Both the position numbers and the translations under genes were made by a program. From the NCBI RefSeq assembly GCF_040267705.1, contig NZ_CP158374.1, positions 1,364,001-1,428,000 of the forward strand: a stretch of DNA of 64,000 bases. The letters are read 5' to 3'. A model generated the notes under the pieces. That model ran no database searches and had not been told where the DNA came from. It saw nothing but the letters and a program-made list of their open reading frames with translations. This DNA comes from Agromyces sp. G08B096. Its GTDB lineage: Bacteria > Actinomycetota > Actinomycetes > Actinomycetales > Microbacteriaceae. Shown here in pieces: positions 1 through 64,000 of this stretch (position 1 is the first letter of the stretch; every line of letters starts with the position of its first letter).

Positions 1-830
1 TGAAGGCGCTCACCGGCTCGGGCCAGGTCACCGCCGGCATCCCCGACTCGCTGCAGGCCGCCATCGCGCACCTCGCGGGCGCCGAACGCCTGCTCGTCGC
101 GCTCGACTTCGACGGGACGCTCGCGCCGCTCGTCGACCGGCCCGAGGATGCGCGCGCCACCGACCGGGCGCTCGAGGCCATCCGCCGGCTCGCCGCCATC
201 GAGGACACCCGCGTCGCGATCGTCTCCGGCCGGGCGCTCGACAGCCTCGGCGAGGTCGCCGACCCGCCGACCGGCACGCTGCTGAGCGGCTCCCACGGCG
301 TCGAGCTGAAGCTCGACACGGGGCCCATCCAGATCGACCTGCGCGACGCCGAGCTCGCGAAGCTCGACCGCCTGAACGAGATCGTCGAGTCGGTCGCCTC
401 CGGAGCCGACGGCGCATGGATCGAGCGCAAGCCCGCCGGCCTGGCGCTGCACACCCGGCGCCTCAGCGCCAACGACGGCGTCGCCCTCCAGCACGACGCG
501 AAGGAGCGGGTCGAGGCCGAACTGCTCGGCATCACCGTCCGGACCGGCAAGGCCGTGCTCGAGTTCGCCGTGCGCTCCAGCGACAAGGGCGAGTCGCTCA
601 ACCGGCTGCGCCAGCACGTCGGTGCGAGCGTCGTGCTCTACATCGGCGACGACGTCACCGACGAGGACGCGTTCGCCGCGCTCGACGGCGACGACGTGGG
701 CGTGAAGGTCGGTCAGGGCAAGTCGCTCGCGGCCCACCGGGTGCGCAGTCCGGAGGAGGTCGCGGAGCTCCTGGAGCGCCTCGCCGACGCCCGTGACGCT
801 GCGCGCGGAGGGGCATCCGCCTGGACATAG
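1..830 (+). CDS. otsB: Trehalose-6-phosphate phosphatase, 5' edge of window
   Basis: HAD-superfamily phosphatase that converts trehalose 6-phosphate to trehalose in the cytoplasm. The frame runs from the window edge (first whole codon at base 3) to TAG at 828-830, about 275 residues, close to the usual OtsB length. The first two bases, TG, could therefore be the end of the start codon. Visible motifs are the nucleophile motif DFDGTLAPL (about residues 34-42), SGR with SGSHGVELK in the middle, and the late YIGDDVTDEDAF acidic motif that binds Mg. The otsA partner would lie upstream and is not visible. The TAG stop overlaps the predicted -10 element of ilvD. Confidence 0.9.
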   Translation, partial: KALTGSGQVTAGIPDSLQAAIAHLAGAERLLVALDFDGTLAPLVDRPEDARATDRALEAIRRLAAIEDTRVAIVSGRALDSLGEVADPPTGTLLSGSHGVELKLDTGPIQIDLRDAELAKLDRLNEIVESVASGADGAWIERKPAGLALHTRRLSANDGVALQHDAKERVEAELLGITVRTGKAVLEFAVRSSDKGESLNRLRQHVGASVVLYIGDDVTDEDAFAALDGDDVGVKVGQGKSLAAHRVRSPEEVAELLERLADARDAARGGASAWT

Positions 831-833
831 ACT
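828..833 (+). promoter_or_regulatory. Leaderless -10 element for ilvD, made from the otsB stop codon
   Basis: TAGACT lies 6 bases before the ilvD ATG, the spacing at which transcription would begin on the A of the start codon. No Shine-Dalgarno sequence precedes ilvD. The first three bases are the otsB stop codon. The TANNNT rule for leaderless actinobacterial genes is established; its use here is inferred. Confidence 0.55.
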
Positions 834-839
834 CGTTCC

Positions 840-2537
840 ATGTCCTCCCAGATCGACCCCAAACCGCGTAGCCGCGTCGTCACGGACGGCATCGAAGCCA
901 TGACCAGCCGGGGCATGCTCCGGGCCGTCGGCATGGGCGATGCGGACTGGGACAAGCCGCAGATCGGCATCGCCAGCTCGTGGAACGAGATCACCCCCTG
1001 CAACCTCTCCCTCGGCCGCCTCGCGCAGGCAGCCAAGGAGGGTGTGCACGGCGGGGGAGGCTACCCGCTGCAGTTCGGCACCGTCTCTGTCTCCGACGGC
1101 ATCTCCATGGGCCACGAGGGCATGCACTTCTCGCTCGTCTCGCGCGAGGTCATCGCCGACTCCGTCGAGGTCGTCATGCAGGCCGAGCGCCTCGACGGCT
1201 CGGTGCTGCTCGCCGGCTGCGACAAGTCGATCCCGGGCATGCTCATGGCCGCCGCCCGCCTCGACCTCGCGAGCGTCTTCCTGTACGCCGGGTCGATCGC
1301 GCCGGGCTGGGTGCGCCTGTCCGACGGCACCGAGAAGGACATCACGATCATCGACTCGTTCGAGGCGGTGGGCGCCGTCAAGGCCGGCAAGATGAGCGAG
1401 GCCGACGCCAAGCGCATCGAGTGCGCGTTCGCGCCCGGCGAGGGCGCCTGCGGCGGCATGTACACGGCCAACACGATGGCGTCGGTGGCCGAGGCGCTCG
1501 GCCTCTCGCTGCCGGGCTCCGCGTCGCCCGCCTCGGCCGACCGACGTCGCGACTACTACGCGCACCGCTCGGGTGAGGCCGTCGTCAACCTGCTGAAGCT
1601 CGGCATCACGACCCGCCAGATCCTCACCAAGGAGGCGTTCGAGAACGCGATCGCCGTGGGCATGGCGCTCGGCGGCTCGACCAACATCGTGCTGCACCTG
1701 CTCGCCATCGCCCGCGAGGCCGACGTCGAGCTCACGCTCGACGACTTCAACCGCATCGGCTCGAAGGTGCCGCACATCGGCGACCTCAAGCCGTTCGGCA
1801 AGTACGTCATGAACGACGTCGACCGTCGCGGCGGCGTGCCGGTGCTCATGAAGGCGCTCCTCGATGCGGGCCTGCTGCACGGCGACGTGCTCACCGTCAC
1901 GGGCAAGACCATGGCCGAGAACCTCGCCGAGATGGACCTGCCGCCGCTCGACGGCGAGGTGCTGCACACCCTCGACGACCCGATCCACGAGACCGGCGGG
2001 CTCACGATCCTGCACGGCTCGCTCGCCCCCGAGGGCGCCGTCGTGAAGACCGCCGGATTCGACGCCGCGGTCTTCGAAGGCCCCGCGCGCGTGTTCGAGC
2101 GCGAGCGCGCCGCGATGGACGCGCTGACCAACGGCGAGATCGCCGCGGGCGACGTCGTCGTGATCCGCTACGAGGGCCCGAAGGGCGGGCCCGGCATGCG
2201 CGAGATGCTCGCGATCACCGCCGCCATCAAGGGCGCTGGGCTCGGAAAAGATGTACTACTCTTGACGGACGGTCGATTCTCAGGCGGCACAACCGGCCTG
2301 TGCATCGGCCATCTGGCACCCGAGGCGGTGGACGCAGGTCCGATCGCCTTCGTGCGCGATGGTGATCTGATTCGGGTCGATATCGCAGCTCGTTCCATCG
2401 ACCTACTGGTCGACGAAGCCGAGCTGGCAGCCCGCCGCGACGGCTGGGCTCCGCTTCCCCCGCGCTACACCCGAGGCGTCCTCGCGAAGTACTCCAAGCT
2501 CGTGCGTTCTGCCGCCGAAGGCGCCACGACGGGCTGA
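840..2537 (+). CDS. ilvD: Dihydroxy-acid dehydratase
   Basis: Fe-S dehydratase that converts 2,3-dihydroxy-isovalerate and 2,3-dihydroxy-3-methylvalerate to the 2-oxo acids in valine and isoleucine synthesis. It has 565 residues, the usual actinobacterial length. The three cluster-ligand cysteines are visible: Cys54 in ITPCNLS, Cys127 in GCDKSIPG and Cys204 in [15 protein letters not shown]. The late family motif [15 protein letters not shown] is also present. The ATG at 840 sits at leaderless spacing from TAGACT and has no ribosome binding site. ilvB follows after 41 bases. Codons from about 2235 to 2445 are richer in A/T-ending triplets than the rest of the gene. Confidence 0.97.
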
Positions 2538-2578
2538 GTGCTGCGCCCACCCGCACACCGTCCAGCAGAAGGAACCGT

Positions 2579-4381
2579 ATGTCCACGGAATCATCACCCG
2601 TGCCATCGCCCGCGAACGTGCCCTCGAGCGCGCCCGAGCTGATCACGGGAGCCGAGGCGGTCGTCCGCTCGCTCGAGCTGCTCGGCATCACCGACGTGTT
2701 CGGTCTGCCGGGCGGGGCGATCCTGCCCGTCTACGACCCGCTCCTCGACAGCCGCCGGCTCCGGCACATCCTCGTCCGGCACGAGCAGGGCGCCGGCCAC
2801 GCGGCCGAGGGCTACGCCTCGTCCAGCGGCAAGCTCGGCGTCGCGATCGCGACCTCCGGCCCGGGGGCGACGAACCTCGTCACCGCGATCGCCGACGCCC
2901 ACATGGACTCGGTGCCCCTCCTCGCGATCACCGGTCAGGTGTTCTCGAACCTCATGGGCACCGACGCCTTCCAGGAGGCCGACATCGTGGGCATCACGAT
3001 GCCGGTCACCAAGCACAGCTTCCTCGTGAAGGATCCCGCCGACATCCCCGCGACCATCGCGGCCGCCGTGCACATCGCGACGACCGGCCGCCCCGGCCCG
3101 GTGCTCGTCGACATCACGAAGGACGCCCAGCAGGCGACGTTCCCGTTCCAGTGGCCGCCGAAGGTCGACCTGCCGGGCTACCGGCCGATCACGAAGGCCC
3201 ACGGCAAGCAGGTCGCTGCCGCGGCGCAGCTGATCGCGGAGGCCAAGCGCCCCGTGCTCTACGTCGGCGGCGGAGTCATCCGCTCCGGGGCATCCGATGA
3301 ACTGCGCACCCTCGCGGAGGCGACGAACGCGCCCGTGGTGACGACGCTCATGGCTCGCGGCGCGTTCCCCGACTCGCACCCGCAGCACCTCGGCATGCCG
3401 GGCATGCACGGCACCGTGCCCGCGGTGCTCGCGCTGCAGGAGTCCGACCTGCTCGTCGTGCTCGGCGCGCGCTTCGACGACCGCGTCACGGGCAAGGCGT
3501 CGCTCTTCGCGCCGAACGCGAAGGTCGTGCACGTCGACATCGACCCGGCCGAGATCTCGAAGATCCGCACCGCCGACGTGCCGATCGTGGGCGACCTGAA
3601 AGACGTGCTCGTCGACCTCGTCGCCGCGTACCGGTCGGCGACCGCCGAGACGACGCCCGACCTCGAGGAGTGGTGGGCGACGCTCGACGGGCTCCGCACG
3701 GAGTACCCGCTCGGGTACGCGCCGACCTCCGACGGCCTGCTCGCGCCCCAGTACGTGATCGAGCGCATCGGCGAGCTCACCGGACCCGAGGGCGTGTACG
3801 CCGCAGGCGTCGGTCAGCACCAGATGTGGGCCGCGCAGTTCATCAAGTACGAGCGACCGAACTCGTGGCTGAACTCCGGCGGCGCCGGCACCATGGGCTA
3901 CGCCGTGCCCGCGGCGATGGGGGCGAAGGTCGCCCAGCCCGACCGCGTGGTGTGGGCGATCGACGGCGACGGCTGCTTCCAGATGACGAACCAGGAGCTC
4001 GCCACCTGCGCCCTGAACGACATCCCGATCAAGGTCGCGATCATCAACAACTCCTCGCTCGGCATGGTGCGCCAGTGGCAGACCCTGTTCTACGACGGCC
4101 GGTACTCCAACACCGACCTGAACACCGGCCACGACTCGGTCCGCATCCCCGACTTCGTGAAGCTCGCCGAGGCGTACGGCGCGCTCGGCATCCGCGTGAC
4201 GAAGCCCGGAGAGGTCGACGACGCAATCAAGCTCGCGCTCGAGACCAACGACCGCCCGGTCGTGATCGACTTCGTCGTCTCGGCCGACGCGATGGTGTGG
4301 CCGATGGTGCCGCAGGGCGTGTCGAACAGCTACATCCAGTACGCGCGCGACCACGCGCCCGCGTTCAGCGAGGAGGACTGA
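2579..4381 (+). CDS. ilvB: Acetolactate synthase, large catalytic subunit
   Basis: ThDP-dependent synthase that makes acetolactate or acetohydroxybutyrate from pyruvate, the first common step of branched-chain amino-acid synthesis. At 600 residues it has three domains: an N-terminal PYR domain with the catalytic Glu in [14 protein letters not shown] (about residues 60-73), a central FAD-binding domain, and a C-terminal PP domain with the ThDP/Mg motif GDGCFQM...[11 protein letters not shown]. The ATG follows an AGAAGGAA ribosome binding site. ilvN starts 2 bases after its stop, so the two subunits are made together. The first 20 residues are a flexible Ser/Pro-rich tail. Confidence 0.97.
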
Positions 4382-4383
4382 CC

Positions 4384-6079
<1,696 letters not shown>

Positions 6080-6097
6080 GCGCGACCGTCGCTCCGC

Positions 6098-6133
6098 CGA
6101 GGGCGGGGCCGGCTCCGGCCGGCCCCGCCCTCG
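6098..6133 (+). terminator. Strong 16-bp hairpin between ilvC and cutC
   Basis: Perfect 16-bp GC-rich stem (6098-6113 with 6118-6133) around loop TCCG, 37 bases before cutC and just upstream of its predicted -10. It is the second terminator-like hairpin after ilvC and has no T tract. It would insulate cutC from ilv transcription. Confidence 0.65.
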
Positions 6134-6157
6134 TGCGTCTCGGGGGAGCGTCGCCGG

Positions 6158-6163
6158 TACCCT
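6158..6163 (+). promoter_or_regulatory. Leaderless -10 element for cutC
   Basis: TACCCT lies 6 bases before the cutC ATG at 6170, with no Shine-Dalgarno sequence. It follows the 6098-6133 hairpin directly, which fits cutC starting a new transcript. Confidence 0.5.
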
Positions 6164-6169
6164 GATCGG

Positions 6170-6931
6170 ATGACCCGAGCGCCCCTGCCCGTCGAGATCG
6201 CCGTACAGGATGCCGCGGGCGTCCGCATCGCCCTCGAGGCAGGTGCCGCCCGCATCGAACTCTGTCAGGCGCTCGGCCTCGGCGGGCTGACGCCCTCCGC
6301 CGGCCTGATCGAGGCGGCCGTCGACCAGGCCCAGCAGGCCGCGGCTGAGCGATTCGTCCACGTCCTCGTCCGCCCGCGCGGCGGCGGGTTCGTGTACGAC
6401 GAGGAGGAGCGGTCCGTCATCGAGCGGGACATCCGTGCGGCGCGCGCGCTCGGCGCGCACGGCGTGGTCGTCGGCGCCCTCACCGAGCGCGGTGAGCTCG
6501 ACGCCGACGCCATCGCGCGCTTCGTCGAGGCCGCCGACGGGATCGACGTCACCGTGCACCGCGTGGTGGACGCTGCGGCCGACCCGGCGGCCGCCGTGCG
6601 GGCGGCGCAGGCCGCCGGCGCCCGCCGGGTGCTGACCTCCGGCGGTGCGCAGGATTGCCGCGCGGGACTCGACCGGCTGGCCGAGTTCGTCGAGGAGACG
6701 ACCGACCTCGAGATCATGGCGGGCGGCGGCGTGCGGATCGCGGACATCGCCGAGCTGATCTCCGCCGGCGTCCACGCGGTGCACCTCTCCGCGCGCGGCA
6801 CCACGAGCCGCGGCGGCGCGAGCGGGCCGGGCGGCGGCGTCGACGGGTTCGATATCACCGACCCCGGGCTCGTCCGTGCGGCCGTCGCGGCGGCCGCCGC
6901 AACGCCACGTGGCGGGGCCACCGGTCGATAG
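6170..6931 (+). CDS. cutC: CutC family protein
   Basis: A 253-residue TIM-barrel protein of the CutC family. The family was first tied to copper homeostasis in E. coli, but its molecular function is unsettled. Typical segments are visible: EIAVQDAAGVRIALEAGAARIELC at the start (in two parts: EIAVQDAAG, then GAARIELC), GGLTPSAGLIE, HVLVRPRGGGFVYDEEE, TVHRVVD, RVLTSGG and the late HLSARG. I chose the ATG at 6170 because the longer open frame upstream reads through a hairpin and a duplicated ilvC fragment. The TAG stop overlaps the next gene's -10. Confidence 0.9.
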   Translation: MTRAPLPVEIAVQDAAGVRIALEAGAARIELCQALGLGGLTPSAGLIEAAVDQAQQAAAERFVHVLVRPRGGGFVYDEEERSVIERDIRAARALGAHGVVVGALTERGELDADAIARFVEAADGIDVTVHRVVDAAADPAAAVRAAQAAGARRVLTSGGAQDCRAGLDRLAEFVEETTDLEIMAGGGVRIADIAELISAGVHAVHLSARGTTSRGGASGPGGGVDGFDITDPGLVRAAVAAAAATPRGGATGR

Positions 6932-6934
6932 GGT
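6929..6934 (+). promoter_or_regulatory. Leaderless -10 made from the cutC stop codon
   Basis: TAGGGT begins with the cutC TAG stop (6929-6931) and lies 6 bases before the ATG at 6941. There is no ribosome binding site. Confidence 0.45.
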
Positions 6935-6940
6935 GGGCGC

Positions 6941-7456
6941 ATGACCCGCGACCCCGACGACGACGCGCTCCGCTGGGAGGGCGACGACGATCCCACGCTG
7001 GCGCCCGGCTGGAAGCGCGTCGGCGCCGCCGCCGACGGCTCCGCCTCACGGGCCGGATCGACCTCCGACCCGGGCGACGCCGATGTCGCCGATTCCGCTG
7101 CCACAGGCGAGGGCGAGGAGGCGGATCGGGACACGACCGGGGAGACCGCTCAGCGGGCGGATGCCTCGCGCCAGACCGGCTCGGTCGAGCTGGTCGTCCT
7201 CGGGGTCCTCGGCGGCGTCTACCTGCTGTACACGATCGGGTGGCTGCTGACCGCGATCCGGGCGACGCCGCCCGGCTTCAGCGTGCTGGGCGACGTCATG
7301 TACGAACTCGGTCTCTGGTTCGCCGTCGCCGCCCCGCTCCTGTGGTTCGGGCTGGTCTTCCTGCTGGTGCGCCGGGCGACGCTCCGGCTCGTGTGGCTCG
7401 CGGTGGGGGCGGTCGTGCTCGTCCCGCTCGCCTTCGTGGTGGGGGTGACCGCATGA
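6941..7456 (+). CDS. Conserved membrane protein with acidic N-terminal tail
   Basis: A 171-residue protein I do not recognise by function. Residues 1-80 are hydrophilic and acidic (Asp/Glu/Ala/Gly-rich, probably disordered and cytoplasmic). Three hydrophobic segments follow: about 82-100 (VVLGVLGGVYLLYTIGWLL), 120-140 and 147-168. It overlaps the next membrane gene by ATGA, so the two are translationally coupled and may form a complex. Nothing links the pair to serA or cutC beyond position. Confidence 0.75.
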   Translation: MTRDPDDDALRWEGDDDPTLAPGWKRVGAAADGSASRAGSTSDPGDADVADSAATGEGEEADRDTTGETAQRADASRQTGSVELVVLGVLGGVYLLYTIGWLLTAIRATPPGFSVLGDVMYELGLWFAVAAPLLWFGLVFLLVRRATLRLVWLAVGAVVLVPLAFVVGVTA

Positions 7457-7821
7457 GCGCCGCCGAGACGGCCGGCTCCGAGCCGGTGACGAGCGCCGAG
7501 GCGCCCGGTCGCACGCAGCCGCTGTGGCTCCGGGTGACCCTCGCGGTCGCCTTCGGCCTGTTCTTCGCCTACGACCTCTGGGAGGTCGTGGAGAGCCTCG
7601 TGCAGCTGTTGAGCATCGGCGTGACTTTCACGGTCGTCGGGTGGATCGTGATGGGTGCGGCGCTCGTCGCGCCGGTCGCGTGCTTCGTCGGGGCGTTCCT
7701 CCTCGGCCGGCGGCGGAGCGTCCTCGTGTCCGCGCTGTGCTATCTCGGCGGACTCGCGGTGTCGGCGGCGCTGTTCACGTCGCTCTCGGTGCTCCTGCTC
7801 ATCGCGGGCTCGTTCGCCTGA
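7453..7821 (+). CDS. Small membrane protein coupled to the upstream gene
   Basis: A 122-residue protein with a short polar start and about three to four transmembrane segments (VTLAVAFGLFFAYDLWEVV, FTVVGWIVMGAALVAPVAC, and two more to the C-terminus). The ATG overlaps the stop of the preceding gene by ATGA. I do not recognise a family. It ends 163 bases before serA, which has its own predicted promoter. Confidence 0.7.
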   Translation: MSAAETAGSEPVTSAEAPGRTQPLWLRVTLAVAFGLFFAYDLWEVVESLVQLLSIGVTFTVVGWIVMGAALVAPVACFVGAFLLGRRRSVLVSALCYLGGLAVSAALFTSLSVLLLIAGSFA

Positions 7822-7894
7822 GCCGCGACATCCGGTATCGACCGACGAGGTCGGCATCCGGCGTCACACGACGAGCCGGGCATCCGCGCTCAAG

Positions 7895-7920
7895 TAGCAT
7901 GTCGGGGTAGGCGCCCCGAC
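7895..7920 (+). promoter_or_regulatory. serA -10 element and leader hairpin
   Basis: TAGCAT (7895-7900) would start a leader of roughly 75-80 bases. The next bases can fold into a 7-bp stem, GTCGGGG (7901-7907) with CCCCGAC (7914-7920). No convincing -35 is visible. A GAAGGAA ribosome binding site precedes the GTG. The hairpin is at the 5' end of the transcript and could affect initiation or stability; its role is unknown. Confidence 0.4.
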
Positions 7921-7984
7921 GGCGTGTGGCGCATCCCACCGCAAGCCGCCGCCTCGCGCGCGCATCGCCCCGAAGGAACCGTTC

Positions 7985-9577
7985 GTGTCAAAGCCGGTCG
8001 TGCTGATCGCCGAAGAACTCTCGCCCGCCACCGTCGACGCCCTCGGGCCCGACTTCGAGATCCGCACGGTCGACGGCACCGACCGTCCGGCGCTGCTGTC
8101 GGCGATCTCCGAAGCCGATGCCATCCTCATCCGGTCCGCGACGCAGGTCGACGCGGAGGCCATCGCGGCCGCGCCGAAGCTGAAGGTGGTCGCGCGTGCC
8201 GGTGTCGGGCTCGACAACGTCGACGTGAAGGCGGCGACGACCGCCGGCGTGATGGTCGTGAACGCGCCGACCTCGAACATCATCTCCGCGGCGGAGCTCA
8301 CCATCGGGCACATCCTGAGCCTCGCCCGGCACATCCCGGCGGGCCACGCCTCGCTCAGCGCGGGGGAGTGGAAGCGTTCGGCGTACACCGGCACCGAGCT
8401 CTACGAGAAGACGGTCGGCATCATCGGCCTCGGCCGCATCGGCGCGCTGATCACCGCGCGCCTCCAGGCGTTCGGCATGGAGGTCATCGCGTACGACCCG
8501 TACATCACGGCGGCGCGCGCGCAGCAGCTCGGCGTGCAGACGGTCTCGCTCGACGAGCTGCTCGAGCGCAGCGACTTCGTCACGATCCACATGCCGCGCA
8601 CACCCGAGACCCTCGGCATGATCGGCGCGGAGCAGCTCGCGAAGATGAAGCCGACCGCGTACGTCGTGAACGTGGCGCGCGGCGGCCTCATCGACGAGCA
8701 GGCCCTGCACGATGCCCTCGTCGCGGGCACCATCGCGGGCGCCGGGCTCGACGTGTTCGTGAGCGAGCCGCCGAAGGAGTCGCCGCTGCTCGGCCTGCCG
8801 AACATCCTCGTGACGCCGCACCTCGGCGCGTCCACCGACGACGCGCAGGAGAAGGCGGGCGTGTCGGTCGCCAAGTCGGTGCGCCTCGCCCTGGCTGGCG
8901 AGCTCGTACCCGACGCGGTGAACGTCGCCGGCGGCGTCATCGACCCGTACGTCCGCCCCGGCATCCCGCTCGTGGAGAAGCTCGGCCAGCTCTTCTCCGG
9001 GCTCGCGCACGGCGCGCTCACGAGCCTCGACATCGAGGTGCGCGGCGAGCTCGTCGACTACGACGTGAGCGTGCTGAAGCTCGCGGCGCTGAAGGGCGTG
9101 TTCACCAACGTCGTCTCCGAGACCGTCTCGTACGTCAACGCGCCCCTGCTCGCCGAGCAGCGGGGCGTGCAGGTGCGTCTCATCGCCGAGGGCGAGAGCC
9201 CCGAGTACCGCAACGTGATCACGCTCCGCGGCGCGCTCTCCGACGGGCGGCAGGTCTCGGTGTCGGGTACCCTCACCGGCACCAAGCAGGTCGAGAAGCT
9301 CGTCGGCATCAACGACTACGACGTCGAGGTGCCGATCGCGAAGCATCACATCGTGATGCTGTACACCGACCGTCCGGGCATCGTCGCCGTGTACGGCGGC
9401 GAGTTCGGCGACGCGGGCATCAACATCGCCGGCATGCAGATCGCTCGTCGCGAGGCGGGCGGCCAGGCGCTCAGCGTGCTGACCGTCGACTCGCCGGTAC
9501 CCGCCGAGGTGCTCGAGCGGGTGCGGGCGGCGATCGATGCGACCGCCCTCGTCGAGATCGACATCACCGAGGACTGA
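7985..9577 (+). CDS. serA: D-3-phosphoglycerate dehydrogenase
   Basis: NAD-dependent enzyme that commits 3-phosphoglycerate to serine synthesis. At 530 residues it is the long form found in mycobacteria: a substrate/nucleotide-binding region with GLGRIGALITARLQAFG (about residues 147-163), the catalytic Arg and His region (VARGGLID, TPHLGASTDDAQ), an ASB-type intervening domain, and a C-terminal ACT domain (HIVMLYTDRPGIVAVYGGEFG) for serine feedback. The start is GTG at 7985, with GAAGGAACC a few bases upstream. A bidirectional terminator follows. Confidence 0.96.
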   Translation: MSKPVVLIAEELSPATVDALGPDFEIRTVDGTDRPALLSAISEADAILIRSATQVDAEAIAAAPKLKVVARAGVGLDNVDVKAATTAGVMVVNAPTSNIISAAELTIGHILSLARHIPAGHASLSAGEWKRSAYTGTELYEKTVGIIGLGRIGALITARLQAFGMEVIAYDPYITAARAQQLGVQTVSLDELLERSDFVTIHMPRTPETLGMIGAEQLAKMKPTAYVVNVARGGLIDEQALHDALVAGTIAGAGLDVFVSEPPKESPLLGLPNILVTPHLGASTDDAQEKAGVSVAKSVRLALAGELVPDAVNVAGGVIDPYVRPGIPLVEKLGQLFSGLAHGALTSLDIEVRGELVDYDVSVLKLAALKGVFTNVVSETVSYVNAPLLAEQRGVQVRLIAEGESPEYRNVITLRGALSDGRQVSVSGTLTGTKQVEKLVGINDYDVEVPIAKHHIVMLYTDRPGIVAVYGGEFGDAGINIAGMQIARREAGGQALSVLTVDSPVPAEVLERVRAAIDATALVEIDITED

Positions 9578-9591
9578 CGCTCCGACGACGC

Positions 9592-9625
9592 ACGACGGCC
9601 CGGATGCCTCGCACCGGGCCGTCGT
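9592..9625. terminator. Bidirectional terminator between serA and the TetR gene
   Basis: Perfect 12-bp stem ACGACGGCCCGG / CCGGGCCGTCGT with a 10-base loop, between two convergent genes. The loop begins ATGCC and completes a GGATGCC word. Confidence 0.75.
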
Positions 9626-9636
9626 CGTCTGCCGGG

Positions 9637-10221
9637 CTACTCGCGGCCGGTGCGGCGCGCGGTTTCGTCGCGCGCCACGCGCTCGAGCAGGTCGACGAGC
9701 GCGTCCATCTCGTGCGACTCGACGGCGGCGGTGTCGACGTCGTCGCCTCGGGCGTCCGCTCGGAGCGCCGCGTGGTAGTAGAGGCCGTCGCCGATGAGGG
9801 TGATGGCGAGCGCGACCGTGGGGTCGCCGACCTCGCGCTCGAGTTCGTCGAGCCAGCGCCGGCGCACCTCGTCGATCGCCTGCGCGGTCGCGCGGTCGCC
9901 GCCCTGGGCGAGGCGGACGGCGGCGACGAAGGTGCGGTCGAGGGCGGTCTCGAGCTCGGTGGAGGAGCGGACGAAGTAGGAGATGGCGCCGTCGGGCGCG
10001 CCGTGGATGCGCTCGACGTCGTCGTCGACCAGGCGGTGGAGCCGCTCGACGAGGCCGGCGATGAGGGCCTGCCGCGAGGCGAAGTGGTAGAGCAGGCCGC
10101 CCTTGGAGACGCCGGCCGCCCTCGCGGTCGCGTCGAGCGTGGCCGTGCGCTCGCCGTCGGCGATGATGAGGCGCTCGAATGCGTCGAGGACGGCCTCGCG
10201 GGCGGCTGGTGGTCGGCTCAT
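9637..10221 (-). CDS. TetR family transcriptional repressor
   Basis: A 194-residue regulator. The N-terminal HTH is visible (residues about 8-52: AVLDAFERLIIADG, TLDATARAAGVSKGGLLYHF, ASRQALIAGLVERL). The C-terminal helical domain would bind the inducer, probably an efflux substrate. Start chosen at MSRPPAAREAVL; a longer open frame upstream would cover the operator and the divergent promoter. It is divergent from the MFS gene at 10320, with a palindromic operator between them. The arrangement resembles LfrR/LfrA of mycobacteria, where the repressor controls the pump. Confidence 0.9.
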   Translation of the reverse strand: MSRPPAAREAVLDAFERLIIADGERTATLDATARAAGVSKGGLLYHFASRQALIAGLVERLHRLVDDDVERIHGAPDGAISYFVRSSTELETALDRTFVAAVRLAQGGDRATAQAIDEVRRRWLDELEREVGDPTVALAITLIGDGLYYHAALRADARGDDVDTAAVESHEMDALVDLLERVARDETARRTGRE

Positions 10222-10270
10222 GACTCGATTGTCGGGGATGCCGCGTGACGTCGGGGGTTCACGTCTGTTA

Positions 10271-10292
10271 CTATACCAGCCGGACGGTATAG
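10271..10292. promoter_or_regulatory. Predicted TetR operator
   Basis: Perfect 7-bp inverted repeat CTATACC ... GGTATAG with an 8-base GC-rich spacer, in the 98-bp gap between the divergent TetR and MFS genes. The arms are AT-rich in a GC-rich background and overlap -10-like TATACC/TATAGA words. Both genes would be repressed from this site. Confidence 0.75.
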
Positions 10293-10319
10293 AAACCCAG
10301 CCACGAAACCGAGTACGAG

Positions 10320-11900
10320 ATGACGAACGACCGCACGACCACGCCCGCCCACGAGACCGCACTCGCGGGCGAGACATCGCCCGCGGAGGCATCCATCACC
10401 CGTGCGCCGCGTCGCGCGTGGGTCGCCCTCGCCGTCCTCATGCTGCCCGTGCTGCTCGTCTCGGTCGACAACACCGTCCTCAGCTTCGCGCTGCCCGAGA
10501 TCGCGCGCGACCTCGGGCCGACGGCGGCCGAGCAGCTCTGGATCATCGACGCCTACCCGCTCGTGCTCGCGGGCCTGCTCGTCGCAATGGGCTCGATCGG
10601 CGACCGCGTCGGTCGCCGGAAGCTCCTGCTCATCGGCTCCATCGGCTTCGCGCTGGTCTCGGTCGCCGCGGCCTTCGCGCCGACCGCGGGACTGCTCATC
10701 GCCGCTCGCGCGGCCCTCGGCTTCTTCGGTGCGATGCTCATGCCTTCGACGCTCTCGCTGCTGCGCAGTGTCTTCCTCGACCGCGAACAGCGCCGGCTCG
10801 CCATCGCGATCTGGGCGACCGGGTTCGCGGCCGGCAGCGCCCTCGGCCCGCTCGTCGGCGGACTGCTGCTCGAGCACTTCGCGTGGGGATCGGTGTTCCT
10901 CCTCGCCGTGCCGGTGCTCGTGCCCCTCGTCGTCCTCCTGCCGCTGCTCGTGCCCGAGAGCCGCGATCCGGCGCCCGGCCCCGTCGACGTGCCGAGCATC
11001 CTGCTCTCGCTCGGCACGATGGTGCCGGTCGTGTACGGCATCAAGTCGCTCGCGACCGAGGGCGTCGCCGGCTTCGGCATCCAGGCGATCGTGCTCGGCG
11101 TGTTCCTCGGCTACCTGTTCGTGCGCCGGCAACTGCGGCGGCCGACGCCCATGCTCGACATGCGGCTGTTCCGGCAGGGCACGTTCGGGGGAGCGGTGCT
11201 GGTGAACCTCTTCTCGGTGATCTCGCTCGTCGGCTTCCTGTACTTCGTCTCGCAGCACCTGCAGCTCATCGCCGGCCTCACGCCGGTGGCGGCGGGCCTC
11301 GCGCTCGCGCCGGGGCTCATCGCGATGATCATCGCCGGCCTCGTCGTCGTGCCGATCGCGCGGCGCGTGCCGAGCCGGGTGCTGGTTCCCGTCGCCCTGA
11401 CGCTCTCCGCCGGCGGGTACCTGCTGGTGGCGTTCACCGCCGGCAGCGAGTCGATCGGCCCGGTCATCGTGGCGTTCGTGCTGCTCGGCGTCGGCATCGG
11501 CGCCGCCGAGACGGTGTCGAACGAGCTCATCCTCTCCAGTGCGCCCGCGGCCAAGGCGGGCGCCGCCTCAGCCGTCTCCGAGACGGCGTACGAGCTCGGC
11601 GCGGTCCTCGGCACGACGGTGCTCGGCAGCATCCTCGCCGCGCACTACGCGTCGGCGCTCGTGGTGCCGAACGGACTCACCGCCGCCCAGGCCGAGGCCG
11701 CCCGCGAGACCCTCGCGGGAGCGATGGCGACCGCCGAGGCGCTCCCGGACACGGTCGCCGCGGCGCTCCAGACCTCCGCCGCCGCCGCATTCGACGGCGG
11801 GGTCGTCGTGACCTCGCTCATCGGCGTCGCGCTGATGGCCGCCGCCGCCCTCGTCGCCGCGCTCACGCTCGGGCGCACGCCGAAGCCCGCGGCCGAATAG
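10320..11900 (+). CDS. MFS drug efflux transporter, DHA2 (14-TM) family
   Basis: A 526-residue inner-membrane proton antiporter of the QacA/LfrA/SmvA type. TM1 carries the DHA2 signature (LMLPVLLVSVDNTVLSFALPE in part: VDNTVLSFALP), followed by the loop motif MGSIGDRVGRRKLLLIG. TM5 holds motif C (GFAAGSALGPLVGG). About fourteen hydrophobic segments can be counted. The divergent TetR gene and intergenic operator predict induction by a cationic or hydrophobic compound. The TAG stop lies within the loop of its terminator. Confidence 0.93.
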   Translation: MTNDRTTTPAHETALAGETSPAEASITRAPRRAWVALAVLMLPVLLVSVDNTVLSFALPEIARDLGPTAAEQLWIIDAYPLVLAGLLVAMGSIGDRVGRRKLLLIGSIGFALVSVAAAFAPTAGLLIAARAALGFFGAMLMPSTLSLLRSVFLDREQRRLAIAIWATGFAAGSALGPLVGGLLLEHFAWGSVFLLAVPVLVPLVVLLPLLVPESRDPAPGPVDVPSILLSLGTMVPVVYGIKSLATEGVAGFGIQAIVLGVFLGYLFVRRQLRRPTPMLDMRLFRQGTFGGAVLVNLFSVISLVGFLYFVSQHLQLIAGLTPVAAGLALAPGLIAMIIAGLVVVPIARRVPSRVLVPVALTLSAGGYLLVAFTAGSESIGPVIVAFVLLGVGIGAAETVSNELILSSAPAAKAGAASAVSETAYELGAVLGTTVLGSILAAHYASALVVPNGLTAAQAEAARETLAGAMATAEALPDTVAAALQTSAAAAFDGGVVVTSLIGVALMAAAALVAALTLGRTPKPAAE

Positions 11901-11910
11901 GCCGCGGGCT
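11884..11910 (+). terminator. Terminator overlapping the MFS stop codon
   Basis: Perfect 11-bp stem AGCCCGCGGCC / GGCCGCGGGCT with loop GAATA. The stop codon TAG (11898-11900) spans the loop and the start of the right arm. The gene downstream is on the opposite strand. Confidence 0.7.
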
Positions 11911-11954
11911 CCCGGGTGCGTCCCCCGCCCCCGTCTGCTCGACGCGTGCGTCCC

Positions 11955-12209
11955 TTAGTACGTCTCGGGCGTCGAGGTCTCGTCGCGGGTCACGCGCTCG
12001 CCCGTCGCCGGGTCGACCGCGGTCCGCGAGGTGCTGATGCTCCGCCGGCGGCGGGCGATCAAGATGATGCCGAGCACGATCACGACCGCGCCGGCGGCCA
12101 TCAGGATGTAGCCGACCATCTGCAGGTCGATCCAGTCGACCGTGACGTTGAGCGCGAATGCGAGGATCGCGCCGATGGCGAAGAGAACGATGCCGAGTCC
12201 GAGACTCAT
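11955..12209 (-). CDS. DUF6458 family small membrane protein
   Basis: An 84-residue protein with two transmembrane helices (about residues 2-21 and 31-52), a basic cytoplasmic stop RRRR, and a hydrophilic C-terminal tail ([17 protein letters not shown]). The start [20 protein letters not shown] and the second helix match the pattern I know for DUF6458, a widespread actinobacterial family of unknown function. A GAAAGGAAGG-type ribosome binding site precedes the ATG. It is divergent from leuB across 119 bases. Confidence 0.8.
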
Positions 12210-12295
12210 CTGGCCCTTCCTTTCCCGGCGTGGTCGGGTGCCGCGCCGTGCCCGTGGCCCGTGCCACTGATCGTCACGCTACCCACGCCACGGGC

Positions 12296-12301
12296 TACGC
12301 T
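12296..12301 (+). promoter_or_regulatory. -10 element for leuB
   Basis: TACGCT, followed by a short leader with a GAAGGAG ribosome binding site before the ATG at 12329. No clear -35 is visible. Confidence 0.4.
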
Positions 12302-12328
12302 GGGAGGGCTGGCGCACGAAGGAGAAGC

Positions 12329-13402
12329 ATGGTACGGACGGTCAAGCTCGCGGTCATCCCCGGAGACGGCATCGGCCCCGAGGTCGTCGCAGAGGCGCTG
12401 AAGGCCCTCGACGCCGCGACCGCCGGCACCGACGTGTCGTTCGAGCAGACGCCGTTCTCGCTCGGTGCGGGCCGCTATCTCGAGACCGGCGACGTCCTCA
12501 CCGACGACGACCTCGCCGCGATCGCCTCGCACGACGCGATCCTGCTCGGCGCGGTGGGCGGCGCGCCCGGCGACCCGCGCCTCGCGGGCGCCAACATCGA
12601 GCGGGGCCTGCTGCTGAAGCTCCGCTTCGAGCTCGACCACTACGTGAACCTCCGGCCCACGGTGCTCTACCCCGGCGTCGAAAGCCCCCTCGCGAACCCG
12701 GGCGACGTCGACTTCGTCGTCGTCCGCGAGGGCACCGAGGGGCCCTACGTCGGCAACGGCGGCGCGATCCGCGTCGGCACCCCGCACGAGACGGCCAACG
12801 AGGTGTCGGTGAACACCGCGTACGGCGTCGAACGGGTCGTGCGCTACGCCTTCGCCGAGGCATCCCGACGCCGCAAGAAGCTGACCCTCGTGCACAAGAC
12901 CAACGTGCTCGTCTTCGCGGGCTCCCTCTGGAAGCGCCAGGTCGACGCCGTCGCCGCCGAGTTCCCCGACGTCGCCGTCGACTACCTCCACGTCGACGCC
13001 GCCACGATCTTCCTCGTCACCGATCCTGCTAGATTCGATGTCATCGTCACGGACAACCTCTTCGGCGACATTCTGACCGACCTCGCCGGCGCGATCAGCG
13101 GCGGCATCGGACTCGCAGCCTCGGGCAACATCAACCCCGACGGCCGGTTCCCGAGCATGTTCGAGCCGGTTCACGGTTCCGCACCCGACATCGCCGGGAA
13201 GGGCATCGCCGACCCGACCGCGGCCATCGGCTCGGTCGCGCTCCTGCTCCGCCACCTCGGCGAGACGGATGCCGCGACCCGAGTCGAACGCGCGATCGCG
13301 GCCGACCTCGCCGAGCGCGGCGACGCGCGGCGCACGACCTCCGAGGTCGGCGACGCGATCGCCGGCCGCATCGCCGCCGGCGCCGCGGTGCCCGTGCCCT
13401 AG
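12329..13402 (+). CDS. leuB: 3-Isopropylmalate dehydrogenase
   Basis: NAD-dependent oxidative decarboxylase of leucine synthesis, 357 residues. Visible motifs: the N-terminal [13 protein letters not shown], substrate-binding arginines around [20 protein letters not shown], the [15 protein letters not shown] loop, the catalytic Lys in LVHKTNVL, and the metal/NAD region [13 protein letters not shown] with [16 protein letters not shown] chosen for its GAAGGAG site; the open frame extends upstream without homology. ilvE follows after 41 bases, so leuB-ilvE probably form one operon. Confidence 0.97.
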
Positions 13403-13443
13403 ATCCGACGCATCCACACCGCACCTCTGAAAGGGATGGCGAC

Positions 13444-14559
13444 ATGACCATCGACCTTCCGCTCCAGGCCCCGTCCGCCGCAGGCCTGACCTGGAACATC
13501 ACCCGCAACGACGAGGCGAAGTCCGACGCCGAGCGTCAGGCGATCCTCGCCGACCCGGGCTTCGGCAACCACTTCACCGACCACATGGTCGACCTCTGCT
13601 GGTCGGAGAAGGGCGGGTGGCACCGGCCGCGCGTCTCGCCGTACGGGCCGATCCAGCTCGACCCGGCTGCGGCCGTGCTGCACTACGCGCAGGAGATCTT
13701 CGAGGGACTGAAGGCCTACCGGCACGCCGACGGGTCGATCCACACGTTCCGCCCGTACGAGAACGCGGCGCGCATGCAGCGCTCCGCGCACCGCATGGCG
13801 CTGCCCGAGCTGCCGGTCGAGGTCTTCATCGACTCGCTGAAGCAGCTCATCGCGGTCGACGGCGACTGGGTGCCGACGGCAGATGAGACGAGCCTGTACC
13901 TGCGACCGTTCATGTTCGCGAAGGAGGCGTTCCTCGGCGTCCGCCCGGCGAAGAAGGCGGCGTACTACCTCATCGCGAGCCCCGCCGGTGCGTACTTCCC
14001 GGGCGGCGTGCAGCCCGTGAACATCTGGCTCTCGACGAACTACGCCCGAGCCGGCAAGGGCGGTACGGGCGCGGCCAAGACGGGCGGCAACTACGCGTCG
14101 AGCCTGCTGCCGCAGGCCGAAGCGTACGAGAAGGGCTGCCAGCAGGTGCTCTTCCTCGACGAGGGCCGCTACCTCGAGGAGCTCGGCGGCATGAACGTCG
14201 TGCTCGTCCGCAGGGACGGCACCCTGGTCACCCCCGAGTCCGACTCCATCCTCGAAGGCATCACCCTCGCCTCGATCCTGCAGCTGGCCGCCGACCGCGG
14301 GCACCAGGTGGAGCAGCGCCGGGTCACCATCGACGAGTGGCGCGAGGGCGCGGCATCCGGCGACATCATCGGCGCGTTCGCCTGCGGGACCGCCGCCGTG
14401 GTGGTGCCCATCGGGCGGCTCCTCGCCGAGGACTTCGAGATCGTGCACCACGGCCCCGAGTCCGAGGAGCTCGCGCTCTCGCTCCGCAGCGAGCTCACCG
14501 GCATCCAGTACGGCCGCGTCGAGGACCGGCACGGCTGGATGCTGCGCCTCGACGCGTGA
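13444..14559 (+). CDS. ilvE: Branched-chain amino-acid aminotransferase
   Basis: PLP enzyme of fold type IV, 371 residues, for the last transamination step of Leu, Ile and Val synthesis. The PLP lysine is in AKTGGNYASSLLPQ (near residue 218); the family signature EELGGMNVVLV follows. N-terminal segment FTDHMVDLCWSEKGGW is typical of the long actinobacterial form. A GAAAGGG ribosome binding site precedes the ATG. Its stop overlaps the GTG of the acetyltransferase gene (GTGA). Confidence 0.97.
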   Translation: MTIDLPLQAPSAAGLTWNITRNDEAKSDAERQAILADPGFGNHFTDHMVDLCWSEKGGWHRPRVSPYGPIQLDPAAAVLHYAQEIFEGLKAYRHADGSIHTFRPYENAARMQRSAHRMALPELPVEVFIDSLKQLIAVDGDWVPTADETSLYLRPFMFAKEAFLGVRPAKKAAYYLIASPAGAYFPGGVQPVNIWLSTNYARAGKGGTGAAKTGGNYASSLLPQAEAYEKGCQQVLFLDEGRYLEELGGMNVVLVRRDGTLVTPESDSILEGITLASILQLAADRGHQVEQRRVTIDEWREGAASGDIIGAFACGTAAVVVPIGRLLAEDFEIVHHGPESEELALSLRSELTGIQYGRVEDRHGWMLRLDA

Positions 14560-15041
14560 GCACCATCGCTCCCGGCGACGGGGCGGATGCCGCGGCGTCC
14601 GCCGTGCGCATCCGCCCCTTCGCCCTCGCCGACACCGAGACCGTCGTCGCCCTCTGGCGCGCGTGCGGGCTCGTCGTGCCCTGGAACGACCCGTATCTCG
14701 ACATCGAGCGGAAGCTCGCGGTGCAGCCCGAGCTGTTCCTGGTCGCCGAGGCGGCCGGTGGGCAGGGCGGCGTCGTGGGCACGGCGATGGTCGGCTACGA
14801 CGGGCATCGGGGCTGGGTGAACTACCTCGCCGTCGACCCGGGCCTGCGTCGCGGCGGGCTCGGCCGCGTGCTGATGGGCGAAGCCGAGCGCCTGCTGCTC
14901 GAGCGCGGCTGCCCGAAGCTCAACCTCCAGGTGCGCTCGACGAACGAGGAGGTGCTCGAGTTCTACCGCCGCCTCGGCTACGCGCCCGACGCCGCCGTGA
15001 GCCTCGGCAAGCGGCTCATCCCCGACGCGCCCGCGAACTAG
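14556..15041 (+). CDS. GNAT acetyltransferase, YpeA-like
   Basis: A 161-residue N-acetyltransferase. The sequence follows the E. coli YpeA pattern closely: [24 protein letters not shown], then [17 protein letters not shown], the acetyl-CoA loop [24 protein letters not shown], and the ending SLGKRLIPD. The substrate is unknown. The start is GTG at 14556, overlapping the ilvE stop, so it is coupled to ilvE translation. The first 15 residues are a poorly conserved tail. The TAG stop doubles as the next gene's -10. Confidence 0.85.
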
Positions 15042-15044
15042 GCT
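15039..15044 (+). promoter_or_regulatory. Leaderless -10 made from the acetyltransferase stop codon
   Basis: TAGGCT starts with the stop codon TAG (15039-15041) and lies 7 bases before the ATG at 15052. There is no ribosome binding site. Confidence 0.5.
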
Positions 15045-15051
15045 GGGCGTC

Positions 15052-15816
15052 ATGAAGGTCGCGCGGTTCAGCCACGGTGAGTCCATCTCGTTCGGGATCA
15101 TCGACGAGGAGGAGCACGACCTCGTCGTGCTGAAGGGCGATCCGCTCTTCGCCGGGTTCGAGACCACGGGCGAGCGGGTGCCGCTCGCCGACGCGAAGCT
15201 GCTGGCCCCCGTCATCCCGCGGTCGAAGGTCGTCGCCGTGGGGCGGAACTACCGCGAGCACGCGGCCGAGTTCGGCAACGAGGCACCGGCCGAGCCGCTG
15301 CTGTTCCTGAAGCCGAACACGTCGGTGGTCGGGCCGGGTGACGCCATCGTGCTGCCGCCGCAGTCCTCGCGCGTCGAGCACGAGGGCGAGCTGGCCGTGA
15401 TCATCGGCCGCATCGCGAAGAACGTGGCCGAGGCCGACGCCGAGGACGTGATCTTCGGCTACACCGTCGCCAACGACGTGACGGCCCGAGACCTGCAGCG
15501 CTCCGACGGGCAGTGGACCCGGGCGAAGGGCTTCGACACGTTCTGCCCGCTCGGCCCGGTCATCGCGACCGACGTCGACTTCCAGTCGGGCACCATCGAG
15601 ACGAGCGTGAACGGCGAGCGCCGGCAGGAGGGCCGCCTGGCAGACATGGTGCACTCCGTGCCGGCCATCATCGCCTACGCGTCCGCCGTGTTCACGCTGC
15701 TGCCCGGCGACGTGATCCTCACGGGCACGCCCGCGGGCGTCGGCCCGCTCGTGGCGGGCGACACCGTCGAGGTCACGGTCTCCGGACTCGGCACGCTGTC
15801 GAACCCCGTGCGCTGA
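15052..15816 (+). CDS. Fumarylacetoacetate hydrolase family protein
   Basis: A 254-residue FAH-fold enzyme. Features visible: [31 protein letters not shown], the metal-ligand region [12 protein letters not shown], and [14 protein letters not shown]; the end has [18 protein letters not shown]. Members of this family are acylpyruvases, oxaloacetate decarboxylases or hydratase/isomerases, so the substrate cannot be assigned. A similar gene is commonly found near gltX or leu genes in actinobacteria. It has a predicted leaderless promoter of its own and converges on the aminotransferase gene with a 6-base gap. Confidence 0.88.
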
Positions 15817-15828
15817 CGCGGCTCAGCG
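15811..15828. terminator. Short hairpin holding both convergent stop codons
   Basis: Inverted repeat CGCTGA / TCAGCG with a 6-base loop. The TGA in the left arm is the stop of the FAH gene; the TCA in the right arm is the stop of the opposing aminotransferase. The stem is short, so its strength as a terminator is doubtful. Confidence 0.35.
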
Positions 15829-16854
15829 TCCGAGCGCCGAGGCCGCGAGCTCGACGTCCTCGTCGTCGTTCCAGAGGTGGAACGCCACGCGCGCGCGGCC
15901 GGCGCGCCCCGAGGCGACGAGTCCCGCACCCGTGAGCGCGGCGAGGTCGTCGCCGTCGGCGTCGGGCCAGGTGACGATGGCGCTGTCGGATGCCTCGAGC
16001 CCGAGACGCTCCCGGTGCGCGTTCGCGAGACGCACGTCGTGGTCGCGGACGCCGGCCTGGTCGAGTTCCGCGGCCTGGCGGAGGGCGATCTCCGCGCCCG
16101 CCCACGCGTGCCACGCGGGGGAGACGTCGAAGCGGCCGGCATCGGCGGCGAGGTGCAGGTCGGGGCCGTAGCAGGACGCCCACGGGTCGGCGCCCGAGTA
16201 CCACCCGGCCGTGTGCGGGGTGAGGTCCGCGATCGCGCGGTCGCTGAAGGCCGCGAACGCCGCGCCTCGGGGCGCGGAGAGCCATTTGTAGGCGTGGCAG
16301 ACGAGCACGTCCGCGTCGAGGTCGTCGGTCGGCATCCATCCGGTCGCCTGGGTCGTGTCGAGCAGGAGGAATGCGCCCGCGTCGCGTGCGGCGCGTGAAA
16401 CCGCGGTCGCGTCGGCGACCTCGCCCGTCGCGGACTGCACGAGCGATGCGGAGACGATCGACGTGCCCGGCCCGATCTCGTCCGCGAGCGCATCGAGCGG
16501 CACGTGGCGCACGCGGAGATCGCCGCGCGCGAGGAACGGCGCGACGATCGAGCTGAAGTCGCCGTCGATACAGACGACCTCCGCGCCCGGAGCGGCGGAG
16601 GCGGCGACGAGTCCGGCGAACACCGACACCTGCGAGCCCGTCGCGACGCGCTCGGGCCGGGTGCCGAGGAGGGTGGCGGCGTGGCCTCGGGCGCGCTCGA
16701 CGACGGAGGAATACTCGGCGGCGCTGGCGCGGCCGCCGGCCCACCGCTCGAGGTCGGTCGCGAGGGCCTCGCGCGTCGCCGCGCTCGGGAGGCCCAGCGT
16801 GCAGGCGGCGAGGTAGCCGCGGCCGGAGGCGTACTGCGTGCGAGCGGGGTGCAT
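15823..16854 (-). CDS. Class V aminotransferase-like PLP enzyme
   Basis: A 343-residue PLP-dependent enzyme of the class V aminotransferase/kynureninase group. The PLP lysine is in CHAYKWLSAPRGAAF (near residue 190), and the aspartate that contacts the pyridine nitrogen is in FLLLDTTQATGWMP. It could be a desulfurase-like, kynureninase-like or aminotransferase enzyme; the substrate is unknown. It is divergent from a LysR regulator that shares an 81-bp intergenic region with it, a typical regulator-target pair. Confidence 0.85.
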   Translation of the reverse strand: MHPARTQYASGRGYLAACTLGLPSAATREALATDLERWAGGRASAAEYSSVVERARGHAATLLGTRPERVATGSQVSVFAGLVAASAAPGAEVVCIDGDFSSIVAPFLARGDLRVRHVPLDALADEIGPGTSIVSASLVQSATGEVADATAVSRAARDAGAFLLLDTTQATGWMPTDDLDADVLVCHAYKWLSAPRGAAFAAFSDRAIADLTPHTAGWYSGADPWASCYGPDLHLAADAGRFDVSPAWHAWAGAEIALRQAAELDQAGVRDHDVRLANAHRERLGLEASDSAIVTWPDADGDDLAALTGAGLVASGRAGRARVAFHLWNDDEDVELAASALGR

Positions 16855-16879
16855 GCCTCCAGTCTCGAAGCGCTCGACT

Positions 16880-16905
16880 CATTCGACAACGGCAGGTGTT
16901 CAATG
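16880..16905. promoter_or_regulatory. Candidate LysR binding site
   Basis: Imperfect inverted repeat CATTCGACA ... TGTTCAATG (7 of 9 positions pair) with an 8-base spacer, between the divergent aminotransferase and lysR genes. A TATGAT -10-like word for lysR lies at 16924-16929. Confidence 0.45.
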
Positions 16906-16935
16906 CAAGAGATAGGCAGAGGTTATGATTCGCGC

Positions 16936-17919
16936 ATGACGGATGCCTCCACCGAACGCCTCGCCGCGGCCATCGATCTGCAGACCGTGCGCATCGTGCA
17001 CGCCGTGGCCGAGCACGGCTCGCTCACCGCGGCCGCGACCGCGCTCGGCTATAGCCAGCCGGCCGTGAGCCAGCAGGTGCGCCGGTTCGAGCAGCGCACG
17101 GGCGTGGCCCTCGTGGAGCGTGCGGGGCGGGGCATCCGGCTCACCGAAGCCGGGCGCGTCCTCGCCCGGCACGCGCGCGGCGTCACCACCTCGCTCGAAG
17201 CGGCCGCGGGCGAGCTCGCCGAACTGCAAGGCCTCCGCACCGGGCGTCTCCGGCTCGTGGCCTTCCCGTCGGCATCGCCGACGCTCGTGCCCCGGCTCAT
17301 CGCGACGCTCGGGGCGAGCCATCCCGGTGTGGCGATCACCTACGTCGAGGCGGAGCCCCCCGAGGCGGTCGACGCCGTGCGCCGTAACCGCGCCGACCTC
17401 GCCATCACGTTCAGCTATCCCGGCGACCGCGACGACCCGCACCGGGCGAGCGCGAGGGGGCTCGCCGTGCGCGACTACGGGGCGGAGCCGATCCGCTTGG
17501 TGCTGCCGGCGGGGCATCCGCTCGCCGACCTCGCGGACGTGCCGCTCGAGCGGCTGGCGGCGGAGCCGTGGATCGCGGGATGCCCCCGCTGCCGGGGCCA
17601 TCTGCTGGAGCTCGCCGCTGCCGCGGGCTTCGCGCCGCGCATCGCGTTCGAGACCGACAACTTCGTCGCCGTCGAGGGCATGGTCGCCCAAGGGCTCGGG
17701 GTGGCGCTGCTGCCGGGGCTCGCGCTGCAGGCGACGCCGCGGAACCCGGGCGTCGTGGTGCGCCCGACGGCTCGAGAGGACGTCCGCTCGCTGCACCTCG
17801 TGACCGCGCGAGGGGGCGAGCGCGTGCCCGCCGTCGCCGCCGCACTCGCCGCGCTGACGGCGCTCGCACCCGTCGGCGGGCCCCCGGATCACCTCGGTAG
17901 CATGGACGACGATGTCTGA
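16936..17919 (+). CDS. LysR family transcriptional regulator
   Basis: A 327-residue regulator. The N-terminal winged HTH lies at about residues 14-72: [55 protein letters not shown]. The effector domain has the usual two-lobe periplasmic-binding fold ([35 protein letters not shown]). It is divergent from the aminotransferase gene, the likely target. The ATG was chosen because residues upstream have no HTH homology. Its 3' end overlaps gltX by 8 bases. Confidence 0.92.
17898..17903 (+). promoter_or_regulatory. Possible leaderless -10 for gltX, inside lysR
   Basis: TAGCAT lies 8 bases before the gltX ATG, within the last codons of lysR. No ribosome binding site precedes gltX. Confidence 0.4.
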
Positions 17920-19429
17920 CACGGCCCACCCCACGACCACCGCCACCGGAAGCGACATCCGTGTGCGCTTCTGCCCGTCGCCCACCGGCACCCCGCACGT
18001 CGGGCTGGTGCGCACGGCCCTCTTCAACTGGGCGTACGCGCGCCACACGGGCGGCACCTTCGTGTTCCGCATCGAAGACACCGACGCCGCGCGCGACAGC
18101 GAGGAGAGCTACGAGCAGATCCTCGACGCGCTCACCTGGCTCGGCCTCGACTGGGACGAGGGCATCGGCATCGGCGGACCGCACGAACCCTACCGCCAGT
18201 CGCAGCGCGGTGAGATCTACGCCGACGTCATCGCGCGGCTGAAGGCCGCCGGCCACCTCTACGAGAGCTTCTCGACCGCCGAGGAGATCGATGCCCGCAA
18301 CGAGGCCGCGGGCCGGCCCAAGCAGCTCGGCTACGACAACTTCGACCGCGACCTCACCGACGAGCAGCGCGCCGCCTTCCGTGCCGAGGGTCGCGAGCCC
18401 GCGCTGCGGCTCCGGGTGCCCGATGTCGACCTGGGCTTCGACGACCTCGTCCGCGGACGCATCGACTTCCCCGTCGGCTCGACGACCGATTTCGTGCTCG
18501 TGCGCCCGAACGGCGCCCCGCTGTACACGCTCGTGAACCCCGTCGACGACGCGCTCATGGGCATCACGCACGTGCTCCGCGGCGAAGACCTCCTCTCCTC
18601 GACGCCCCGGCAGATCGCGCTGTACCACGCGCTCATCGACATCGGAGTCACCACCTTCGTGCCGCGCTTCGGCCACCTGCCGTACGTCATGGGGGAGGGG
18701 AACAAGAAGCTCTCCAAGCGCGACCCCGAGTCGAACCTGTTCCACCACCGCGACCGCGGCTTCATCCCTGAGGGGCTGCTCAACTACCTCTCCCTCCTCG
18801 GGTGGGGCTTCTCGGCCGACCGCGACGTGTTCAGCCGCGACGAGCTCGTCGCCGCCTTCGACGTGGCGAACGTGAACCCGAACCCCGCCCGCTTCGACCT
18901 GAAGAAGGCGGAGGCGATCAACGGCGACCACATCCGACTCCTCGACGCGAGCGACTTCGCCGCCCGCACGGTGCCCTACCTCCAGGCCGCCGGCGCCGTG
19001 TCGACCCCGATCACGCCCGCGCAGGAGGCGGTCCTCGCCGAGGCCGCGCCGCTCGTGCAGGAGCGCATCGCGCTGCTCGGCGAGGCGCCCGGCATGCTCG
19101 GCTTCCTGTTCACGGATGCCTCGGGCCTCACCCTCGACGACGACGCCGTCGGCTCGCTGCCCGACAACGCCGGCGAGGTCGTCGCAGCGGCCCGCGAGGC
19201 GCTCGACCGCCTCCCCGCCGAGGCTTGGGCCACTGCCGAGATCGAGGAGGCGCTCCGCGGCGCGCTCGTCGACGGCCTCGGCCTCAAGCCGCGGGTCGCG
19301 TTCGGCCCCGTGCGCGTCGCGATCTCCGGCCGGCGCGTCTCGCCGCCGCTGTTCGAGTCGATGCAGATCCTCGGCAAGGTCGACTCGCTCGCGCGCCTCG
19401 ACGGCCTCGCAGCGCGCCTCGGGCGCTGA
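17912..19429 (+). CDS. gltX: Glutamyl-tRNA synthetase
   Basis: Class I aminoacyl-tRNA synthetase that charges tRNA-Glu (and, in most Gram-positives, tRNA-Gln before amidation). It has 505 residues. The ATP-site motifs are visible: [20 protein letters not shown] (HVGL is the HIGH motif) and [10 protein letters not shown] (KMSKS motif). The start overlaps the last 8 bases of lysR. Genes for tRNA-Gln and tRNA-Glu lie 75 bases and 5.7 kb downstream. Confidence 0.97.
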
Positions 19430-19441
19430 CGGTCGCTCGGT

Positions 19442-19470
19442 TTGGAGGCTGCTCGATCGTCGGCTAGAGT
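19442..19470 (+). promoter_or_regulatory. Promoter of tRNA-Gln
   Basis: TTGGAG, 17-base spacer, TAGAGT, placing the start about 30 bases before the mature tRNA end. Confidence 0.65.
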
Positions 19471-19504
19471 AGCTTCTCGGCCCGAGACCGCGGTTTCAGG
19501 CCAT

Positions 19505-19576
19505 TGGGGTATGGTGTAATTGGCAACACGGCTGATTCTGGTTCAGTTGTTCTTGGTTCGAGTCCAGGTACCCCAG
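19505..19576 (+). tRNA. tRNA-Gln (anticodon CUG)
   Basis: A full cloverleaf folds: acceptor TGGGGTA / TACCCCA, D-stem GTGT/ACAC, anticodon stem GCTGA/TCAGT with loop TTCTGGT (anticodon CTG), T-arm CTTGG-TTCGAGT-CCAGG, and discriminator G. CCA is not encoded. It has 72 nucleotides, its own promoter upstream and a terminator downstream. Confidence 0.97.
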
Positions 19577-19584
19577 CGTTGAAG

Positions 19585-19608
19585 AACCCCCGCTCAGGCG
19601 GGGGTTTT
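19585..19608 (+). terminator. Rho-independent terminator of tRNA-Gln
   Basis: 9-bp stem AACCCCCGC / GCGGGGGTT with loop TCAG, running into TTTT. The clearest classical terminator in the window. From here to 19775 I see no further feature. Confidence 0.9.
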
Positions 19609-19775
19609 CGCGTGTCAGGCACCCCACCGCCGGGTCTCAGACGACCCCGGCCTGCACGGGTTGGCTGCGCCCCATCGGGCGGCCGTCCTCCGGTGCCACG
19701 GCCCCGATCGTCACCCTGCGTCGCGCAGGCCCCGCCCGAGTTGCATCCGTCGTCGCCGTTTGTCACGCTGAGGGC

Positions 19776-20753
19776 GTGCCGTCGCCCTCTCGTTCCGTGT
19801 TCGCGGATGTCTCGTGGAAGCGGCTGCTCTGGTACGTCGCGGGCGCCCTCGTGCTGCTCGCCGGCGCCGTGCTCGTCGCGCGTGCCCTGCGGGGCGTGGC
19901 CGCCGTTCAGGACTTCATCGAGACGTACCCGGGCCACAGCGACGTCCCGGAGGGCACACCGGTGGGCCTGCCGGCCTGGCTCGGCTGGCAGCACTTCTTC
20001 AACGCCTTCTTCCTGGTGATGATCGTGCGCACCGGCCTCCTCGTCCGCTCGAAGCAGCGGCCGCCGGCGTTCTGGACGCGCGACAATACCCGGTTCCCGC
20101 GCACCGCCGGCACGCCCAGGCGGCTCGGCATCTCGGTGTGGCTGCACCTCACGGTCGACGCGCTGTGGGTGCTGAACGGCGTCGTCTACGTCGTGCTGCT
20201 CTTCGCGACGGGGCAGTGGCTCCGCATCGTGCCCACCGACTGGTCGGTCGTGCCGAACTCGATCTCGGTCGTGCTGCAGTACCTCTCGCTCGAGTGGCCG
20301 GTGGAGAACTCGTGGGTGTCGTACAACGACGCGCAGGTGCTGGCGTACTTCGCGGTGGTCTTCATCGCGTCGCCGGTCGCGATCGTGACGGGCCTCCGGC
20401 TCTCGCCGGTCTGGCCGATGCAGGGGCGCTGGTCGCGCCTGCCGAGCGAGCGCGTGGCCAGAGCCGTGCACTACCCGACGATGCTGTTCTTCCTGCTGTT
20501 CACGTTCGTGCACGTCGTGCTGGTGCTCACGACGGGGATGCTGCGCAACCTCAACCACATGTACGCCGCGCGCGACGCCGACGACTGGATCGGGTTCGTC
20601 GTGTTCGCTGGGTCGGTCGTCGTGCTCGTCGCCGGCTGGTTCCTCGCGCGGCCCCTCGTGCTCGTGCCGCTCGCGGAGCGCTTCGGGACGGTGAGGCGGA
20701 TGCCGCAGCCCCCGTCGCCCACGCGCGAACCGGCGTCACACGGGCGATCCTGA
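19776..20753 (+). CDS. Cytochrome b-like membrane protein
   Basis: A 325-residue membrane protein with about five to six transmembrane segments and histidines placed as in di-haem cytochrome b561/b6-type subunits: WQHFFNAFFLVMIV, WLHLTVDALWVLNG, VHYPTMLFFLLFTFVHVVLVL. Such proteins usually anchor a periplasmic molybdopterin oxidoreductase, but no catalytic partner gene is adjacent. The start is GTG at 19776; a CACGCT word 6 bases upstream may be a leaderless -10. The assignment to the cytochrome b group is by motif only. Confidence 0.7.
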   Translation: MPSPSRSVFADVSWKRLLWYVAGALVLLAGAVLVARALRGVAAVQDFIETYPGHSDVPEGTPVGLPAWLGWQHFFNAFFLVMIVRTGLLVRSKQRPPAFWTRDNTRFPRTAGTPRRLGISVWLHLTVDALWVLNGVVYVVLLFATGQWLRIVPTDWSVVPNSISVVLQYLSLEWPVENSWVSYNDAQVLAYFAVVFIASPVAIVTGLRLSPVWPMQGRWSRLPSERVARAVHYPTMLFFLLFTFVHVVLVLTTGMLRNLNHMYAARDADDWIGFVVFAGSVVVLVAGWFLARPLVLVPLAERFGTVRRMPQPPSPTREPASHGRS

Positions 20754-20780
20754 GCACCGCGCAAGCCCCCGCGCCGCGGC

Positions 20781-20809
20781 TGGACAACTCCGGCCCGCTG
20801 CGCTTGCAT
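20781..20809 (+). promoter_or_regulatory. Promoter of the class A PBP gene
   Basis: TGGACA, 17-base spacer, TTGCAT, about 35 bases before the chosen ATG. Confidence 0.5.
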
Positions 20810-20844
20810 GGAACCACGTAACGCGAATGGGGGGTGGTGTCGCC

Positions 20845-23337
20845 ATGGACCATGACCTCGACGACGGGGCATCCGCCCCGCTCGGCCGGAACAAGCGCAG
20901 TCGCGACTTCGAGGAGACGCGGACGCCGCTGGGCGTCCTCGGCGGGTTCCTCGGCATGGTGCTCGCGAGCGCCGCGGCCGGCGCGCTCGTCGCGACCGCG
21001 GCGGCGCCGGCGCTGTCGCTGGTCGGGGTCACCGCCTCCAGCACCATCGGCATGTTCGAGAACCTTCCCGGGTACCTCGAGATCGGCGAGCTGTCGGAGA
21101 AGAGCGACATCTACGCCACCGCGAGCGACGGCACGCCCGTGCACCTCGCGTCGTTCTACGACCAGAACCGCATCAACGTGGGCTGGGACCAGGTCAGCCA
21201 GTTCGTGAAAGATGCCGCGGTCGCCGGCGAGGACCCGAGGTACTACGACCACGGCGGCATCGACCTGCAGGGCACCATCCGCGCCGCCGTGACCACCGCG
21301 ACGGGACGGGAGACGCAGGGCGGGTCATCCATCGCGCAGCAGTACGTGAAGAACGTGCGCGTGCAGGAATGCGAGCGCGAGGCCGCGACCGTCGCGCTCG
21401 AAGACCTCACCGAGGAGGAACGCGCGGCCCTCACCCCCGACGAGCGGTTCGCGCTCATCGAGGAGGAGAAGCTCGCCTGCTACGACAGCGCCACCGAGAC
21501 GACGATCGACCGCAAGCTCAAGGAGATGCGGCTCGCGATCGGCGTCGAGAAGCGCTACACCAAAGACGAGATCCTGCTCGGGTACCTGAACATCGCGGGG
21601 TTCGGCGGCACGGTGTACGGCATCGAGGCGGCCGCGAACTACTACTTCTCCACGACCGCCGCGAACCTCACGCTCGCGCAGGCCGCATCGCTCGTGGCGA
21701 TCGTGAACAACCCGGTGAAGTTCCAGCTCGACAAGCCCGACGACGCCGAGAACGGCGCGGCGAACGGGTATGCGGCGAACCTCGCGCGGCGCAACTACAT
21801 CCTCGACCGCATGCTCGAGTTCAAGAAGATCACGCAGGCGCAGTACGACGAGGCCGTCGCGACGCCCGTGCAGCCCGTGATCCAGGAGCCGAGCACCGGG
21901 TGCCAGACCGCGGGCGGTTCGGCGTACTTCTGCGATTACGTCACCCACATCCTCGAGAACGACCCCGCGTTCGGCGACGACCCCGAGGAGCGATTCCTCA
22001 ACTTCCGCCGCGGCGGATTCGATGTGTATACGACGCTCGACCTCGACCTGCAGGCCGCCGCCGAGCGCGCCATCGCCGAGAACGTGCCGCAGACCTACCC
22101 CGGCTGGGATGTCGGCGGCGTGATCTCGAGCGTGGAGGTTGGCACCGGCCGCGTCCTCGCCATGGCGCAGAATAAGAACTACAGCCAGGACCCCGCGGTC
22201 GTCGCCGGCCGGCCCGAGTTCACCGGCATCAACTACAACACCGACTACGACTACGGCGGATCGAGCGGCTTCCAGCCGGGTTCGAGCTACAAGGTCTTCA
22301 CGCTCGCGCAGTGGCTCGCCGAGGGGCACGGCCTGAACGAGCGGGTCGACTCGCGTCGGAAGAGCAACTGGGGCGCGTTCCGCGACAGCTGCCAGGGAAC
22401 GCAGTTCGCAGAACCCGGCTGGAACCCGCGCAACGACGCGAACGAGCCAGGGGCGAACTACACGGCGCTGGAGTCCACGATCGGCTCGATCAACACCGGA
22501 TTCCTCGGCATGGCGAAGCTGCTCGACCAGTGCGGCATCGCGAGCACCGCCGAGGCCTTCGGGGTGCATCGGGCCGACGGCGACCCGCTCGTGCACTATC
22601 CGTCGGCCGTGCTCGGCATCAACGAGGTCGCCCCGCTCAGCATGGCCATCGCGTTCGCCGGCATCGCGAACAACGGCGTCTCGTGCTCGCCGGTGGCGAT
22701 CGACCGTATCGTCGGCCGCGACGGCGAGGAGATCGCGCGGCCGCAGACCACCTGTACGCAGGCGGTGGCGCCCGAGGTGGCCGCGGGGATGCACTACGGC
22801 CTCCGCCGCGTGATGACGAGCGGCACCGGCCAGACGTCGGCGGCCAACACCGTGCCCTCCGTACCACTCATCGGCAAGACCGGCACGACCGACGGCGCGA
22901 AGGACACCTGGATGGTCGGAGCGAGCACGCGAGTCGCCACGGCGGCCGCCGTGGTGAGCGTCACGGGCGAGGCCAACCAGCGCGGCATCTACTTCGACAG
23001 CGGGCAGGCCGCACAGGCGAGGCACCGGATGTTCCCGACCGTGATGTCGGTGGCCGCGGCCAAGTACGGCGGCGACGGCTTCTCCGAACTCGGTCCGGGG
23101 CCCGTGGTCGCGCGCCCCGGCGGGCCGCCGCCCACCACCGAACCGGCTCCGGAGACGACAGAACCCGCTGACACGGGCGACGGCGAACAGCTTCCGCCTG
23201 CCGAGCCGCCCGCTGACGGCGGGGGAGGCGGGCCCGGCCCCGATGGCGGCGGCGGTGACGGCCAGGGCGACGGCGGGCCGGGCGGCGGCCGCGATGACGG
23301 CGGCGGTCGCGGAGGCGGCGGAGGCCGAGGCGGCTGA
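20845..23337 (+). CDS. Class A penicillin-binding protein
   Basis: Bifunctional peptidoglycan glycosyltransferase/transpeptidase of 830 residues, membrane-anchored with its catalytic part outside. One TM helix lies at about residues 30-55. The GT51 domain has AVAGEDPRYYDHGGID (catalytic Glu), GGSSIAQQYVKN and GFGGTVYGIEAAANYYF. The transpeptidase domain has the SxxK motif in PGSSYKVF, SxN in STIGSINTGF, and KTG in IGKTGTTDGAKDTW. The C-terminal 85 residues are a Pro/Thr/Glu then Gly/Asp-rich tail. The ATG at 20845 was chosen for the GGGGGTGG site 8 bases upstream; an ATG 18 bases earlier is possible. Confidence 0.95.
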   Translation: MDHDLDDGASAPLGRNKRSRDFEETRTPLGVLGGFLGMVLASAAAGALVATAAAPALSLVGVTASSTIGMFENLPGYLEIGELSEKSDIYATASDGTPVHLASFYDQNRINVGWDQVSQFVKDAAVAGEDPRYYDHGGIDLQGTIRAAVTTATGRETQGGSSIAQQYVKNVRVQECEREAATVALEDLTEEERAALTPDERFALIEEEKLACYDSATETTIDRKLKEMRLAIGVEKRYTKDEILLGYLNIAGFGGTVYGIEAAANYYFSTTAANLTLAQAASLVAIVNNPVKFQLDKPDDAENGAANGYAANLARRNYILDRMLEFKKITQAQYDEAVATPVQPVIQEPSTGCQTAGGSAYFCDYVTHILENDPAFGDDPEERFLNFRRGGFDVYTTLDLDLQAAAERAIAENVPQTYPGWDVGGVISSVEVGTGRVLAMAQNKNYSQDPAVVAGRPEFTGINYNTDYDYGGSSGFQPGSSYKVFTLAQWLAEGHGLNERVDSRRKSNWGAFRDSCQGTQFAEPGWNPRNDANEPGANYTALESTIGSINTGFLGMAKLLDQCGIASTAEAFGVHRADGDPLVHYPSAVLGINEVAPLSMAIAFAGIANNGVSCSPVAIDRIVGRDGEEIARPQTTCTQAVAPEVAAGMHYGLRRVMTSGTGQTSAANTVPSVPLIGKTGTTDGAKDTWMVGASTRVATAAAVVSVTGEANQRGIYFDSGQAAQARHRMFPTVMSVAAAKYGGDGFSELGPGPVVARPGGPPPTTEPAPETTEPADTGDGEQLPPAEPPADGGGGGPGPDGGGGDGQGDGGPGGGRDDGGGRGGGGGRGG

Positions 23338-23342
23338 TGATG

Positions 23343-23376
23343 AACGAGGGATGCCCCGGGCGGGGCATCCCTCGTT
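23343..23376. terminator. Bidirectional terminator, 15-bp perfect stem
   Basis: Stem AACGAGGGATGCCCC / GGGGCATCCCTCGTT with loop GGGC, between the convergent PBP and MBL-fold genes. Each arm carries the GGATGCC/GGCATCC word. Confidence 0.85.
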
Positions 23377-23412
23377 GTCATTCGCCGCGACGGGGCGACC
23401 GACCCGTCGCGA

Positions 23413-24057
23413 TCAGAAGTCGAGCGTGTCGCCCGGCTCGAGCGCGAAGTACTCGCCCCCGCCCTGCTCGGTCGCCCACTTCAGCCGGGCGTTCGAGGAC
23501 TCCTTCCCCGCGCGCGAGAGCATCATCTCGTGCGTCGGGAAGGCGCGCTTCGGCGCCACCTCGACGACGTAGTCCATCGCCTCCGAGATCTTCATCCACG
23601 GTGCTCCGGCCGGAGCGGCGAGCACCTCGACCTCGACGTCCTCCGGCACCGTGAACGAATCGCCCGCGTAGTAGAGGCGTTCGTCGACGAGCACGCCGAG
23701 GTTGTCGACCACCGGGATCGAGGCGTGGATGACGGCGTGCCGGCCGCCGAAGAACCGCAGCCGGAACGGCGCGACCTCGACCGTGTCGCCGGCGTGCACC
23801 TCCTCGACGGCGACACCCTGCTCGGCCGCCGCGCGGACCACTCCCGGCGGACCGAAGACCCGCAGCTCGGGATTCAGGTCGGCGATGCGGGCGAGCTGTT
23901 CCGGTGTCCAGTGGTCGTCGTGCTCGTGCGTGATGACGACGGCGACGGCGCCGGCGGCCTCGGTGATCGGCGTGGTGAACTTGCCCGGATCGATGAACAG
24001 GCGCGACCCGGAGTTCTCGATGATGAGGGCCGCGTGCTCGAGCTTGGTCAATCGCAT
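23413..24057 (-). CDS. MBL-fold metal-dependent hydrolase (UPF0173-like)
   Basis: A 214-residue metallo-beta-lactamase-fold hydrolase. The metal motif HxHxDH is intact in THEHDDHW (about residue 45). Later ligands are in GRHAVIH and YYAGDSF. The beginning RLTKLEHAALIIE matches UlaG/UPF0173-like proteins; the substrate is unknown. The ATG at 24057 directly abuts a GGAGG sequence. A TTG at 24051 would sit 6 bases from that site, at better spacing, so the true start may be two codons later. Confidence 0.85.
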   Translation of the reverse strand: MRLTKLEHAALIIENSGSRLFIDPGKFTTPITEAAGAVAVVITHEHDDHWTPEQLARIADLNPELRVFGPPGVVRAAAEQGVAVEEVHAGDTVEVAPFRLRFFGGRHAVIHASIPVVDNLGVLVDERLYYAGDSFTVPEDVEVEVLAAPAGAPWMKISEAMDYVVEVAPKRAFPTHEMMLSRAGKESSNARLKWATEQGGGEYFALEPGDTLDF

Positions 24058-24150
24058 CCTCCGAGCCAACACGAGCCGATGCCGACCGCGCAAGCGGGTG
24101 CATTGCGGCCCGCGTCGTGCTCCGCGCCGGGGTGCTGCCAGAATCGCAGA

Positions 24151-25053
24151 GTGACCCGACCCCCCGCGCGACTGCTCGTCGCCGTGAACCCCGCTGCGGC
24201 CTTCGGCCGGAACCTCGACGTCGGGCCCGCCGTGGTCGACCGGCTGCTCCGCGTCGGGTACGAGGTGACGATGCTGCGCGAGGCGAACGTCGAACTACTC
24301 CGGCGCGAGGCCGAGCAGGCCGTCGCGCAGGGCACCGACGGGGTCGTGGTCGTCGGCGGCGACGGCATGGTCTCGCTCGGTGTCAATCTGCTCGCGGGCA
24401 CCGGCGTGCCGCTCGGCATCGTCGCCGCGGGTACCGGCAACGATCTCGCCCGCGGGCTCGGCCTGCCGTTCGACGACCCCGCGCTCGGCACGGAGGCGCT
24501 CGTCGAGGCGCTCCGGCACCCGCCGCAGGCGATCGATGCGGCGAGGGTCCGGCACGGTGCGCACACCACCTGGTACGCCGCGGTGCTCTCCGCCGGCTTC
24601 GACGCGGTCGTGAACGAGCGCGCGAACCGGATGATCCGGCCCCGCGGACCGAGCCGGTACACCCTCGCCCTGCTCCGAGAGCTCGCGACGTTCCGGCCGC
24701 GCGAGTACGTCATCACCATCGACGGCGTCCGCCGCGAGCAGCGCGCCATGCTCGTCTCGGTGGCGAACAACCCGTCGCTCGGCGGCGGCATGCGCATCGT
24801 GCCGCAGGCCGACCTGGCCGACGGCCTGCTCGACGTGTTCATCGTGCATCCGCTGAGCCGTGCGGGGCTGCTCGCGGTCTTCCCGAAGGTGTATTCCGGC
24901 ACCCACGTCGAGCATCCCGCGGTCGAGTTCGTGCGAGCCCGGACCGTGCGGATCGAGGCATCCGATGTCGTCGCGTACGCCGACGGCGAGCGGATCGGGA
25001 CCCTCCCGGTCGACGTCGAGGTCGTGCCGGGGGCGCTCTCCGTGTTCGCCTGA
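24151..25053 (+). CDS. Diacylglycerol kinase-like lipid kinase (DagK/YegS family)
   Basis: A 300-residue protein of the DAGK catalytic family, which phosphorylates diacylglycerol or related lipids at the membrane. Motifs visible: the N-terminal LLVAVNPAAAFGRN, the nucleotide-binding GGDGMVSLGVN, GIVAAGTGNDLARGLG, and late NNPSLGGGMRIVPQADLADG. The start is GTG at 24151; CAGAAT 6 bases upstream may be a leaderless -10. A tRNA-Glu gene follows on the same strand with its own promoter. Confidence 0.9.
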   Translation: MTRPPARLLVAVNPAAAFGRNLDVGPAVVDRLLRVGYEVTMLREANVELLRREAEQAVAQGTDGVVVVGGDGMVSLGVNLLAGTGVPLGIVAAGTGNDLARGLGLPFDDPALGTEALVEALRHPPQAIDAARVRHGAHTTWYAAVLSAGFDAVVNERANRMIRPRGPSRYTLALLRELATFRPREYVITIDGVRREQRAMLVSVANNPSLGGGMRIVPQADLADGLLDVFIVHPLSRAGLLAVFPKVYSGTHVEHPAVEFVRARTVRIEASDVVAYADGERIGTLPVDVEVVPGALSVFA

Positions 25054-25082
25054 ACCGGGCCGGCCGCGGGTGCCGCCTCGAT

Positions 25083-25112
25083 TTGGAAACGCCCCGAAAG
25101 GTGTGTCATACT
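25083..25112 (+). promoter_or_regulatory. Promoter of tRNA-Glu
   Basis: TTGGAA, 18-base spacer, CATACT, ending about 40 bases before the mature tRNA. Confidence 0.6.
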
Positions 25113-25153
25113 CTTCGAGTTGCCGGAACACGGAACGAGATTCCGAGACACAC

Positions 25154-25226
25154 GGCCCCATCGTTTAGCGGCCTAGGACGCCGCCCTCTCACGGCGGTAG
25201 CGCGGGTTCAAATCCCGCTGGGGTCA
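25154..25226 (+). tRNA. tRNA-Glu (anticodon CUC)
   Basis: Cloverleaf with acceptor GGCCCCA / TGGGGTC (one G-U pair), anticodon stem CCGCC/GGCGG with loop CTCTCAC (anticodon CTC), and T-arm GCGGG-TTCAAAT-CCCGC. Discriminator A, followed by an encoded CCA (25227-25229), unlike the tRNA-Gln above. It has 73 nucleotides before CCA. Confidence 0.97.
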
Positions 25227-25244
25227 CCACTCGGCAACACGGCG

Positions 25245-25272
25245 GAACGCCCTCGCGAAAGCGAGGGCGTTC
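25245..25272 (+). terminator. Terminator of tRNA-Glu
   Basis: Perfect 12-bp stem GAACGCCCTCGC / GCGAGGGCGTTC with a GAAA tetraloop, 19 bases after the tRNA end. The following GTCGTTT is weakly T-rich and starts the tandem repeat. Confidence 0.8.
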
Positions 25273-25326
25273 GTCGTTTCCGGGGCGGTTCGTCGTTTCC
25301 GGGGCGGTGCGTCGGTTCCGGCCGCT
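25270..25326 (+). repeat. 19-bp tandem repeat downstream of tRNA-Glu
   Basis: TTCGTCGTTTCCGGGGCGG occurs twice in tandem (25270-25288 and 25289-25307), then a degenerate third copy (25308-25326). The first copy begins in the terminator's right arm. No coding role is visible. The remainder up to 25383 holds a hairpin. Confidence 0.85.
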
Positions 25327-25343
25327 CGTCGCCGAGATCGGAG

Positions 25344-25378
25344 GAGGCGCCGAGCCGAGGCATCCGACCCGGCGCCTC
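25344..25378 (-). terminator. Hairpin after the YqhA-like gene
   Basis: 9-bp stem GAGGCGCCG / CGGCGCCTC with a 17-base loop, 6 bases downstream of the minus-strand stop at 25384. A plausible terminator for that gene, facing the tRNA-Glu terminator. Confidence 0.45.
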
Positions 25379-25383
25379 GCACC

Positions 25384-26100
25384 TCACTCGGCGCGAGCGC
25401 CTCCGACGGCGGCCGGCTCGGGCTCGACCTCGCCGAGGCCCTGGCGGGCGTTCGGATACGCGACCGGCACGCCGTCGTGCACCTCGTGCGGCGACACCTT
25501 GTGGTACGACATGCGGTCGATGAGGGCGAGCGCGAGCGCGCTCAGGATGAACACCGAGTGGATGACGACCTGCCACAGCACGCCGTCCCACGTGTAGTCC
25601 TGACCGGTCTCCGTGCCGGCCGCGACGCCGCCCCTCATGTCGCCGACCTCGATGAAGGTCTTCAGGAGGTGGATCGACGAGATGCCGATGATCGCCATCG
25701 CGAGCTTGACCTTCAGCACGTTGGCGTTCACGTGGCTCAGCCATTCGGGCTGGTCGGGGTGTCCGTCGACCTGGATCCGCGACACGAACGTCTCGTAGCC
25801 GCCGATGATGACCATGATGAGCAGGTTCGCGATCATGACGACGTCGATCAGCCCGAGGACGGCCAGCATGATGTCGGCCTCGTCGATGTCCTCGGGGTGG
25901 GCGATGACCCCCTCGGCGAGATGCCAAAGCTCGATGACGAAGACCACCACGTAGATCGCCTGCGCCAGGATGAGGCCGAGATAGAGGGGAGCCTGCAGCC
26001 AGCGGCTGGTGAAGATGAGTCCGCCGACGGCGCGCGACCAGGGGGCGGTGCGGTACGTCGTCGTCGGGGGATGGGGCGGGGGCGTCGTCTTGGCGCTCAC
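25384..26100 (-). CDS. YqhA/UPF0114 family membrane protein
   Basis: A 238-residue membrane protein with about four helices. The family pattern is visible: RWLQAPLYLGLILAQAIYVVVFVIE, DIDEADIMLAVLGLIDVVMIANLL, VIIGGYETFVSRI, and WLSHVNANVLKVKLAMAIIGISSIHLL. The function of the family (TIGR00645) is unknown. The start is GTG at 26100 behind an AAGGAGA site. It diverges from the riboswitch-controlled terC, so joint regulation is possible but not shown. The C-terminal 45 residues are hydrophilic. Confidence 0.9.
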   Translation of the reverse strand: MSAKTTPPPHPPTTTYRTAPWSRAVGGLIFTSRWLQAPLYLGLILAQAIYVVVFVIELWHLAEGVIAHPEDIDEADIMLAVLGLIDVVMIANLLIMVIIGGYETFVSRIQVDGHPDQPEWLSHVNANVLKVKLAMAIIGISSIHLLKTFIEVGDMRGGVAAGTETGQDYTWDGVLWQVVIHSVFILSALALALIDRMSYHKVSPHEVHDGVPVAYPNARQGLGEVEPEPAAVGGARAE

Positions 26101-26161
26101 GGGTCTCCTTCTGGATGCGGGACTCCAGCCTAGGGCGGGGCATCCGATAGACTCCCGGGAG

Positions 26162-26311
26162 CGAAGGGGAGTATCCCGCGGGGCGAAAGTCCCGGGCCAC
26201 GATCGTCAGTACGAGCGCCGCAGACGCCGCTCCGGGCGTGGAGGCGCACCGTCGGTGCGACCGGGAGAGACTTTCGGCCTCATCTGACCCATCTCATCTC
26301 CCGGAAGGCCG
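26162..26311 (+). promoter_or_regulatory. Manganese (yybP-ykoY) riboswitch with translational switch
   Basis: The leader has the conserved yybP-ykoY words: GGGGAGTA (26166-26173), GTCAGTACGA (26205-26214) and the 3' GAGAGACTTTCGG. P1 can pair CGAAGG (26162-26167) with CTTTCG (26271-26276). The 3' strand overlaps CGGCCT (26275-26280), which can instead pair with AGGCCG (26306-26311) across the GGAAGG ribosome binding site. Metal binding would favour P1 and free the site. The class is known to sense Mn2+ and to precede TerC/MntP-type exporters; the pairing scheme is my inference. Confidence 0.85.
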
Positions 26312-26315
26312 CCTG

Positions 26316-27353
26316 TTGCTCGAGCTCCCCGCCTGGTTCGAAATCGGATCCCTGATCGTCCTCACGCTCATCCTCGTGGGCGACCTGCTCCTCGTGCTGA
26401 AGCGCCCGCACGTGCCGTCGTTCAAGGAGTCGACCCTGTGGGTCGTCTTCTACGTGGTGCTCGCGCTGATCTTCGCGGGGCTGATGTTCCTCCTCGGCGA
26501 CGCCGAGCACGGCGGGCAGTTCCTCGCCGGCTGGCTCACCGAGTACAGCCTGTCGATCGACAACCTGTTCGTGTTCGTCATCATCATGGCGAGGTTCTCG
26601 GTGCCGCGGAAGCTGCAGCAGGAGGTGCTCATGGTGGGCATCATCATCGCGCTGGTGCTCCGAGGCATCTTCATCCTGCTCGGCGCCTCGCTCATCGAGA
26701 ACTTCAGCTGGATCTTCTACATCTTCGGCGCCTGGCTCGTGTGGACGGCCATCCAGCAGGTGCGCGGCGACCATGAAGACGAGGACTCCGAGACGTTCGT
26801 CGTCCGGATGCTCCGCAAGCGCGTCAGCCTCACCGACGAGTACGACGGGGTGAAGCTTCGCACCACGATCGACGGCAAGCGGTTCTTCACGCCGATGCTC
26901 ATCGTCTTCGTCGCGATCGGCACCACCGACCTGCTGTTCGCGCTCGACTCGATCCCCGCGATCTTCGGCATCACGCAGAGCCCGTTCATCGTGTTCACGG
27001 CCAACGTGTTCGCCCTCATGGGTCTCCGCCAGCTCTACTTCCTCCTCGGCGGCCTACTCGAGCGCCTGGAGTACCTGAAGTACGGCATCGCGTTCATCCT
27101 GGCGTTCATCGGGGTGAAGCTCGTGCTGCACGCCATGCACGTGAACGAGCTGCCGTTCATCAACAACGGCGAGCACATCGAGTGGGCGCCCGAGATCTCG
27201 ACGTGGATGTCCCTCGGCGTCATCCTCGCCGCGATGGCGGTGGCGACGATCGCGAGCCTCATCAAGGCGCGCCGCGACTCGCGTCAGCGCGGCCACAAGC
27301 TGATGGACGAGGTGCCGCACTTCACCGACGACGCGTCGTCGCGCGAGGGCTGA
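26316..27353 (+). CDS. terC: TerC family integral membrane protein (probable Mn2+ exporter)
   Basis: A 345-residue membrane protein with about eight to nine helices. TerC-family acidic metal motifs are visible: TEYSLSIDNLFVFVIIMARF and TTDLLFALDSIPAIFGIT, with the paired Asp residues thought to carry the ion. Proteins of this family export Mn2+ and support metalation of secreted proteins. The start is TTG at 26316 (MLELPAWFEIGSL), 7 bases after GGAAGG; the open frame upstream runs through the riboswitch. The Mn2+ riboswitch directly upstream strongly supports the function. Confidence 0.93.
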   Translation: MLELPAWFEIGSLIVLTLILVGDLLLVLKRPHVPSFKESTLWVVFYVVLALIFAGLMFLLGDAEHGGQFLAGWLTEYSLSIDNLFVFVIIMARFSVPRKLQQEVLMVGIIIALVLRGIFILLGASLIENFSWIFYIFGAWLVWTAIQQVRGDHEDEDSETFVVRMLRKRVSLTDEYDGVKLRTTIDGKRFFTPMLIVFVAIGTTDLLFALDSIPAIFGITQSPFIVFTANVFALMGLRQLYFLLGGLLERLEYLKYGIAFILAFIGVKLVLHAMHVNELPFINNGEHIEWAPEISTWMSLGVILAAMAVATIASLIKARRDSRQRGHKLMDEVPHFTDDASSREG

Positions 27354-27372
27354 ACGCCGGCCTCCGGCTTGC

Positions 27373-27378
27373 TAGCGT
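27373..27378 (+). promoter_or_regulatory. -10 element before the PP2C gene
   Basis: TAGCGT, about 63 bases before the GTG of the PP2C gene; the -35 is weak. It would drive the phospho-signalling genes 27442-31910. Confidence 0.35.
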
Positions 27379-27441
27379 TGTCAACCGGCCCCGGTGCGGG
27401 GCCCGGGCGGCTGCCCGTGAACGGATGCATCGAGGTGGGAC

Positions 27442-28320
27442 GTGTCTGCTGACGGCAAGGAGACGGTCGCGTACGCGGGCAGCGCCGAGGCGGGCGCCGC
27501 GGACGCGGTCGTCGCGCACAGTGCGGCGACCGACGTCGGCCGGGTGCGGCAGGTGAATGAAGACTCCTACCTCGCCGACGCCCCCGTCTACCTGGTCGCC
27601 GACGGCATGGGCGGGCACGCGCGAGGCGACGCCGCGAGCCGCGCGGTCGTCGAGACGTTCCGCCGTCACCTGACCGCGGGAACGGCGTCCACACCCGAGC
27701 AGGTGCTCGACGCGATCCACTCGGCGAACGACGCGGTGCGGGCGCTGAGCGATGCGGGCGACGAAGGGGTGGCGGTCGCCGGCACCACCCTCGCGGGCGT
27801 CGCGCTGGTCGACGCGGGCGCCGGCCAGGGCCTGAAGTGGATGGCGTTCAACGTCGGCGACTCGCGCGTGTACTCCTGGGACGGCCGCCGGCTCCGGCAG
27901 GTGAGCGTCGACCACTCCGCGGTGCAGGAGCTCGTCGACGCCGGGCTCATCGACCCGGCGGACGCCGAGCGGCACCCGGAGCGGAACGTCATCACGCGCG
28001 CACTCGGCGCCGACGAGTACGCCGAGCCCGACGTCTGGATCCTGCCCGCCACCGGGCGCCAGGCCTTCCTGCTGTGCTCCGACGGCCTGACCAAGGAAGT
28101 CGACGTCGACGAGCTCGCGCATATCCTCGCCGAGGGCGGACGCGCCGATGAATTGCTCGCCGCGGCGCTCGAACGGGGCGGTCGCGACAACGTGACGGTC
28201 GTCGTCGTGGAGTCGGAGATCGGCCGTCCTGAGGATGTCGACGACGAGACCACACGCGATCGGGCCGACGCGGAGGCCGATCCCGAGCAGACCCTGCCGC
28301 GCGACGGAGGTGCCGCATGA
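27442..28320 (+). CDS. PP2C-type Ser/Thr protein phosphatase
   Basis: A 292-residue soluble PPM phosphatase that should reverse the work of the kinase at 29551. The metal-binding acidic residues are intact: TDVGRVRQVNEDSYL, VADGMGGHARGDAAS (Asp/Gly), NVGDSRVYSW, LLCSDGLTKEV and GGRDNVTVVVV. Unlike PstP of the mycobacterial cell-division operon it has no transmembrane anchor; the last 35 residues are an acidic tail. The start is GTG at 27442. Its stop overlaps the next ATG (ATGA). First gene of the cluster. Confidence 0.93.
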   Translation: MSADGKETVAYAGSAEAGAADAVVAHSAATDVGRVRQVNEDSYLADAPVYLVADGMGGHARGDAASRAVVETFRRHLTAGTASTPEQVLDAIHSANDAVRALSDAGDEGVAVAGTTLAGVALVDAGAGQGLKWMAFNVGDSRVYSWDGRRLRQVSVDHSAVQELVDAGLIDPADAERHPERNVITRALGADEYAEPDVWILPATGRQAFLLCSDGLTKEVDVDELAHILAEGGRADELLAAALERGGRDNVTVVVVESEIGRPEDVDDETTRDRADAEADPEQTLPRDGGAA

Positions 28321-29549
28321 CGGTGTACGTGCCCGATCCGACCGGGAAGTGGGTCGCCGTCGTGCGTGCCGGACGCGTGCTCGCCGGCCAGGCCGACGTG
28401 TTCGGTCAGCCGGAGTACTGGGAGGCGGTCGCGACCACCGACCCGGTGGCGACGGTCCTCGGTCTCGTGACCCGCGCCGGGCTCGCCGACGCCCCGCCCT
28501 TCGCGCTCGCGGTGCCTGCCGGCGACGGCGAGGTGCGGATCGTCGTGCGCGGCGGGTTCCGCGTGCGCTGCGGCGACGAGGTCGTGAGCGGCGCGCGGGT
28601 GTCGACCTGGACCGAACGCATCGTCGCCGCCGACGGCCTCGAGATCCTGGCGCCCTTCGCGCGCACGGGCGGCACGCACGCGTGGCCGGCCGAGGAGGCC
28701 GTCGTCGCGGCATCCGCGGTGCGTCTCGGCGAGGCGCTCGCGTCTGCCGGCGATGCGGATGCCTCGGCCGAGGCATCGACGTCAGGGGTCGTCGCTCCGG
28801 CGACGGACGCCGTGCCCCTGGGCGATGCCGGCACGGGAACCGGCGTCGCGCCCGCCGACGGCCGACCCGCCGACGAGGCGGCGGCCGACGAGACCGCGAC
28901 CGACGAGGCGACGGTCGTGCAGGCGCCGAGCGGCCCGCCCGCACCGCCCGCACCCGCCTCGCCGCCCGCACCGCGGGTGGCGTCGGAGGCGACGGTCATC
29001 CCCGAGCAGACGATCGCGCCGGCCGACGAGCCCGTGGTCGACGACGAGGTCGAAGACCGCACGATCGTCGTGCCGCGTCCCACGGCGCTCACCGCCTCGG
29101 GCCCCGACGACGCGGAGGACGGCACCATCGCCCTCGATGCGATCCAGCGGTTGAAGCGCGAGCGGGCCCGTGGCGGCGACCGCGCGGCCGGCGAGGCCGC
29201 CGCTCCTGCGCCGAGCCTCCGCCTCGCGCTGCCCGGTGAGACGAGCGAGCCGCTCACCGGCGAGATCGTGCTCGGGCGCTCGCCCGGCGTCGGCCGAACG
29301 GTCGGCGGGCGCCTGCCGCGGCTCGTGACCATCGGCGCCGGCGACCCCGACATCTCGCGCAGCCACGTCAAGGTCGGTCTGCACGGCGGCACCGTGGTCG
29401 TCACCGACCTGAACTCCCGCAACGGCACCACGGTGATCCAGCCGGGCCGCGCGCCCGTTCGCCTGCGTGCCGGCGAGGAGACCCCCGTGCTCGTCGGCAC
29501 CGTGATCGACCTCGGCGGCGGCTGGGCCGTCACCGTGGAGGGCGACTGA
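28317..29549 (+). CDS. FHA domain protein with long Ala/Pro/acidic linker
   Basis: A 410-residue protein. Residues 1-120 form an N-terminal domain I do not recognise (MTVYVPDPTGKWVAVVRAGR). Residues 130-300 are a low-complexity linker rich in Ala, Pro, Asp and Thr, with many TV/TI-E/P segments that could be phosphorylated. The C-terminal FHA domain (about 315-410) keeps the phosphothreonine-binding residues in IVLGRSPG, DISRSHVKV and DLNSRNGT. It is coupled to the phosphatase by ATGA overlap and lies 1 base from the kinase gene. Probably a substrate and reader of that kinase. Confidence 0.88.
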   Translation: MTVYVPDPTGKWVAVVRAGRVLAGQADVFGQPEYWEAVATTDPVATVLGLVTRAGLADAPPFALAVPAGDGEVRIVVRGGFRVRCGDEVVSGARVSTWTERIVAADGLEILAPFARTGGTHAWPAEEAVVAASAVRLGEALASAGDADASAEASTSGVVAPATDAVPLGDAGTGTGVAPADGRPADEAAADETATDEATVVQAPSGPPAPPAPASPPAPRVASEATVIPEQTIAPADEPVVDDEVEDRTIVVPRPTALTASGPDDAEDGTIALDAIQRLKRERARGGDRAAGEAAAPAPSLRLALPGETSEPLTGEIVLGRSPGVGRTVGGRLPRLVTIGAGDPDISRSHVKVGLHGGTVVVTDLNSRNGTTVIQPGRAPVRLRAGEETPVLVGTVIDLGGGWAVTVEGD

Positions 29550-29550
29550 C

Positions 29551-31206
29551 ATGCGTCGCGCCTCCGCGCCACCTCCCGAGCTGCCGGGATACCGCCATGT
29601 GAGCCTGCTCGGCTCCGGCGGCTTCGCCGACGTGTTCCTCTACGAGCAGCGCCTGCCCCGCCGCCAGGTGGCGGTGAAGGTGCTGCTCGCCGACGACCTC
29701 ACCCGTGACACCCGGGCGCAGTTCGTCGCCGAGGCGAACCTCATGGCCCAGCTGTCGGCGCATCCGTACATCGTCACGATCTTCCACGCCGACGTCTCGG
29801 CCGACGGCCGGCCGTACTTCGTGATGGAGTACTGCCCGGGGCCCAGCCTCGCAGCACAGCTGAAGCAGGCGCCGTTCGGCGCCGAGCAGGCGCTCCGCAC
29901 CGGCATCCGCATCGCGGGCGCGGTCGCGACCGCGCACAGCGCCGGCATCCTGCACCGCGACATCAAGCCCGCGAACGTGCTGACCAACGCCTACGGATGG
30001 CCCGCCCTCACCGACTTCGGCATCTCGAGCAATCTCGAGGGCGAGCTGCCGATGCACACCATGACGTTCACGCGCGGCGGCGGCGATTCGACCGGGACGG
30101 GTCAGTCGGCGGTCGGCATGAGCGTGCCGTGGTCGCCGCCCGAGCTGTTCGACGACGAGGCCCGGGCGGACGTCCGCAGCGACGTCTTCTCGCTCGCCGC
30201 GACGGTGCACACCCTGCTTGCCGGTCGCAGCCCCTTCGAGGTGCCCGGGCGCCCGAACGGCTCGCTCGACCTCATCGGCCGGATCGAGCGGGGCGCGATC
30301 ACGCCGCTGAACCGGCCCGACCTGCCGCGCAGCCTCGTCGAGGTGCTCCGGACCGGCATGGCCATGCGGCCCGAGGACCGGTACGCGAGCGCTGTCGACT
30401 TCGCCCGCGCGTTGCAGCGCGTCGAGCTGGAACTCGGGTACGCGGCCACGACGATCGAGGTGCCGAACCTCGCGGAGGCGCCCATCGAGCGCGGCGCGCC
30501 CGATGGACCCGGCGCTCCTGCCGACGCGGACGAGACCCGAGCCCGCACGGTGCAGAGCGTGCACGCCCAGGGGCCGCAGGCGGGCAGAGCGGCCGCTCCG
30601 GCCGCCGATCCCGACGCCACCAGGCATCGTGCCCCGCAGCGGATCGACGCGCAGGGCGCGTCGGCGCCCGTCGACGAGCGCACGGTCGTGCGCCGGCCGG
30701 GTGAGCGGGCCGACGAGCATCCCGGCATCACCGACGAGACGGTCGTCCGCACGAAGCCCGACCCCGCGCAGCAGCCGGCCGCGCCGGCGCCTCGTCGCCG
30801 GACGCCGGTGGGCGCGATCATCGGCGGCGTCGCCGGTGCGATCGTGCTCGCCGTGGTCGGCATCGCCGTCGCGACCTCGCTCACGACGACTCCGCCCGAC
30901 GTGCCGGCGACCGAGGGCGCGGAGACCGAGGACGCGATCTCCGGCGAACAGGTGCCGGTCGCCGAGGTGGCTGCCGGCGTGAAGTCGGCCGACGGCACGA
31001 GCGCCACGTTCGCCGTCACGCACGAGGACGCCGAGGAGGGCGACCGGTACCGGTGGCGACGTGCCGACGGTATCGGCGACACGCAGGTCACCGACGGGTC
31101 CGAGATCGTCGTGACGGGCCTCGCCCCGGGCCAGTCGGTCTGCGTCGACGTGCAGGTGCAGCGCGGCACGAAGACGTCGCCCGAGCAGCGGGGATGCACG
31201 CCATGA
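29551..31206 (+). CDS. Membrane-anchored Ser/Thr protein kinase, PknB-like
   Basis: A 551-residue receptor-type kinase. The kinase domain (about residues 12-285) has the Gly loop LLGSGGFADVF, VAVKVL (ATP lysine), HRDIKPANVL (catalytic Asp), DFGISS and WSPPELF. A juxtamembrane region rich in Thr/Pro/Asp (290-410) carries likely autophosphorylation sites. One TM helix (about 418-441) leads to a roughly 110-residue exterior domain with a fibronectin-III-like look (YRWRRADGIGDTQVTDGS ... SVCVDVQVQRG). No PASTA repeats are present, so it probably senses something other than muropeptides. Overlaps the next gene by ATGA. Confidence 0.93.
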   Translation: MRRASAPPPELPGYRHVSLLGSGGFADVFLYEQRLPRRQVAVKVLLADDLTRDTRAQFVAEANLMAQLSAHPYIVTIFHADVSADGRPYFVMEYCPGPSLAAQLKQAPFGAEQALRTGIRIAGAVATAHSAGILHRDIKPANVLTNAYGWPALTDFGISSNLEGELPMHTMTFTRGGGDSTGTGQSAVGMSVPWSPPELFDDEARADVRSDVFSLAATVHTLLAGRSPFEVPGRPNGSLDLIGRIERGAITPLNRPDLPRSLVEVLRTGMAMRPEDRYASAVDFARALQRVELELGYAATTIEVPNLAEAPIERGAPDGPGAPADADETRARTVQSVHAQGPQAGRAAAPAADPDATRHRAPQRIDAQGASAPVDERTVVRRPGERADEHPGITDETVVRTKPDPAQQPAAPAPRRRTPVGAIIGGVAGAIVLAVVGIAVATSLTTTPPDVPATEGAETEDAISGEQVPVAEVAAGVKSADGTSATFAVTHEDAEEGDRYRWRRADGIGDTQVTDGSEIVVTGLAPGQSVCVDVQVQRGTKTSPEQRGCTP

Positions 31207-31910
31207 CCCCGCTGAAAGTGGAGTTCTGCGGCGAGTGGTACACCGTCGACCCCGACCGCCCGTTCGGCATCGGCCGCGAGTCCGACCTCGTCATCGACGA
31301 GAACCCGTACCTGCACCGCACCTTCCTCACTCTCAGGGCCGAGCACGGGCTCTGGTGGCTGCACAACGTGGGCCAGCTGCTGTCGGCGACCGTCTCCGAC
31401 GCCACCGGGGGAGTGCAGGCCTGGCTCGCCCCGGGCGCCCGCCTGCCGATCGTGTTCCAGACCATGCACGTCATGTTCAGCGCCGGGTCGACGACGTACG
31501 ACTTCGCGATCCACGCCGAGACCGATCTGTATGCGACCTCGCTCACGACGACCGAGGCCGGCACGGGCACGACGATCATGCCCGTCACGTTGACGGCCGG
31601 GCAGCGGCTGCTCGTGCTCGCGCTCGCCGAGCCGGTGCTCGTCCAGCACGCCGCCGGCCGGGCCACGGTGCCCTCCTCCGCCGAGGCCGCCCAGCGCCTC
31701 GGCTGGAGCATGACGACCTTCAACCGCAAGCTCGACAACGTGTGCGAGAAGCTCGACCGCATCGGCGTGCAGGGCCTCCGCGGCGGACGCGGGAAGCTCG
31801 CGACGAACCGCCGCACCAGGCTCGTCGAGTACGCCGTCGCGACCCGGCTGGTCAGCGCCGACGACCTGCCGCTGCTCGACGCCGCGAACACTGCCGACGA
31901 CGCGTCCTGA
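31203..31910 (+). CDS. FHA-like / winged-helix DNA-binding protein
   Basis: A 235-residue soluble protein. Residues 1-110 resemble an FHA domain (FGIGRESDLVIDENPYLHRTFL, with Arg, Ser and His in place of the usual G-R-S-x-x-S-H). Residues 140-225 look like a winged HTH (SAEAAQRLGWSMTTFNRKLDNV, then KLDRIGVQGLRG). It begins within the kinase stop codon. The likely role is a transcription factor that reads phosphothreonine on a partner and controls this cluster, perhaps the promoter at 31937. The FHA call is by pattern only. Confidence 0.75.
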   Translation: MTPLKVEFCGEWYTVDPDRPFGIGRESDLVIDENPYLHRTFLTLRAEHGLWWLHNVGQLLSATVSDATGGVQAWLAPGARLPIVFQTMHVMFSAGSTTYDFAIHAETDLYATSLTTTEAGTGTTIMPVTLTAGQRLLVLALAEPVLVQHAAGRATVPSSAEAAQRLGWSMTTFNRKLDNVCEKLDRIGVQGLRGGRGKLATNRRTRLVEYAVATRLVSADDLPLLDAANTADDAS

Positions 31911-31936
31911 CGGGCGACATGGGGAGTCCTCCCCGT

Positions 31937-31965
31937 TTGGGGGCCTTCCGCTCGCGTGTTAGGTT
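31937..31965 (+). promoter_or_regulatory. Promoter of the giant Ig-like protein gene
   Basis: TTGGGG, 17-base spacer, TAGGTT, giving a leader of about 60 bases. The ATG at 32035 has a GGGGAG site 4 bases upstream. A short inverted repeat, GGGGAG / CTCCCC (31921-31934), sits just before the -35 and could be an operator. Confidence 0.55.
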
Positions 31966-32034
31966 GATGCCCGCCGGGACCCGCCTGCCGCCTGCCCGGA
32001 CGTATCCACGACGAACGCCGACCTGGGGAGTTGC

Positions 32035-35000
32035 ATGAGCACGTTCGCGTCGCTCCTCCGCCGGCGCAAGCCGATCGCCACCACTGCGGCGATCGCGGTG
32101 CTCGCCGGCGTGCCCGTCACGTTCGCATTGCTGCACCAGGGCTTCCCGGTCACCGACCCCGACCTGCGGGTGCGCGACGTCTGGGTGACCAACGCGCAAG
32201 ACCTCCTCGCGGGCCGGCTGAACCGGCAGATCGAGGAGCTCGACGCGGCCGTCGCGACGGCCGCGAGCGAGACCGACGTGTTCCAGCACGGCGAGGACGT
32301 CTTCCTCTACGACGCTGCGGCCGGCGCCGTCGAGCGGGTGGATGCCTCGTTCACGACGCTCGTCGAACGCATCGACGTGCCGCCCGCGTCGACCATCGCC
32401 TACGGCGGCGACGTCCTCGCGGTGCTCTCGCCCAAGGGCGAGCTGTGGACGATCGACGCGGGCGGGGAGCTCGCCTTCGACTGGCGTGGCACCGACCCCG
32501 TCGCCGAGGTCGACGGCGAGGGCGACCTCGCGGTCAGCAGCGAGGGCACGGTGTTCGCCAGCTCGCCCGATGACGGCGTGGTGCTGAAGCTCGTCCGCGG
32601 AGCGGACGAGACCGAGCCCGTCGAGGTCGGCAAGCTCGGCCGGCACGAGCTCGCCGCGGTCGGCGAGCAGCCCGTCGTGCTCGACTTCGACGCCGACGCG
32701 CTGCGCGTGGGCGACCGTCGCATCGAGCTGCCCGAGGCGGCGCTCCGACTGCAGCAGTCCGGGCCGGAGGCATCCACCGCCGTCGTCGCGACGGCCACCG
32801 GGCTGCTCGAGGTGCCGCTCGGCGGCGGCGACATCCGCGAGATCCCGCACGACGGCGTCGCGGGCGCCGATGAGGACGCCGAGAGCGTCGCCGCACCTGT
32901 CCGGCTCGGCGACTGCCTGCACGGGGCCTGGGCCGAGGCCGGCCGCTACCTCGCGGCCTGCGAGGGGCAGGAGCCTCGCGGCGTCGACCTCGAGCAGTCG
33001 ACCGTCGGCGGGCGGCTCGAGTTCCGCGTGAACCGCGACGTGATCGTGCTGAACAACCTCGCCAACGGCGACGCCTGGCTCGTCGACTCCGACCTGCGTC
33101 TCGTCGACAACTGGGAGGAGGTGACGCCGCCGGAGGAGACCGAGGAGCTCGAGGGCGAGGAGAAGAGCTCGCAGCAGACCTTCGAGGACACCCTTGCCGA
33201 GCGCACCGACCAGAACCGGCCGCCCGTCGCCCGCGACGACGACTACGGCGTCCGGCCCGACCGCACCACCATCGTCGAGGTGCTCGAGAACGACACCGAC
33301 CCCGACGGCGACGTGCTCACCATCGCCGCGACCAACGGCGTGCCCGAGGGCGCAGGCCGCATCGACGTCATCGACGGTGGGCGCGCGCTGCAGTACACGC
33401 CCGCCGAGGGTGCGGCCGGCACGCTGAGCTTCCGCTACACCGCCGACGACGGCCGGGGCGGCGTCGCCGAGGCATCCGTGAACCTGCGCGTCGTCCCCGA
33501 CACCGAGAACCAGGCGCCCATCGCGCTCCGCAACGGCGCCGTGAGCGTCGAGCAGGGCCAGCACATCTCGTACAACCTGCTCGCCGACTGGAACGACCCC
33601 GACGGCGACGACCTGTTCCTCGTCGACGCCTCCCCGACCGGCGGCGATGTCGTGCGGTTCAGCCCCGACGGGTTCGTCACCTTCGAGCACAAGTCCGCCG
33701 AGCTCGGGCTCAAGGAGGTCGCGTACACGATCTCCGACGGGCAGGCCGCGAGCACGGGCACCTTCACGGTCGACGTGAAGCCCGCCGGCTCCCTGAACCC
33801 CGTCGGCACACCCGACTACGCGCAGACGTTCGTCGGCGAGACGACCGTGATCGAGCCCCTCGAAAACGACCTCTCGCCCTCCGGCGCGCCGCTGCAGCTG
33901 CTCGGCGTGCAGGAAACGCCGGACGGCGCCACCGTCACGCCGAACCCCGAGCGCGGAACCCTCGCGTTCACGAGCAACCAGGTCGGGGAGTACATCTTCC
34001 TGTACGACCTCGGCGCGGGAGCGAACGTCAGCGTCGGACTCGTGCGGGTGCAGGTGGTCGAACCGCCGTCCGAGACGCCGGCGCCGATCGCCGTGAAGGA
34101 CACCGCCTTCCTCCGACCCGGCGAGCCGACGTCGGTCTCCGTGCTCGCGAACGACGTCTCGCCGTCGGGCCGGGTCCTCGCGGTGCAGTCGATCGACGAC
34201 ACCGCCACCGAGGGCCTCGTCTCCGTCGAGCTCATCACGAACACCGTCGCCCGCGTGAGCGCCTCGGAGGCGCTCGACCGCCAGCTCGAGTTCGAGTACA
34301 CCGTGTCAGACGGCGTGAACTCCTCGACCGCCACGGTCACCGTCGTGCCGGTGCCGCCGCTCGTCAAGCACCAGCCGCCCGTCGCCCTCGACGATGCCGC
34401 CGTCGTGCGCGCGGGCGACATCGTCAGCGTCCCGGTGCTCGCGAACGACTACCACCCGGATGCCTCGACGATGCATCTGCTGCCCGAGCTCGACCAGTCG
34501 GGGGCCGAGGGCGGCATCGCCTTCATCGACGACGAGACGCTGCGCTTCCAGGCGCCCTCCTCGCCCGGGGTGAAGACCGTCGTCTACACGGTCACCGACG
34601 ACTTCGAGCAGATCGCGCGCGCCACCGTGACGTTCAACGTGATCGGCCGCGACGCCGAGAACCGGGCGCCGCTGCCGACCCCGCTCACGTCCCGCACCTT
34701 CGCCGGGTCGACCGTGAAGATCGACGTGCCGCTCGACGGCATCGACCCCGACGGCGACTCGGTCGTGCTCACCGGCATCGCGTCGGCGCCGGCCCTCGGC
34801 CGCATCGTCGAGCGCACGAGCACGTCGCTCACGTACGAGGCGTTCCCGGGCGCCGCCGGCACCGACACGTTCTCGTACGAGGTCCGCGACACGTTCGGCA
34901 AGACCGCCGAGGGCACCATCCGGATCGGCGTCATCCCGCGGCCGGAGGTGCAGCTGCCGCCGAAGGCGGTCGACGACACCATCGAGATGAAGCCCGGCCG

Positions 35001-37371
35001 CACCGCGGGCGTCGAGGTGCTGCTGAACGACTCCGACCCGAGCGGCTTCCAGTTGCACGTCGCCGACCTGCCCGAGGTCGACGAGGGCATCGAGGCCGAG
35101 ATCCGCGACCGGCGCCGCGTCGTCGTGACGGCGCCCGAGGCCGAGGGTGGGTACACCGTCCGCTACCAGATCTCCAATGGCCGCGGCGGTACCGACACCG
35201 CGTTCCTGCAGATCGCCGTGAGCGAGGACGCGATCGTCCCGCCGCCCACCGCGGAAGACCAGATCATCGAGCCCGAGCAGGTCGTCGGCGGTGAGTCCGT
35301 CGTCGTCGACCCGCTGAAGGATGCCACGAACCCGGGCGGTCTGGTCGAAGACCTCGTCGTCTCGCTCGAGGGCCCGAACGCCGACCTCGCCGAGCTCGCG
35401 TCCGACGGCACGATCGAGGTCGAGCCGCGCCGCGAACGGTACGCGGTCGCATTCCGCCTCACGAACGAGCTCGACGAGCTGTCGGCGATGGCCTTCGTCA
35501 TCGTGCCGCCCGCGCCGGGCGGCGACGAGGTGCCTGAAGAGACCCAGCGTCCGAAGACCCCGGAAGAGCTCGCCGCTGAGGAGCGGGCGAAGTTCCCCGC
35601 GCCGCACCTCAAGTCGCTTGGCGAGATCGTGGTGCCGATGAACGGCCGCATCGAGTGGAGCGTCGACGACCTCGTCGAGGTGCCGTCCGGTCAGCCCGCC
35701 ACCATCCTGTCCGCGAGCGCCACGAACGCCCGGTCGTCGTCGTTCGTGAGCGGCACGGAGCTGCAGTTCGAGCCCGCGCGCGATTACCGCGGGCCGGCGA
35801 CGCTCACCTTCGAGGTCACCGACGGCGACGGCCCCGACGACCCCGTGGGCCGGCGCGCGATCCTCAGCCTGCCGATCACCGTAGGCGACCCCGGCTTCAA
35901 CGACGTGGCGCCCACGTTCACGCCGGTCAACGAGACCATCGAGGCCGGCGAGGCGCCGCTCGAGATCGACCTGCGCGCCTCGACCGATCAGCCGAACAAA
36001 GAGAACATCGAGAAGGTCTCGTACACGAACCTCTCCGGCGAGACCGCCGACATCTCCGCCGACATCGTCGACGGGGCGACCCTGCGCGTGTCCGCGCCGC
36101 TCGGCGTGCAGCCCGGCACCGCCACGCGCCTGTCATTCGCGCTGAAGTTCAACGAGTTCACGGTGCCCGGGTACGTGGACGTGAAGGTGGTCTCCTCCAC
36201 TCGTGCGATGCCGCGCGCGGTGGACGACCCGAACACGGGCCAGATCGAGATGACGCGGAGCGACAGTCAGGTCGTCGACGTGCTCTCGAACGACTTCAAC
36301 CCGTTCGAGCAGGACGGCGTGCCGCTGAGGGTCGTCGCCGCCGAAATCGCCCAGCAGAGCGTCGGTGCCGGCGCGAGCGTGAGCTTCACGAGCGAGAACC
36401 TGACGGTGCGCACCGGGTCGGCGTTCACGGGCAACCTCACGGTCATCTACCGCATCGAAGACGGCACGAAGGACCCGGCCCGGCAGACGCAGGGGTACGT
36501 GAATGTGGTCGTGCGGGCGGCCCCGGACGCGCCCGGGGCGCCGACGGCGACGGCCGGCGACGGCAGCGCGGTCGTGAGATGGAACGCGCCGGCGAACAAC
36601 AACTCGCCGATCACGGGTTATGTCGTCCGATGGGCCGGCGGTGAGAAGCCCTTCGGCGCCGACGCCGCCGGGAGGAACCAGACGATCGGTTCGCTCAGGA
36701 ACGGGACGGAGTACTCGTTCACCGTCACGGCGATCAACGCCATCGGGGAATCCGCCGTATCCCGAGCGTCCAACCCTGTGACCCCGTGGGGTACCCCCAC
36801 ACCACCGCGCAGCCCGCAGGCGAGCGCGAGCGGCACCGCCCCGACGACCGTTACGGGCAGCTGGGTGGTGCCCGAAGACACGGGCGGCGGCGGCATCCGA
36901 TACCAGGCGCGACTGGTCGGCCACAACAACACGTGGCGCGACGTCAGTGGTACATCGACGTCCTGGAGCAATGTCGGGGCCGGCACGTTCACCATGGAGG
37001 TCCGCGCGATCAACGGCGGCGGAAACGTGAGCGGCGTCGCGTCGAGGAACGTCAGCGTGAGCAACCCGCCGCCGCCCCAGCCGAGCGTCACCGTGCGCAA
37101 GGGGCCGGCCATGGGGCCGTACCACGGTCAGTACGGCAACTGCAACGGCACGTGTTGGTTCTTCGACGTCCAGGTCGAGAACTTCCGCGGGTCCGGACAG
37201 GTCACCGTCGTCCCGGGCTGCAACTCGACCACGCTGAGCGGTCGCTACACGATCAACCTCGACGGCAACGGCAACGGCCGGTACGTCGGCGGGTGGAGCG
37301 GTGGCAACCCGCAGAGCTTCTGCGGCGACTCGGGCTGGGCCGAGGTGAACGGCATCAGAGACTACTGGTGA
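32035..37371 (+). CDS. Giant exported Ig-like / FN3 repeat protein
   Basis: A 1,778-residue protein. A basic N-terminus (RRRK) and one hydrophobic helix (about residues 17-36) act as a signal anchor. Residues 75-365 have short beta-strand repeats like a beta-propeller. From about 394 to 1495 there are roughly eleven cadherin/VCBS-like Ig repeats marked by N-D-x-x-P motifs such as LENDTDPDGD, LANDVSPSG and LSNDFNPF; DPDGD motifs may bind Ca2+. Residues 1500-1685 hold two FN3 domains. The last 95 residues form a Gly/Asn/aromatic domain with four cysteines. No LPXTG sorting signal is present. It probably forms an extended surface fibre. The MoxR gene follows after 53 bases. Confidence 0.88.
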   Translation: MSTFASLLRRRKPIATTAAIAVLAGVPVTFALLHQGFPVTDPDLRVRDVWVTNAQDLLAGRLNRQIEELDAAVATAASETDVFQHGEDVFLYDAAAGAVERVDASFTTLVERIDVPPASTIAYGGDVLAVLSPKGELWTIDAGGELAFDWRGTDPVAEVDGEGDLAVSSEGTVFASSPDDGVVLKLVRGADETEPVEVGKLGRHELAAVGEQPVVLDFDADALRVGDRRIELPEAALRLQQSGPEASTAVVATATGLLEVPLGGGDIREIPHDGVAGADEDAESVAAPVRLGDCLHGAWAEAGRYLAACEGQEPRGVDLEQSTVGGRLEFRVNRDVIVLNNLANGDAWLVDSDLRLVDNWEEVTPPEETEELEGEEKSSQQTFEDTLAERTDQNRPPVARDDDYGVRPDRTTIVEVLENDTDPDGDVLTIAATNGVPEGAGRIDVIDGGRALQYTPAEGAAGTLSFRYTADDGRGGVAEASVNLRVVPDTENQAPIALRNGAVSVEQGQHISYNLLADWNDPDGDDLFLVDASPTGGDVVRFSPDGFVTFEHKSAELGLKEVAYTISDGQAASTGTFTVDVKPAGSLNPVGTPDYAQTFVGETTVIEPLENDLSPSGAPLQLLGVQETPDGATVTPNPERGTLAFTSNQVGEYIFLYDLGAGANVSVGLVRVQVVEPPSETPAPIAVKDTAFLRPGEPTSVSVLANDVSPSGRVLAVQSIDDTATEGLVSVELITNTVARVSASEALDRQLEFEYTVSDGVNSSTATVTVVPVPPLVKHQPPVALDDAAVVRAGDIVSVPVLANDYHPDASTMHLLPELDQSGAEGGIAFIDDETLRFQAPSSPGVKTVVYTVTDDFEQIARATVTFNVIGRDAENRAPLPTPLTSRTFAGSTVKIDVPLDGIDPDGDSVVLTGIASAPALGRIVERTSTSLTYEAFPGAAGTDTFSYEVRDTFGKTAEGTIRIGVIPRPEVQLPPKAVDDTIEMKPGRTAGVEVLLNDSDPSGFQLHVADLPEVDEGIEAEIRDRRRVVVTAPEAEGGYTVRYQISNGRGGTDTAFLQIAVSEDAIVPPPTAEDQIIEPEQVVGGESVVVDPLKDATNPGGLVEDLVVSLEGPNADLAELASDGTIEVEPRRERYAVAFRLTNELDELSAMAFVIVPPAPGGDEVPEETQRPKTPEELAAEERAKFPAPHLKSLGEIVVPMNGRIEWSVDDLVEVPSGQPATILSASATNARSSSFVSGTELQFEPARDYRGPATLTFEVTDGDGPDDPVGRRAILSLPITVGDPGFNDVAPTFTPVNETIEAGEAPLEIDLRASTDQPNKENIEKVSYTNLSGETADISADIVDGATLRVSAPLGVQPGTATRLSFALKFNEFTVPGYVDVKVVSSTRAMPRAVDDPNTGQIEMTRSDSQVVDVLSNDFNPFEQDGVPLRVVAAEIAQQSVGAGASVSFTSENLTVRTGSAFTGNLTVIYRIEDGTKDPARQTQGYVNVVVRAAPDAPGAPTATAGDGSAVVRWNAPANNNSPITGYVVRWAGGEKPFGADAAGRNQTIGSLRNGTEYSFTVTAINAIGESAVSRASNPVTPWGTPTPPRSPQASASGTAPTTVTGSWVVPEDTGGGGIRYQARLVGHNNTWRDVSGTSTSWSNVGAGTFTMEVRAINGGGNVSGVASRNVSVSNPPPPQPSVTVRKGPAMGPYHGQYGNCNGTCWFFDVQVENFRGSGQVTVVPGCNSTTLSGRYTINLDGNGNGRYVGGWSGGNPQSFCGDSGWAEVNGIRDYW

Positions 37372-37424
37372 TCCCTCGGCAACCCCCACGACGCAACCGA
37401 TCGACAGAGACGTAAGGAACACCA

Positions 37425-38393
37425 ATGCCAGTGACCCAAGAACAGGCCGCCTGGTTCCAGGACGCCTTCGGCCGGCTGGTCGACAACATCGACCAGGCGA
37501 TCCTCGGCAAGCGCGAGGTCATCGCGCTCGTGCTGACCGCCATGCTCTCCGACGGTCACGTGCTACTCGAGGACTTCCCGGGCACCGGCAAGACGGTGCT
37601 CGCGAAGGCCCTGGCGAACACGATCGACGGCACGCACTCGCGCATCCAGTTCACCCCCGACCTGCTGCCCTCCGATGTCACGGGCGTCACGATCTACGAC
37701 CAGGGCAAGGGCCGGTTCGAGTTCCATCGCGGTCCGATCTTCGCCTCGATCGTGCTCGCGGACGAGATCAACCGGGCGAGCCCGAAGACCCAGTCGGCGC
37801 TCCTCGAGGTGATGGAGGAGGGCCGGGTCACCGTCGACGGCGTCGGCTACGACGTCGAACCGCCGTTCATGGTCATCGCGACGCAGAACCCCGTCGAGCA
37901 GGCGGGCACCTACTCGCTCCCCGAGGCGCAGCTCGACCGGTTCCTCATCAAGACCTCGCTCGGCTACCCCGACCACGAGACCGCGGTGACGCTCCTCGTC
38001 GACTCGGCGAACCGCGCCCGCGCGTCGGCGGTGTCGCCCATCATCCAGTCGGCGTCGATCACGATGATGGCGAAGCTCGCCTCCGAGGTGTACGTCGACC
38101 AGGCGGTGCTGTCGTACCTCAACGAGCTCGTGACCGCGACCCGCGAGCACCCCGATTCGGCCCTCGGCGTCAGCATGCGCGGTGCGCTCGCGCTCGCCCG
38201 TGCGACCAAGACGTGGGCGATCTCGCAGGGCCGGACGTACGCGACGCCCGACGACGTGCGTGAGCTGGCGATCCCGGTGCTCGCGCACCGCATCATCGTC
38301 GACCCCGAGGCGGAGTTCTCGGGCGTGACGGCGAAGGACATCGTCGAGCGCGCGATCGCCGACGTCGCCCCGCCCGCCTACCGGGCGGCATGA
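37425..38393 (+). CDS. MoxR-type AAA+ ATPase (first copy)
   Basis: A 322-residue AAA+ ATPase of the MoxR family, which act as chaperones that mature or activate metal- or surface-associated complexes. Walker A is in EDFPGTGKTVLAKALAN, Walker B in VLADEINRASPKTQSALLEVMEE, and sensor 1 in VIATQNPVEQAGTYSLPEAQLDRFL. An AAGGA site precedes the ATG. Its stop overlaps the DUF58 gene start (ATGA), so MoxR-DUF58-transglutaminase-like are made as one translational unit. Confidence 0.95.
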   Translation: MPVTQEQAAWFQDAFGRLVDNIDQAILGKREVIALVLTAMLSDGHVLLEDFPGTGKTVLAKALANTIDGTHSRIQFTPDLLPSDVTGVTIYDQGKGRFEFHRGPIFASIVLADEINRASPKTQSALLEVMEEGRVTVDGVGYDVEPPFMVIATQNPVEQAGTYSLPEAQLDRFLIKTSLGYPDHETAVTLLVDSANRARASAVSPIIQSASITMMAKLASEVYVDQAVLSYLNELVTATREHPDSALGVSMRGALALARATKTWAISQGRTYATPDDVRELAIPVLAHRIIVDPEAEFSGVTAKDIVERAIADVAPPAYRAA

Positions 38394-39688
38394 CGGCCGC
38401 AGACGGCGGCTCGCCCACGCGCGTCTCGCAGGCGCGGCTCGCCTTCCAGACCGTCGCTCGGTCGGTGCGTCGCACCGCGGGCTCGCTCGGCGAGCGCATC
38501 GGCACCGCGTCGGCCGCAGTCGCACACGCCGTCGCGCCGGTCACGAGCGTCGTCTCGACGACGGGATGGCTCGTGCTCGCGGCCGCGCTGGTGTCGGGCG
38601 TGCTCGCGATCACCCTCGGCTGGGTGGAGTTCGCCTTCCTCGGCGCGACCCTGCTCGGTGCGGTGATCGTCGCCGTCCCGTTCGTCTTCGGCCGTATGCG
38701 GTACGTCGTGGACGTCGAGCTCCAGCCACGACGCGTCGTCGCGGGGGAGCGGGCCCTCGGCCGCCTCGCCGTGGTGAACGACGGCACCACGCCGTCGGTC
38801 GCCTCGCGCATGGAGCTGCCGGTGGGCCAGGGACTCGCGGAGTTCCGCATTCCGACGCTCGCGCCCTCGGCCGAGCACGAGGAGCTCTTCGCCGTGCCGA
38901 CCCAGCGTCGCGCGGTGATCGTCGCCGGACCGGCGATCTCGGTGCGCGGCGACGAGCTGGGGCTGCTTCGCCGCACGGTGCGCTGGAACGAGCCGGTCGA
39001 GCTGTTCGTGCACCCGCGGACGGCTCGGCTGAAGCCGTCGGCGGCGGGTCTGGTGCGCGACCTCGAGGGCGAGGTCACGAAGACCATCACCGATCACGAC
39101 ATCTCATTCCATGCCCTGCGCGCCTACGAGCCGGGCGATCCGCTCCGCAACGTCCATTGGCGCAGCTCCGCTCGCACGGGCCGCCTGATGGTGCGCCAGT
39201 ACGAGGAGACCCGTCGTTCCGACCTCGTGTTGCTGCAGGCCACCGGTGCCGACCAGTACGCGAGCGATGACGAGTTCGAGCTCGGCGTATCGATCTTCGC
39301 GTCGCTCGGGGTGCAGGTCGTCCGTGACGGTACCCGCATCACCGCGCAGACGGAGACGCGACGCCTGCGCACGGCGACGCCGGTCAACCTGCTCGACGAT
39401 GCGAGCCGCATCGAGACGGCGCCCGCCGGCACGGTGCTCCGGATCTTCGGCCGCGACGCCGCCCGGCGCTCCCCGTCGGCCAGCGTGGTGATCGTCGTGG
39501 TCGGCTCGCTCCTGCCGCTCGCGGAGGTGCGTGCGCTCGAGACGGCGCTGCCGTCCGACGTGTCGCTCATCGCGTTCCGCGCCCAGGCGGGCGCCGACGC
39601 GCGCATCGGCCGCGTCGGCTCCACGCCGGTCGCCACCGTCGGCGAGCTCGGGGAGCTGCCCGCCGTCGTCCGGAAGGTCAGGCCATGA
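38390..39688 (+). CDS. DUF58 (vWA-like) membrane protein, first copy
   Basis: A 432-residue protein. Two adjacent transmembrane helices lie at about residues 60-102. The DUF58 core motif is clear: HALRAYEPGDPLRNVHWRSSARTG in two parts (AYEPGDPLRNVHW and RSSARTGRLMVRQYE). The C-terminal half resembles a von Willebrand A fold, the usual MoxR partner. It overlaps both neighbours by 4 bases. It probably couples MoxR to the membrane partner at 39685. Confidence 0.92.
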   Translation: MTAADGGSPTRVSQARLAFQTVARSVRRTAGSLGERIGTASAAVAHAVAPVTSVVSTTGWLVLAAALVSGVLAITLGWVEFAFLGATLLGAVIVAVPFVFGRMRYVVDVELQPRRVVAGERALGRLAVVNDGTTPSVASRMELPVGQGLAEFRIPTLAPSAEHEELFAVPTQRRAVIVAGPAISVRGDELGLLRRTVRWNEPVELFVHPRTARLKPSAAGLVRDLEGEVTKTITDHDISFHALRAYEPGDPLRNVHWRSSARTGRLMVRQYEETRRSDLVLLQATGADQYASDDEFELGVSIFASLGVQVVRDGTRITAQTETRRLRTATPVNLLDDASRIETAPAGTVLRIFGRDAARRSPSASVVIVVVGSLLPLAEVRALETALPSDVSLIAFRAQAGADARIGRVGSTPVATVGELGELPAVVRKVRP

Positions 39689-42003
39689 CGCGCATCCCCG
39701 CCACCGCCGTCGGCGACCTCGTCGTGCTCTCGGTGTTGAGCCTGCTCGCCGTGGCCGGCTACCAGACGAGCTTCGGCGACGCCGACTTCCTGCTCGCCGC
39801 GATCGGCGGCCTCATCGTCGGCACCGCGGCCGCCGTCGCCGGCACCGTGTTCAAGCTCGACCTGCTCACCACCGTGCTCGTCGCCCTCGCGGCGTACTTC
39901 CTCTTCGGCACGCCGTTCGCGATGCCCGACCAGGGGATCGCCGTCGTCCTGCCGACGCTCGGTTCGCTCGCGGGGCTCGCGCTCGGCGCGGTGTACGGCT
40001 GGGCCGACATCGTCACGATCGGCACGCCAGTCGAAGCCCCGTATTACGTCGCCGCCGTGCCGTACGTCGCCACCTGGCTGGTCTCCCTGGTCGGCGGTCT
40101 CCTGGTCCTGCGCTGGCTTCCCCGTCGGCGCACCGTCCTCCGTGCCGCGGTGCTGCTGATCGGACCCGTGCTGCTCTACCTTTCGGGCATCCTGCTCGGC
40201 ACCGATGAGGCGTTCCTCGCCGCCGTCCGCGGCGTGGCCTTCGCCGCGATCGCCCTCGTCTGGCTGGCCTGGCGCCGCGGGGCGACCATCGACGCCGAAC
40301 CCGACGCCGAGCGCCGGCTGGTGCGGCGCCGGCTCGGCGGCTCGGCGATCGTCCTCGCCGGCGCCGTGGCGATCGGCGTGGTCGCGGGGATCGCGGCCTC
40401 GCCCGCGGCATCCGATCGGTTCGTGCTGCGCGAGGAGATCGTGCCGCCCTTCGACGCGCGCGAGTTCTCGAGCCCGCTCGCGGGATTCCGCTCCTACACG
40501 AAGGACCTCGCCGAGGAGCCGCTGTTCACCGTCTCCGGCCTCGAGCCGGGCGATGTGATCCGGCTCGCCGCCATGGACGCGTACACGGGCCGGCTCTGGA
40601 ACGTCGCCGGGCCCGATGCTGCGTTCGCCGACGGCGGGTACGCCATCGTCGGCGAGACCCTGCCGGAGCCCTCGCTCGCCGACCTCGGCAGCGCCAGGCA
40701 CGTGGGCGTGGCGGTCGAGGGAGCCTATGACGACGTGTGGCTGCCGACCGTCGGGTACGGTACGAGCCTGCGTCTCTCCGACGAGGGCAGCGCCGGCCGG
40801 TCGGGCGACCTCCGCTACAACGCCGACGCCGGCACTGCGGTGCTCACGAGCGGAGTGCACGAGGGCGTGCGGTACGAGCTCGACGCCCGCATGCAGCGCG
40901 AGCCCGACACCGAGGACCTGGTCAACGTGCCGGTCGCGACGCTCGAGCTGCCGGCCGTCGAGGACCTGCCCGACGTCGTCGCCGCCAAGGCCGAGGAGTA
41001 TGCGGGCGACGCGCCGAGCGCGATCGAGCAGATCCGCGCGATCGAGACGGCGCTGAAGACGAACGGATTCCTGAGCCACGGCCTCGCCTCCGACGCCGTC
41101 GCCTCGCGCGCCGGGCACGGCGCCGACCGGCTGATCGAGCTGTTCACCAGGTCGGAGATGGTCGGCGACGAGGAGCAGTACGCCGCCGCCATGGCGCTGA
41201 TGGTGCGCCACCTCGGCTACCCCGCCCGGGTCGTGATGGGCTACGCGCCCGAGGTCTCGGAGAACGACGACGAGGTGCAGGTCGTCGGGTCCGATGTCAC
41301 CGCGTGGGTCGAGGTGCCGTTCGAGGGTGCGGGCTGGATCTCGTTCCGGCCGACGCCCGACCAGATCGACGTGCCGCAGGAACAGACGCCGAAGCCGAAG
41401 AGCGAGCCGCAGCCGCAGGTGCGGCAGCCGCCGCGCGCGGAGGAGACCGAGGACGAGCTGCTCACGACCGTCGAGATCGATGACACCGACGACGACGACC
41501 GCGACCGCCCGTTCCAGGTTCCGGCGTGGGTGTGGGTCGTGGCGGCCTCTGTCGGCATCCCGCTCGCGCTCGTGTTCGGTCCGATGCTGGCGGTCGCGTT
41601 GCTGAAGCGTCGGCGCAGGCGGAAGCGCCTGGAGGACCGGCCGGATCGGAGCGCCGCGGGCGCGTGGGACGAGCTCGTCGACCGGTACGTGGAGCTCGGG
41701 CTGGAGCCCCCGGCCCGGGCGACACGTCTGCAGACCGCCGCGGTGCTCGAGCGCCAGGCGACCGAGCAGGGGCTCGCGGCCGACGCGCCGTCGCTCGCGC
41801 GGCTCGCGTACGACGTGGATCGCGACGTCTTCCGCGGCGGCGAGGTGGGCGCCGACGAGGTCGAGCGGCGGTGGACCGAGGCGGATGCCGCGGTCGCGGC
41901 CGTGACCGCCGCGGCCGGCGCCGTGCGACGGTTCGTCAGCCGGTACCGGCTGGCCCGTCACCGTCGAGCCGCCGGCAGGGACAGCAGGCGGCGCCTTCGC
42001 TAG
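39685..42003 (+). CDS. Transglutaminase-like membrane protein lacking catalytic residues
   Basis: A 772-residue protein with about seven N-terminal helices, a large exterior domain (about 245-610), one more helix (about 612-640) and a cytoplasmic tail, the TgpA/DUF3488-like architecture. The transglutaminase core is recognisable (QYAAAMALMVRHLGYPARVVMGY ends a helix and strand; AWVEVPFEGAGWISFRPTP follows). The catalytic Cys position is Glu496 and the catalytic His position is Thr539 by comparison with the intact paralogue at 57521. I find no cysteine anywhere in the protein. It is probably a structural or binding subunit, not an enzyme. Confidence 0.88.
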   Translation: MTRIPATAVGDLVVLSVLSLLAVAGYQTSFGDADFLLAAIGGLIVGTAAAVAGTVFKLDLLTTVLVALAAYFLFGTPFAMPDQGIAVVLPTLGSLAGLALGAVYGWADIVTIGTPVEAPYYVAAVPYVATWLVSLVGGLLVLRWLPRRRTVLRAAVLLIGPVLLYLSGILLGTDEAFLAAVRGVAFAAIALVWLAWRRGATIDAEPDAERRLVRRRLGGSAIVLAGAVAIGVVAGIAASPAASDRFVLREEIVPPFDAREFSSPLAGFRSYTKDLAEEPLFTVSGLEPGDVIRLAAMDAYTGRLWNVAGPDAAFADGGYAIVGETLPEPSLADLGSARHVGVAVEGAYDDVWLPTVGYGTSLRLSDEGSAGRSGDLRYNADAGTAVLTSGVHEGVRYELDARMQREPDTEDLVNVPVATLELPAVEDLPDVVAAKAEEYAGDAPSAIEQIRAIETALKTNGFLSHGLASDAVASRAGHGADRLIELFTRSEMVGDEEQYAAAMALMVRHLGYPARVVMGYAPEVSENDDEVQVVGSDVTAWVEVPFEGAGWISFRPTPDQIDVPQEQTPKPKSEPQPQVRQPPRAEETEDELLTTVEIDDTDDDDRDRPFQVPAWVWVVAASVGIPLALVFGPMLAVALLKRRRRRKRLEDRPDRSAAGAWDELVDRYVELGLEPPARATRLQTAAVLERQATEQGLAADAPSLARLAYDVDRDVFRGGEVGADEVERRWTEADAAVAAVTAAAGAVRRFVSRYRLARHRRAAGRDSRRRLR

Positions 42004-42006
42004 CAT
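42001..42006 (+). promoter_or_regulatory. Leaderless -10 made from the transglutaminase-like stop codon
   Basis: TAGCAT begins with the stop codon TAG (42001-42003) and lies 6 bases before the GTG at 42013. No ribosome binding site is visible. Confidence 0.45.
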
Positions 42007-42012
42007 GGCCGG

Positions 42013-42609
42013 GTGGACGCCTCCGATTTCATCATCCCCCCGCCGGGGCTGATCCCGGACGCGCCGGCGGCTCCGCCGCCGACGACCGAGCGTGCCGCGC
42101 CGCGTCGGGTCGAGCGGTCGCTGCCGTCGTTCACGCCGGTGGCACCGCCCGCAGCGGCGCCGCCCACGGCCCCGACCCCGGCGGCGGACGAAGACGCCCA
42201 GGCGCCTACGGCGGGGCATCCACCGGCTCCCCACCTGACGCAGACGCCCGCCGAAAGCGGCGCGCGGCTCGCCTGGCGCCTCACCGCACCGGGCCTCGAC
42301 CTCGTCGTCGACCGGCGCGTCGTGCTCGGCCGGGCACCCGCGATCGAACGCGCCGGGCAGGTCGGACGGACGATCGCGATCGACGACCCCGCACGCACCG
42401 TCTCGAAGACGCACGCGGTGATCGAGCCTTCCGGCGGCGGCCTCGAGGTCACCGACCTGCACTCGACGAACGGCGTCCGCATCGAGTGGCCCGACGGCTC
42501 CTGGCTCGACGTCGAGAACGGGGCGACGGCGCGCATCGACGGTCCGGCCGACCTCCTGCTGGGCGAGTACCGCATCGCCGTGGCCGGAACGACCGCCTCG
42601 ACGGTGTAA
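42013..42609 (+). CDS. FHA domain protein with Pro/Ala-rich N-terminus
   Basis: A 198-residue protein. Residues 1-88 are Pro/Ala/Thr-rich and probably disordered. The FHA domain (about 90-198) keeps the phosphothreonine-binding positions: VVLGRAP, TVSKTHAVIEP and TDLHSTNGVRIEW. The start is GTG at 42013 at leaderless spacing. It is the last gene of the 27.4-42.6 kb cluster and its third FHA-type reader. It would be recruited to phosphorylated partners of the kinase at 29551. Confidence 0.88.
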   Translation: MDASDFIIPPPGLIPDAPAAPPPTTERAAPRRVERSLPSFTPVAPPAAAPPTAPTPAADEDAQAPTAGHPPAPHLTQTPAESGARLAWRLTAPGLDLVVDRRVVLGRAPAIERAGQVGRTIAIDDPARTVSKTHAVIEPSGGGLEVTDLHSTNGVRIEWPDGSWLDVENGATARIDGPADLLLGEYRIAVAGTTASTV

Positions 42610-42647
42610 CCTGGTGGCGTGCGCGCGCCGCGACTTCTCCTTCGGTG

Positions 42648-42685
42648 CCGCGGCGGGGCCTCGTCCTAGGCCTTCCCCGCCGCGG
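42648..42685 (+). promoter_or_regulatory. Leader hairpin upstream of leuC
   Basis: Perfect 11-bp stem CCGCGGCGGGG / CCCCGCCGCGG with a 16-base loop that holds a smaller GGCC...GGCC repeat, 47 bases before leuC. It could terminate the FHA gene transcript or act as an attenuator for leuCD. I see no leucine-rich leader peptide. Confidence 0.5.
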
Positions 42686-42732
42686 AGTCCGTCGACGGCT
42701 GAACCAGACCAGACCCCGAGGAAGACACCCGC

Positions 42733-44202
42733 ATGAACGCCGCTGACCACCCGCGTCCCCGCACCCTGGCCGAGAAGGTCTGGGATGCCCATCTCGTCAA
42801 GCAGGGCGAGGACGGCACGCCCGACCTCATCTACATCGACCTGCACCTCGTGCACGAGGTCACGAGCCCGCAGGCGTTCGACGGCCTGCGCATGGCGGGC
42901 CGCCCCGTCCGGCGTCCCGACCTCACCATCGCGACCGAAGACCACAACACCCCGACGCTCGACATCGACAAGCCGATCGCCGACCTGACGAGCCGCACGC
43001 AGATCGAGACGCTGCGCCGCAACGCCGCCGAGTTCGGCATCCGGCTGCATTCGCTGGGCGACGCCGAGCAGGGCATCGTGCACGTCGTCGGCCCGCAGCT
43101 CGGGCTCACGATGCCGGGCATCACCGTCGTCTGCGGAGACTCCCACACCTCGACCCATGGCGCGTTCGGCGCGATGGCGTTCGGCATCGGCACGAGCGAG
43201 GTCGAGCACGTGCTCGCCACGCAGACGCTGCCGCTGAAGCCGTTCAAGACCATGGCGATCAACGTCGAGGGCACGCTCCGCCCCGGCGTCACGGCGAAGG
43301 ACATCATCCTCGCCGTCATCGCGAAGATTGGCACCGGCGGCGGTCAGGGCTACGTGCTCGAGTACCGCGGCAGCGCCATCCGCGCGCTCTCGATGGAGGG
43401 CCGCATGACGATCTGCAACATGTCGATCGAGGCGGGTGCGCGCGCCGGCATGGTGGCCCCGGATGCCACGACCTACGCCTACCTGAAGGGTCGCCCGCAC
43501 GCCCCGTCGGGCACCGACTGGGACGACGCGGTCGCCTACTGGGACACGCTCGCCACCGACGAGGGCGCGACCTTCGACGCCGAGGTCTTCATCGACGCCG
43601 ACGAGCTCGAGCCGTTCGTGACGTGGGGCACCAACCCCGGCCAGGGCGTCTCGCTCTCCGACACCGTGCCCGACCCGGCGACGATCGACGACCAGCACGA
43701 GCGCGCCGCCGCCGAGCGCGCGCTCGAGTACATGGACCTGCGCCCGGGCACCCCGCTCAAGCAGATCCCGGTCGATGCGGTGTTCATGGGCTCCTGCACC
43801 AACAGCCGCATCGAAGACCTCCGCGCGTTCGCCTCGATCGTGAAAGGCCGGAAGAAGGCCGACGGTGTGCGGGTGATGGTGGTGCCCGGGTCGGCCCGGG
43901 TGCGCCTGGAGGCCGAGGCCGAGGGCCTCGACAAGGTGTTCGAGGAGTTCGGGGCGGAGTGGCGCTTCGCGGGCTGCTCGATGTGCCTCGGCATGAACCC
44001 CGACCAGCTCGCGCCAGGGGAGCGCTGCGCCTCGACGTCCAACCGCAACTTCGAAGGCCGCCAGGGCAAGGGCGGGCGAACGCACCTCGTGTCCCCGCTC
44101 GTCGCCGCGGCCACCGCGATCCGCGGCACCCTCTCGAGTCCGTGGGACCTCGAGCAGGAGCCGACCGCCGAACCAGTCGGCGCCGCGACGGAGGGGAACT
44201 GA
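42733..44202 (+). CDS. leuC: 3-Isopropylmalate dehydratase, large subunit
   Basis: A 489-residue aconitase-family subunit that, with LeuD, isomerises 2- to 3-isopropylmalate in leucine synthesis. The 4Fe-4S cysteines are visible: [12 protein letters not shown] and [13 protein letters not shown]. Substrate motifs [15 protein letters not shown] and [14 protein letters not shown] are present. A GAGGAAG site lies upstream of the ATG. leuD starts 2 bases after the stop. Confidence 0.97.
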
Positions 44203-44204
44203 CC

Positions 44205-44804
44205 ATGGAGAAGATCACGACCGTCACCGGCGTCGCTGCACCGCTGCGCCGCTCCAACGTCGACACCGACCAGATCATCCCCGCCGTCTTCCTGAAGCGC
44301 GTGACGAAGACGGGCTTCGACGACGCCCTCTTCCACGGCTGGCGGCAAGACCCCGAGTTCGTGCTCAACGACCCGGCGTACGCGGGCGCCCAGGTGCTCA
44401 TCGCCGGGCCCGACTTCGGCACCGGGTCGAGCCGCGAGCACGCCGTGTGGGCGCTGCGCGACTACGGGTTCAAGGTCGTCGTGTCGTCGCGGTTCGGCGA
44501 CATCTTCCGCGGCAACGCGGGCAAGCAGGGACTCGTCGCGGCGCAGGTCGCCTACGAGGACGTGGAGCGGCTCTGGGAGGTCGTCGAGGCCGAGCCGGGA
44601 ATAGCGGTGACGGTGGATCTGGTTGAGCGTACGGTGAGCGCTGGGTCGCTCACGGTGGCTTTCGAGATCGACGACTACACTCGGTGGCGGCTGCTCGAAG
44701 GGCTGGACGACATCGGTCTGACCCTCCGGGATGAAGACGCCATCGCCGAATTCGAGACCCATCGTGAGGCCTGGCGGCCGAAGACGCTCCCGGTTCGCCG
44801 GTAG
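44205..44804 (+). CDS. leuD: 3-Isopropylmalate dehydratase, small subunit
   Basis: A 199-residue swivelling-domain subunit, partner of LeuC. Family motifs: [17 protein letters not shown], and [17 protein letters not shown] that contacts the substrate. A GAGGGG site lies across the leuC stop. Codons at about 44594-44740 shift toward A/T-ending triplets relative to the flanks. murA follows after 21 bases. Confidence 0.96.
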
Positions 44805-44825
44805 CAGCAAGAAACCAGGGAGCCT

Positions 44826-46193
44826 GTGAACACACTCGTGGATGACGCCAAGCAGCACGGATCCGCGGTCGGCATGACGGCCGACCGGATCACGATCAAC
44901 GGCGGCAAGCCGCTCCGGGGTCGGATCGAGCTGAAGGGCGCGAAGAACCTCGTCACGAAGGCGATGGTCGCGGCGATCCTCGGCGATACGCCGAGCGTGC
45001 TGAAGGATGTCCCGAACATCAGCGATGTGCGCATCGTGCGGGGCCTGCTCGAGGTGCACGGGGTGACCGTGACCGAGGGCGGCGACGACGAGCTCATCCT
45101 CGACCCGTCCGCGGTGGAGTCGGCGCACATGGCCGACATCGACGCGCACGCCGGCTCGAGCCGCATCCCGATCCTGTTCTGCGGTCCGCTGCTGCACCGC
45201 CTCGGCGAGGCGTTCATCCCCGACCTCGGCGGCTGCCGCATCGGCGACCGTCCGATCGACTACCACCTCGAGGTGCTGCGCAACTTCGGCGCGATCGTCG
45301 AGAAGCTGCCGAGCGGCATCCGGATGTCGGCGCCGAACGGCCTGCACGGCGCGAAGGTGTCGCTGCCGTACCCGAGCGTCGGCGCGACCGAGCAGGTGCT
45401 GCTCACCGCCGTCCTCGCCGACGGCATCACCGAGCTCTCGGGCGCGGCGATCGAGCCCGAGATCATGGATCTCATCAACATCCTGCAGAAGATGGGCGCG
45501 ATCATCACGGTCGACACCGACCGCGTCATCCGCATCGAGGGCGTGCAGAAGCTCGACGGCTACACGCACCGTGCCCTGTTCGACCGGAACGAGGCCGCCA
45601 GCTGGGCGGCCGCCGCGCTCGCGACCGAGGGCGACATCTTCGTCGGCGGCGCCCGTCAGGCCGAGATGCTGACCTTCCTCAACGTGTACCGGAAGGTCGG
45701 CGGCGCGTTCGAGATCCACGAGGACGGCATTCGCTTCTTCCACCCGGGCGGCCAGCTGAAGCCGGTCATCATCGAGACCGACGTGCACCCGGGCTTCATG
45801 ACCGACTGGCAGCAGCCGCTGGTGATCGCGCTGACGAAGGCCAAGGGCGTGTCGATCGTGCACGAGACGGTCTACGAGCAGCGGTTCGGCTTCGTCGACG
45901 CGCTCGTCGAGATGGGTGCGTCGATCGAGGTGCACAAGGAGTGCCTGGGCGGCCGCCCGTGCCGCTTCGGCCAGCGCAACTTCCAGCACTCGGCCGTGAT
46001 CTCCGGTCCGACGCAGCTGCGCGGCGCCGACATCGAGGTGCCCGACCTCCGCGGCGGCTTCAGCCACCTCATCGCGGCGCTCACCGCGGAGGGCCGTTCG
46101 ACCGTGTCGAACGTCGGCATCATCGCGCGCGGCTACGAGAACTTCATCACGAAGCTCCAGCTCCTCGGGGCGGACTTCGAGCTCGAAGGATAA
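44826..46193 (+). CDS. murA: UDP-N-acetylglucosamine 1-carboxyvinyltransferase
   Basis: A 455-residue enzyme of the first committed step of peptidoglycan precursor synthesis (PEP addition to UDP-GlcNAc). The substrate lysine/asparagine pair is in LKGAKNLVTKAM. The active-site cysteine targeted by fosfomycin is kept in LGGCRIGDRPIDYH (some actinobacteria have Asp). The ending VGIIARGYENFITKL is typical. The start is GTG behind GGGAG; the first 15 residues extend beyond the E. coli form. The TAA stop is embedded in the plsC -10. Confidence 0.96.
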   Translation: MNTLVDDAKQHGSAVGMTADRITINGGKPLRGRIELKGAKNLVTKAMVAAILGDTPSVLKDVPNISDVRIVRGLLEVHGVTVTEGGDDELILDPSAVESAHMADIDAHAGSSRIPILFCGPLLHRLGEAFIPDLGGCRIGDRPIDYHLEVLRNFGAIVEKLPSGIRMSAPNGLHGAKVSLPYPSVGATEQVLLTAVLADGITELSGAAIEPEIMDLINILQKMGAIITVDTDRVIRIEGVQKLDGYTHRALFDRNEAASWAAAALATEGDIFVGGARQAEMLTFLNVYRKVGGAFEIHEDGIRFFHPGGQLKPVIIETDVHPGFMTDWQQPLVIALTKAKGVSIVHETVYEQRFGFVDALVEMGASIEVHKECLGGRPCRFGQRNFQHSAVISGPTQLRGADIEVPDLRGGFSHLIAALTAEGRSTVSNVGIIARGYENFITKLQLLGADFELEG

Positions 46194-46194
46194 T
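46189..46194 (+). promoter_or_regulatory. Leaderless -10 for plsC containing the murA stop codon
   Basis: GATAAT (five of six matches to TATAAT) spans the murA TAA stop and lies 6 bases before the plsC GTG at 46201. Confidence 0.5.
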
Positions 46195-46200
46195 GGGGGA

Positions 46201-46983
46201 GTGCAACACGACGACTCGACCCCGACACCGCCGCTGAAGGTTCGTTCGGAGAAGAGCCGCCCCTCCATCTTCTGGGTGCTCGCGGGCATCATCCTCCCGC
46301 TGTTCGGCCTCATGGCGCGGTTCCGATTCCACGGCCGGCCGCTCCCGGCGACGGGCGCGTTCGTGCTCGCGCCGAACCACTACAGCGAGGTCGACCCGCT
46401 CGTCATGGGCGTCGCCTCGTGGAAGCTCGGCCGACTGCCGCGCTTCCTCGCGAAGGCCTCGCTGTTCAAGGTGCCGGTGGTCGGTTGGTTCCTCCGCAAG
46501 TCGGGGCAGATCCCCGTGGAACGCGCGGGCAGCCGCAGCCACCATGCCCTCCGGGCCGCCGAGGAGCTCGTCGAGAAGGGGCGCATGGTCGTCGTGTACC
46601 CCGAGGGGTCGCTCACCCGCGACCCCGATCTCTGGCCCATGCGCGGCAAGACGGGGGCGGTGCGCATCGCGCTCGAGCGCGACATCCCGCTCATCCCCGC
46701 CGCGCACTGGGGCACGCAGGCGCTGATGCCGCGCTACGGCAAGAAGCTGCACCCGTTCCCGCGGAAGACGATCGACGTCATCGTGGGCGACCCGGTCGAC
46801 CTGTCCGCGTACCGCGGCAAGCCGCTCGACCCCTCGGTGCTCACCGCCGCCACGAACGACGTGATGAACGCCATCGCCGCCCTCGTCGGCGAGCTCCGCG
46901 GCGAGACGCCGCCCGCGACGCGCTGGGATCCGTCGGCACACGGGCAGGCGGAGACCGGCCGTCTCGAAGGCGACGCGCGGTGA
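46201..46983 (+). CDS. plsC: 1-Acyl-sn-glycerol-3-phosphate acyltransferase
   Basis: A 260-residue membrane-associated acyltransferase that makes phosphatidic acid. One hydrophobic N-terminal segment (FWVLAGIILPLFGLMARF) is followed by the catalytic HX4D motif in NHYSEVDPL, the glycerol-phosphate-binding YPEGSLTRDPDLWPM, and a late PLIPAAHWGTQ. The start is GTG at 46201. It overlaps gpsA by GTGA, linking two phospholipid-synthesis enzymes in one unit. Confidence 0.93.
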   Translation: MQHDDSTPTPPLKVRSEKSRPSIFWVLAGIILPLFGLMARFRFHGRPLPATGAFVLAPNHYSEVDPLVMGVASWKLGRLPRFLAKASLFKVPVVGWFLRKSGQIPVERAGSRSHHALRAAEELVEKGRMVVVYPEGSLTRDPDLWPMRGKTGAVRIALERDIPLIPAAHWGTQALMPRYGKKLHPFPRKTIDVIVGDPVDLSAYRGKPLDPSVLTAATNDVMNAIAALVGELRGETPPATRWDPSAHGQAETGRLEGDAR

Positions 46984-48119
46984 GGGTTCGCAATCAGCCG
47001 CGGCGCGGCGCCGGCAAACGGGTCGCGGTGCTCGGCGCGGGCAGCTGGGGCACGACGTTCGCGAAGATCCTCGCCGACGGCGGGGCCGACGTGGTCGTCT
47101 GGGCGCGGCGGCCCGAGCTCGCCCGCGAGATCCAGGAAGCCAAGCGCAACAGCGATTACCTGCCGGGCGTGAACCTGCCGATCTCGCTCCGCGCCACGAG
47201 TCGCCTCGATCTGGCGCTCGCGGGCGCCGAACAGGTCTACGTCTCGGTGCCGAGCCAGTCGCTCCGCGAGAACCTCAGGGCGATCGCCCCGCACCTGCAC
47301 GCCGAGGCGGCCGTCGTCTCCCTCATGAAGGGCGTCGAGAAGGCGTCGGGCCTTCGCATGAGCGAGGTCATCGCCGACGTGCTGCCCATCGACCAGTCGC
47401 AGATCGCGGTCATCTCGGGTCCGAACCTCGCGCTCGAGATCGCGAAGGAGCAGCCGACGGCCGCCGTGGTCTCCTCGTCCAGCCTCGAGACGGCGCAGGC
47501 CGTCGCCTCCGTCGCGCGCAACCGCTACTTCCACTCGTTCGTGAACACCGACGTCATCGGCACCGAGTTCGGCGGCGTGCTGAAGAACCTCATCGCCGTG
47601 GCCATCGGCATCGTCGACGGTGCGGGATACGGCGAGAACACGAAGGCCTCGATCATCACCCGGGGGCTCGTCGAGATGACCGACTTCGCCGTCGCCCACG
47701 GCGCGCATCCCGAGACGCTCTCGGGCCTCGCCGGCCTCGGCGACCTCATCGCCACGAGCCAGTCGCCGTTGTCGCGCAACAACACCGCGGGGCGGCTGCT
47801 CGGCCAGGGCTACCGTCTCGTCGACGTCACCAAGCAGATGCAGCAGACCACGGAAGGCCTGGCCTCGGTCGGCCCCGTGCTCGAGCTCGCCCGCGCGAAG
47901 GGCGTCCAGATGCCGATCGTCGAGCAGGTGCGGCAGGTCCTCGCCGGCACCCTCGACCCGCGGGACATCGCCCCGCACCTCACGACCGACGACGAGCCCC
48001 AGGGCGAAAGGACGAAGCATGGACAAGCTCAGGGTGGCTCTGCTGTTCGGCGGGCGTTCCAGCGAACACTCGATCAGCTGCGCAACGGCGGGCGGAGTGC
48101 TGGGCGCGATCGACCGTGA
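46980..48119 (+). CDS. gpsA: Glycerol-3-phosphate dehydrogenase [NAD(P)+], extended C-terminus
   Basis: A cytoplasmic enzyme that makes sn-glycerol 3-phosphate from dihydroxyacetone phosphate for phospholipids. The NAD motif is VLGAGSWGTTFAKIL; catalytic Lys in VLKNLIAVAIGIVDG, then GLAGLGDLIATSQSPLSRN. The GTG at 46980 overlaps the plsC stop. The frame runs 101 bases into ddl before a stop at 48117-48119, giving 379 residues with an Arg/Gln/Gly-rich tail of about 35 residues beyond the usual end. The overlap could be real or reflect loss of the normal stop. Confidence 0.92.
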   Translation: MRVRNQPRRGAGKRVAVLGAGSWGTTFAKILADGGADVVVWARRPELAREIQEAKRNSDYLPGVNLPISLRATSRLDLALAGAEQVYVSVPSQSLRENLRAIAPHLHAEAAVVSLMKGVEKASGLRMSEVIADVLPIDQSQIAVISGPNLALEIAKEQPTAAVVSSSSLETAQAVASVARNRYFHSFVNTDVIGTEFGGVLKNLIAVAIGIVDGAGYGENTKASIITRGLVEMTDFAVAHGAHPETLSGLAGLGDLIATSQSPLSRNNTAGRLLGQGYRLVDVTKQMQQTTEGLASVGPVLELARAKGVQMPIVEQVRQVLAGTLDPRDIAPHLTTDDEPQGERTKHGQAQGGSAVRRAFQRTLDQLRNGGRSAGRDRP

Positions 48120-49110
48120 CCGTTTCGAGGTGATCCCCGTCGGGATCACCCGCGACGGCGCCTTCGTGCTCGAACAGGACGATCCCGAGCGGTTCGGGCT
48201 CGACCCCGAGCGTCTGCCGGAGGTCGTCGACAACGGCACGCGCGTGCGCTGGCCCGAGTCGGCCGCGTCGCGCGAGCTGACGGTGACGGATGCCTCGGGC
48301 GAGCGTTCGCTCGGCGAGATCGACGTCGTCTTCCCGATCCTGCACGGCCGGTTCGGCGAGGACGGCACGATCCAGGGGCTCCTCGAGCTCGTGGGGCTGC
48401 CGTATGTCGGCAACGGCGTGCTCGCGTCGGCGATCGGCATGGACAAGCACGTCACGAAGACGGTCCTCGAGGGCGCCGGGCTCGCCGTAGCGCCCTGGGT
48501 GACGCTGACCCGCGCCGCGCTGGACGCCGACCGTGAGCTGTGGGAGCGCCGGGTGAAGGCGCTCGGACTGCCGGTCTTCGTGAAGCCCGCCCGCGCGGGA
48601 TCGTCGGTCGGGGTCAGCCGGGTCGCCGACTGGGCGGAGCTCGACGCCGCGCTGGACGTCGCATTCGCCGAGGATCGCACGGTGCTCGTCGAGGGCGCCA
48701 TGTCGGGCCGCGAGATCGAGTGCGGCGTGCTCGAAGGCCGCGACGGGCAGCCGCCGCGCGTGAGCGTCGCCGGCGAGGTGGTGGTCACCGGCCGCGACTT
48801 CTACGACTTCGAGGCGAAGTACCTCGACGCGCCGGGTGTCGAGCTGATCTGCCCGGCAGACCTGGGCGACGGCGAATCGTTCGAGCTCGCGCGGGTCGCC
48901 GCGCGGGCGTTCGAGGCGATCGGCGGCGAGGGGCTGGCGCGCGTGGACGTCTTCCTCACCGACGAGGGCTTCGTCGTCAACGAGGTGAACACCATGCCGG
49001 GCTTCACCCCGATCTCGATGTTCCCGACGTGCTGGCTGAACTCCGGGCTGAGCTACCCCGAGCTCATCACCGAGCTCATCGAGGTGGGCGTCGCGCGCGG
49101 AAGCCGCTGA
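48019..49110 (+). CDS. ddl: D-alanine-D-alanine ligase
   Basis: A 363-residue ATP-grasp enzyme that makes the D-Ala-D-Ala dipeptide for peptidoglycan. Motifs: LLFGGRSSEHSISCATAGGV (serine and histidine of the first site), FPILHGRFGEDGTIQG, KPARAGSSVGVSRV, and the Mg-binding NEVNTMPGFTPISMFP. The ATG sits behind GAAAGGAC. Its first 101 bases also encode the gpsA tail in another frame. Confidence 0.96.
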   Translation: MDKLRVALLFGGRSSEHSISCATAGGVLGAIDRDRFEVIPVGITRDGAFVLEQDDPERFGLDPERLPEVVDNGTRVRWPESAASRELTVTDASGERSLGEIDVVFPILHGRFGEDGTIQGLLELVGLPYVGNGVLASAIGMDKHVTKTVLEGAGLAVAPWVTLTRAALDADRELWERRVKALGLPVFVKPARAGSSVGVSRVADWAELDAALDVAFAEDRTVLVEGAMSGREIECGVLEGRDGQPPRVSVAGEVVVTGRDFYDFEAKYLDAPGVELICPADLGDGESFELARVAARAFEAIGGEGLARVDVFLTDEGFVVNEVNTMPGFTPISMFPTCWLNSGLSYPELITELIEVGVARGSR

Positions 49111-49131
49111 GCGGCCGGTACCGCCTCGGCG

Positions 49132-49653
49132 TCAGCCCGCGGCGGGGGTCTCCGTCGGCGCCACGTCGTCGACGGCCGTGCAGCCGCCCTCGGCCGGGAT
49201 CACCGAGACCGCGCGAGCGAGGTCGGTGAGGGCCGTGGTGCCGGAGACCGCGTCGTTGTCGACGATCACCTCGACGGCGGGCGTCCTGCCGTACGTCGTG
49301 AACCGGTAGGTCGGAGCGTCGGACTCGTCGATCACCCAGTCGACGCCGTCGACGGCGACGCAGCGGTAGTCGGTGGGCCCGGGCGGTTCGACGCCGCAGC
49401 GGAGCAGGACCGCGGCCGGCGACCCCCAGGCGCCCGTGCCCTGCGAGTTGGTCTCGCGCTGGGTCTGCTCGGCCACCGTGTCGGGCAGGCGCACGACCAC
49501 GTCGGCGCAGGCGACCTCGGTCGCGTCGGGCGCGCGTTCCAGCGAGACAGCCTGGGTGCAGCCCGTGAGCAGGGCCGCGCCGGCGACGGCGGTGAGCAGG
49601 GCGGCGGCGGTGCGTAGGCCGCGGAGCGGCGCGGGCACGGGTCGGTGAGGCAT
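49132..49653 (-). CDS. DUF3515 lipoprotein
   Basis: A 173-residue predicted lipoprotein: an N-terminal hydrophobic stretch (LRTAAALLTAVAGAALLTGC) ends in a lipobox with cysteine at about residue 32. The rest is the DUF3515 domain (CADVVVRLPDTVAEQTQR, AWGSPAAVLLRCGVEPPGPT). DUF3515 genes commonly lie between ddl and thiL in actinobacteria, as here, but the function is unknown. The gene is opposite to its neighbours and starts 24 bases from thiL, with both starts at leaderless spacing. Confidence 0.88.
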   Translation of the reverse strand: MPHRPVPAPLRGLRTAAALLTAVAGAALLTGCTQAVSLERAPDATEVACADVVVRLPDTVAEQTQRETNSQGTGAWGSPAAVLLRCGVEPPGPTDYRCVAVDGVDWVIDESDAPTYRFTTYGRTPAVEVIVDNDAVSGTTALTDLARAVSVIPAEGGCTAVDDVAPTETPAAG

Positions 49654-49660
49654 CCGGTTC

Positions 49661-49670
49661 AGGCTACCGT
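49661..49670. promoter_or_regulatory. Overlapping divergent leaderless -10 elements
   Basis: On the plus strand, TACCGT (49665-49670) lies 7 bases before the thiL ATG (49678). On the minus strand, TAGCCT (49666-49661) lies 7 bases before the DUF3515 ATG (49653). The two hexamers share the central TA pair. Confidence 0.5.
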
Positions 49671-49677
49671 GAGAGGC

Positions 49678-50688
49678 ATGGAGCAGGCTGAGCGGGCGGC
49701 ATCCGCGAGCGTGGGGCCGTCGGTCGGCGAACTGGGCGAGGCGGCGGTCCTCGCGCGGATCCTGCCGCGCCTCGGATCCGGCGATGCGGCCCTGCTCGGT
49801 CCCGGCGACGACGCCGCGGTGCTCGCCGCCGCCGACGGCCGGTATGTCGTCACCACCGACCTCATGGTGCACGGTCCCGACTTCCGGCTCGCGTGGTCGA
49901 CGCCGCACGACCTCGGCTGGAAGGCCGCCGCCACGAACCTCACCGACGTGGCCGCGATGGGGGCGAGGCCGACGGCGCTCGTCGTGGCCATCGCCGCTCC
50001 GCCGGCGACGCCGGTCGCTGTGCTCGAGGGCATCGCCGACGGGCTGCGTGACGCGCTCGCGACCCTCGCCCCGGGCGCCGGCGTCGTCGGCGGCGACCTG
50101 TCGGCCTCATCGGTGCTGACCATCGCGGTCACCGCATTCGGCGACCTCGAGGGGCGTCGGCCGGTGCTCCGCTCGGGGGCGCGGCCGGGCGACGTGCTCG
50201 CGCACGCCGGCGCGAGGGGGGATGCCGCGAGAGGACTGGCGCTGCTCTTCGCCGAGGCGGTCGACGCGGAGGGAGAGCCGGATGCCGCGGCGGCCGAGCG
50301 GCTCCGCGCGGCGCACCCGGCGCTGGTGCACGCGCAGCTGGCTCCGAGGCCTCCGGTCGGCGCCGGCGTCGCCGCGGCGCTCGCGGGGGCGACGGCGATG
50401 CTCGACGTCTCCGACGGACTCGCGCGGGACGCCCTCCGCATCGCGAAGGCGAGCGGCGTGGATCTCGACTTCGATTCGGCGTCGCTCGGACCCGACGTGC
50501 GCGTGGCCCTCGCCGGGGCCGAAGACCACGGTCTGCTCGCGACGTTCCCCGCCGGGTCCGCGTTGCCCGAGCCGTTCGAGGCCATCGGGCGGGTGCTCGA
50601 GGGCGACGGAGGCATCCGCGTCGACGGCGCACCAGCGGACGCGCTCGGGTGGGATCCCTACTCCGGCTGGGACGGCGGAGCCGGCTGA
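49678..50688 (+). CDS. thiL: Thiamine-monophosphate kinase
   Basis: A 336-residue ATP-dependent kinase that makes thiamine diphosphate. Motifs: GELGEAAVLARILPRLG, LGPGDDAAVLAAADG (Mg/ATP), TTDLMVHGPDFR, KAAATNLTDVAAMGARPTA and MLDVSDGLARDALRIA. ATG at 49678 chosen because it begins just before the conserved start and at leaderless spacing; an upstream ATG would overlap the divergent gene. Its last 31 bases overlap the convergent rsmD. Confidence 0.94.
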   Translation: MEQAERAASASVGPSVGELGEAAVLARILPRLGSGDAALLGPGDDAAVLAAADGRYVVTTDLMVHGPDFRLAWSTPHDLGWKAAATNLTDVAAMGARPTALVVAIAAPPATPVAVLEGIADGLRDALATLAPGAGVVGGDLSASSVLTIAVTAFGDLEGRRPVLRSGARPGDVLAHAGARGDAARGLALLFAEAVDAEGEPDAAAAERLRAAHPALVHAQLAPRPPVGAGVAAALAGATAMLDVSDGLARDALRIAKASGVDLDFDSASLGPDVRVALAGAEDHGLLATFPAGSALPEPFEAIGRVLEGDGGIRVDGAPADALGWDPYSGWDGGAG

Positions 50689-51278
50689 TCGGCCGACGCC
50701 CACCAGAGCGTCGTCTCGCCGTAGTCGCGCCGACGTTCGGGCGCGATGCCGACGGGCCACGACGGCTCGGGCGAGCGTGAGCTGCGCTCGACCACGACGA
50801 CCGCGTCCTCGGCGAGCAGCGGCGCCAGCGCCGCCAGCTCCCGCCCCAGCTCGGCCTCGCCGAGCTCGTACGGCGGGTCGATGAAGACGAGGTCGACCGA
50901 GTCGGACGCGTGCTCGAGGTAGGTCGAGACCGACTGCGCGGCCACCCGGATGCGCGGCACCGCCGGCGCGGACCCGCCCGATCGCGGCCGGCCGGCGCGA
51001 GCGGTGCGGAGGAGCGCATCGGCGTTCCGCCGGCACACGTCGGCGGCCGGCTTCGCCCGCTCGACGAGCACGACCTCGGCGGCGCCGCGGCTCGCGGCCT
51101 CGAGCCCGAGCGCACCCGACCCGGCGTACAGGTCGAGCACGCGCGCGCCGTCGACGGCGTCGCGCGATTCGAGCGCGGAGAAGATCGCCTCGCGCACCCG
51201 GTCGCTCGTCGGGCGGGTGCCGGAGCGCGGCACCTGCAGCGAGAGGGAGCCGGCGAATCCGGCGATGATGCGGGTCAT
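50658..51278 (-). CDS. rsmD: 16S rRNA (guanine(966)-N(2))-methyltransferase
   Basis: A 206-residue SAM-dependent methyltransferase that acts on the small ribosomal subunit. It begins TRIIAGFAGSLSLQVP, followed by the family signature RPTSDRVREAIFSAL, the SAM motif VLDLYAGSGALGLEAASRG and the catalytic DPPYELG. It overlaps thiL tail-to-tail by 31 bases. Its divergent neighbour is the TPR gene. Start chosen at MTRIIAG; the open frame upstream lacks homology. Confidence 0.94.
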   Translation of the reverse strand: MTRIIAGFAGSLSLQVPRSGTRPTSDRVREAIFSALESRDAVDGARVLDLYAGSGALGLEAASRGAAEVVLVERAKPAADVCRRNADALLRTARAGRPRSGGSAPAVPRIRVAAQSVSTYLEHASDSVDLVFIDPPYELGEAELGRELAALAPLLAEDAVVVVERSSRSPEPSWPVGIAPERRRDYGETTLWWASADQPAPPSQPE

Positions 51279-51322
51279 GCTCCGGGCAGCATATCCCGCG
51301 CGGAGGCTGCCATGATGGAAGG

Positions 51323-52390
51323 GTGGATGCCTCGACCAGCGCACTGCCCGCCGATCCGTCCCGACACCTGCAGGGGGAGGAGCAGCACGTCATCGACCGC
51401 CTGTGGGACTTCTCCGATCCCGCGAAGAGCGAGGAGCGGTTCCGCGAGGCGGCCGACGACGACTCGTACTCGGTGCACGTCCGCCAGTCGATGGCGACCC
51501 AGCTCGCCCGGGCGATCGGCATCCAGGGCCGCTTCGACGAGGGCCTCGCCGTGCTCGACGCCGTGGCCGCGGAGCTCAGCGCGAGCGAGCCCGCTGCCGA
51601 CCAGGCTGCCGTCGAACCTGCGGTGAACGAGTCCGGTGCCGATGAGGCGGCTGCTGAGCCCGAGGCGGCCGAGTCCGGCGCGGACGAGGCATCCGGCGAA
51701 CCCGAAGACGCGGCCGGCCGGCCCGAAGGTGCGACCGACCAGCCCGAAGACGCAGCGGGCCGGGCCGACGAGGCATCCGAACCGGCGCCGAGCGACGCGG
51801 CGGCCGCCGGGGCATCCGATCAGCCCGATGAGGCGGCCAGGCAGGCCGCCGCCGCCGAAGCCGCGGAGGTGCGGGCCCGGGTCGCACTCGAGCGCGGCCG
51901 CCTCCTCACCTCCGCCGGCCGGCCGGCCGAGGCCGTGCCGGTGCTCACCCGCGCCGCGCGCGACGCCGCGCACGCGGGCAGCGCCTTCCTGGTGCTCGAC
52001 GCGCTGCACATGCTCGCCCTGACCGACGCCGGACACGAGCGCGAATGGGCCGAGCAGGGCTTCGAACTCCTCGCGGCCGACCGCGACCCGCGCGTGCTCC
52101 GCTGGGGGGTCGCGCTGCACAACAACCTCGGCTGGACCCTGCACGACGGCGGCGACGCCGAAGCCGGCCTCGCCGAGTTCCAGCTCGCCGTCGAGTTCGC
52201 CGACCGGTACGGCACGACCGACCAACAGCACGTCACGCGCTGGTCGGTCGGACGCGCGCTTCGCACGCTCGGCCGCACCGACGAGGCGCTCGCCCTGCAG
52301 CGCGAGCTCGCGCGCGCCAAGCCCGACGACCCGTACGTCGCAGGGGAGATCGAGGCGCTGACGGCGGGCGACCCTACGATCGAGGAATGA
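51323..52390 (+). CDS. TPR-repeat protein with internal low-complexity insert
   Basis: A 355-residue protein. Two helical TPR-like parts (about residues 20-85 and 185-350; LHNNLGWTLHDGGDAEAGLAEFQLAVEFA is one repeat) flank an insert of roughly 95 residues made almost only of Ala, Glu, Asp, Gly, Pro and Ser, with PEDAAGR repeated. TPR proteins scaffold other proteins; the partner is unknown. The start is GTG at 51323; CATGAT 6 bases upstream may be a leaderless -10. It overlaps recG by ATGA. Confidence 0.8.
   Translation: MDASTSALPADPSRHLQGEEQHVIDRLWDFSDPAKSEERFREAADDDSYSVHVRQSMATQLARAIGIQGRFDEGLAVLDAVAAELSASEPAADQAAVEPAVNESGADEAAAEPEAAESGADEASGEPEDAAGRPEGATDQPEDAAGRADEASEPAPSDAAAAGASDQPDEAARQAAAAEAAEVRARVALERGRLLTSAGRPAEAVPVLTRAARDAAHAGSAFLVLDALHMLALTDAGHEREWAEQGFELLAADRDPRVLRWGVALHNNLGWTLHDGGDAEAGLAEFQLAVEFADRYGTTDQQHVTRWSVGRALRTLGRTDEALALQRELARAKPDDPYVAGEIEALTAGDPTIEE
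52375..52380 (+). promoter_or_regulatory. Possible leaderless -10 for recG
   Basis: TACGAT lies 6 bases before the recG ATG at 52387, inside the end of the TPR gene. recG may be made both by coupling to the TPR gene and from this start. Confidence 0.4.
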
Positions 52391-54585
52391 CGAGCGAGAC
52401 GGCCACCGCGGGTGCCTACACGCTCGACTCGCGGCTGTCCGGCGCGCTCGGCGGGCGCACGGCGCAAGCCATCGAGCGCGCCTTCGGCTACACGACCGTC
52501 GGCGACCTGCTGGCGCACTACCCCAGGCGCTACGCCCTCCGCGGCGAGCTCACCGCGCTCGCGACGCTGCCCCTCGGCGAGAACGTCACGATCGTCGCCG
52601 AGGTGCTCGAGGTGCGGGTGCGCGAGATGCGACAGCGTCGCGGCTCGATCCTCGAGGCGAAGATCTCCGACGGCACCGGGGTGCTGACGCTCACCTTCTT
52701 CAACCAGAAGTGGCGCGAGAACGATCTGCGCCCGGGGCGCCGGGGCATCTTCGCCGGCAAGGTCGGCGATTATCGCGGCAACCGGCAGCTCGCGCACCCC
52801 GACTACGAGCTCTTCGACGACGAAGCCCCGCCCACCGACGCGGCCGCGAAGCGCTGGGCGGAGGCGCCGATCGCCATCTACCCGGCGACCTCGACCCTCG
52901 CGAGCTGGCAGATGGCGAAGTCGATCGAGCTGCTGCTCGACGGGCTCGGCCCGCTCGACGACCCGATCCCGGCCGCGATCCGGTCGGAGCGGTCGCTCCT
53001 CGGCTACCGCGACGCGCTCCGCCGAGTGCACCGGCCCGAGACCGAGGCCGACTGGAAGCAGGCCAGGCGAACGCTCCGGTTCATGGAGGCGTTCGTACTG
53101 CAGACCGCGCTGCTCGCACAGCGCGCCGAGCTGCGCACCCGGCCCGCGACGCCGCGCCGGCCCATCGCCGGGGGCGTGCTCGAGCGCTTCGACGCGGCGC
53201 TGCCGTTCCAGCTCACCGACGACCAGGTCGAGGTCGGCGGCGAGATCGCCGACGACCTCGCCGCACCGTGGCCGATGCACCGGCTGGTGCAGGGCGAAGT
53301 CGGCTCGGGCAAGACGCTCGTCGCGCTCCGCGCCATGCTCGCCGTCGCCGATTCGGGCGGGCAGGCGGCACTCCTCGCGCCGACCGAGGTCCTCGCCGCG
53401 CAGCACCTCCGGTCGATCGTGCGGATGCTCGGCCCCGACCTGGCGGCCGAGCTCGTGCCGACCCTCATCACGGGCCAGCTGCCCGCGGCCGAGCGCCGGA
53501 AGGCGCTGCTGCGGGCCGCCGCCGGTCAGGCGCGCATCGTCGTCGGCACGCACGCGCTGCTCGGCGACAAGGTGGCGTTCGCCGACCTCGGGCTCGTCGT
53601 CGTCGACGAGCAGCACCGGTTCGGCGTCGAGCAGCGCGAGGCGCTCCGGCTGAAGGGCGCCCAACCGCACGTGCTCGTGCTCACCGCGACGCCGATCCCG
53701 CGCACCGTCGCGATGACGGTGTTCGGCGACCTCGACGTGTCCACGATCCGCGAGCTCCCCGCCGGCCGCGCCGGCATCGAGAGCCACGTCGTGCCGCTCG
53801 CCGTCCGACCGGCGTGGCGCGCCCGCATCTGGGACCGGCTGGCCGAAGAGCTGGGGCTCGGCCGGCAGGGCTTCGTGGTGTGCCCCGCGATCGACCCGAA
53901 GGCCGTCGAGGACGACGGCGAGGTGCCGCAGGCGTCCGCCGAGGACGCCGCCACCGACGAGCCGGTCCGGCCCGCGGCATCCGTCGTCGAGGTGCTCGCC
54001 GAGCTGCGCGCGCATCCGCGCTTCGCCGACCGCGTCGTCGAGCCGCTGCACGGGCGCATGGCGGCCGACGAGAAGGACCGGATCATGCGCGCGTTCGCCG
54101 CCGGCGAGATCGACGTGCTCGTCGCCACGACAGTGATCGAGGTGGGCGTCGACGTGCCGAACGCGAGTGCGATGGTCGTCGTCGACGCCGACCGGTTCGG
54201 CGTCTCGCAGTTGCACCAGCTGCGCGGCCGCGTCGGCCGCGGCGGCGTGCCCGGCCTCTGCCTGCTCGTCACTCACGCCGAACCGGGGTCGGTGGCGCTG
54301 CAGCGCGTCGAAGCGGTCGCCGCGACCCTCGACGGCTTCGAGCTCGCCCGTGTCGACCTCGAGCTCCGGCAGGAGGGCGACGTCCTCGGCTCCACGCAGT
54401 CGGGCGGCCGCTCCTCGCTGAAGCTGCTGAAGGTCGCCCGCGACGGCGAGGTCATCACCGACGCCCGCGGCCTCGCCGCCGGCGTCGTCGACGACGACCC
54501 GACGCTCGCGGCCCATCCCGCCCTCGCCGATGCGGTCCGGCGGCGCCTCGACGACGAGGCCAGCGGATTCCTGAGCAAGGGCTGA
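52387..54585 (+). CDS. recG: ATP-dependent DNA helicase RecG
   Basis: A 732-residue branch-migrating helicase that remodels stalled replication forks and Holliday junctions. The N-terminal wedge/OB domain includes VGDLLAHYPRRYALRGEL. Helicase motifs: QGEVGSGKTLVALRAM (I), GTHALLGDKV (Ib-II region), VVDEQHRFGVEQRE (DEQH box), LTATPIPRT (III), ATTVIEVGVDVPNAS and QLRGRVGRGG (V-VI). It overlaps the TPR gene by ATGA; coaD follows 51 bases downstream. Confidence 0.96.
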   Translation: MTSETATAGAYTLDSRLSGALGGRTAQAIERAFGYTTVGDLLAHYPRRYALRGELTALATLPLGENVTIVAEVLEVRVREMRQRRGSILEAKISDGTGVLTLTFFNQKWRENDLRPGRRGIFAGKVGDYRGNRQLAHPDYELFDDEAPPTDAAAKRWAEAPIAIYPATSTLASWQMAKSIELLLDGLGPLDDPIPAAIRSERSLLGYRDALRRVHRPETEADWKQARRTLRFMEAFVLQTALLAQRAELRTRPATPRRPIAGGVLERFDAALPFQLTDDQVEVGGEIADDLAAPWPMHRLVQGEVGSGKTLVALRAMLAVADSGGQAALLAPTEVLAAQHLRSIVRMLGPDLAAELVPTLITGQLPAAERRKALLRAAAGQARIVVGTHALLGDKVAFADLGLVVVDEQHRFGVEQREALRLKGAQPHVLVLTATPIPRTVAMTVFGDLDVSTIRELPAGRAGIESHVVPLAVRPAWRARIWDRLAEELGLGRQGFVVCPAIDPKAVEDDGEVPQASAEDAATDEPVRPAASVVEVLAELRAHPRFADRVVEPLHGRMAADEKDRIMRAFAAGEIDVLVATTVIEVGVDVPNASAMVVVDADRFGVSQLHQLRGRVGRGGVPGLCLLVTHAEPGSVALQRVEAVAATLDGFELARVDLELRQEGDVLGSTQSGGRSSLKLLKVARDGEVITDARGLAAGVVDDDPTLAAHPALADAVRRRLDDEASGFLSKG

Positions 54586-54623
54586 GACTCCAGCGCACCC
54601 CTTCCGGCGGCCACGCCGGGCAG

Positions 54624-54629
54624 TACGCT
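54624..54629 (+). promoter_or_regulatory. Leaderless -10 for coaD
   Basis: TACGCT lies 7 bases before the coaD ATG at 54637. No ribosome binding site is visible. Confidence 0.5.
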
Positions 54630-54636
54630 GGGACGC

Positions 54637-55124
54637 ATGCAGCGGATCGCCGTCGTCCCCGGCTCGTTCGACCCCGTCACCCGGGGCCATCTCGATGTGA
54701 TCGAGCGTGCCGCCGGTCTCTACGACGAGCTCCACGTCGTCGTCGTGCACAACCCCGACAAGCAGGCCCTGCTACCCATCGCGCAGCGCGTGGCGCTCAT
54801 CGAGCAGTCGATCGCCGATGCGGGCATCGCGGGCCGCATCGTCGTCGCGTCCTGGAGCATGGGGCTCCTCGTCGACTACTGCACCGACGTCGGCGCCACG
54901 GTGCTCGTGAAGGGCATCCGGTCGCAGGTCGACGTCGCGTACGAGACGCCCATGGCGATCGTGAACCGGCACCTCGCGGGCGTCGAAACCGTCTTCCTCC
55001 TGCCCGACCCGGCGAACGCGCACGTCTCCAGCTCGCTCGTCCGGCAGGTCGCCGCACTCGGCGGCGACGTCGCCCCCTACGTCCCGGTCGCCGTGGCCGA
55101 CTACCTCGCGGGGGCGATGACGCC

Positions 55125-55128
<4 letters not shown>
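54637..55128 (+). CDS. coaD: Phosphopantetheine adenylyltransferase
   Basis: A 163-residue nucleotidyltransferase of coenzyme A synthesis. The signature [18 protein letters not shown] with the T-x-G-H motif, [15 protein letters not shown] and the late [16 protein letters not shown] are present. Its stop overlaps the GTG of the second moxR gene, so the MoxR set is translationally coupled to a housekeeping gene. Confidence 0.96.
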
Positions 55129-56141
<1,013 letters not shown>

Positions 56142-56145
56142 GCGG

Positions 56146-57531
56146 ATGCCCCGCGCCCGTGCCCGACGTGCCGCGGCCCTGCCGAGGCTCACCCGGCGCG
56201 GGATGGCACTGCTCGTCGTGGGCGTGGTGCTGCTCGCGATCACGCTGTGGTTCGACCTCCGCGATGTGATGCTGCTGGCGTTCATCGCCATCGCGGTGCC
56301 GCTCGTGGCGCTCGTCTTCGTCGGCTTCGGCGCGCCGCGACTCGGGGTGCAGCGCACGTTCGCCCCGCCCGTCGTGCGCGCGGGCGGCGCGACACGGGTC
56401 TCGCTCACGGTGCAGAACCGCTCGAAGCGCGCGCTCGACGGCGCGAGCTGGCGGGACTCCGCGCCCGCGGGGCTCACCACGCCCGGCGAGGCGGTGCTGC
56501 CCGCGCTCGGCGCCTGGGAGCACGTGCTGCCGCGCGGCGACGACACGGCACGCCTCGAGTACCGCCTGCACACGGTGCAGCGCGGCGTGTTCGACGTCGG
56601 TCCGTTGCGCGTGACGACGACCGACCCGTTCGGCCTGGCCTGCGTGACCCGGCCGGTGGGCACGGCGCACGAGCTCATCGTGACGCCGGCGGTCACGCCG
56701 CTCGACCCGGTCATCGGCACGGCGGCCGCGGTCGACGGCGTGCTGCACGGCCTCCAGCGGCGCACGCACCCGAACTCCGACGAGTTCATCGCCCGGGAGT
56801 ACCGGCACGGCGACCCGCTCCGGCGGGTGCACTGGCCCGCGACCGCGCGGCGCGGTGAGCTGATGGTCCGCGACGAGGAGCAGCGCGGCGACCCCGAGGC
56901 GCGGCTCATCCTCGACACGACGCTCTCCGGCCGCTCCGACCGTGCCGTCGCCCGCTTCGGCGACGACCCCCGCCACTTCGGGTTCGAGCTCGCGGTCGAG
57001 ATCGCGGCATCCATCGGTGTTCACCTGCTGGAGCGCGGATTCCGGCTCCGCGGCGACCGCCTCGACGACCCGGCGCGAGGGCCGCTGTCGGATGCCGCAC
57101 CCGACGGCTATCGAATGCCGGGCGGCGACCGGATCCTGCTCGAGGATCTCGCCCGGCTCGAGAGCCCGGTGGGTCATCGGACCGCGCCGGCGGCGGACGC
57201 GGCGCCGCCGACTGCGGGCGGCACCGACGCGCGGATGCCCGGGTACGCCGTCCTCGTCGACCCCGACCTCGCGGAGGCGCAGCACCTGGTCGCGCTGCGG
57301 CCCTCGCTCTCACCCGCCGTGGCGTTCGTAGTGCCGGGCGTGTCCCAGCGCATCGTCGACGTGCTCGAGGAGGCCGACTGGCACGTCCTCGTCGTGCGGC
57401 GTGCGTCCGACCTGCCCGATGCCTGGGCGCGCTCGGGCAGCGCCCGCCACGCGGAGACCGGTCCGGAGCGCACGAGGGCCCGAACCGGCCTCGCCGCCTT
57501 GGGCTTCGACGGAGGCGCCGATGCGCCCTGA
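56146..57531 (+). CDS. DUF58 membrane protein (second copy)
   Basis: A 461-residue protein with two adjacent helices at about residues 20-65 and the DUF58 core EYRHGDPLRRVHWPATARRGELMVRD in two parts (YRHGDPLRRVHWPATA and RRGELMVRDEE). The C-terminal half is longer than in the first copy and has an Ala/Asp-rich stretch. ATG at 56146 follows moxR directly. It overlaps the transglutaminase gene by 11 bases. Confidence 0.92.
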   Translation: MPRARARRAAALPRLTRRGMALLVVGVVLLAITLWFDLRDVMLLAFIAIAVPLVALVFVGFGAPRLGVQRTFAPPVVRAGGATRVSLTVQNRSKRALDGASWRDSAPAGLTTPGEAVLPALGAWEHVLPRGDDTARLEYRLHTVQRGVFDVGPLRVTTTDPFGLACVTRPVGTAHELIVTPAVTPLDPVIGTAAAVDGVLHGLQRRTHPNSDEFIAREYRHGDPLRRVHWPATARRGELMVRDEEQRGDPEARLILDTTLSGRSDRAVARFGDDPRHFGFELAVEIAASIGVHLLERGFRLRGDRLDDPARGPLSDAAPDGYRMPGGDRILLEDLARLESPVGHRTAPAADAAPPTAGGTDARMPGYAVLVDPDLAEAQHLVALRPSLSPAVAFVVPGVSQRIVDVLEEADWHVLVVRRASDLPDAWARSGSARHAETGPERTRARTGLAALGFDGGADAP

Positions 57532-59848
57532 CCTGCCGCCGCTGTCGATCGGTGCCCGCGCGCTCCTCGCGGGTGCGACCTTCGTCCTGCTGCTCGCGGC
57601 GACGTCCGCGCTCGGCTCCCTCGTCGATGGCGCCGGCTGGTGGTGGCTGTGCGGTTTCATCACCGCGGGCGTGCTCGGCGCGGGACTCGGGCTGCGCGCC
57701 CTCCGCACGCCGGCCGGGCTCGTCCCGGTGCTCCAGTCGGCCGTGCTCGTGATCCTCCTCACGCTCGTCTTCGGCGGGTCGACGAGCTTCGCGCTCATCG
57801 TGCCGACCGCGGACACCGTCGAACGGTTCGCGACGCTGATGGCCGGGGCGGAGCGCACGATCCAGCAGCAGTCCGTCCCCGCGATCCCCGTCCCGCCGCT
57901 CCTGTTCGCCCTGGCCGTCGGCGTCGGCGTCCTCGCGATCGCCGCCGACGTCCTCGTCCAGCTCGTCCGCCGGCCCGCGCTCGCCGCCATCCCGGTGCTG
58001 GTCCCGGTCTTCATCCCGGGATTCATCCTCGAAGACGGCGCAGAGGTCATCGTGCTGCTCTTCACCGCGGCCGCGTTCCTCGTGCTGCTCCGGCTGGACG
58101 TGCGGGTGCGGCGCCGCGCCGAGCTGGCCCATCCCGACACGGGTGAGGATGCCGCGGTCGTGGTCGCGCCGCGCCGGGCACCGCTCGCCTCGACGATCGG
58201 CGCCACGGTCGGTGTTGCTGGCATCGGTCTGGTCGCAGCGGCCGTGCTCACTGCATCGACCCCGAGCATCTCGCAGAGCCTCCTGCTCGGCAGCCAGAGC
58301 ACCGGCACGCTCTTCTCGCGCGGCGTGAGCCCGTTCATCGACCTCGGGCGCGATCTCCGGCGACCCGATGCGGTACCGGCGTTCAGCTACACCGCCCGCG
58401 ACGGCGACCGGCCGTATTTCACACTCCTCACGCTCGATCGCTTCGAGGGGGAGGTCTGGGGTGCCACGGATCGCGCCGTCGACGGTGACAACACGGTCGA
58501 TCGGATGCCCCGCCCCATCGGCCTCGACCAGGCCGTCGAGACGGCGGAGCATCCGATCGACGTCGTGATCGAGGAACTGCGCACGACCTGGCTGCCCGTG
58601 CCGTATCCGACGGCGTCGATCGAGCGGCTCGACGGATCGTGGTTCTGGGAGCGCGAGTCGCTGACGGTCCGGAGCGTGGACGCGAGCACCGAAGGGCAGC
58701 GGTACCGGGCGAACCGCCTGGTCGCGACCCCGACGGCCGAGCAGCTGCGATCGTCCGACCTGCTGCCCTCCGACGCCCTGTCGCAGTACCGGGCGCTGCC
58801 CGAGGACCGTCCGGCGGTGATCGCGGAGACCGCGGCGGCCGTGGCCGGCTCGGCGGCCACGCCGTACGACGCGGCGGTGGCGATCCAGGAGTTCCTGCGC
58901 GGCGAGGACTTCTCGTACTCGGTTGACGCCCCGGTCGAGGAGGGGTACGACGGCGGCGGATTCGACGTCATCGCGAGCTTCCTCGAGGTGGGCGAGGGCT
59001 ACTGCGTGCACTTCGCTTCGACGATGGCGGTGCTCGCCCGCGAGGTCGGCATCCCTTCGCGGATCTCGATCGGGTACGTCGCGGGGTCGCCGACCGACGA
59101 GCGGATCGACAACCTGTCCGTGGTGCAGGTCGACAGCCACGACCTGCACGCCTGGCCCGAGCTCTTCTTCGCCGGGGTGGGCTGGGTGGCCTTCGAGCCG
59201 ACGCCCGGCCGCGGCGTGGTGCCCTCCTACACCCGGCCCGATGCGGCGCAGGGGCCGACCTCGCCGCTGCCGTCGGGCTCCGCGGCGCCGCAGACCGGCC
59301 GGCCCGAACTCGACCCCGACCGCGGACTGTCGGCCGGAGCCGTCGGTGCGACCTCGACCGCCGGGGAGGTGTGGCTCCGGGTGGGCGCGCTCGGCGTGCT
59401 CGCCCTCCTCGTGGTGCTCGCGCCCGCCGCGCTGCGCCTCGGTCAGCGCTGGTCCAGGCGGCGCCGCGCGAGGCACGGGCCGGGGCGCGCGCAGGCGGCG
59501 TGGGACGAGATCCGCGCGACGGCGCGAGACCTCGGCGCGGGCGGTGCCGAGACGGAGACGCCCCGCGCGTTCGCCGCACACGTCGCGATCCGGCCGGCCT
59601 TCGACGGGGATGCGGGTGCCGCGCTCGCGGAGCTGCGGAACGCCGTCGAACGCGAGCGCTACGGTCCGCCGGCCGAGGCCGATCCTGCTCGCCTCACGGC
59701 GGACGAGATCCGCGACGCGGTGCACGACGTGAGGAAGGCGCTCGCCGCGGATGCCCCGCCCGCGGTGCGCCTGCGCGCCGTGTTCCTGCCGGCGTCGCTC
59801 CTCGGTCCGGTGCGGCTGCGCGGGCGGGGGTCGCCCGCCGGCGCGTAG
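57521..59848 (+). CDS. Transglutaminase-like membrane protein with intact catalytic site
   Basis: A 775-residue protein: N-terminal helices (about residues 12-235), exterior transglutaminase domain (about 250-600), one C-terminal helix and a DUF4129-like cytoplasmic tail (TgpA architecture). The catalytic Cys495 is in GEGYCVHFASTMAVLARE, His543 in DSHDLHAWPELFF, with GWVAFEPTPG after it. It is probably a protease or cross-linking enzyme of the cell surface. ATG at 57521 gives the hydrophobic N-terminus. The TAG stop is part of the yceD -10. Confidence 0.92.
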   Translation: MRPDLPPLSIGARALLAGATFVLLLAATSALGSLVDGAGWWWLCGFITAGVLGAGLGLRALRTPAGLVPVLQSAVLVILLTLVFGGSTSFALIVPTADTVERFATLMAGAERTIQQQSVPAIPVPPLLFALAVGVGVLAIAADVLVQLVRRPALAAIPVLVPVFIPGFILEDGAEVIVLLFTAAAFLVLLRLDVRVRRRAELAHPDTGEDAAVVVAPRRAPLASTIGATVGVAGIGLVAAAVLTASTPSISQSLLLGSQSTGTLFSRGVSPFIDLGRDLRRPDAVPAFSYTARDGDRPYFTLLTLDRFEGEVWGATDRAVDGDNTVDRMPRPIGLDQAVETAEHPIDVVIEELRTTWLPVPYPTASIERLDGSWFWERESLTVRSVDASTEGQRYRANRLVATPTAEQLRSSDLLPSDALSQYRALPEDRPAVIAETAAAVAGSAATPYDAAVAIQEFLRGEDFSYSVDAPVEEGYDGGGFDVIASFLEVGEGYCVHFASTMAVLAREVGIPSRISIGYVAGSPTDERIDNLSVVQVDSHDLHAWPELFFAGVGWVAFEPTPGRGVVPSYTRPDAAQGPTSPLPSGSAAPQTGRPELDPDRGLSAGAVGATSTAGEVWLRVGALGVLALLVVLAPAALRLGQRWSRRRRARHGPGRAQAAWDEIRATARDLGAGGAETETPRAFAAHVAIRPAFDGDAGAALAELRNAVERERYGPPAEADPARLTADEIRDAVHDVRKALAADAPPAVRLRAVFLPASLLGPVRLRGRGSPAGA

Positions 59849-59851
59849 AAT
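59846..59851 (+). promoter_or_regulatory. -10 for yceD-rpmF made from the transglutaminase stop codon
   Basis: TAGAAT begins with the stop codon TAG (59846-59848) and lies 8 bases before the GTG of yceD at 59860. It is the best -10 match among the stop-codon cases. Confidence 0.55.
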
Positions 59852-59859
59852 CGTCGATC

Positions 59860-60420
59860 GTGGCCACCCCAGTTCAGCCGTTCCGCTTCAGCGTCCGCGA
59901 CCTCGTCAACCGTCCGGGAGAGATGCGCGAGGAGCGTGTGACGCTCGCCGCGCCCGAAGCCATGGGCGAAGGCCTGGTCGCCGTGCGCGTCGGCAGCGAG
60001 CTCGACATCGACGTCCGTTTGGAGTCCGTGCACGAGGGCATTCTCGCGACCGCGGAGATCGACGCGGTCGCCGAGGGGGAGTGCGGTCGGTGCCTCATCG
60101 ACATCGCCCTGCCGGTCGAAGTCGAGTTCCAGGAGCTTTTCGCGTATCATTCTGGGGAAGCTTTCGAGTATGAGGTTCAAGACGACCACGTGGATCTTGA
60201 ACCGCTCATCCGAGATGCGGTGGTGCTGTCACTGCCCTTCCAGCCGGTGTGCCGGCCTGATTGCCCGGGTCTCGACCCAGAGACCGGGCTGCGTCTGGCC
60301 GATCATCCGGAACTCGTCACCCCTGAGCATTCCGACCCGAGGTGGGCCGCGCTCGCGGGGTTCCAGGCTTCCGAAGACGAGGGCGCGGATGCAGCATCCG
60401 ACGCCGACGAGAGAGATTGA
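59860..60420 (+). CDS. yceD: DUF177 (YceD) protein, 23S rRNA accumulation factor
   Basis: A 186-residue member of the YceD/DUF177 family, which is linked to 23S rRNA and large-subunit assembly. The two cysteine pairs are visible: GECGRCLIDIALP and PVCRPDCPGLDPETG, a likely metal site. The start GTG is at 59860. rpmF follows 9 bases downstream, the widely conserved yceD-rpmF pair. Codons at about 60120-60330 use more A/T endings than elsewhere in the gene. Confidence 0.93.
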   Translation: MATPVQPFRFSVRDLVNRPGEMREERVTLAAPEAMGEGLVAVRVGSELDIDVRLESVHEGILATAEIDAVAEGECGRCLIDIALPVEVEFQELFAYHSGEAFEYEVQDDHVDLEPLIRDAVVLSLPFQPVCRPDCPGLDPETGLRLADHPELVTPEHSDPRWAALAGFQASEDEGADAASDADERD

Positions 60421-60429
60421 GAGAGAGTC

Positions 60430-60633
60430 ATGGCTGTTCCCAAGCGGAAGAAGTCACGCGCCAACACCCACGCGCGCCGTTCGCAGTGGAAGGCCGAGGT
60501 CCCCACGCTGGTGAAGACCGTCGAGAACGGCAAGGTCACCTACAGCCTCCCGCACCGTGCGAAGGTCGTCGAGGACTCGGCGGGCACCCCGCTGTTCCTC
60601 GAGTACAAGGGTCGCAAGGTCGCCGACGTCTAG
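60430..60633 (+). CDS. rpmF: 50S ribosomal protein L32
   Basis: A 67-residue ribosomal protein. The N-terminus [19 protein letters not shown] is characteristic. It lacks the cysteine zinc knuckle of some L32 forms. A GAGAGAG site precedes the ATG. Co-transcribed with yceD. Confidence 0.97.
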
Positions 60634-60661
60634 TCGGCCCGACTCGATCGAACGACCGGTC

Positions 60662-61378
60662 GTGACGCGGACGGAACATGCCGGGTCGGGATCTCGCACG
60701 CTCGACGAGCTGCAGCGCACGCTGCAGGTCGAGCTCGACCCCGACCTGCTGCTGCTCGCCCTCACGCACCGGTCGTTCGCGTACGAGAACGGCGGCATCC
60801 CGACCAACGAGCGCCTCGAGTTCCTCGGCGACTCCATCCTCGGCCAGGCCGTCACCGTCCGGCTGTTCCGCGATCATCCCGACCTCGACGAGGGCGAGCT
60901 GGCCAAGCGCCGCGCGAGCCTCGTCTCGAGTGCGGCGCTCGCGGAGGTGGGCCGCGCCATCGGTCTGGGGCCGTTCATCCGGCTCGGCCGGGGCGAGACG
61001 CTCACGGGCGGTGCCGACAAGCCGTCGATCCTCGCCGACACGGTCGAGGCGATCATCGGCGCCGTGTACCTCGACCGGGGCGGTGACGAGGCGACGGACC
61101 TCGTGCTCCGGCTCGTCGGCCCGCTGATGGCCGATGTCGGCCGGTTCGGCGCGGCGATGGACCCGAAGACGAGCCTGCAGGAGATCGCGGCGAAGCTGAA
61201 CGCCCCCGCGCCCGTGTACACGGTCACCGAGTCCGGACCCGACCACAACAAGCATTTCGTCGCGACGGTGTCGGTCGGCGACCTGGTCGTGGCGTCCGGC
61301 GACGGTTCGAGCAAGAAGCAGGCCGAGATGGCCGCGGCGCTCGAGGCCTGGACCGAGCTCAGCGCGGCGAAGCGCTGA
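60662..61378 (+). CDS. rnc: Ribonuclease III
   Basis: A 238-residue dsRNA endonuclease that processes rRNA precursors. The catalytic domain has LTHRSFAYENGG and the signature NERLEFLGDSILG; the second acidic site is in DTVEAIIGAVYLD. A dsRNA-binding domain ends the protein (TSLQEIAAKLNAPAPVY, SSKKQAEMAAALEAW). GTG at 60662 chosen (VTRTEHAGSGS); it lies in a 12-base palindrome, ACGACCGGTCGT (60652-60663). mutM follows 1 base downstream. Confidence 0.95.
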   Translation: MTRTEHAGSGSRTLDELQRTLQVELDPDLLLLALTHRSFAYENGGIPTNERLEFLGDSILGQAVTVRLFRDHPDLDEGELAKRRASLVSSAALAEVGRAIGLGPFIRLGRGETLTGGADKPSILADTVEAIIGAVYLDRGGDEATDLVLRLVGPLMADVGRFGAAMDPKTSLQEIAAKLNAPAPVYTVTESGPDHNKHFVATVSVGDLVVASGDGSSKKQAEMAAALEAWTELSAAKR

Positions 61379-61379
61379 C

Positions 61380-62321
61380 GTGCCCGAGCTGCCCGAGGTC
61401 GAGGTCGTCCGCGCCGGCCTCGCTCCTGCCGTCACCGGCGCTCGCGTGGCCGCGGTCGATGTGCTCGACGCGCGGTCGCTGAAACGCCACGACGCGGCAT
61501 CCGGTGCGTTCGAGGCACTCGTCACGGGTGCCACGATCGAGGCTGCCGTCCGTCGTGGCAAGTTCCTCTGGCTGCCGATGCACACGGATGCCGCGCCCGG
61601 TCCGCGTGCGCTCGTCGGCCATCTCGGGATGAGCGGGCAGCTGCTGCTCCGCACCCCCGATCATCCCGGCGACGACCGCCATGCCCGCATCCGGCTGCAC
61701 CTCGAGCACCCCGAGCACGGCGAGCTGCGGGTCGACTTCGTCGACCAGCGCATCTTCGGCTCCATGGCGGTCGACCGCCTTGTGCCGACCGTCGACGGCG
61801 AGGTGGCGGGCTTCTCGGCTGGGGTCTCCGGCGACTGGGCGCGGAGCATCCCCACCCAGGTGTCGCATATCGCCCGCGACCCGCTCGATCCCGCGTTCGC
61901 CGAGGCGGCGTTCCTCGACGCGTTCGCACGGCGGGCGTCCGGCGTGAAGCGGGCCCTGCTCGACCAGGGACTCGTGAGCGGCATCGGCAACATCTACGCC
62001 GACGAGGCGCTGTGGTCGGCGCGCCTGCATCCCGAGCAGCCGGCCGCGTCCGTCTCGCGCCGACGCGCCGGCGAGCTGCTCGCCGCCGGCCGCGAGGTGC
62101 TGCAGAAGGCCCTCGCCGAGGGCGGCACGAGCTTCGACGCGCAGTACGTGAACGTCAACGGGGCATCCGGCTACTTCGCGCACTCGCTGAACGCGTACGG
62201 GCGCACCGGCCGGCCGTGCCCGCGCTGCGGCACGCCGATCGTGCGCGAGCCGTTCATGAACCGCTCGTCGCACCGCTGCCCGCGGTGCCAGCGCCTCAGG
62301 ATGCGTCGCGCGGCCCGCTGA
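61380..62321 (+). CDS. mutM: Formamidopyrimidine-DNA glycosylase
   Basis: A 313-residue base-excision repair enzyme for 8-oxoguanine. The catalytic N-terminal proline is present in PELPEVEVVRAGL (after the GTG start codon). GHLGMSGQLLL and a helix-two-turn-helix region (DQGLVSGIGNIYADEALW) follow. The C-terminal zinc finger is intact: CPRCGTPIVRE and HRCPRCQ. Its last 26 bases overlap the convergent GNAT gene. Confidence 0.96.
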   Translation: MPELPEVEVVRAGLAPAVTGARVAAVDVLDARSLKRHDAASGAFEALVTGATIEAAVRRGKFLWLPMHTDAAPGPRALVGHLGMSGQLLLRTPDHPGDDRHARIRLHLEHPEHGELRVDFVDQRIFGSMAVDRLVPTVDGEVAGFSAGVSGDWARSIPTQVSHIARDPLDPAFAEAAFLDAFARRASGVKRALLDQGLVSGIGNIYADEALWSARLHPEQPAASVSRRRAGELLAAGREVLQKALAEGGTSFDAQYVNVNGASGYFAHSLNAYGRTGRPCPRCGTPIVREPFMNRSSHRCPRCQRLRMRRAAR

Positions 62322-63405
62322 GCGTCCGCTGCCAGGCCGACTCGATCGCGATGGGCTCGAAGCCGAGCGCGAGGTTGATGGCGAGCATGTGGGCGTTCTC
62401 GTCGGCGTTCCAGGTGACGACCCGTACGCGCGACGGATCGGCGTCGATGAGCGCCAGGAGGTTCGCGAGCTTCATCCGGAGGCCGAGCCCGTGGCCGCGA
62501 TGCGCCGCGAGCACGAGGGTGTCGTCCTGGTAGGCGACCGCCTTCCGCGGCGCCAGCGTCAGCTGCGTGTACCCGGCCACATCGCCGGCGGCGTCGACGG
62601 CCGCCGTAATGACGGCGGTGCGGCCGGCGGCGCGCTGCTCCGCCTCCGCGGCGCGGATGCGCTCCGCGTCCCACTGCTCCGGCTCGAACGAGATGCCGCC
62701 GCTCGGGGCATCCACCGACATGCGCTCACGGGCGCGGGCGAGCGCGTCGATGAGGTCGTCGGGCGTGCGGTCGAGCCAGGTGCGCAGCCGGTAGCCCGGC
62801 GAGGATGCCTCCTGACGCGCGAGCCGCTCGCGGAACTCGGCCGCCCGGCCGGAGACCGGCATCGCGCTGACCCGATCGAGCTGACCGAGGACGTACCCGT
62901 GCGCGATGGCGAAGCGTGCGGCGGGATCGTCGGCCGGGATGCTCGCCTCGCCCTGCGGCGCGCGGAGCCGGCCGGCCGAGGCGGCGACGGCGGGCGGGCC
63001 TGGCTCGATCCGGTGGTCGGCGAGGAGGGCGAGCGCGGTGCGGCCCTCGGCCCGGAGGGCGGCCTCCAGTGCGGCGAGCAGGCTCCTGCCGATGCCCTCC
63101 CGGCGACGATCGCGCCGCACGCCGAGCGTCGCCGAGAACGCGACGGTGGCACCAGGGTCGAGCTCCCAGAACACGCTCGCGACGCCCACCAGGTGGTCGC
63201 CTTCCCACGCGCCGAATGCCCGCCGTGCCGTGTAGCGCTGGTCGCCGTAGAAGACGAGCAGCTCGTCTGCGCCGTAGCTCAGCTCGGCGTCGCCGTAGAC
63301 CTCGACCTCGAGGGCCTCCGCGAGCGCCGCGAACGCCTCGAACTCGGCCGACTCGGGGGTGCCGAGCCGCTCTGGCACGGGGATCGGGCGGATCACGCCG
63401 TCCAT
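62296..63405 (-). CDS. Tandem GNAT acetyltransferase
   Basis: A 369-residue protein with two GNAT domains. The first (about residues 20-170) has the acetyl-CoA loop [20 protein letters not shown]. The second (about 200-360) has [19 protein letters not shown] and [21 protein letters not shown]. Such two-domain enzymes occur in actinobacterial small-molecule acetylation, as in mycothiol synthase-like proteins; the substrate is unknown. A GAGAGGA site precedes the ATG. It overlaps mutM tail-to-tail. Confidence 0.85.
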
Positions 63406-63470
63406 GGGGCATCCTCTCGTCCGGATCGTGCAGCGCTGCTGGCCGTCGCAGGCCGTCAGGGCAGCCGGCC

Positions 63471-63500
63471 AGCATATCCAGCGCCGCGCGGCGACGGCAA
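63471..63500 (-). promoter_or_regulatory. Promoter of the tandem GNAT gene
   Basis: Minus strand TTGCCG (63500-63495), 18-base spacer, TATGCT (63476-63471), giving a leader of about 60 bases. Confidence 0.5.
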
Positions 63501-63554
63501 CCGCGGATCAGCCCGGAGGCGGCGCGGGGGAGCGGAAGCGGGCGTCCGCTCCGG

Positions 63555-63560
63555 TACGCT
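63555..63560 (+). promoter_or_regulatory. -10 element for smc
   Basis: TACGCT, with a leader of about 35 bases and a GGGGGA site before the smc ATG at 63602. Confidence 0.4.
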
Positions 63561-63601
63561 CGTGCGAGGCATCCGCACCGCCCAGCCGCACCCGGGGGAC
63601 C

Positions 63602-64000
63602 ATGTACCTGAAGAGCCTGACGCTGAAGGGCTTCAAGTCCTTCGCCCAGCCGACGACGTTCGCGTTCGAGCCGGGCGTCACGTGCATCGTCGGCCCGAAC
63701 GGGTCGGGCAAGTCCAACGTCGTCGACGCGCTCGCGTGGGTCATGGGCGAGCAGGGGGCGAAGTCGCTGCGCGGCGGCAAGATGGAGGACGTCATCTTCG
63801 CCGGCACGTCCACGCGCGGCCCGCTCGGCCGCGCCGAGGTGAGCCTCACCATCGACAACTCCGACGGCGCGCTGCCCATCGAGTACAGCGAGGTCACGAT
63901 CTCGCGCACGCTCTTCCGCAACGGCACGAGCGAGTACGCGATCAACGGCGAGCAGTGCCGCCTCCTCGACGTGCAGGAGCTGCTCAGCGATTCCGGCCTC
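63602..64000 (+). CDS. smc: Chromosome partition protein SMC, N-terminal part (cut by window end)
   Basis: The first 133 residues of the SMC ATPase, which compacts and segregates the chromosome as a coiled-coil dimer with ScpAB. The start [18 protein letters not shown] and Walker A in [30 protein letters not shown] (P-loop GPNGSGKS) are diagnostic. The frame is open to the window end, so the hinge and C-terminal signature are not visible. The rnc-mutM-smc order is common in actinobacteria. Confidence 0.97.

Follow-up and report, generated by a model that had tools for sequence, protein, structure and literature searches.

Background

Bidirectional promoters, in which the -10 elements of opposite strands overlap, often between divergent genes, have been described by Warman, Grainger and colleagues (PMC12825309, PMC10268837). 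The divergent start pairs in these published cases are 7 to 25 bp apart, with 23 bp as a common class. A second body of work concerns leaderless genes, which in Actinobacteria account for an average of 19.2 % of genes and are marked by a TANNNT motif about 12 bp upstream of the start codon (Zheng 2011, PMC3160421). TANNNT is found at 73 % of the primary starts of Mycobacterium tuberculosis, with no conserved -35 element; closely juxtaposed divergent promoters are common there, and the divergent genes prpD and Rv1129c are both leaderless (Cortes 2013, PMC3898074). The locus analysed here shares the TANNNT placement of these genes, and the two accounts differ from it in that, in the passages available, they describe no -10 element common to two leaderless genes.

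Two other described systems resemble the locus in part. The lysG and lysE genes of M. tuberculosis are divergent, their promoters overlap and one lysE start gives a leaderless transcript, whereas in that system lysE is served by more than one promoter and is under the control of a LysR-type regulator bound between the two genes, and, in the passages available, only lysE is called leaderless (PMC5648196). In the EcoRV-type restriction-modification control region, the RNA polymerase sites of two divergent promoters likewise overlap, but there a control protein takes part and the C transcript is not a leaderless one (PMC5333194).

The locus is the gap between a DUF3515 gene and thiL in Agromyces sp. 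G08B096, located in the window (the whole stretch of 64,000 nucleotides that was analysed). With high confidence, its 24 bases are read as one bidirectional promoter of the pseudo-symmetric -10 kind from which both mRNAs would be leaderless. It differs from the Warman and Grainger cases in its predicted leaderless mRNAs, its lack of a -35 signal and its family-wide conservation, and, whereas their definition rests on mapped starts, it is known here from sequence. The parts are already known; the combination, the minimal size and the depth of conservation are unusual. Among the papers listed by literature searches, most of them giving the top 10-20 papers, and judged by titles, opening lines of abstracts and passages, none was recognised as describing two leaderless genes with a common -10 element, and none contained DUF3515.

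Site layout and neighbouring genes

The earlier note had proposed two divergent leaderless promoters sharing a -10 core between these genes, and inspection of the sequence bore out its layout, with a gap of 24 bases (49654-49677) between start positions at 49653 on the minus strand (DUF3515) and 49678 on the plus strand (thiL), and exactly 7 bases between each of TAGCCT and TACCGT and its ATG (Table 1). The two hexamers do have the TA at 49665-49666 in common, as the note stated; this TA is the centre of a 10-mer and occupies positions 1-2 of each hexamer, not the hexamer centre. The plus strand from 49651 to 49680 reads CAT CCGGTTC AGGCTACCGT GAGAGGC ATG, so that the layout is CAT-N7-AGGCTACCGT-N7-ATG, in which the minus strand reads TAGCCT opposite AGGCTA (49661-49666). 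Through the TA the -10 elements of opposite strands overlap reciprocally, as is characteristic of bidirectional promoters, and on both sides TANNNT lies 7 bases before the start, within the 6 to 7 bases that are characteristic of leaderless genes.

Table 1 Features of the DUF3515/thiL locus in the window, and further divergent pairs that share its geometry
Feature	Position	Strand	Remarks
DUF3515 gene, putative lipoprotein (LTGC motif)	49132..49653	-	PF12028, E 3.2e-20
DUF3515-side spacer, 7 bases, -10 to ATG	49654..49660	-
Predicted DUF3515 -10 element TAGCCT	49661..49666	-	Read from 49666 to 49661, 7 bases before ATG
Shared decamer AGGCTACCGT = ANNNTANNNT	49661..49670	.	Pseudo-symmetric core of both predicted promoters
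Predicted thiL -10 element TACCGT	49665..49670	+	7 bases before ATG
thiL-side spacer, 7 bases, -10 to ATG	49671..49677	+
thiL, thiamine-phosphate kinase	49678..50688	+	TIGR01379 (E 9.5e-63, over its cut-off), PF00586
Ten other pairs (L174, L178, L179, L180, L186, L187, L189, L194, L195, L196)	1501-1530 of each locus		Exact 24-base geometry

The DUF3515 product, which is read as a putative lipoprotein from its LTGC motif, had no match in NCBIfam. No single-strand DNA hairpin was found around the gap (z 0.25). Control by a thiamine riboswitch was considered and rejected, as no Rfam match at the gathering score, including the TPP riboswitch, was obtained for 47000-52500.

The ends of ddl and DUF3515 are 21 bases apart (49111-49131), and thiL and the minus-strand rsmD overlap tail to tail by 31 bp (50658-50688), so that a transcript running past the end of one would be antisense to its neighbour. 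A scan of 48500-51000 gave no terminator-like site, and transcription continuing beyond ddl could extend to thiL, in antisense to DUF3515. Close to rsmD, the open reading frame (ORF) 51323-52390 contains a low-complexity run of PEDAAGR-like repeat units. Both the close ddl and DUF3515 ends with no terminator-like site and the thiL/rsmD overlap favour a rival explanation, in which one or both genes are transcribed mainly from a distant start, either by ddl run-on to thiL antisense through DUF3515 (a non-contiguous operon) or by rsmD read-through to DUF3515 antisense through thiL. Read-through from ddl or rsmD is possible as an additional source of transcript; as the main source it is weighed below.

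Conservation within and beyond the Microbacteriaceae

The geometry of the site, its conservation and the separate fate of its halves were established by computation. For a one-per-genus set, 91 family genomes were searched, of which 87 contained thiL, and one per non-Agromyces genus was kept, giving 80 stretches of 1061 bp at thiL. A divergent DUF3515 gene lies within 1 kb of thiL in 73 of the 80 genera. The locus is compact (DUF3515/thiL with the shared decamer and a gap of 22-26) in 60, other in 13 and without DUF3515 in seven. Since the TA, the outer A and the outer T are all part of the compact rule, conservation at those four positions is a matter of construction, and start codons in both compact and split loci were assigned with help of the motif. 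Among the compact genera the gap is exactly 24 in 26 of 60 and the decamer is exactly AGGCTACCGT in 42 of 60. At positions outside the search rule, G(-14) is present on both strands in 60/60 (the G two before TA and its mirror C), and the G three before TA in 56/60. The 80 stretches contain 450 CAY...RTG pairs 22-26 apart; in 60 of these the decamer is present at spacers of 6-8, DUF3515/thiL accounting for 58 of them.

A second set comprised the best 80 of at least 390 relatives, in which 64 loci are compact with the shared decamer, nine are split and seven have no adjacent DUF3515 gene; the compact class here required DUF3515, L036 was left out (DUF3515 not adjacent) and L019 was set to split by hand. 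The gap is 24 in 51/64 of these compact loci, and the spacers are 7/7 in 49/64. One sequence is classed differently in the two sets: as L060 it is split in the best-80 set and the tree (spacer limit 8), and as L223 it is compact in the genus set (limit 9).

The strict pattern CAT-N7-ANNNTANNNT-N7-ATG occurs at one place in the 3.59 Mb single-contig Agromyces genome and the backward pattern at none. Across the family it is present in 115 of 299 genomes (141 matches summed over rows), against 16 matches of the backward control pattern in 15 of the 299 genomes, and 21/299 genomes for a control with 10-base spacers (10/10). A hit in a single genome is weak evidence, and it is conservation together with the family-wide excess that makes the evidence strong. 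Since TANNNT is degenerate and the strict pattern occurs only once in this genome, the site could be a chance overlap of short degenerate motifs within a short gap; against conservation in 60 of 80 genera, the excess of 115 over 21 genomes and the 58 of 60 decamer-bearing pairs, this explanation was rejected as barely conceivable.

Another reading of the decamer, as an operator for a dimeric regulator that lies between the genes by chance, draws on its form as an imperfect palindrome strongly conserved beyond TANNNT, with the exact letters recurring in the 42 compact genera noted above, but perfect palindromes account for only four of the 60.

Outside the family the arrangement was rarely seen. 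DUF3515 is present in 113/149 order and 162/197 class genomes; from the best 30 loci fetched from each (60 in total), thiL was within the flanks in 55, of which three showed the loose pattern (the window, another Agromyces, L140, and L142). Excluding family members, the shared site was thus present in one of 53 order and class loci (L142). At class level the strict geometry was found in 51/197 genomes and backward-control matches in 16 (counted from the rows; the sample includes some family members), an excess much weaker than that of the family. In the class scan, CATTGTGGGAACGATACCATC...ATG also recurred in this geometry in five genomes of family f38 (G290, G321, G260, G366, G243), which would make it a further conserved pair.

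Leaderless-type starts and promoter signals

Leaderless-type starts were surveyed in the window and 20 stretches of 20 kb from the same genome, together 464 kb with 269 ORFs called by base composition. TANNNT before an in-frame ATG was found 23 times at spacing 6 and 17 times at spacing 7, with counts of 0-4 at every remaining spacing between 2 and 18; before an in-frame GTG the counts at spacings 6 and 7 were 9 and 6, with 0-3 at the others. Over both spacings, 40 ATG and 15 GTG candidate starts had a TANNNT that ended 6 or 7 bases before them, and 54 of the 269 ORFs had a leaderless-type site. Leaderless starts look common in this genome because of this peak 6-7 bases before start codons. 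The peak, the 60 of 80 compact genera and the 115 of 299 genomes with the strict pattern give good comparative support to the proposal of the earlier note that two divergent, predicted leaderless promoters have a -10 TA in common.

Taken singly, the two halves of the decamer are ordinary TANNNT motifs, positioned like those of the other leaderless-type starts in the genome, which argues against the operator reading. Among the other sites (thiL's left out, and DUF3515's not counted because the simple ORF caller missed that gene), G(-10) is present in 42/54, A(-16) in 5/54 and G(-14) in 23/54; TACCGT of thiL has C at -10, versus G in those 42. Shine-Dalgarno-like 4-mers (GGAG, GAGG or AGGA) 5-18 bases upstream were found at one of 64 thiL starts and one of 64 DUF3515 starts in the compact loci of the best-80 set, a near absence of the kind expected of leaderless genes. 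An in-frame stop lies at most four codons upstream of the thiL start in 26 of the same 64 loci, and helps to place that start independently of the motif.

The earlier note had also placed the -35 regions inside the opposing coding sequences. The geometry does put them there, but no -35-like sequence was recognised: the best TTGACA matches with spacers of 16-19 in 60 compact loci were no better than those at random positions, and a sigma-70 scan of 48500-51000 with spacers of 16-18 returned no promoter with a -35 element, and so none of the classical sigma-70 type. In this respect the site is like the promoters of M. tuberculosis. The upstream extensions GGC and CGG of the two -10 elements agree with the SRN context found upstream of mycobacterial TANNNT promoters (PMC3898074).

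The same geometry at other gene pairs

Twenty-nine loci with the exact geometry (L172-L200) were inspected, of which ten are DUF3515/thiL (identified by their N-termini), ten are other divergent pairs and nine are neither, the last not lying between two ORFs of at least 100 aa. Both divergent ORFs of the ten other pairs (Table 1) are at least 100 aa long, and the letters of their decamers differ. Each of their 20 proteins had a Pfam match (E up to 0.001), although a PadR-like protein in L174 matches Pfam only below curated cut-offs. Examples are a tetrahydrodipicolinate succinyltransferase-like protein with an M20 peptidase, an aldehyde-dehydrogenase-family protein with an MFS protein, and an M24 metallopeptidase with an HTH protein. 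Because ten other divergent pairs have the same geometry, it appears to be a recurring arrangement and not a gene-specific operator. A census of 57 adjacent divergent ORF pairs in the 464 kb, from which DUF3515/thiL was absent (DUF3515 was missed by the caller), listed five pairs with sites on both sides, none with a shared -10 element.

Lineages in which the genes lie apart

Of the 13 genera classed as other, three (L227, L233, L258) had no assignable site pair and are outside the ten counted here, in which start-to-start distances range from 40 to 330 bases. On the DUF3515 side of these ten, ANNNTA is present, as the search rule required, and the plus-strand T is gone in nine and kept in one (L266). 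On the thiL side, each has its own TANNNT 6-7 before the start, with the mirror A in three. When the best-80 set was taken together with further Agromyces loci, a DUF3515 site could be assigned in 12 split loci (eight from the best-80 set and four further Agromyces), and the plus-strand T was absent from all 12; some of these repeat the genus set, and the five Agromyces among them are close kin. The test for loss of the T is partly built in, in that a locus with a kept T and a thiL start 5-9 bases on was scored as compact. The two halves of the decamer meet different fates when the genes are apart. With A(-16) so infrequent at the other leaderless-type sites of this genome, the other promoter best accounts for the A that never varies in compact sites.

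On a quick ThiL tree of the 80 best-set loci and six outgroup rows, in which 29 of 83 inner branches are open and L060 is scored as split, the compact and split states need at least six changes, and the starred branches alone force two for the split label. A MAG contig titled Acidobacteria (L077), whose thiL/DUF3515 pair is placed among Microbacteriaceae rows on this tree, is perhaps misbinned.

These observations bear on both remaining rivals. Transcription mainly from a distant start would leave unexplained why, in 60 of 80 genera, the decamer lies at a near-fixed spacing from each of the two starts, and thiL keeps its own TANNNT in the ten split genera, an argument that is partly circular as the motif assigned the start; we regard a mainly distant start as improbable. 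A dimeric operator is less probable again, and very unlikely, given the few perfect palindromes, the unequal fates of the halves and the other letters at other gene pairs of the same geometry.

Proposed mechanism and mutual exclusion

If the 24 bases act as a bidirectional promoter, the decamer ANNNTANNNT would comprise two overlapping TANNNT -10 elements that have their first two bases in common. RNA polymerase with the housekeeping sigma factor would bind in either of two orientations and, whichever it takes, melting would proceed from the same TA. Transcription would begin 7-8 bases further downstream, at the A of one or the other ATG or adjacent to it; the spacing peak of 6-7 predicts starts for both DUF3515 and thiL at the ATG or one base before. 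Both mRNAs would then be leaderless and, having neither a 5' untranslated region nor a Shine-Dalgarno sequence, would be read directly by ribosomes. Polymerase binding, start sites and leaderless translation at DUF3515/thiL are in this sense predicted from motif placement. The predicted distance between starts is 23-25 bp, being 23 by arithmetic (from the shared -12/-11 TA and the standard distance) and 25 if transcription begins at both ATGs.

The earlier note went on to argue that polymerase can open the site in only one direction at a time, making the two genes mutually exclusive in each event. The first part is physically expected, because the two -10 elements overlap, and opposing polymerases are stated to be unable to occupy a bidirectional promoter together (Warman 2026, PMC12825309). 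Describing the genes themselves as mutually exclusive is probably an overstatement, judging from the passages available on five E. coli bidirectional promoters, where basal transcription stayed below the level at which either RNA would influence its counterpart, and weakening one direction changed the other little, with competition appearing when one direction was raised (PMC12825309). Since basal activity in E. coli was too low for competition, exclusion at DUF3515/thiL is likely to matter little except where transcription in one direction is strong.

A stronger proposal is that the shared melting point is kept since it couples the genes, each opening leading to thiL or DUF3515 mRNA and never both. 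We consider this unlikely. If true, the site would be an either/or switch that needs no regulator, with a ratio set by the two half-sites, and it would be maintained by most of the family.

Conclusions

Should the starts be confirmed, DUF3515/thiL would have a very small divergent control region, in which 24 bases hold two promoters and neither mRNA has an untranslated leader. A bidirectional promoter would then have been retained in 60 of the 80 genera sampled, and the several lineages in which the pair is naturally split make it possible to ask whether selection maintains promoter symmetry or simply allows it. Bidirectional promoters have been speculatively tied to recently acquired DNA (PMC10268837), and to that speculation, as given in the passages available, the conserved DUF3515/thiL case would be a useful contrast.
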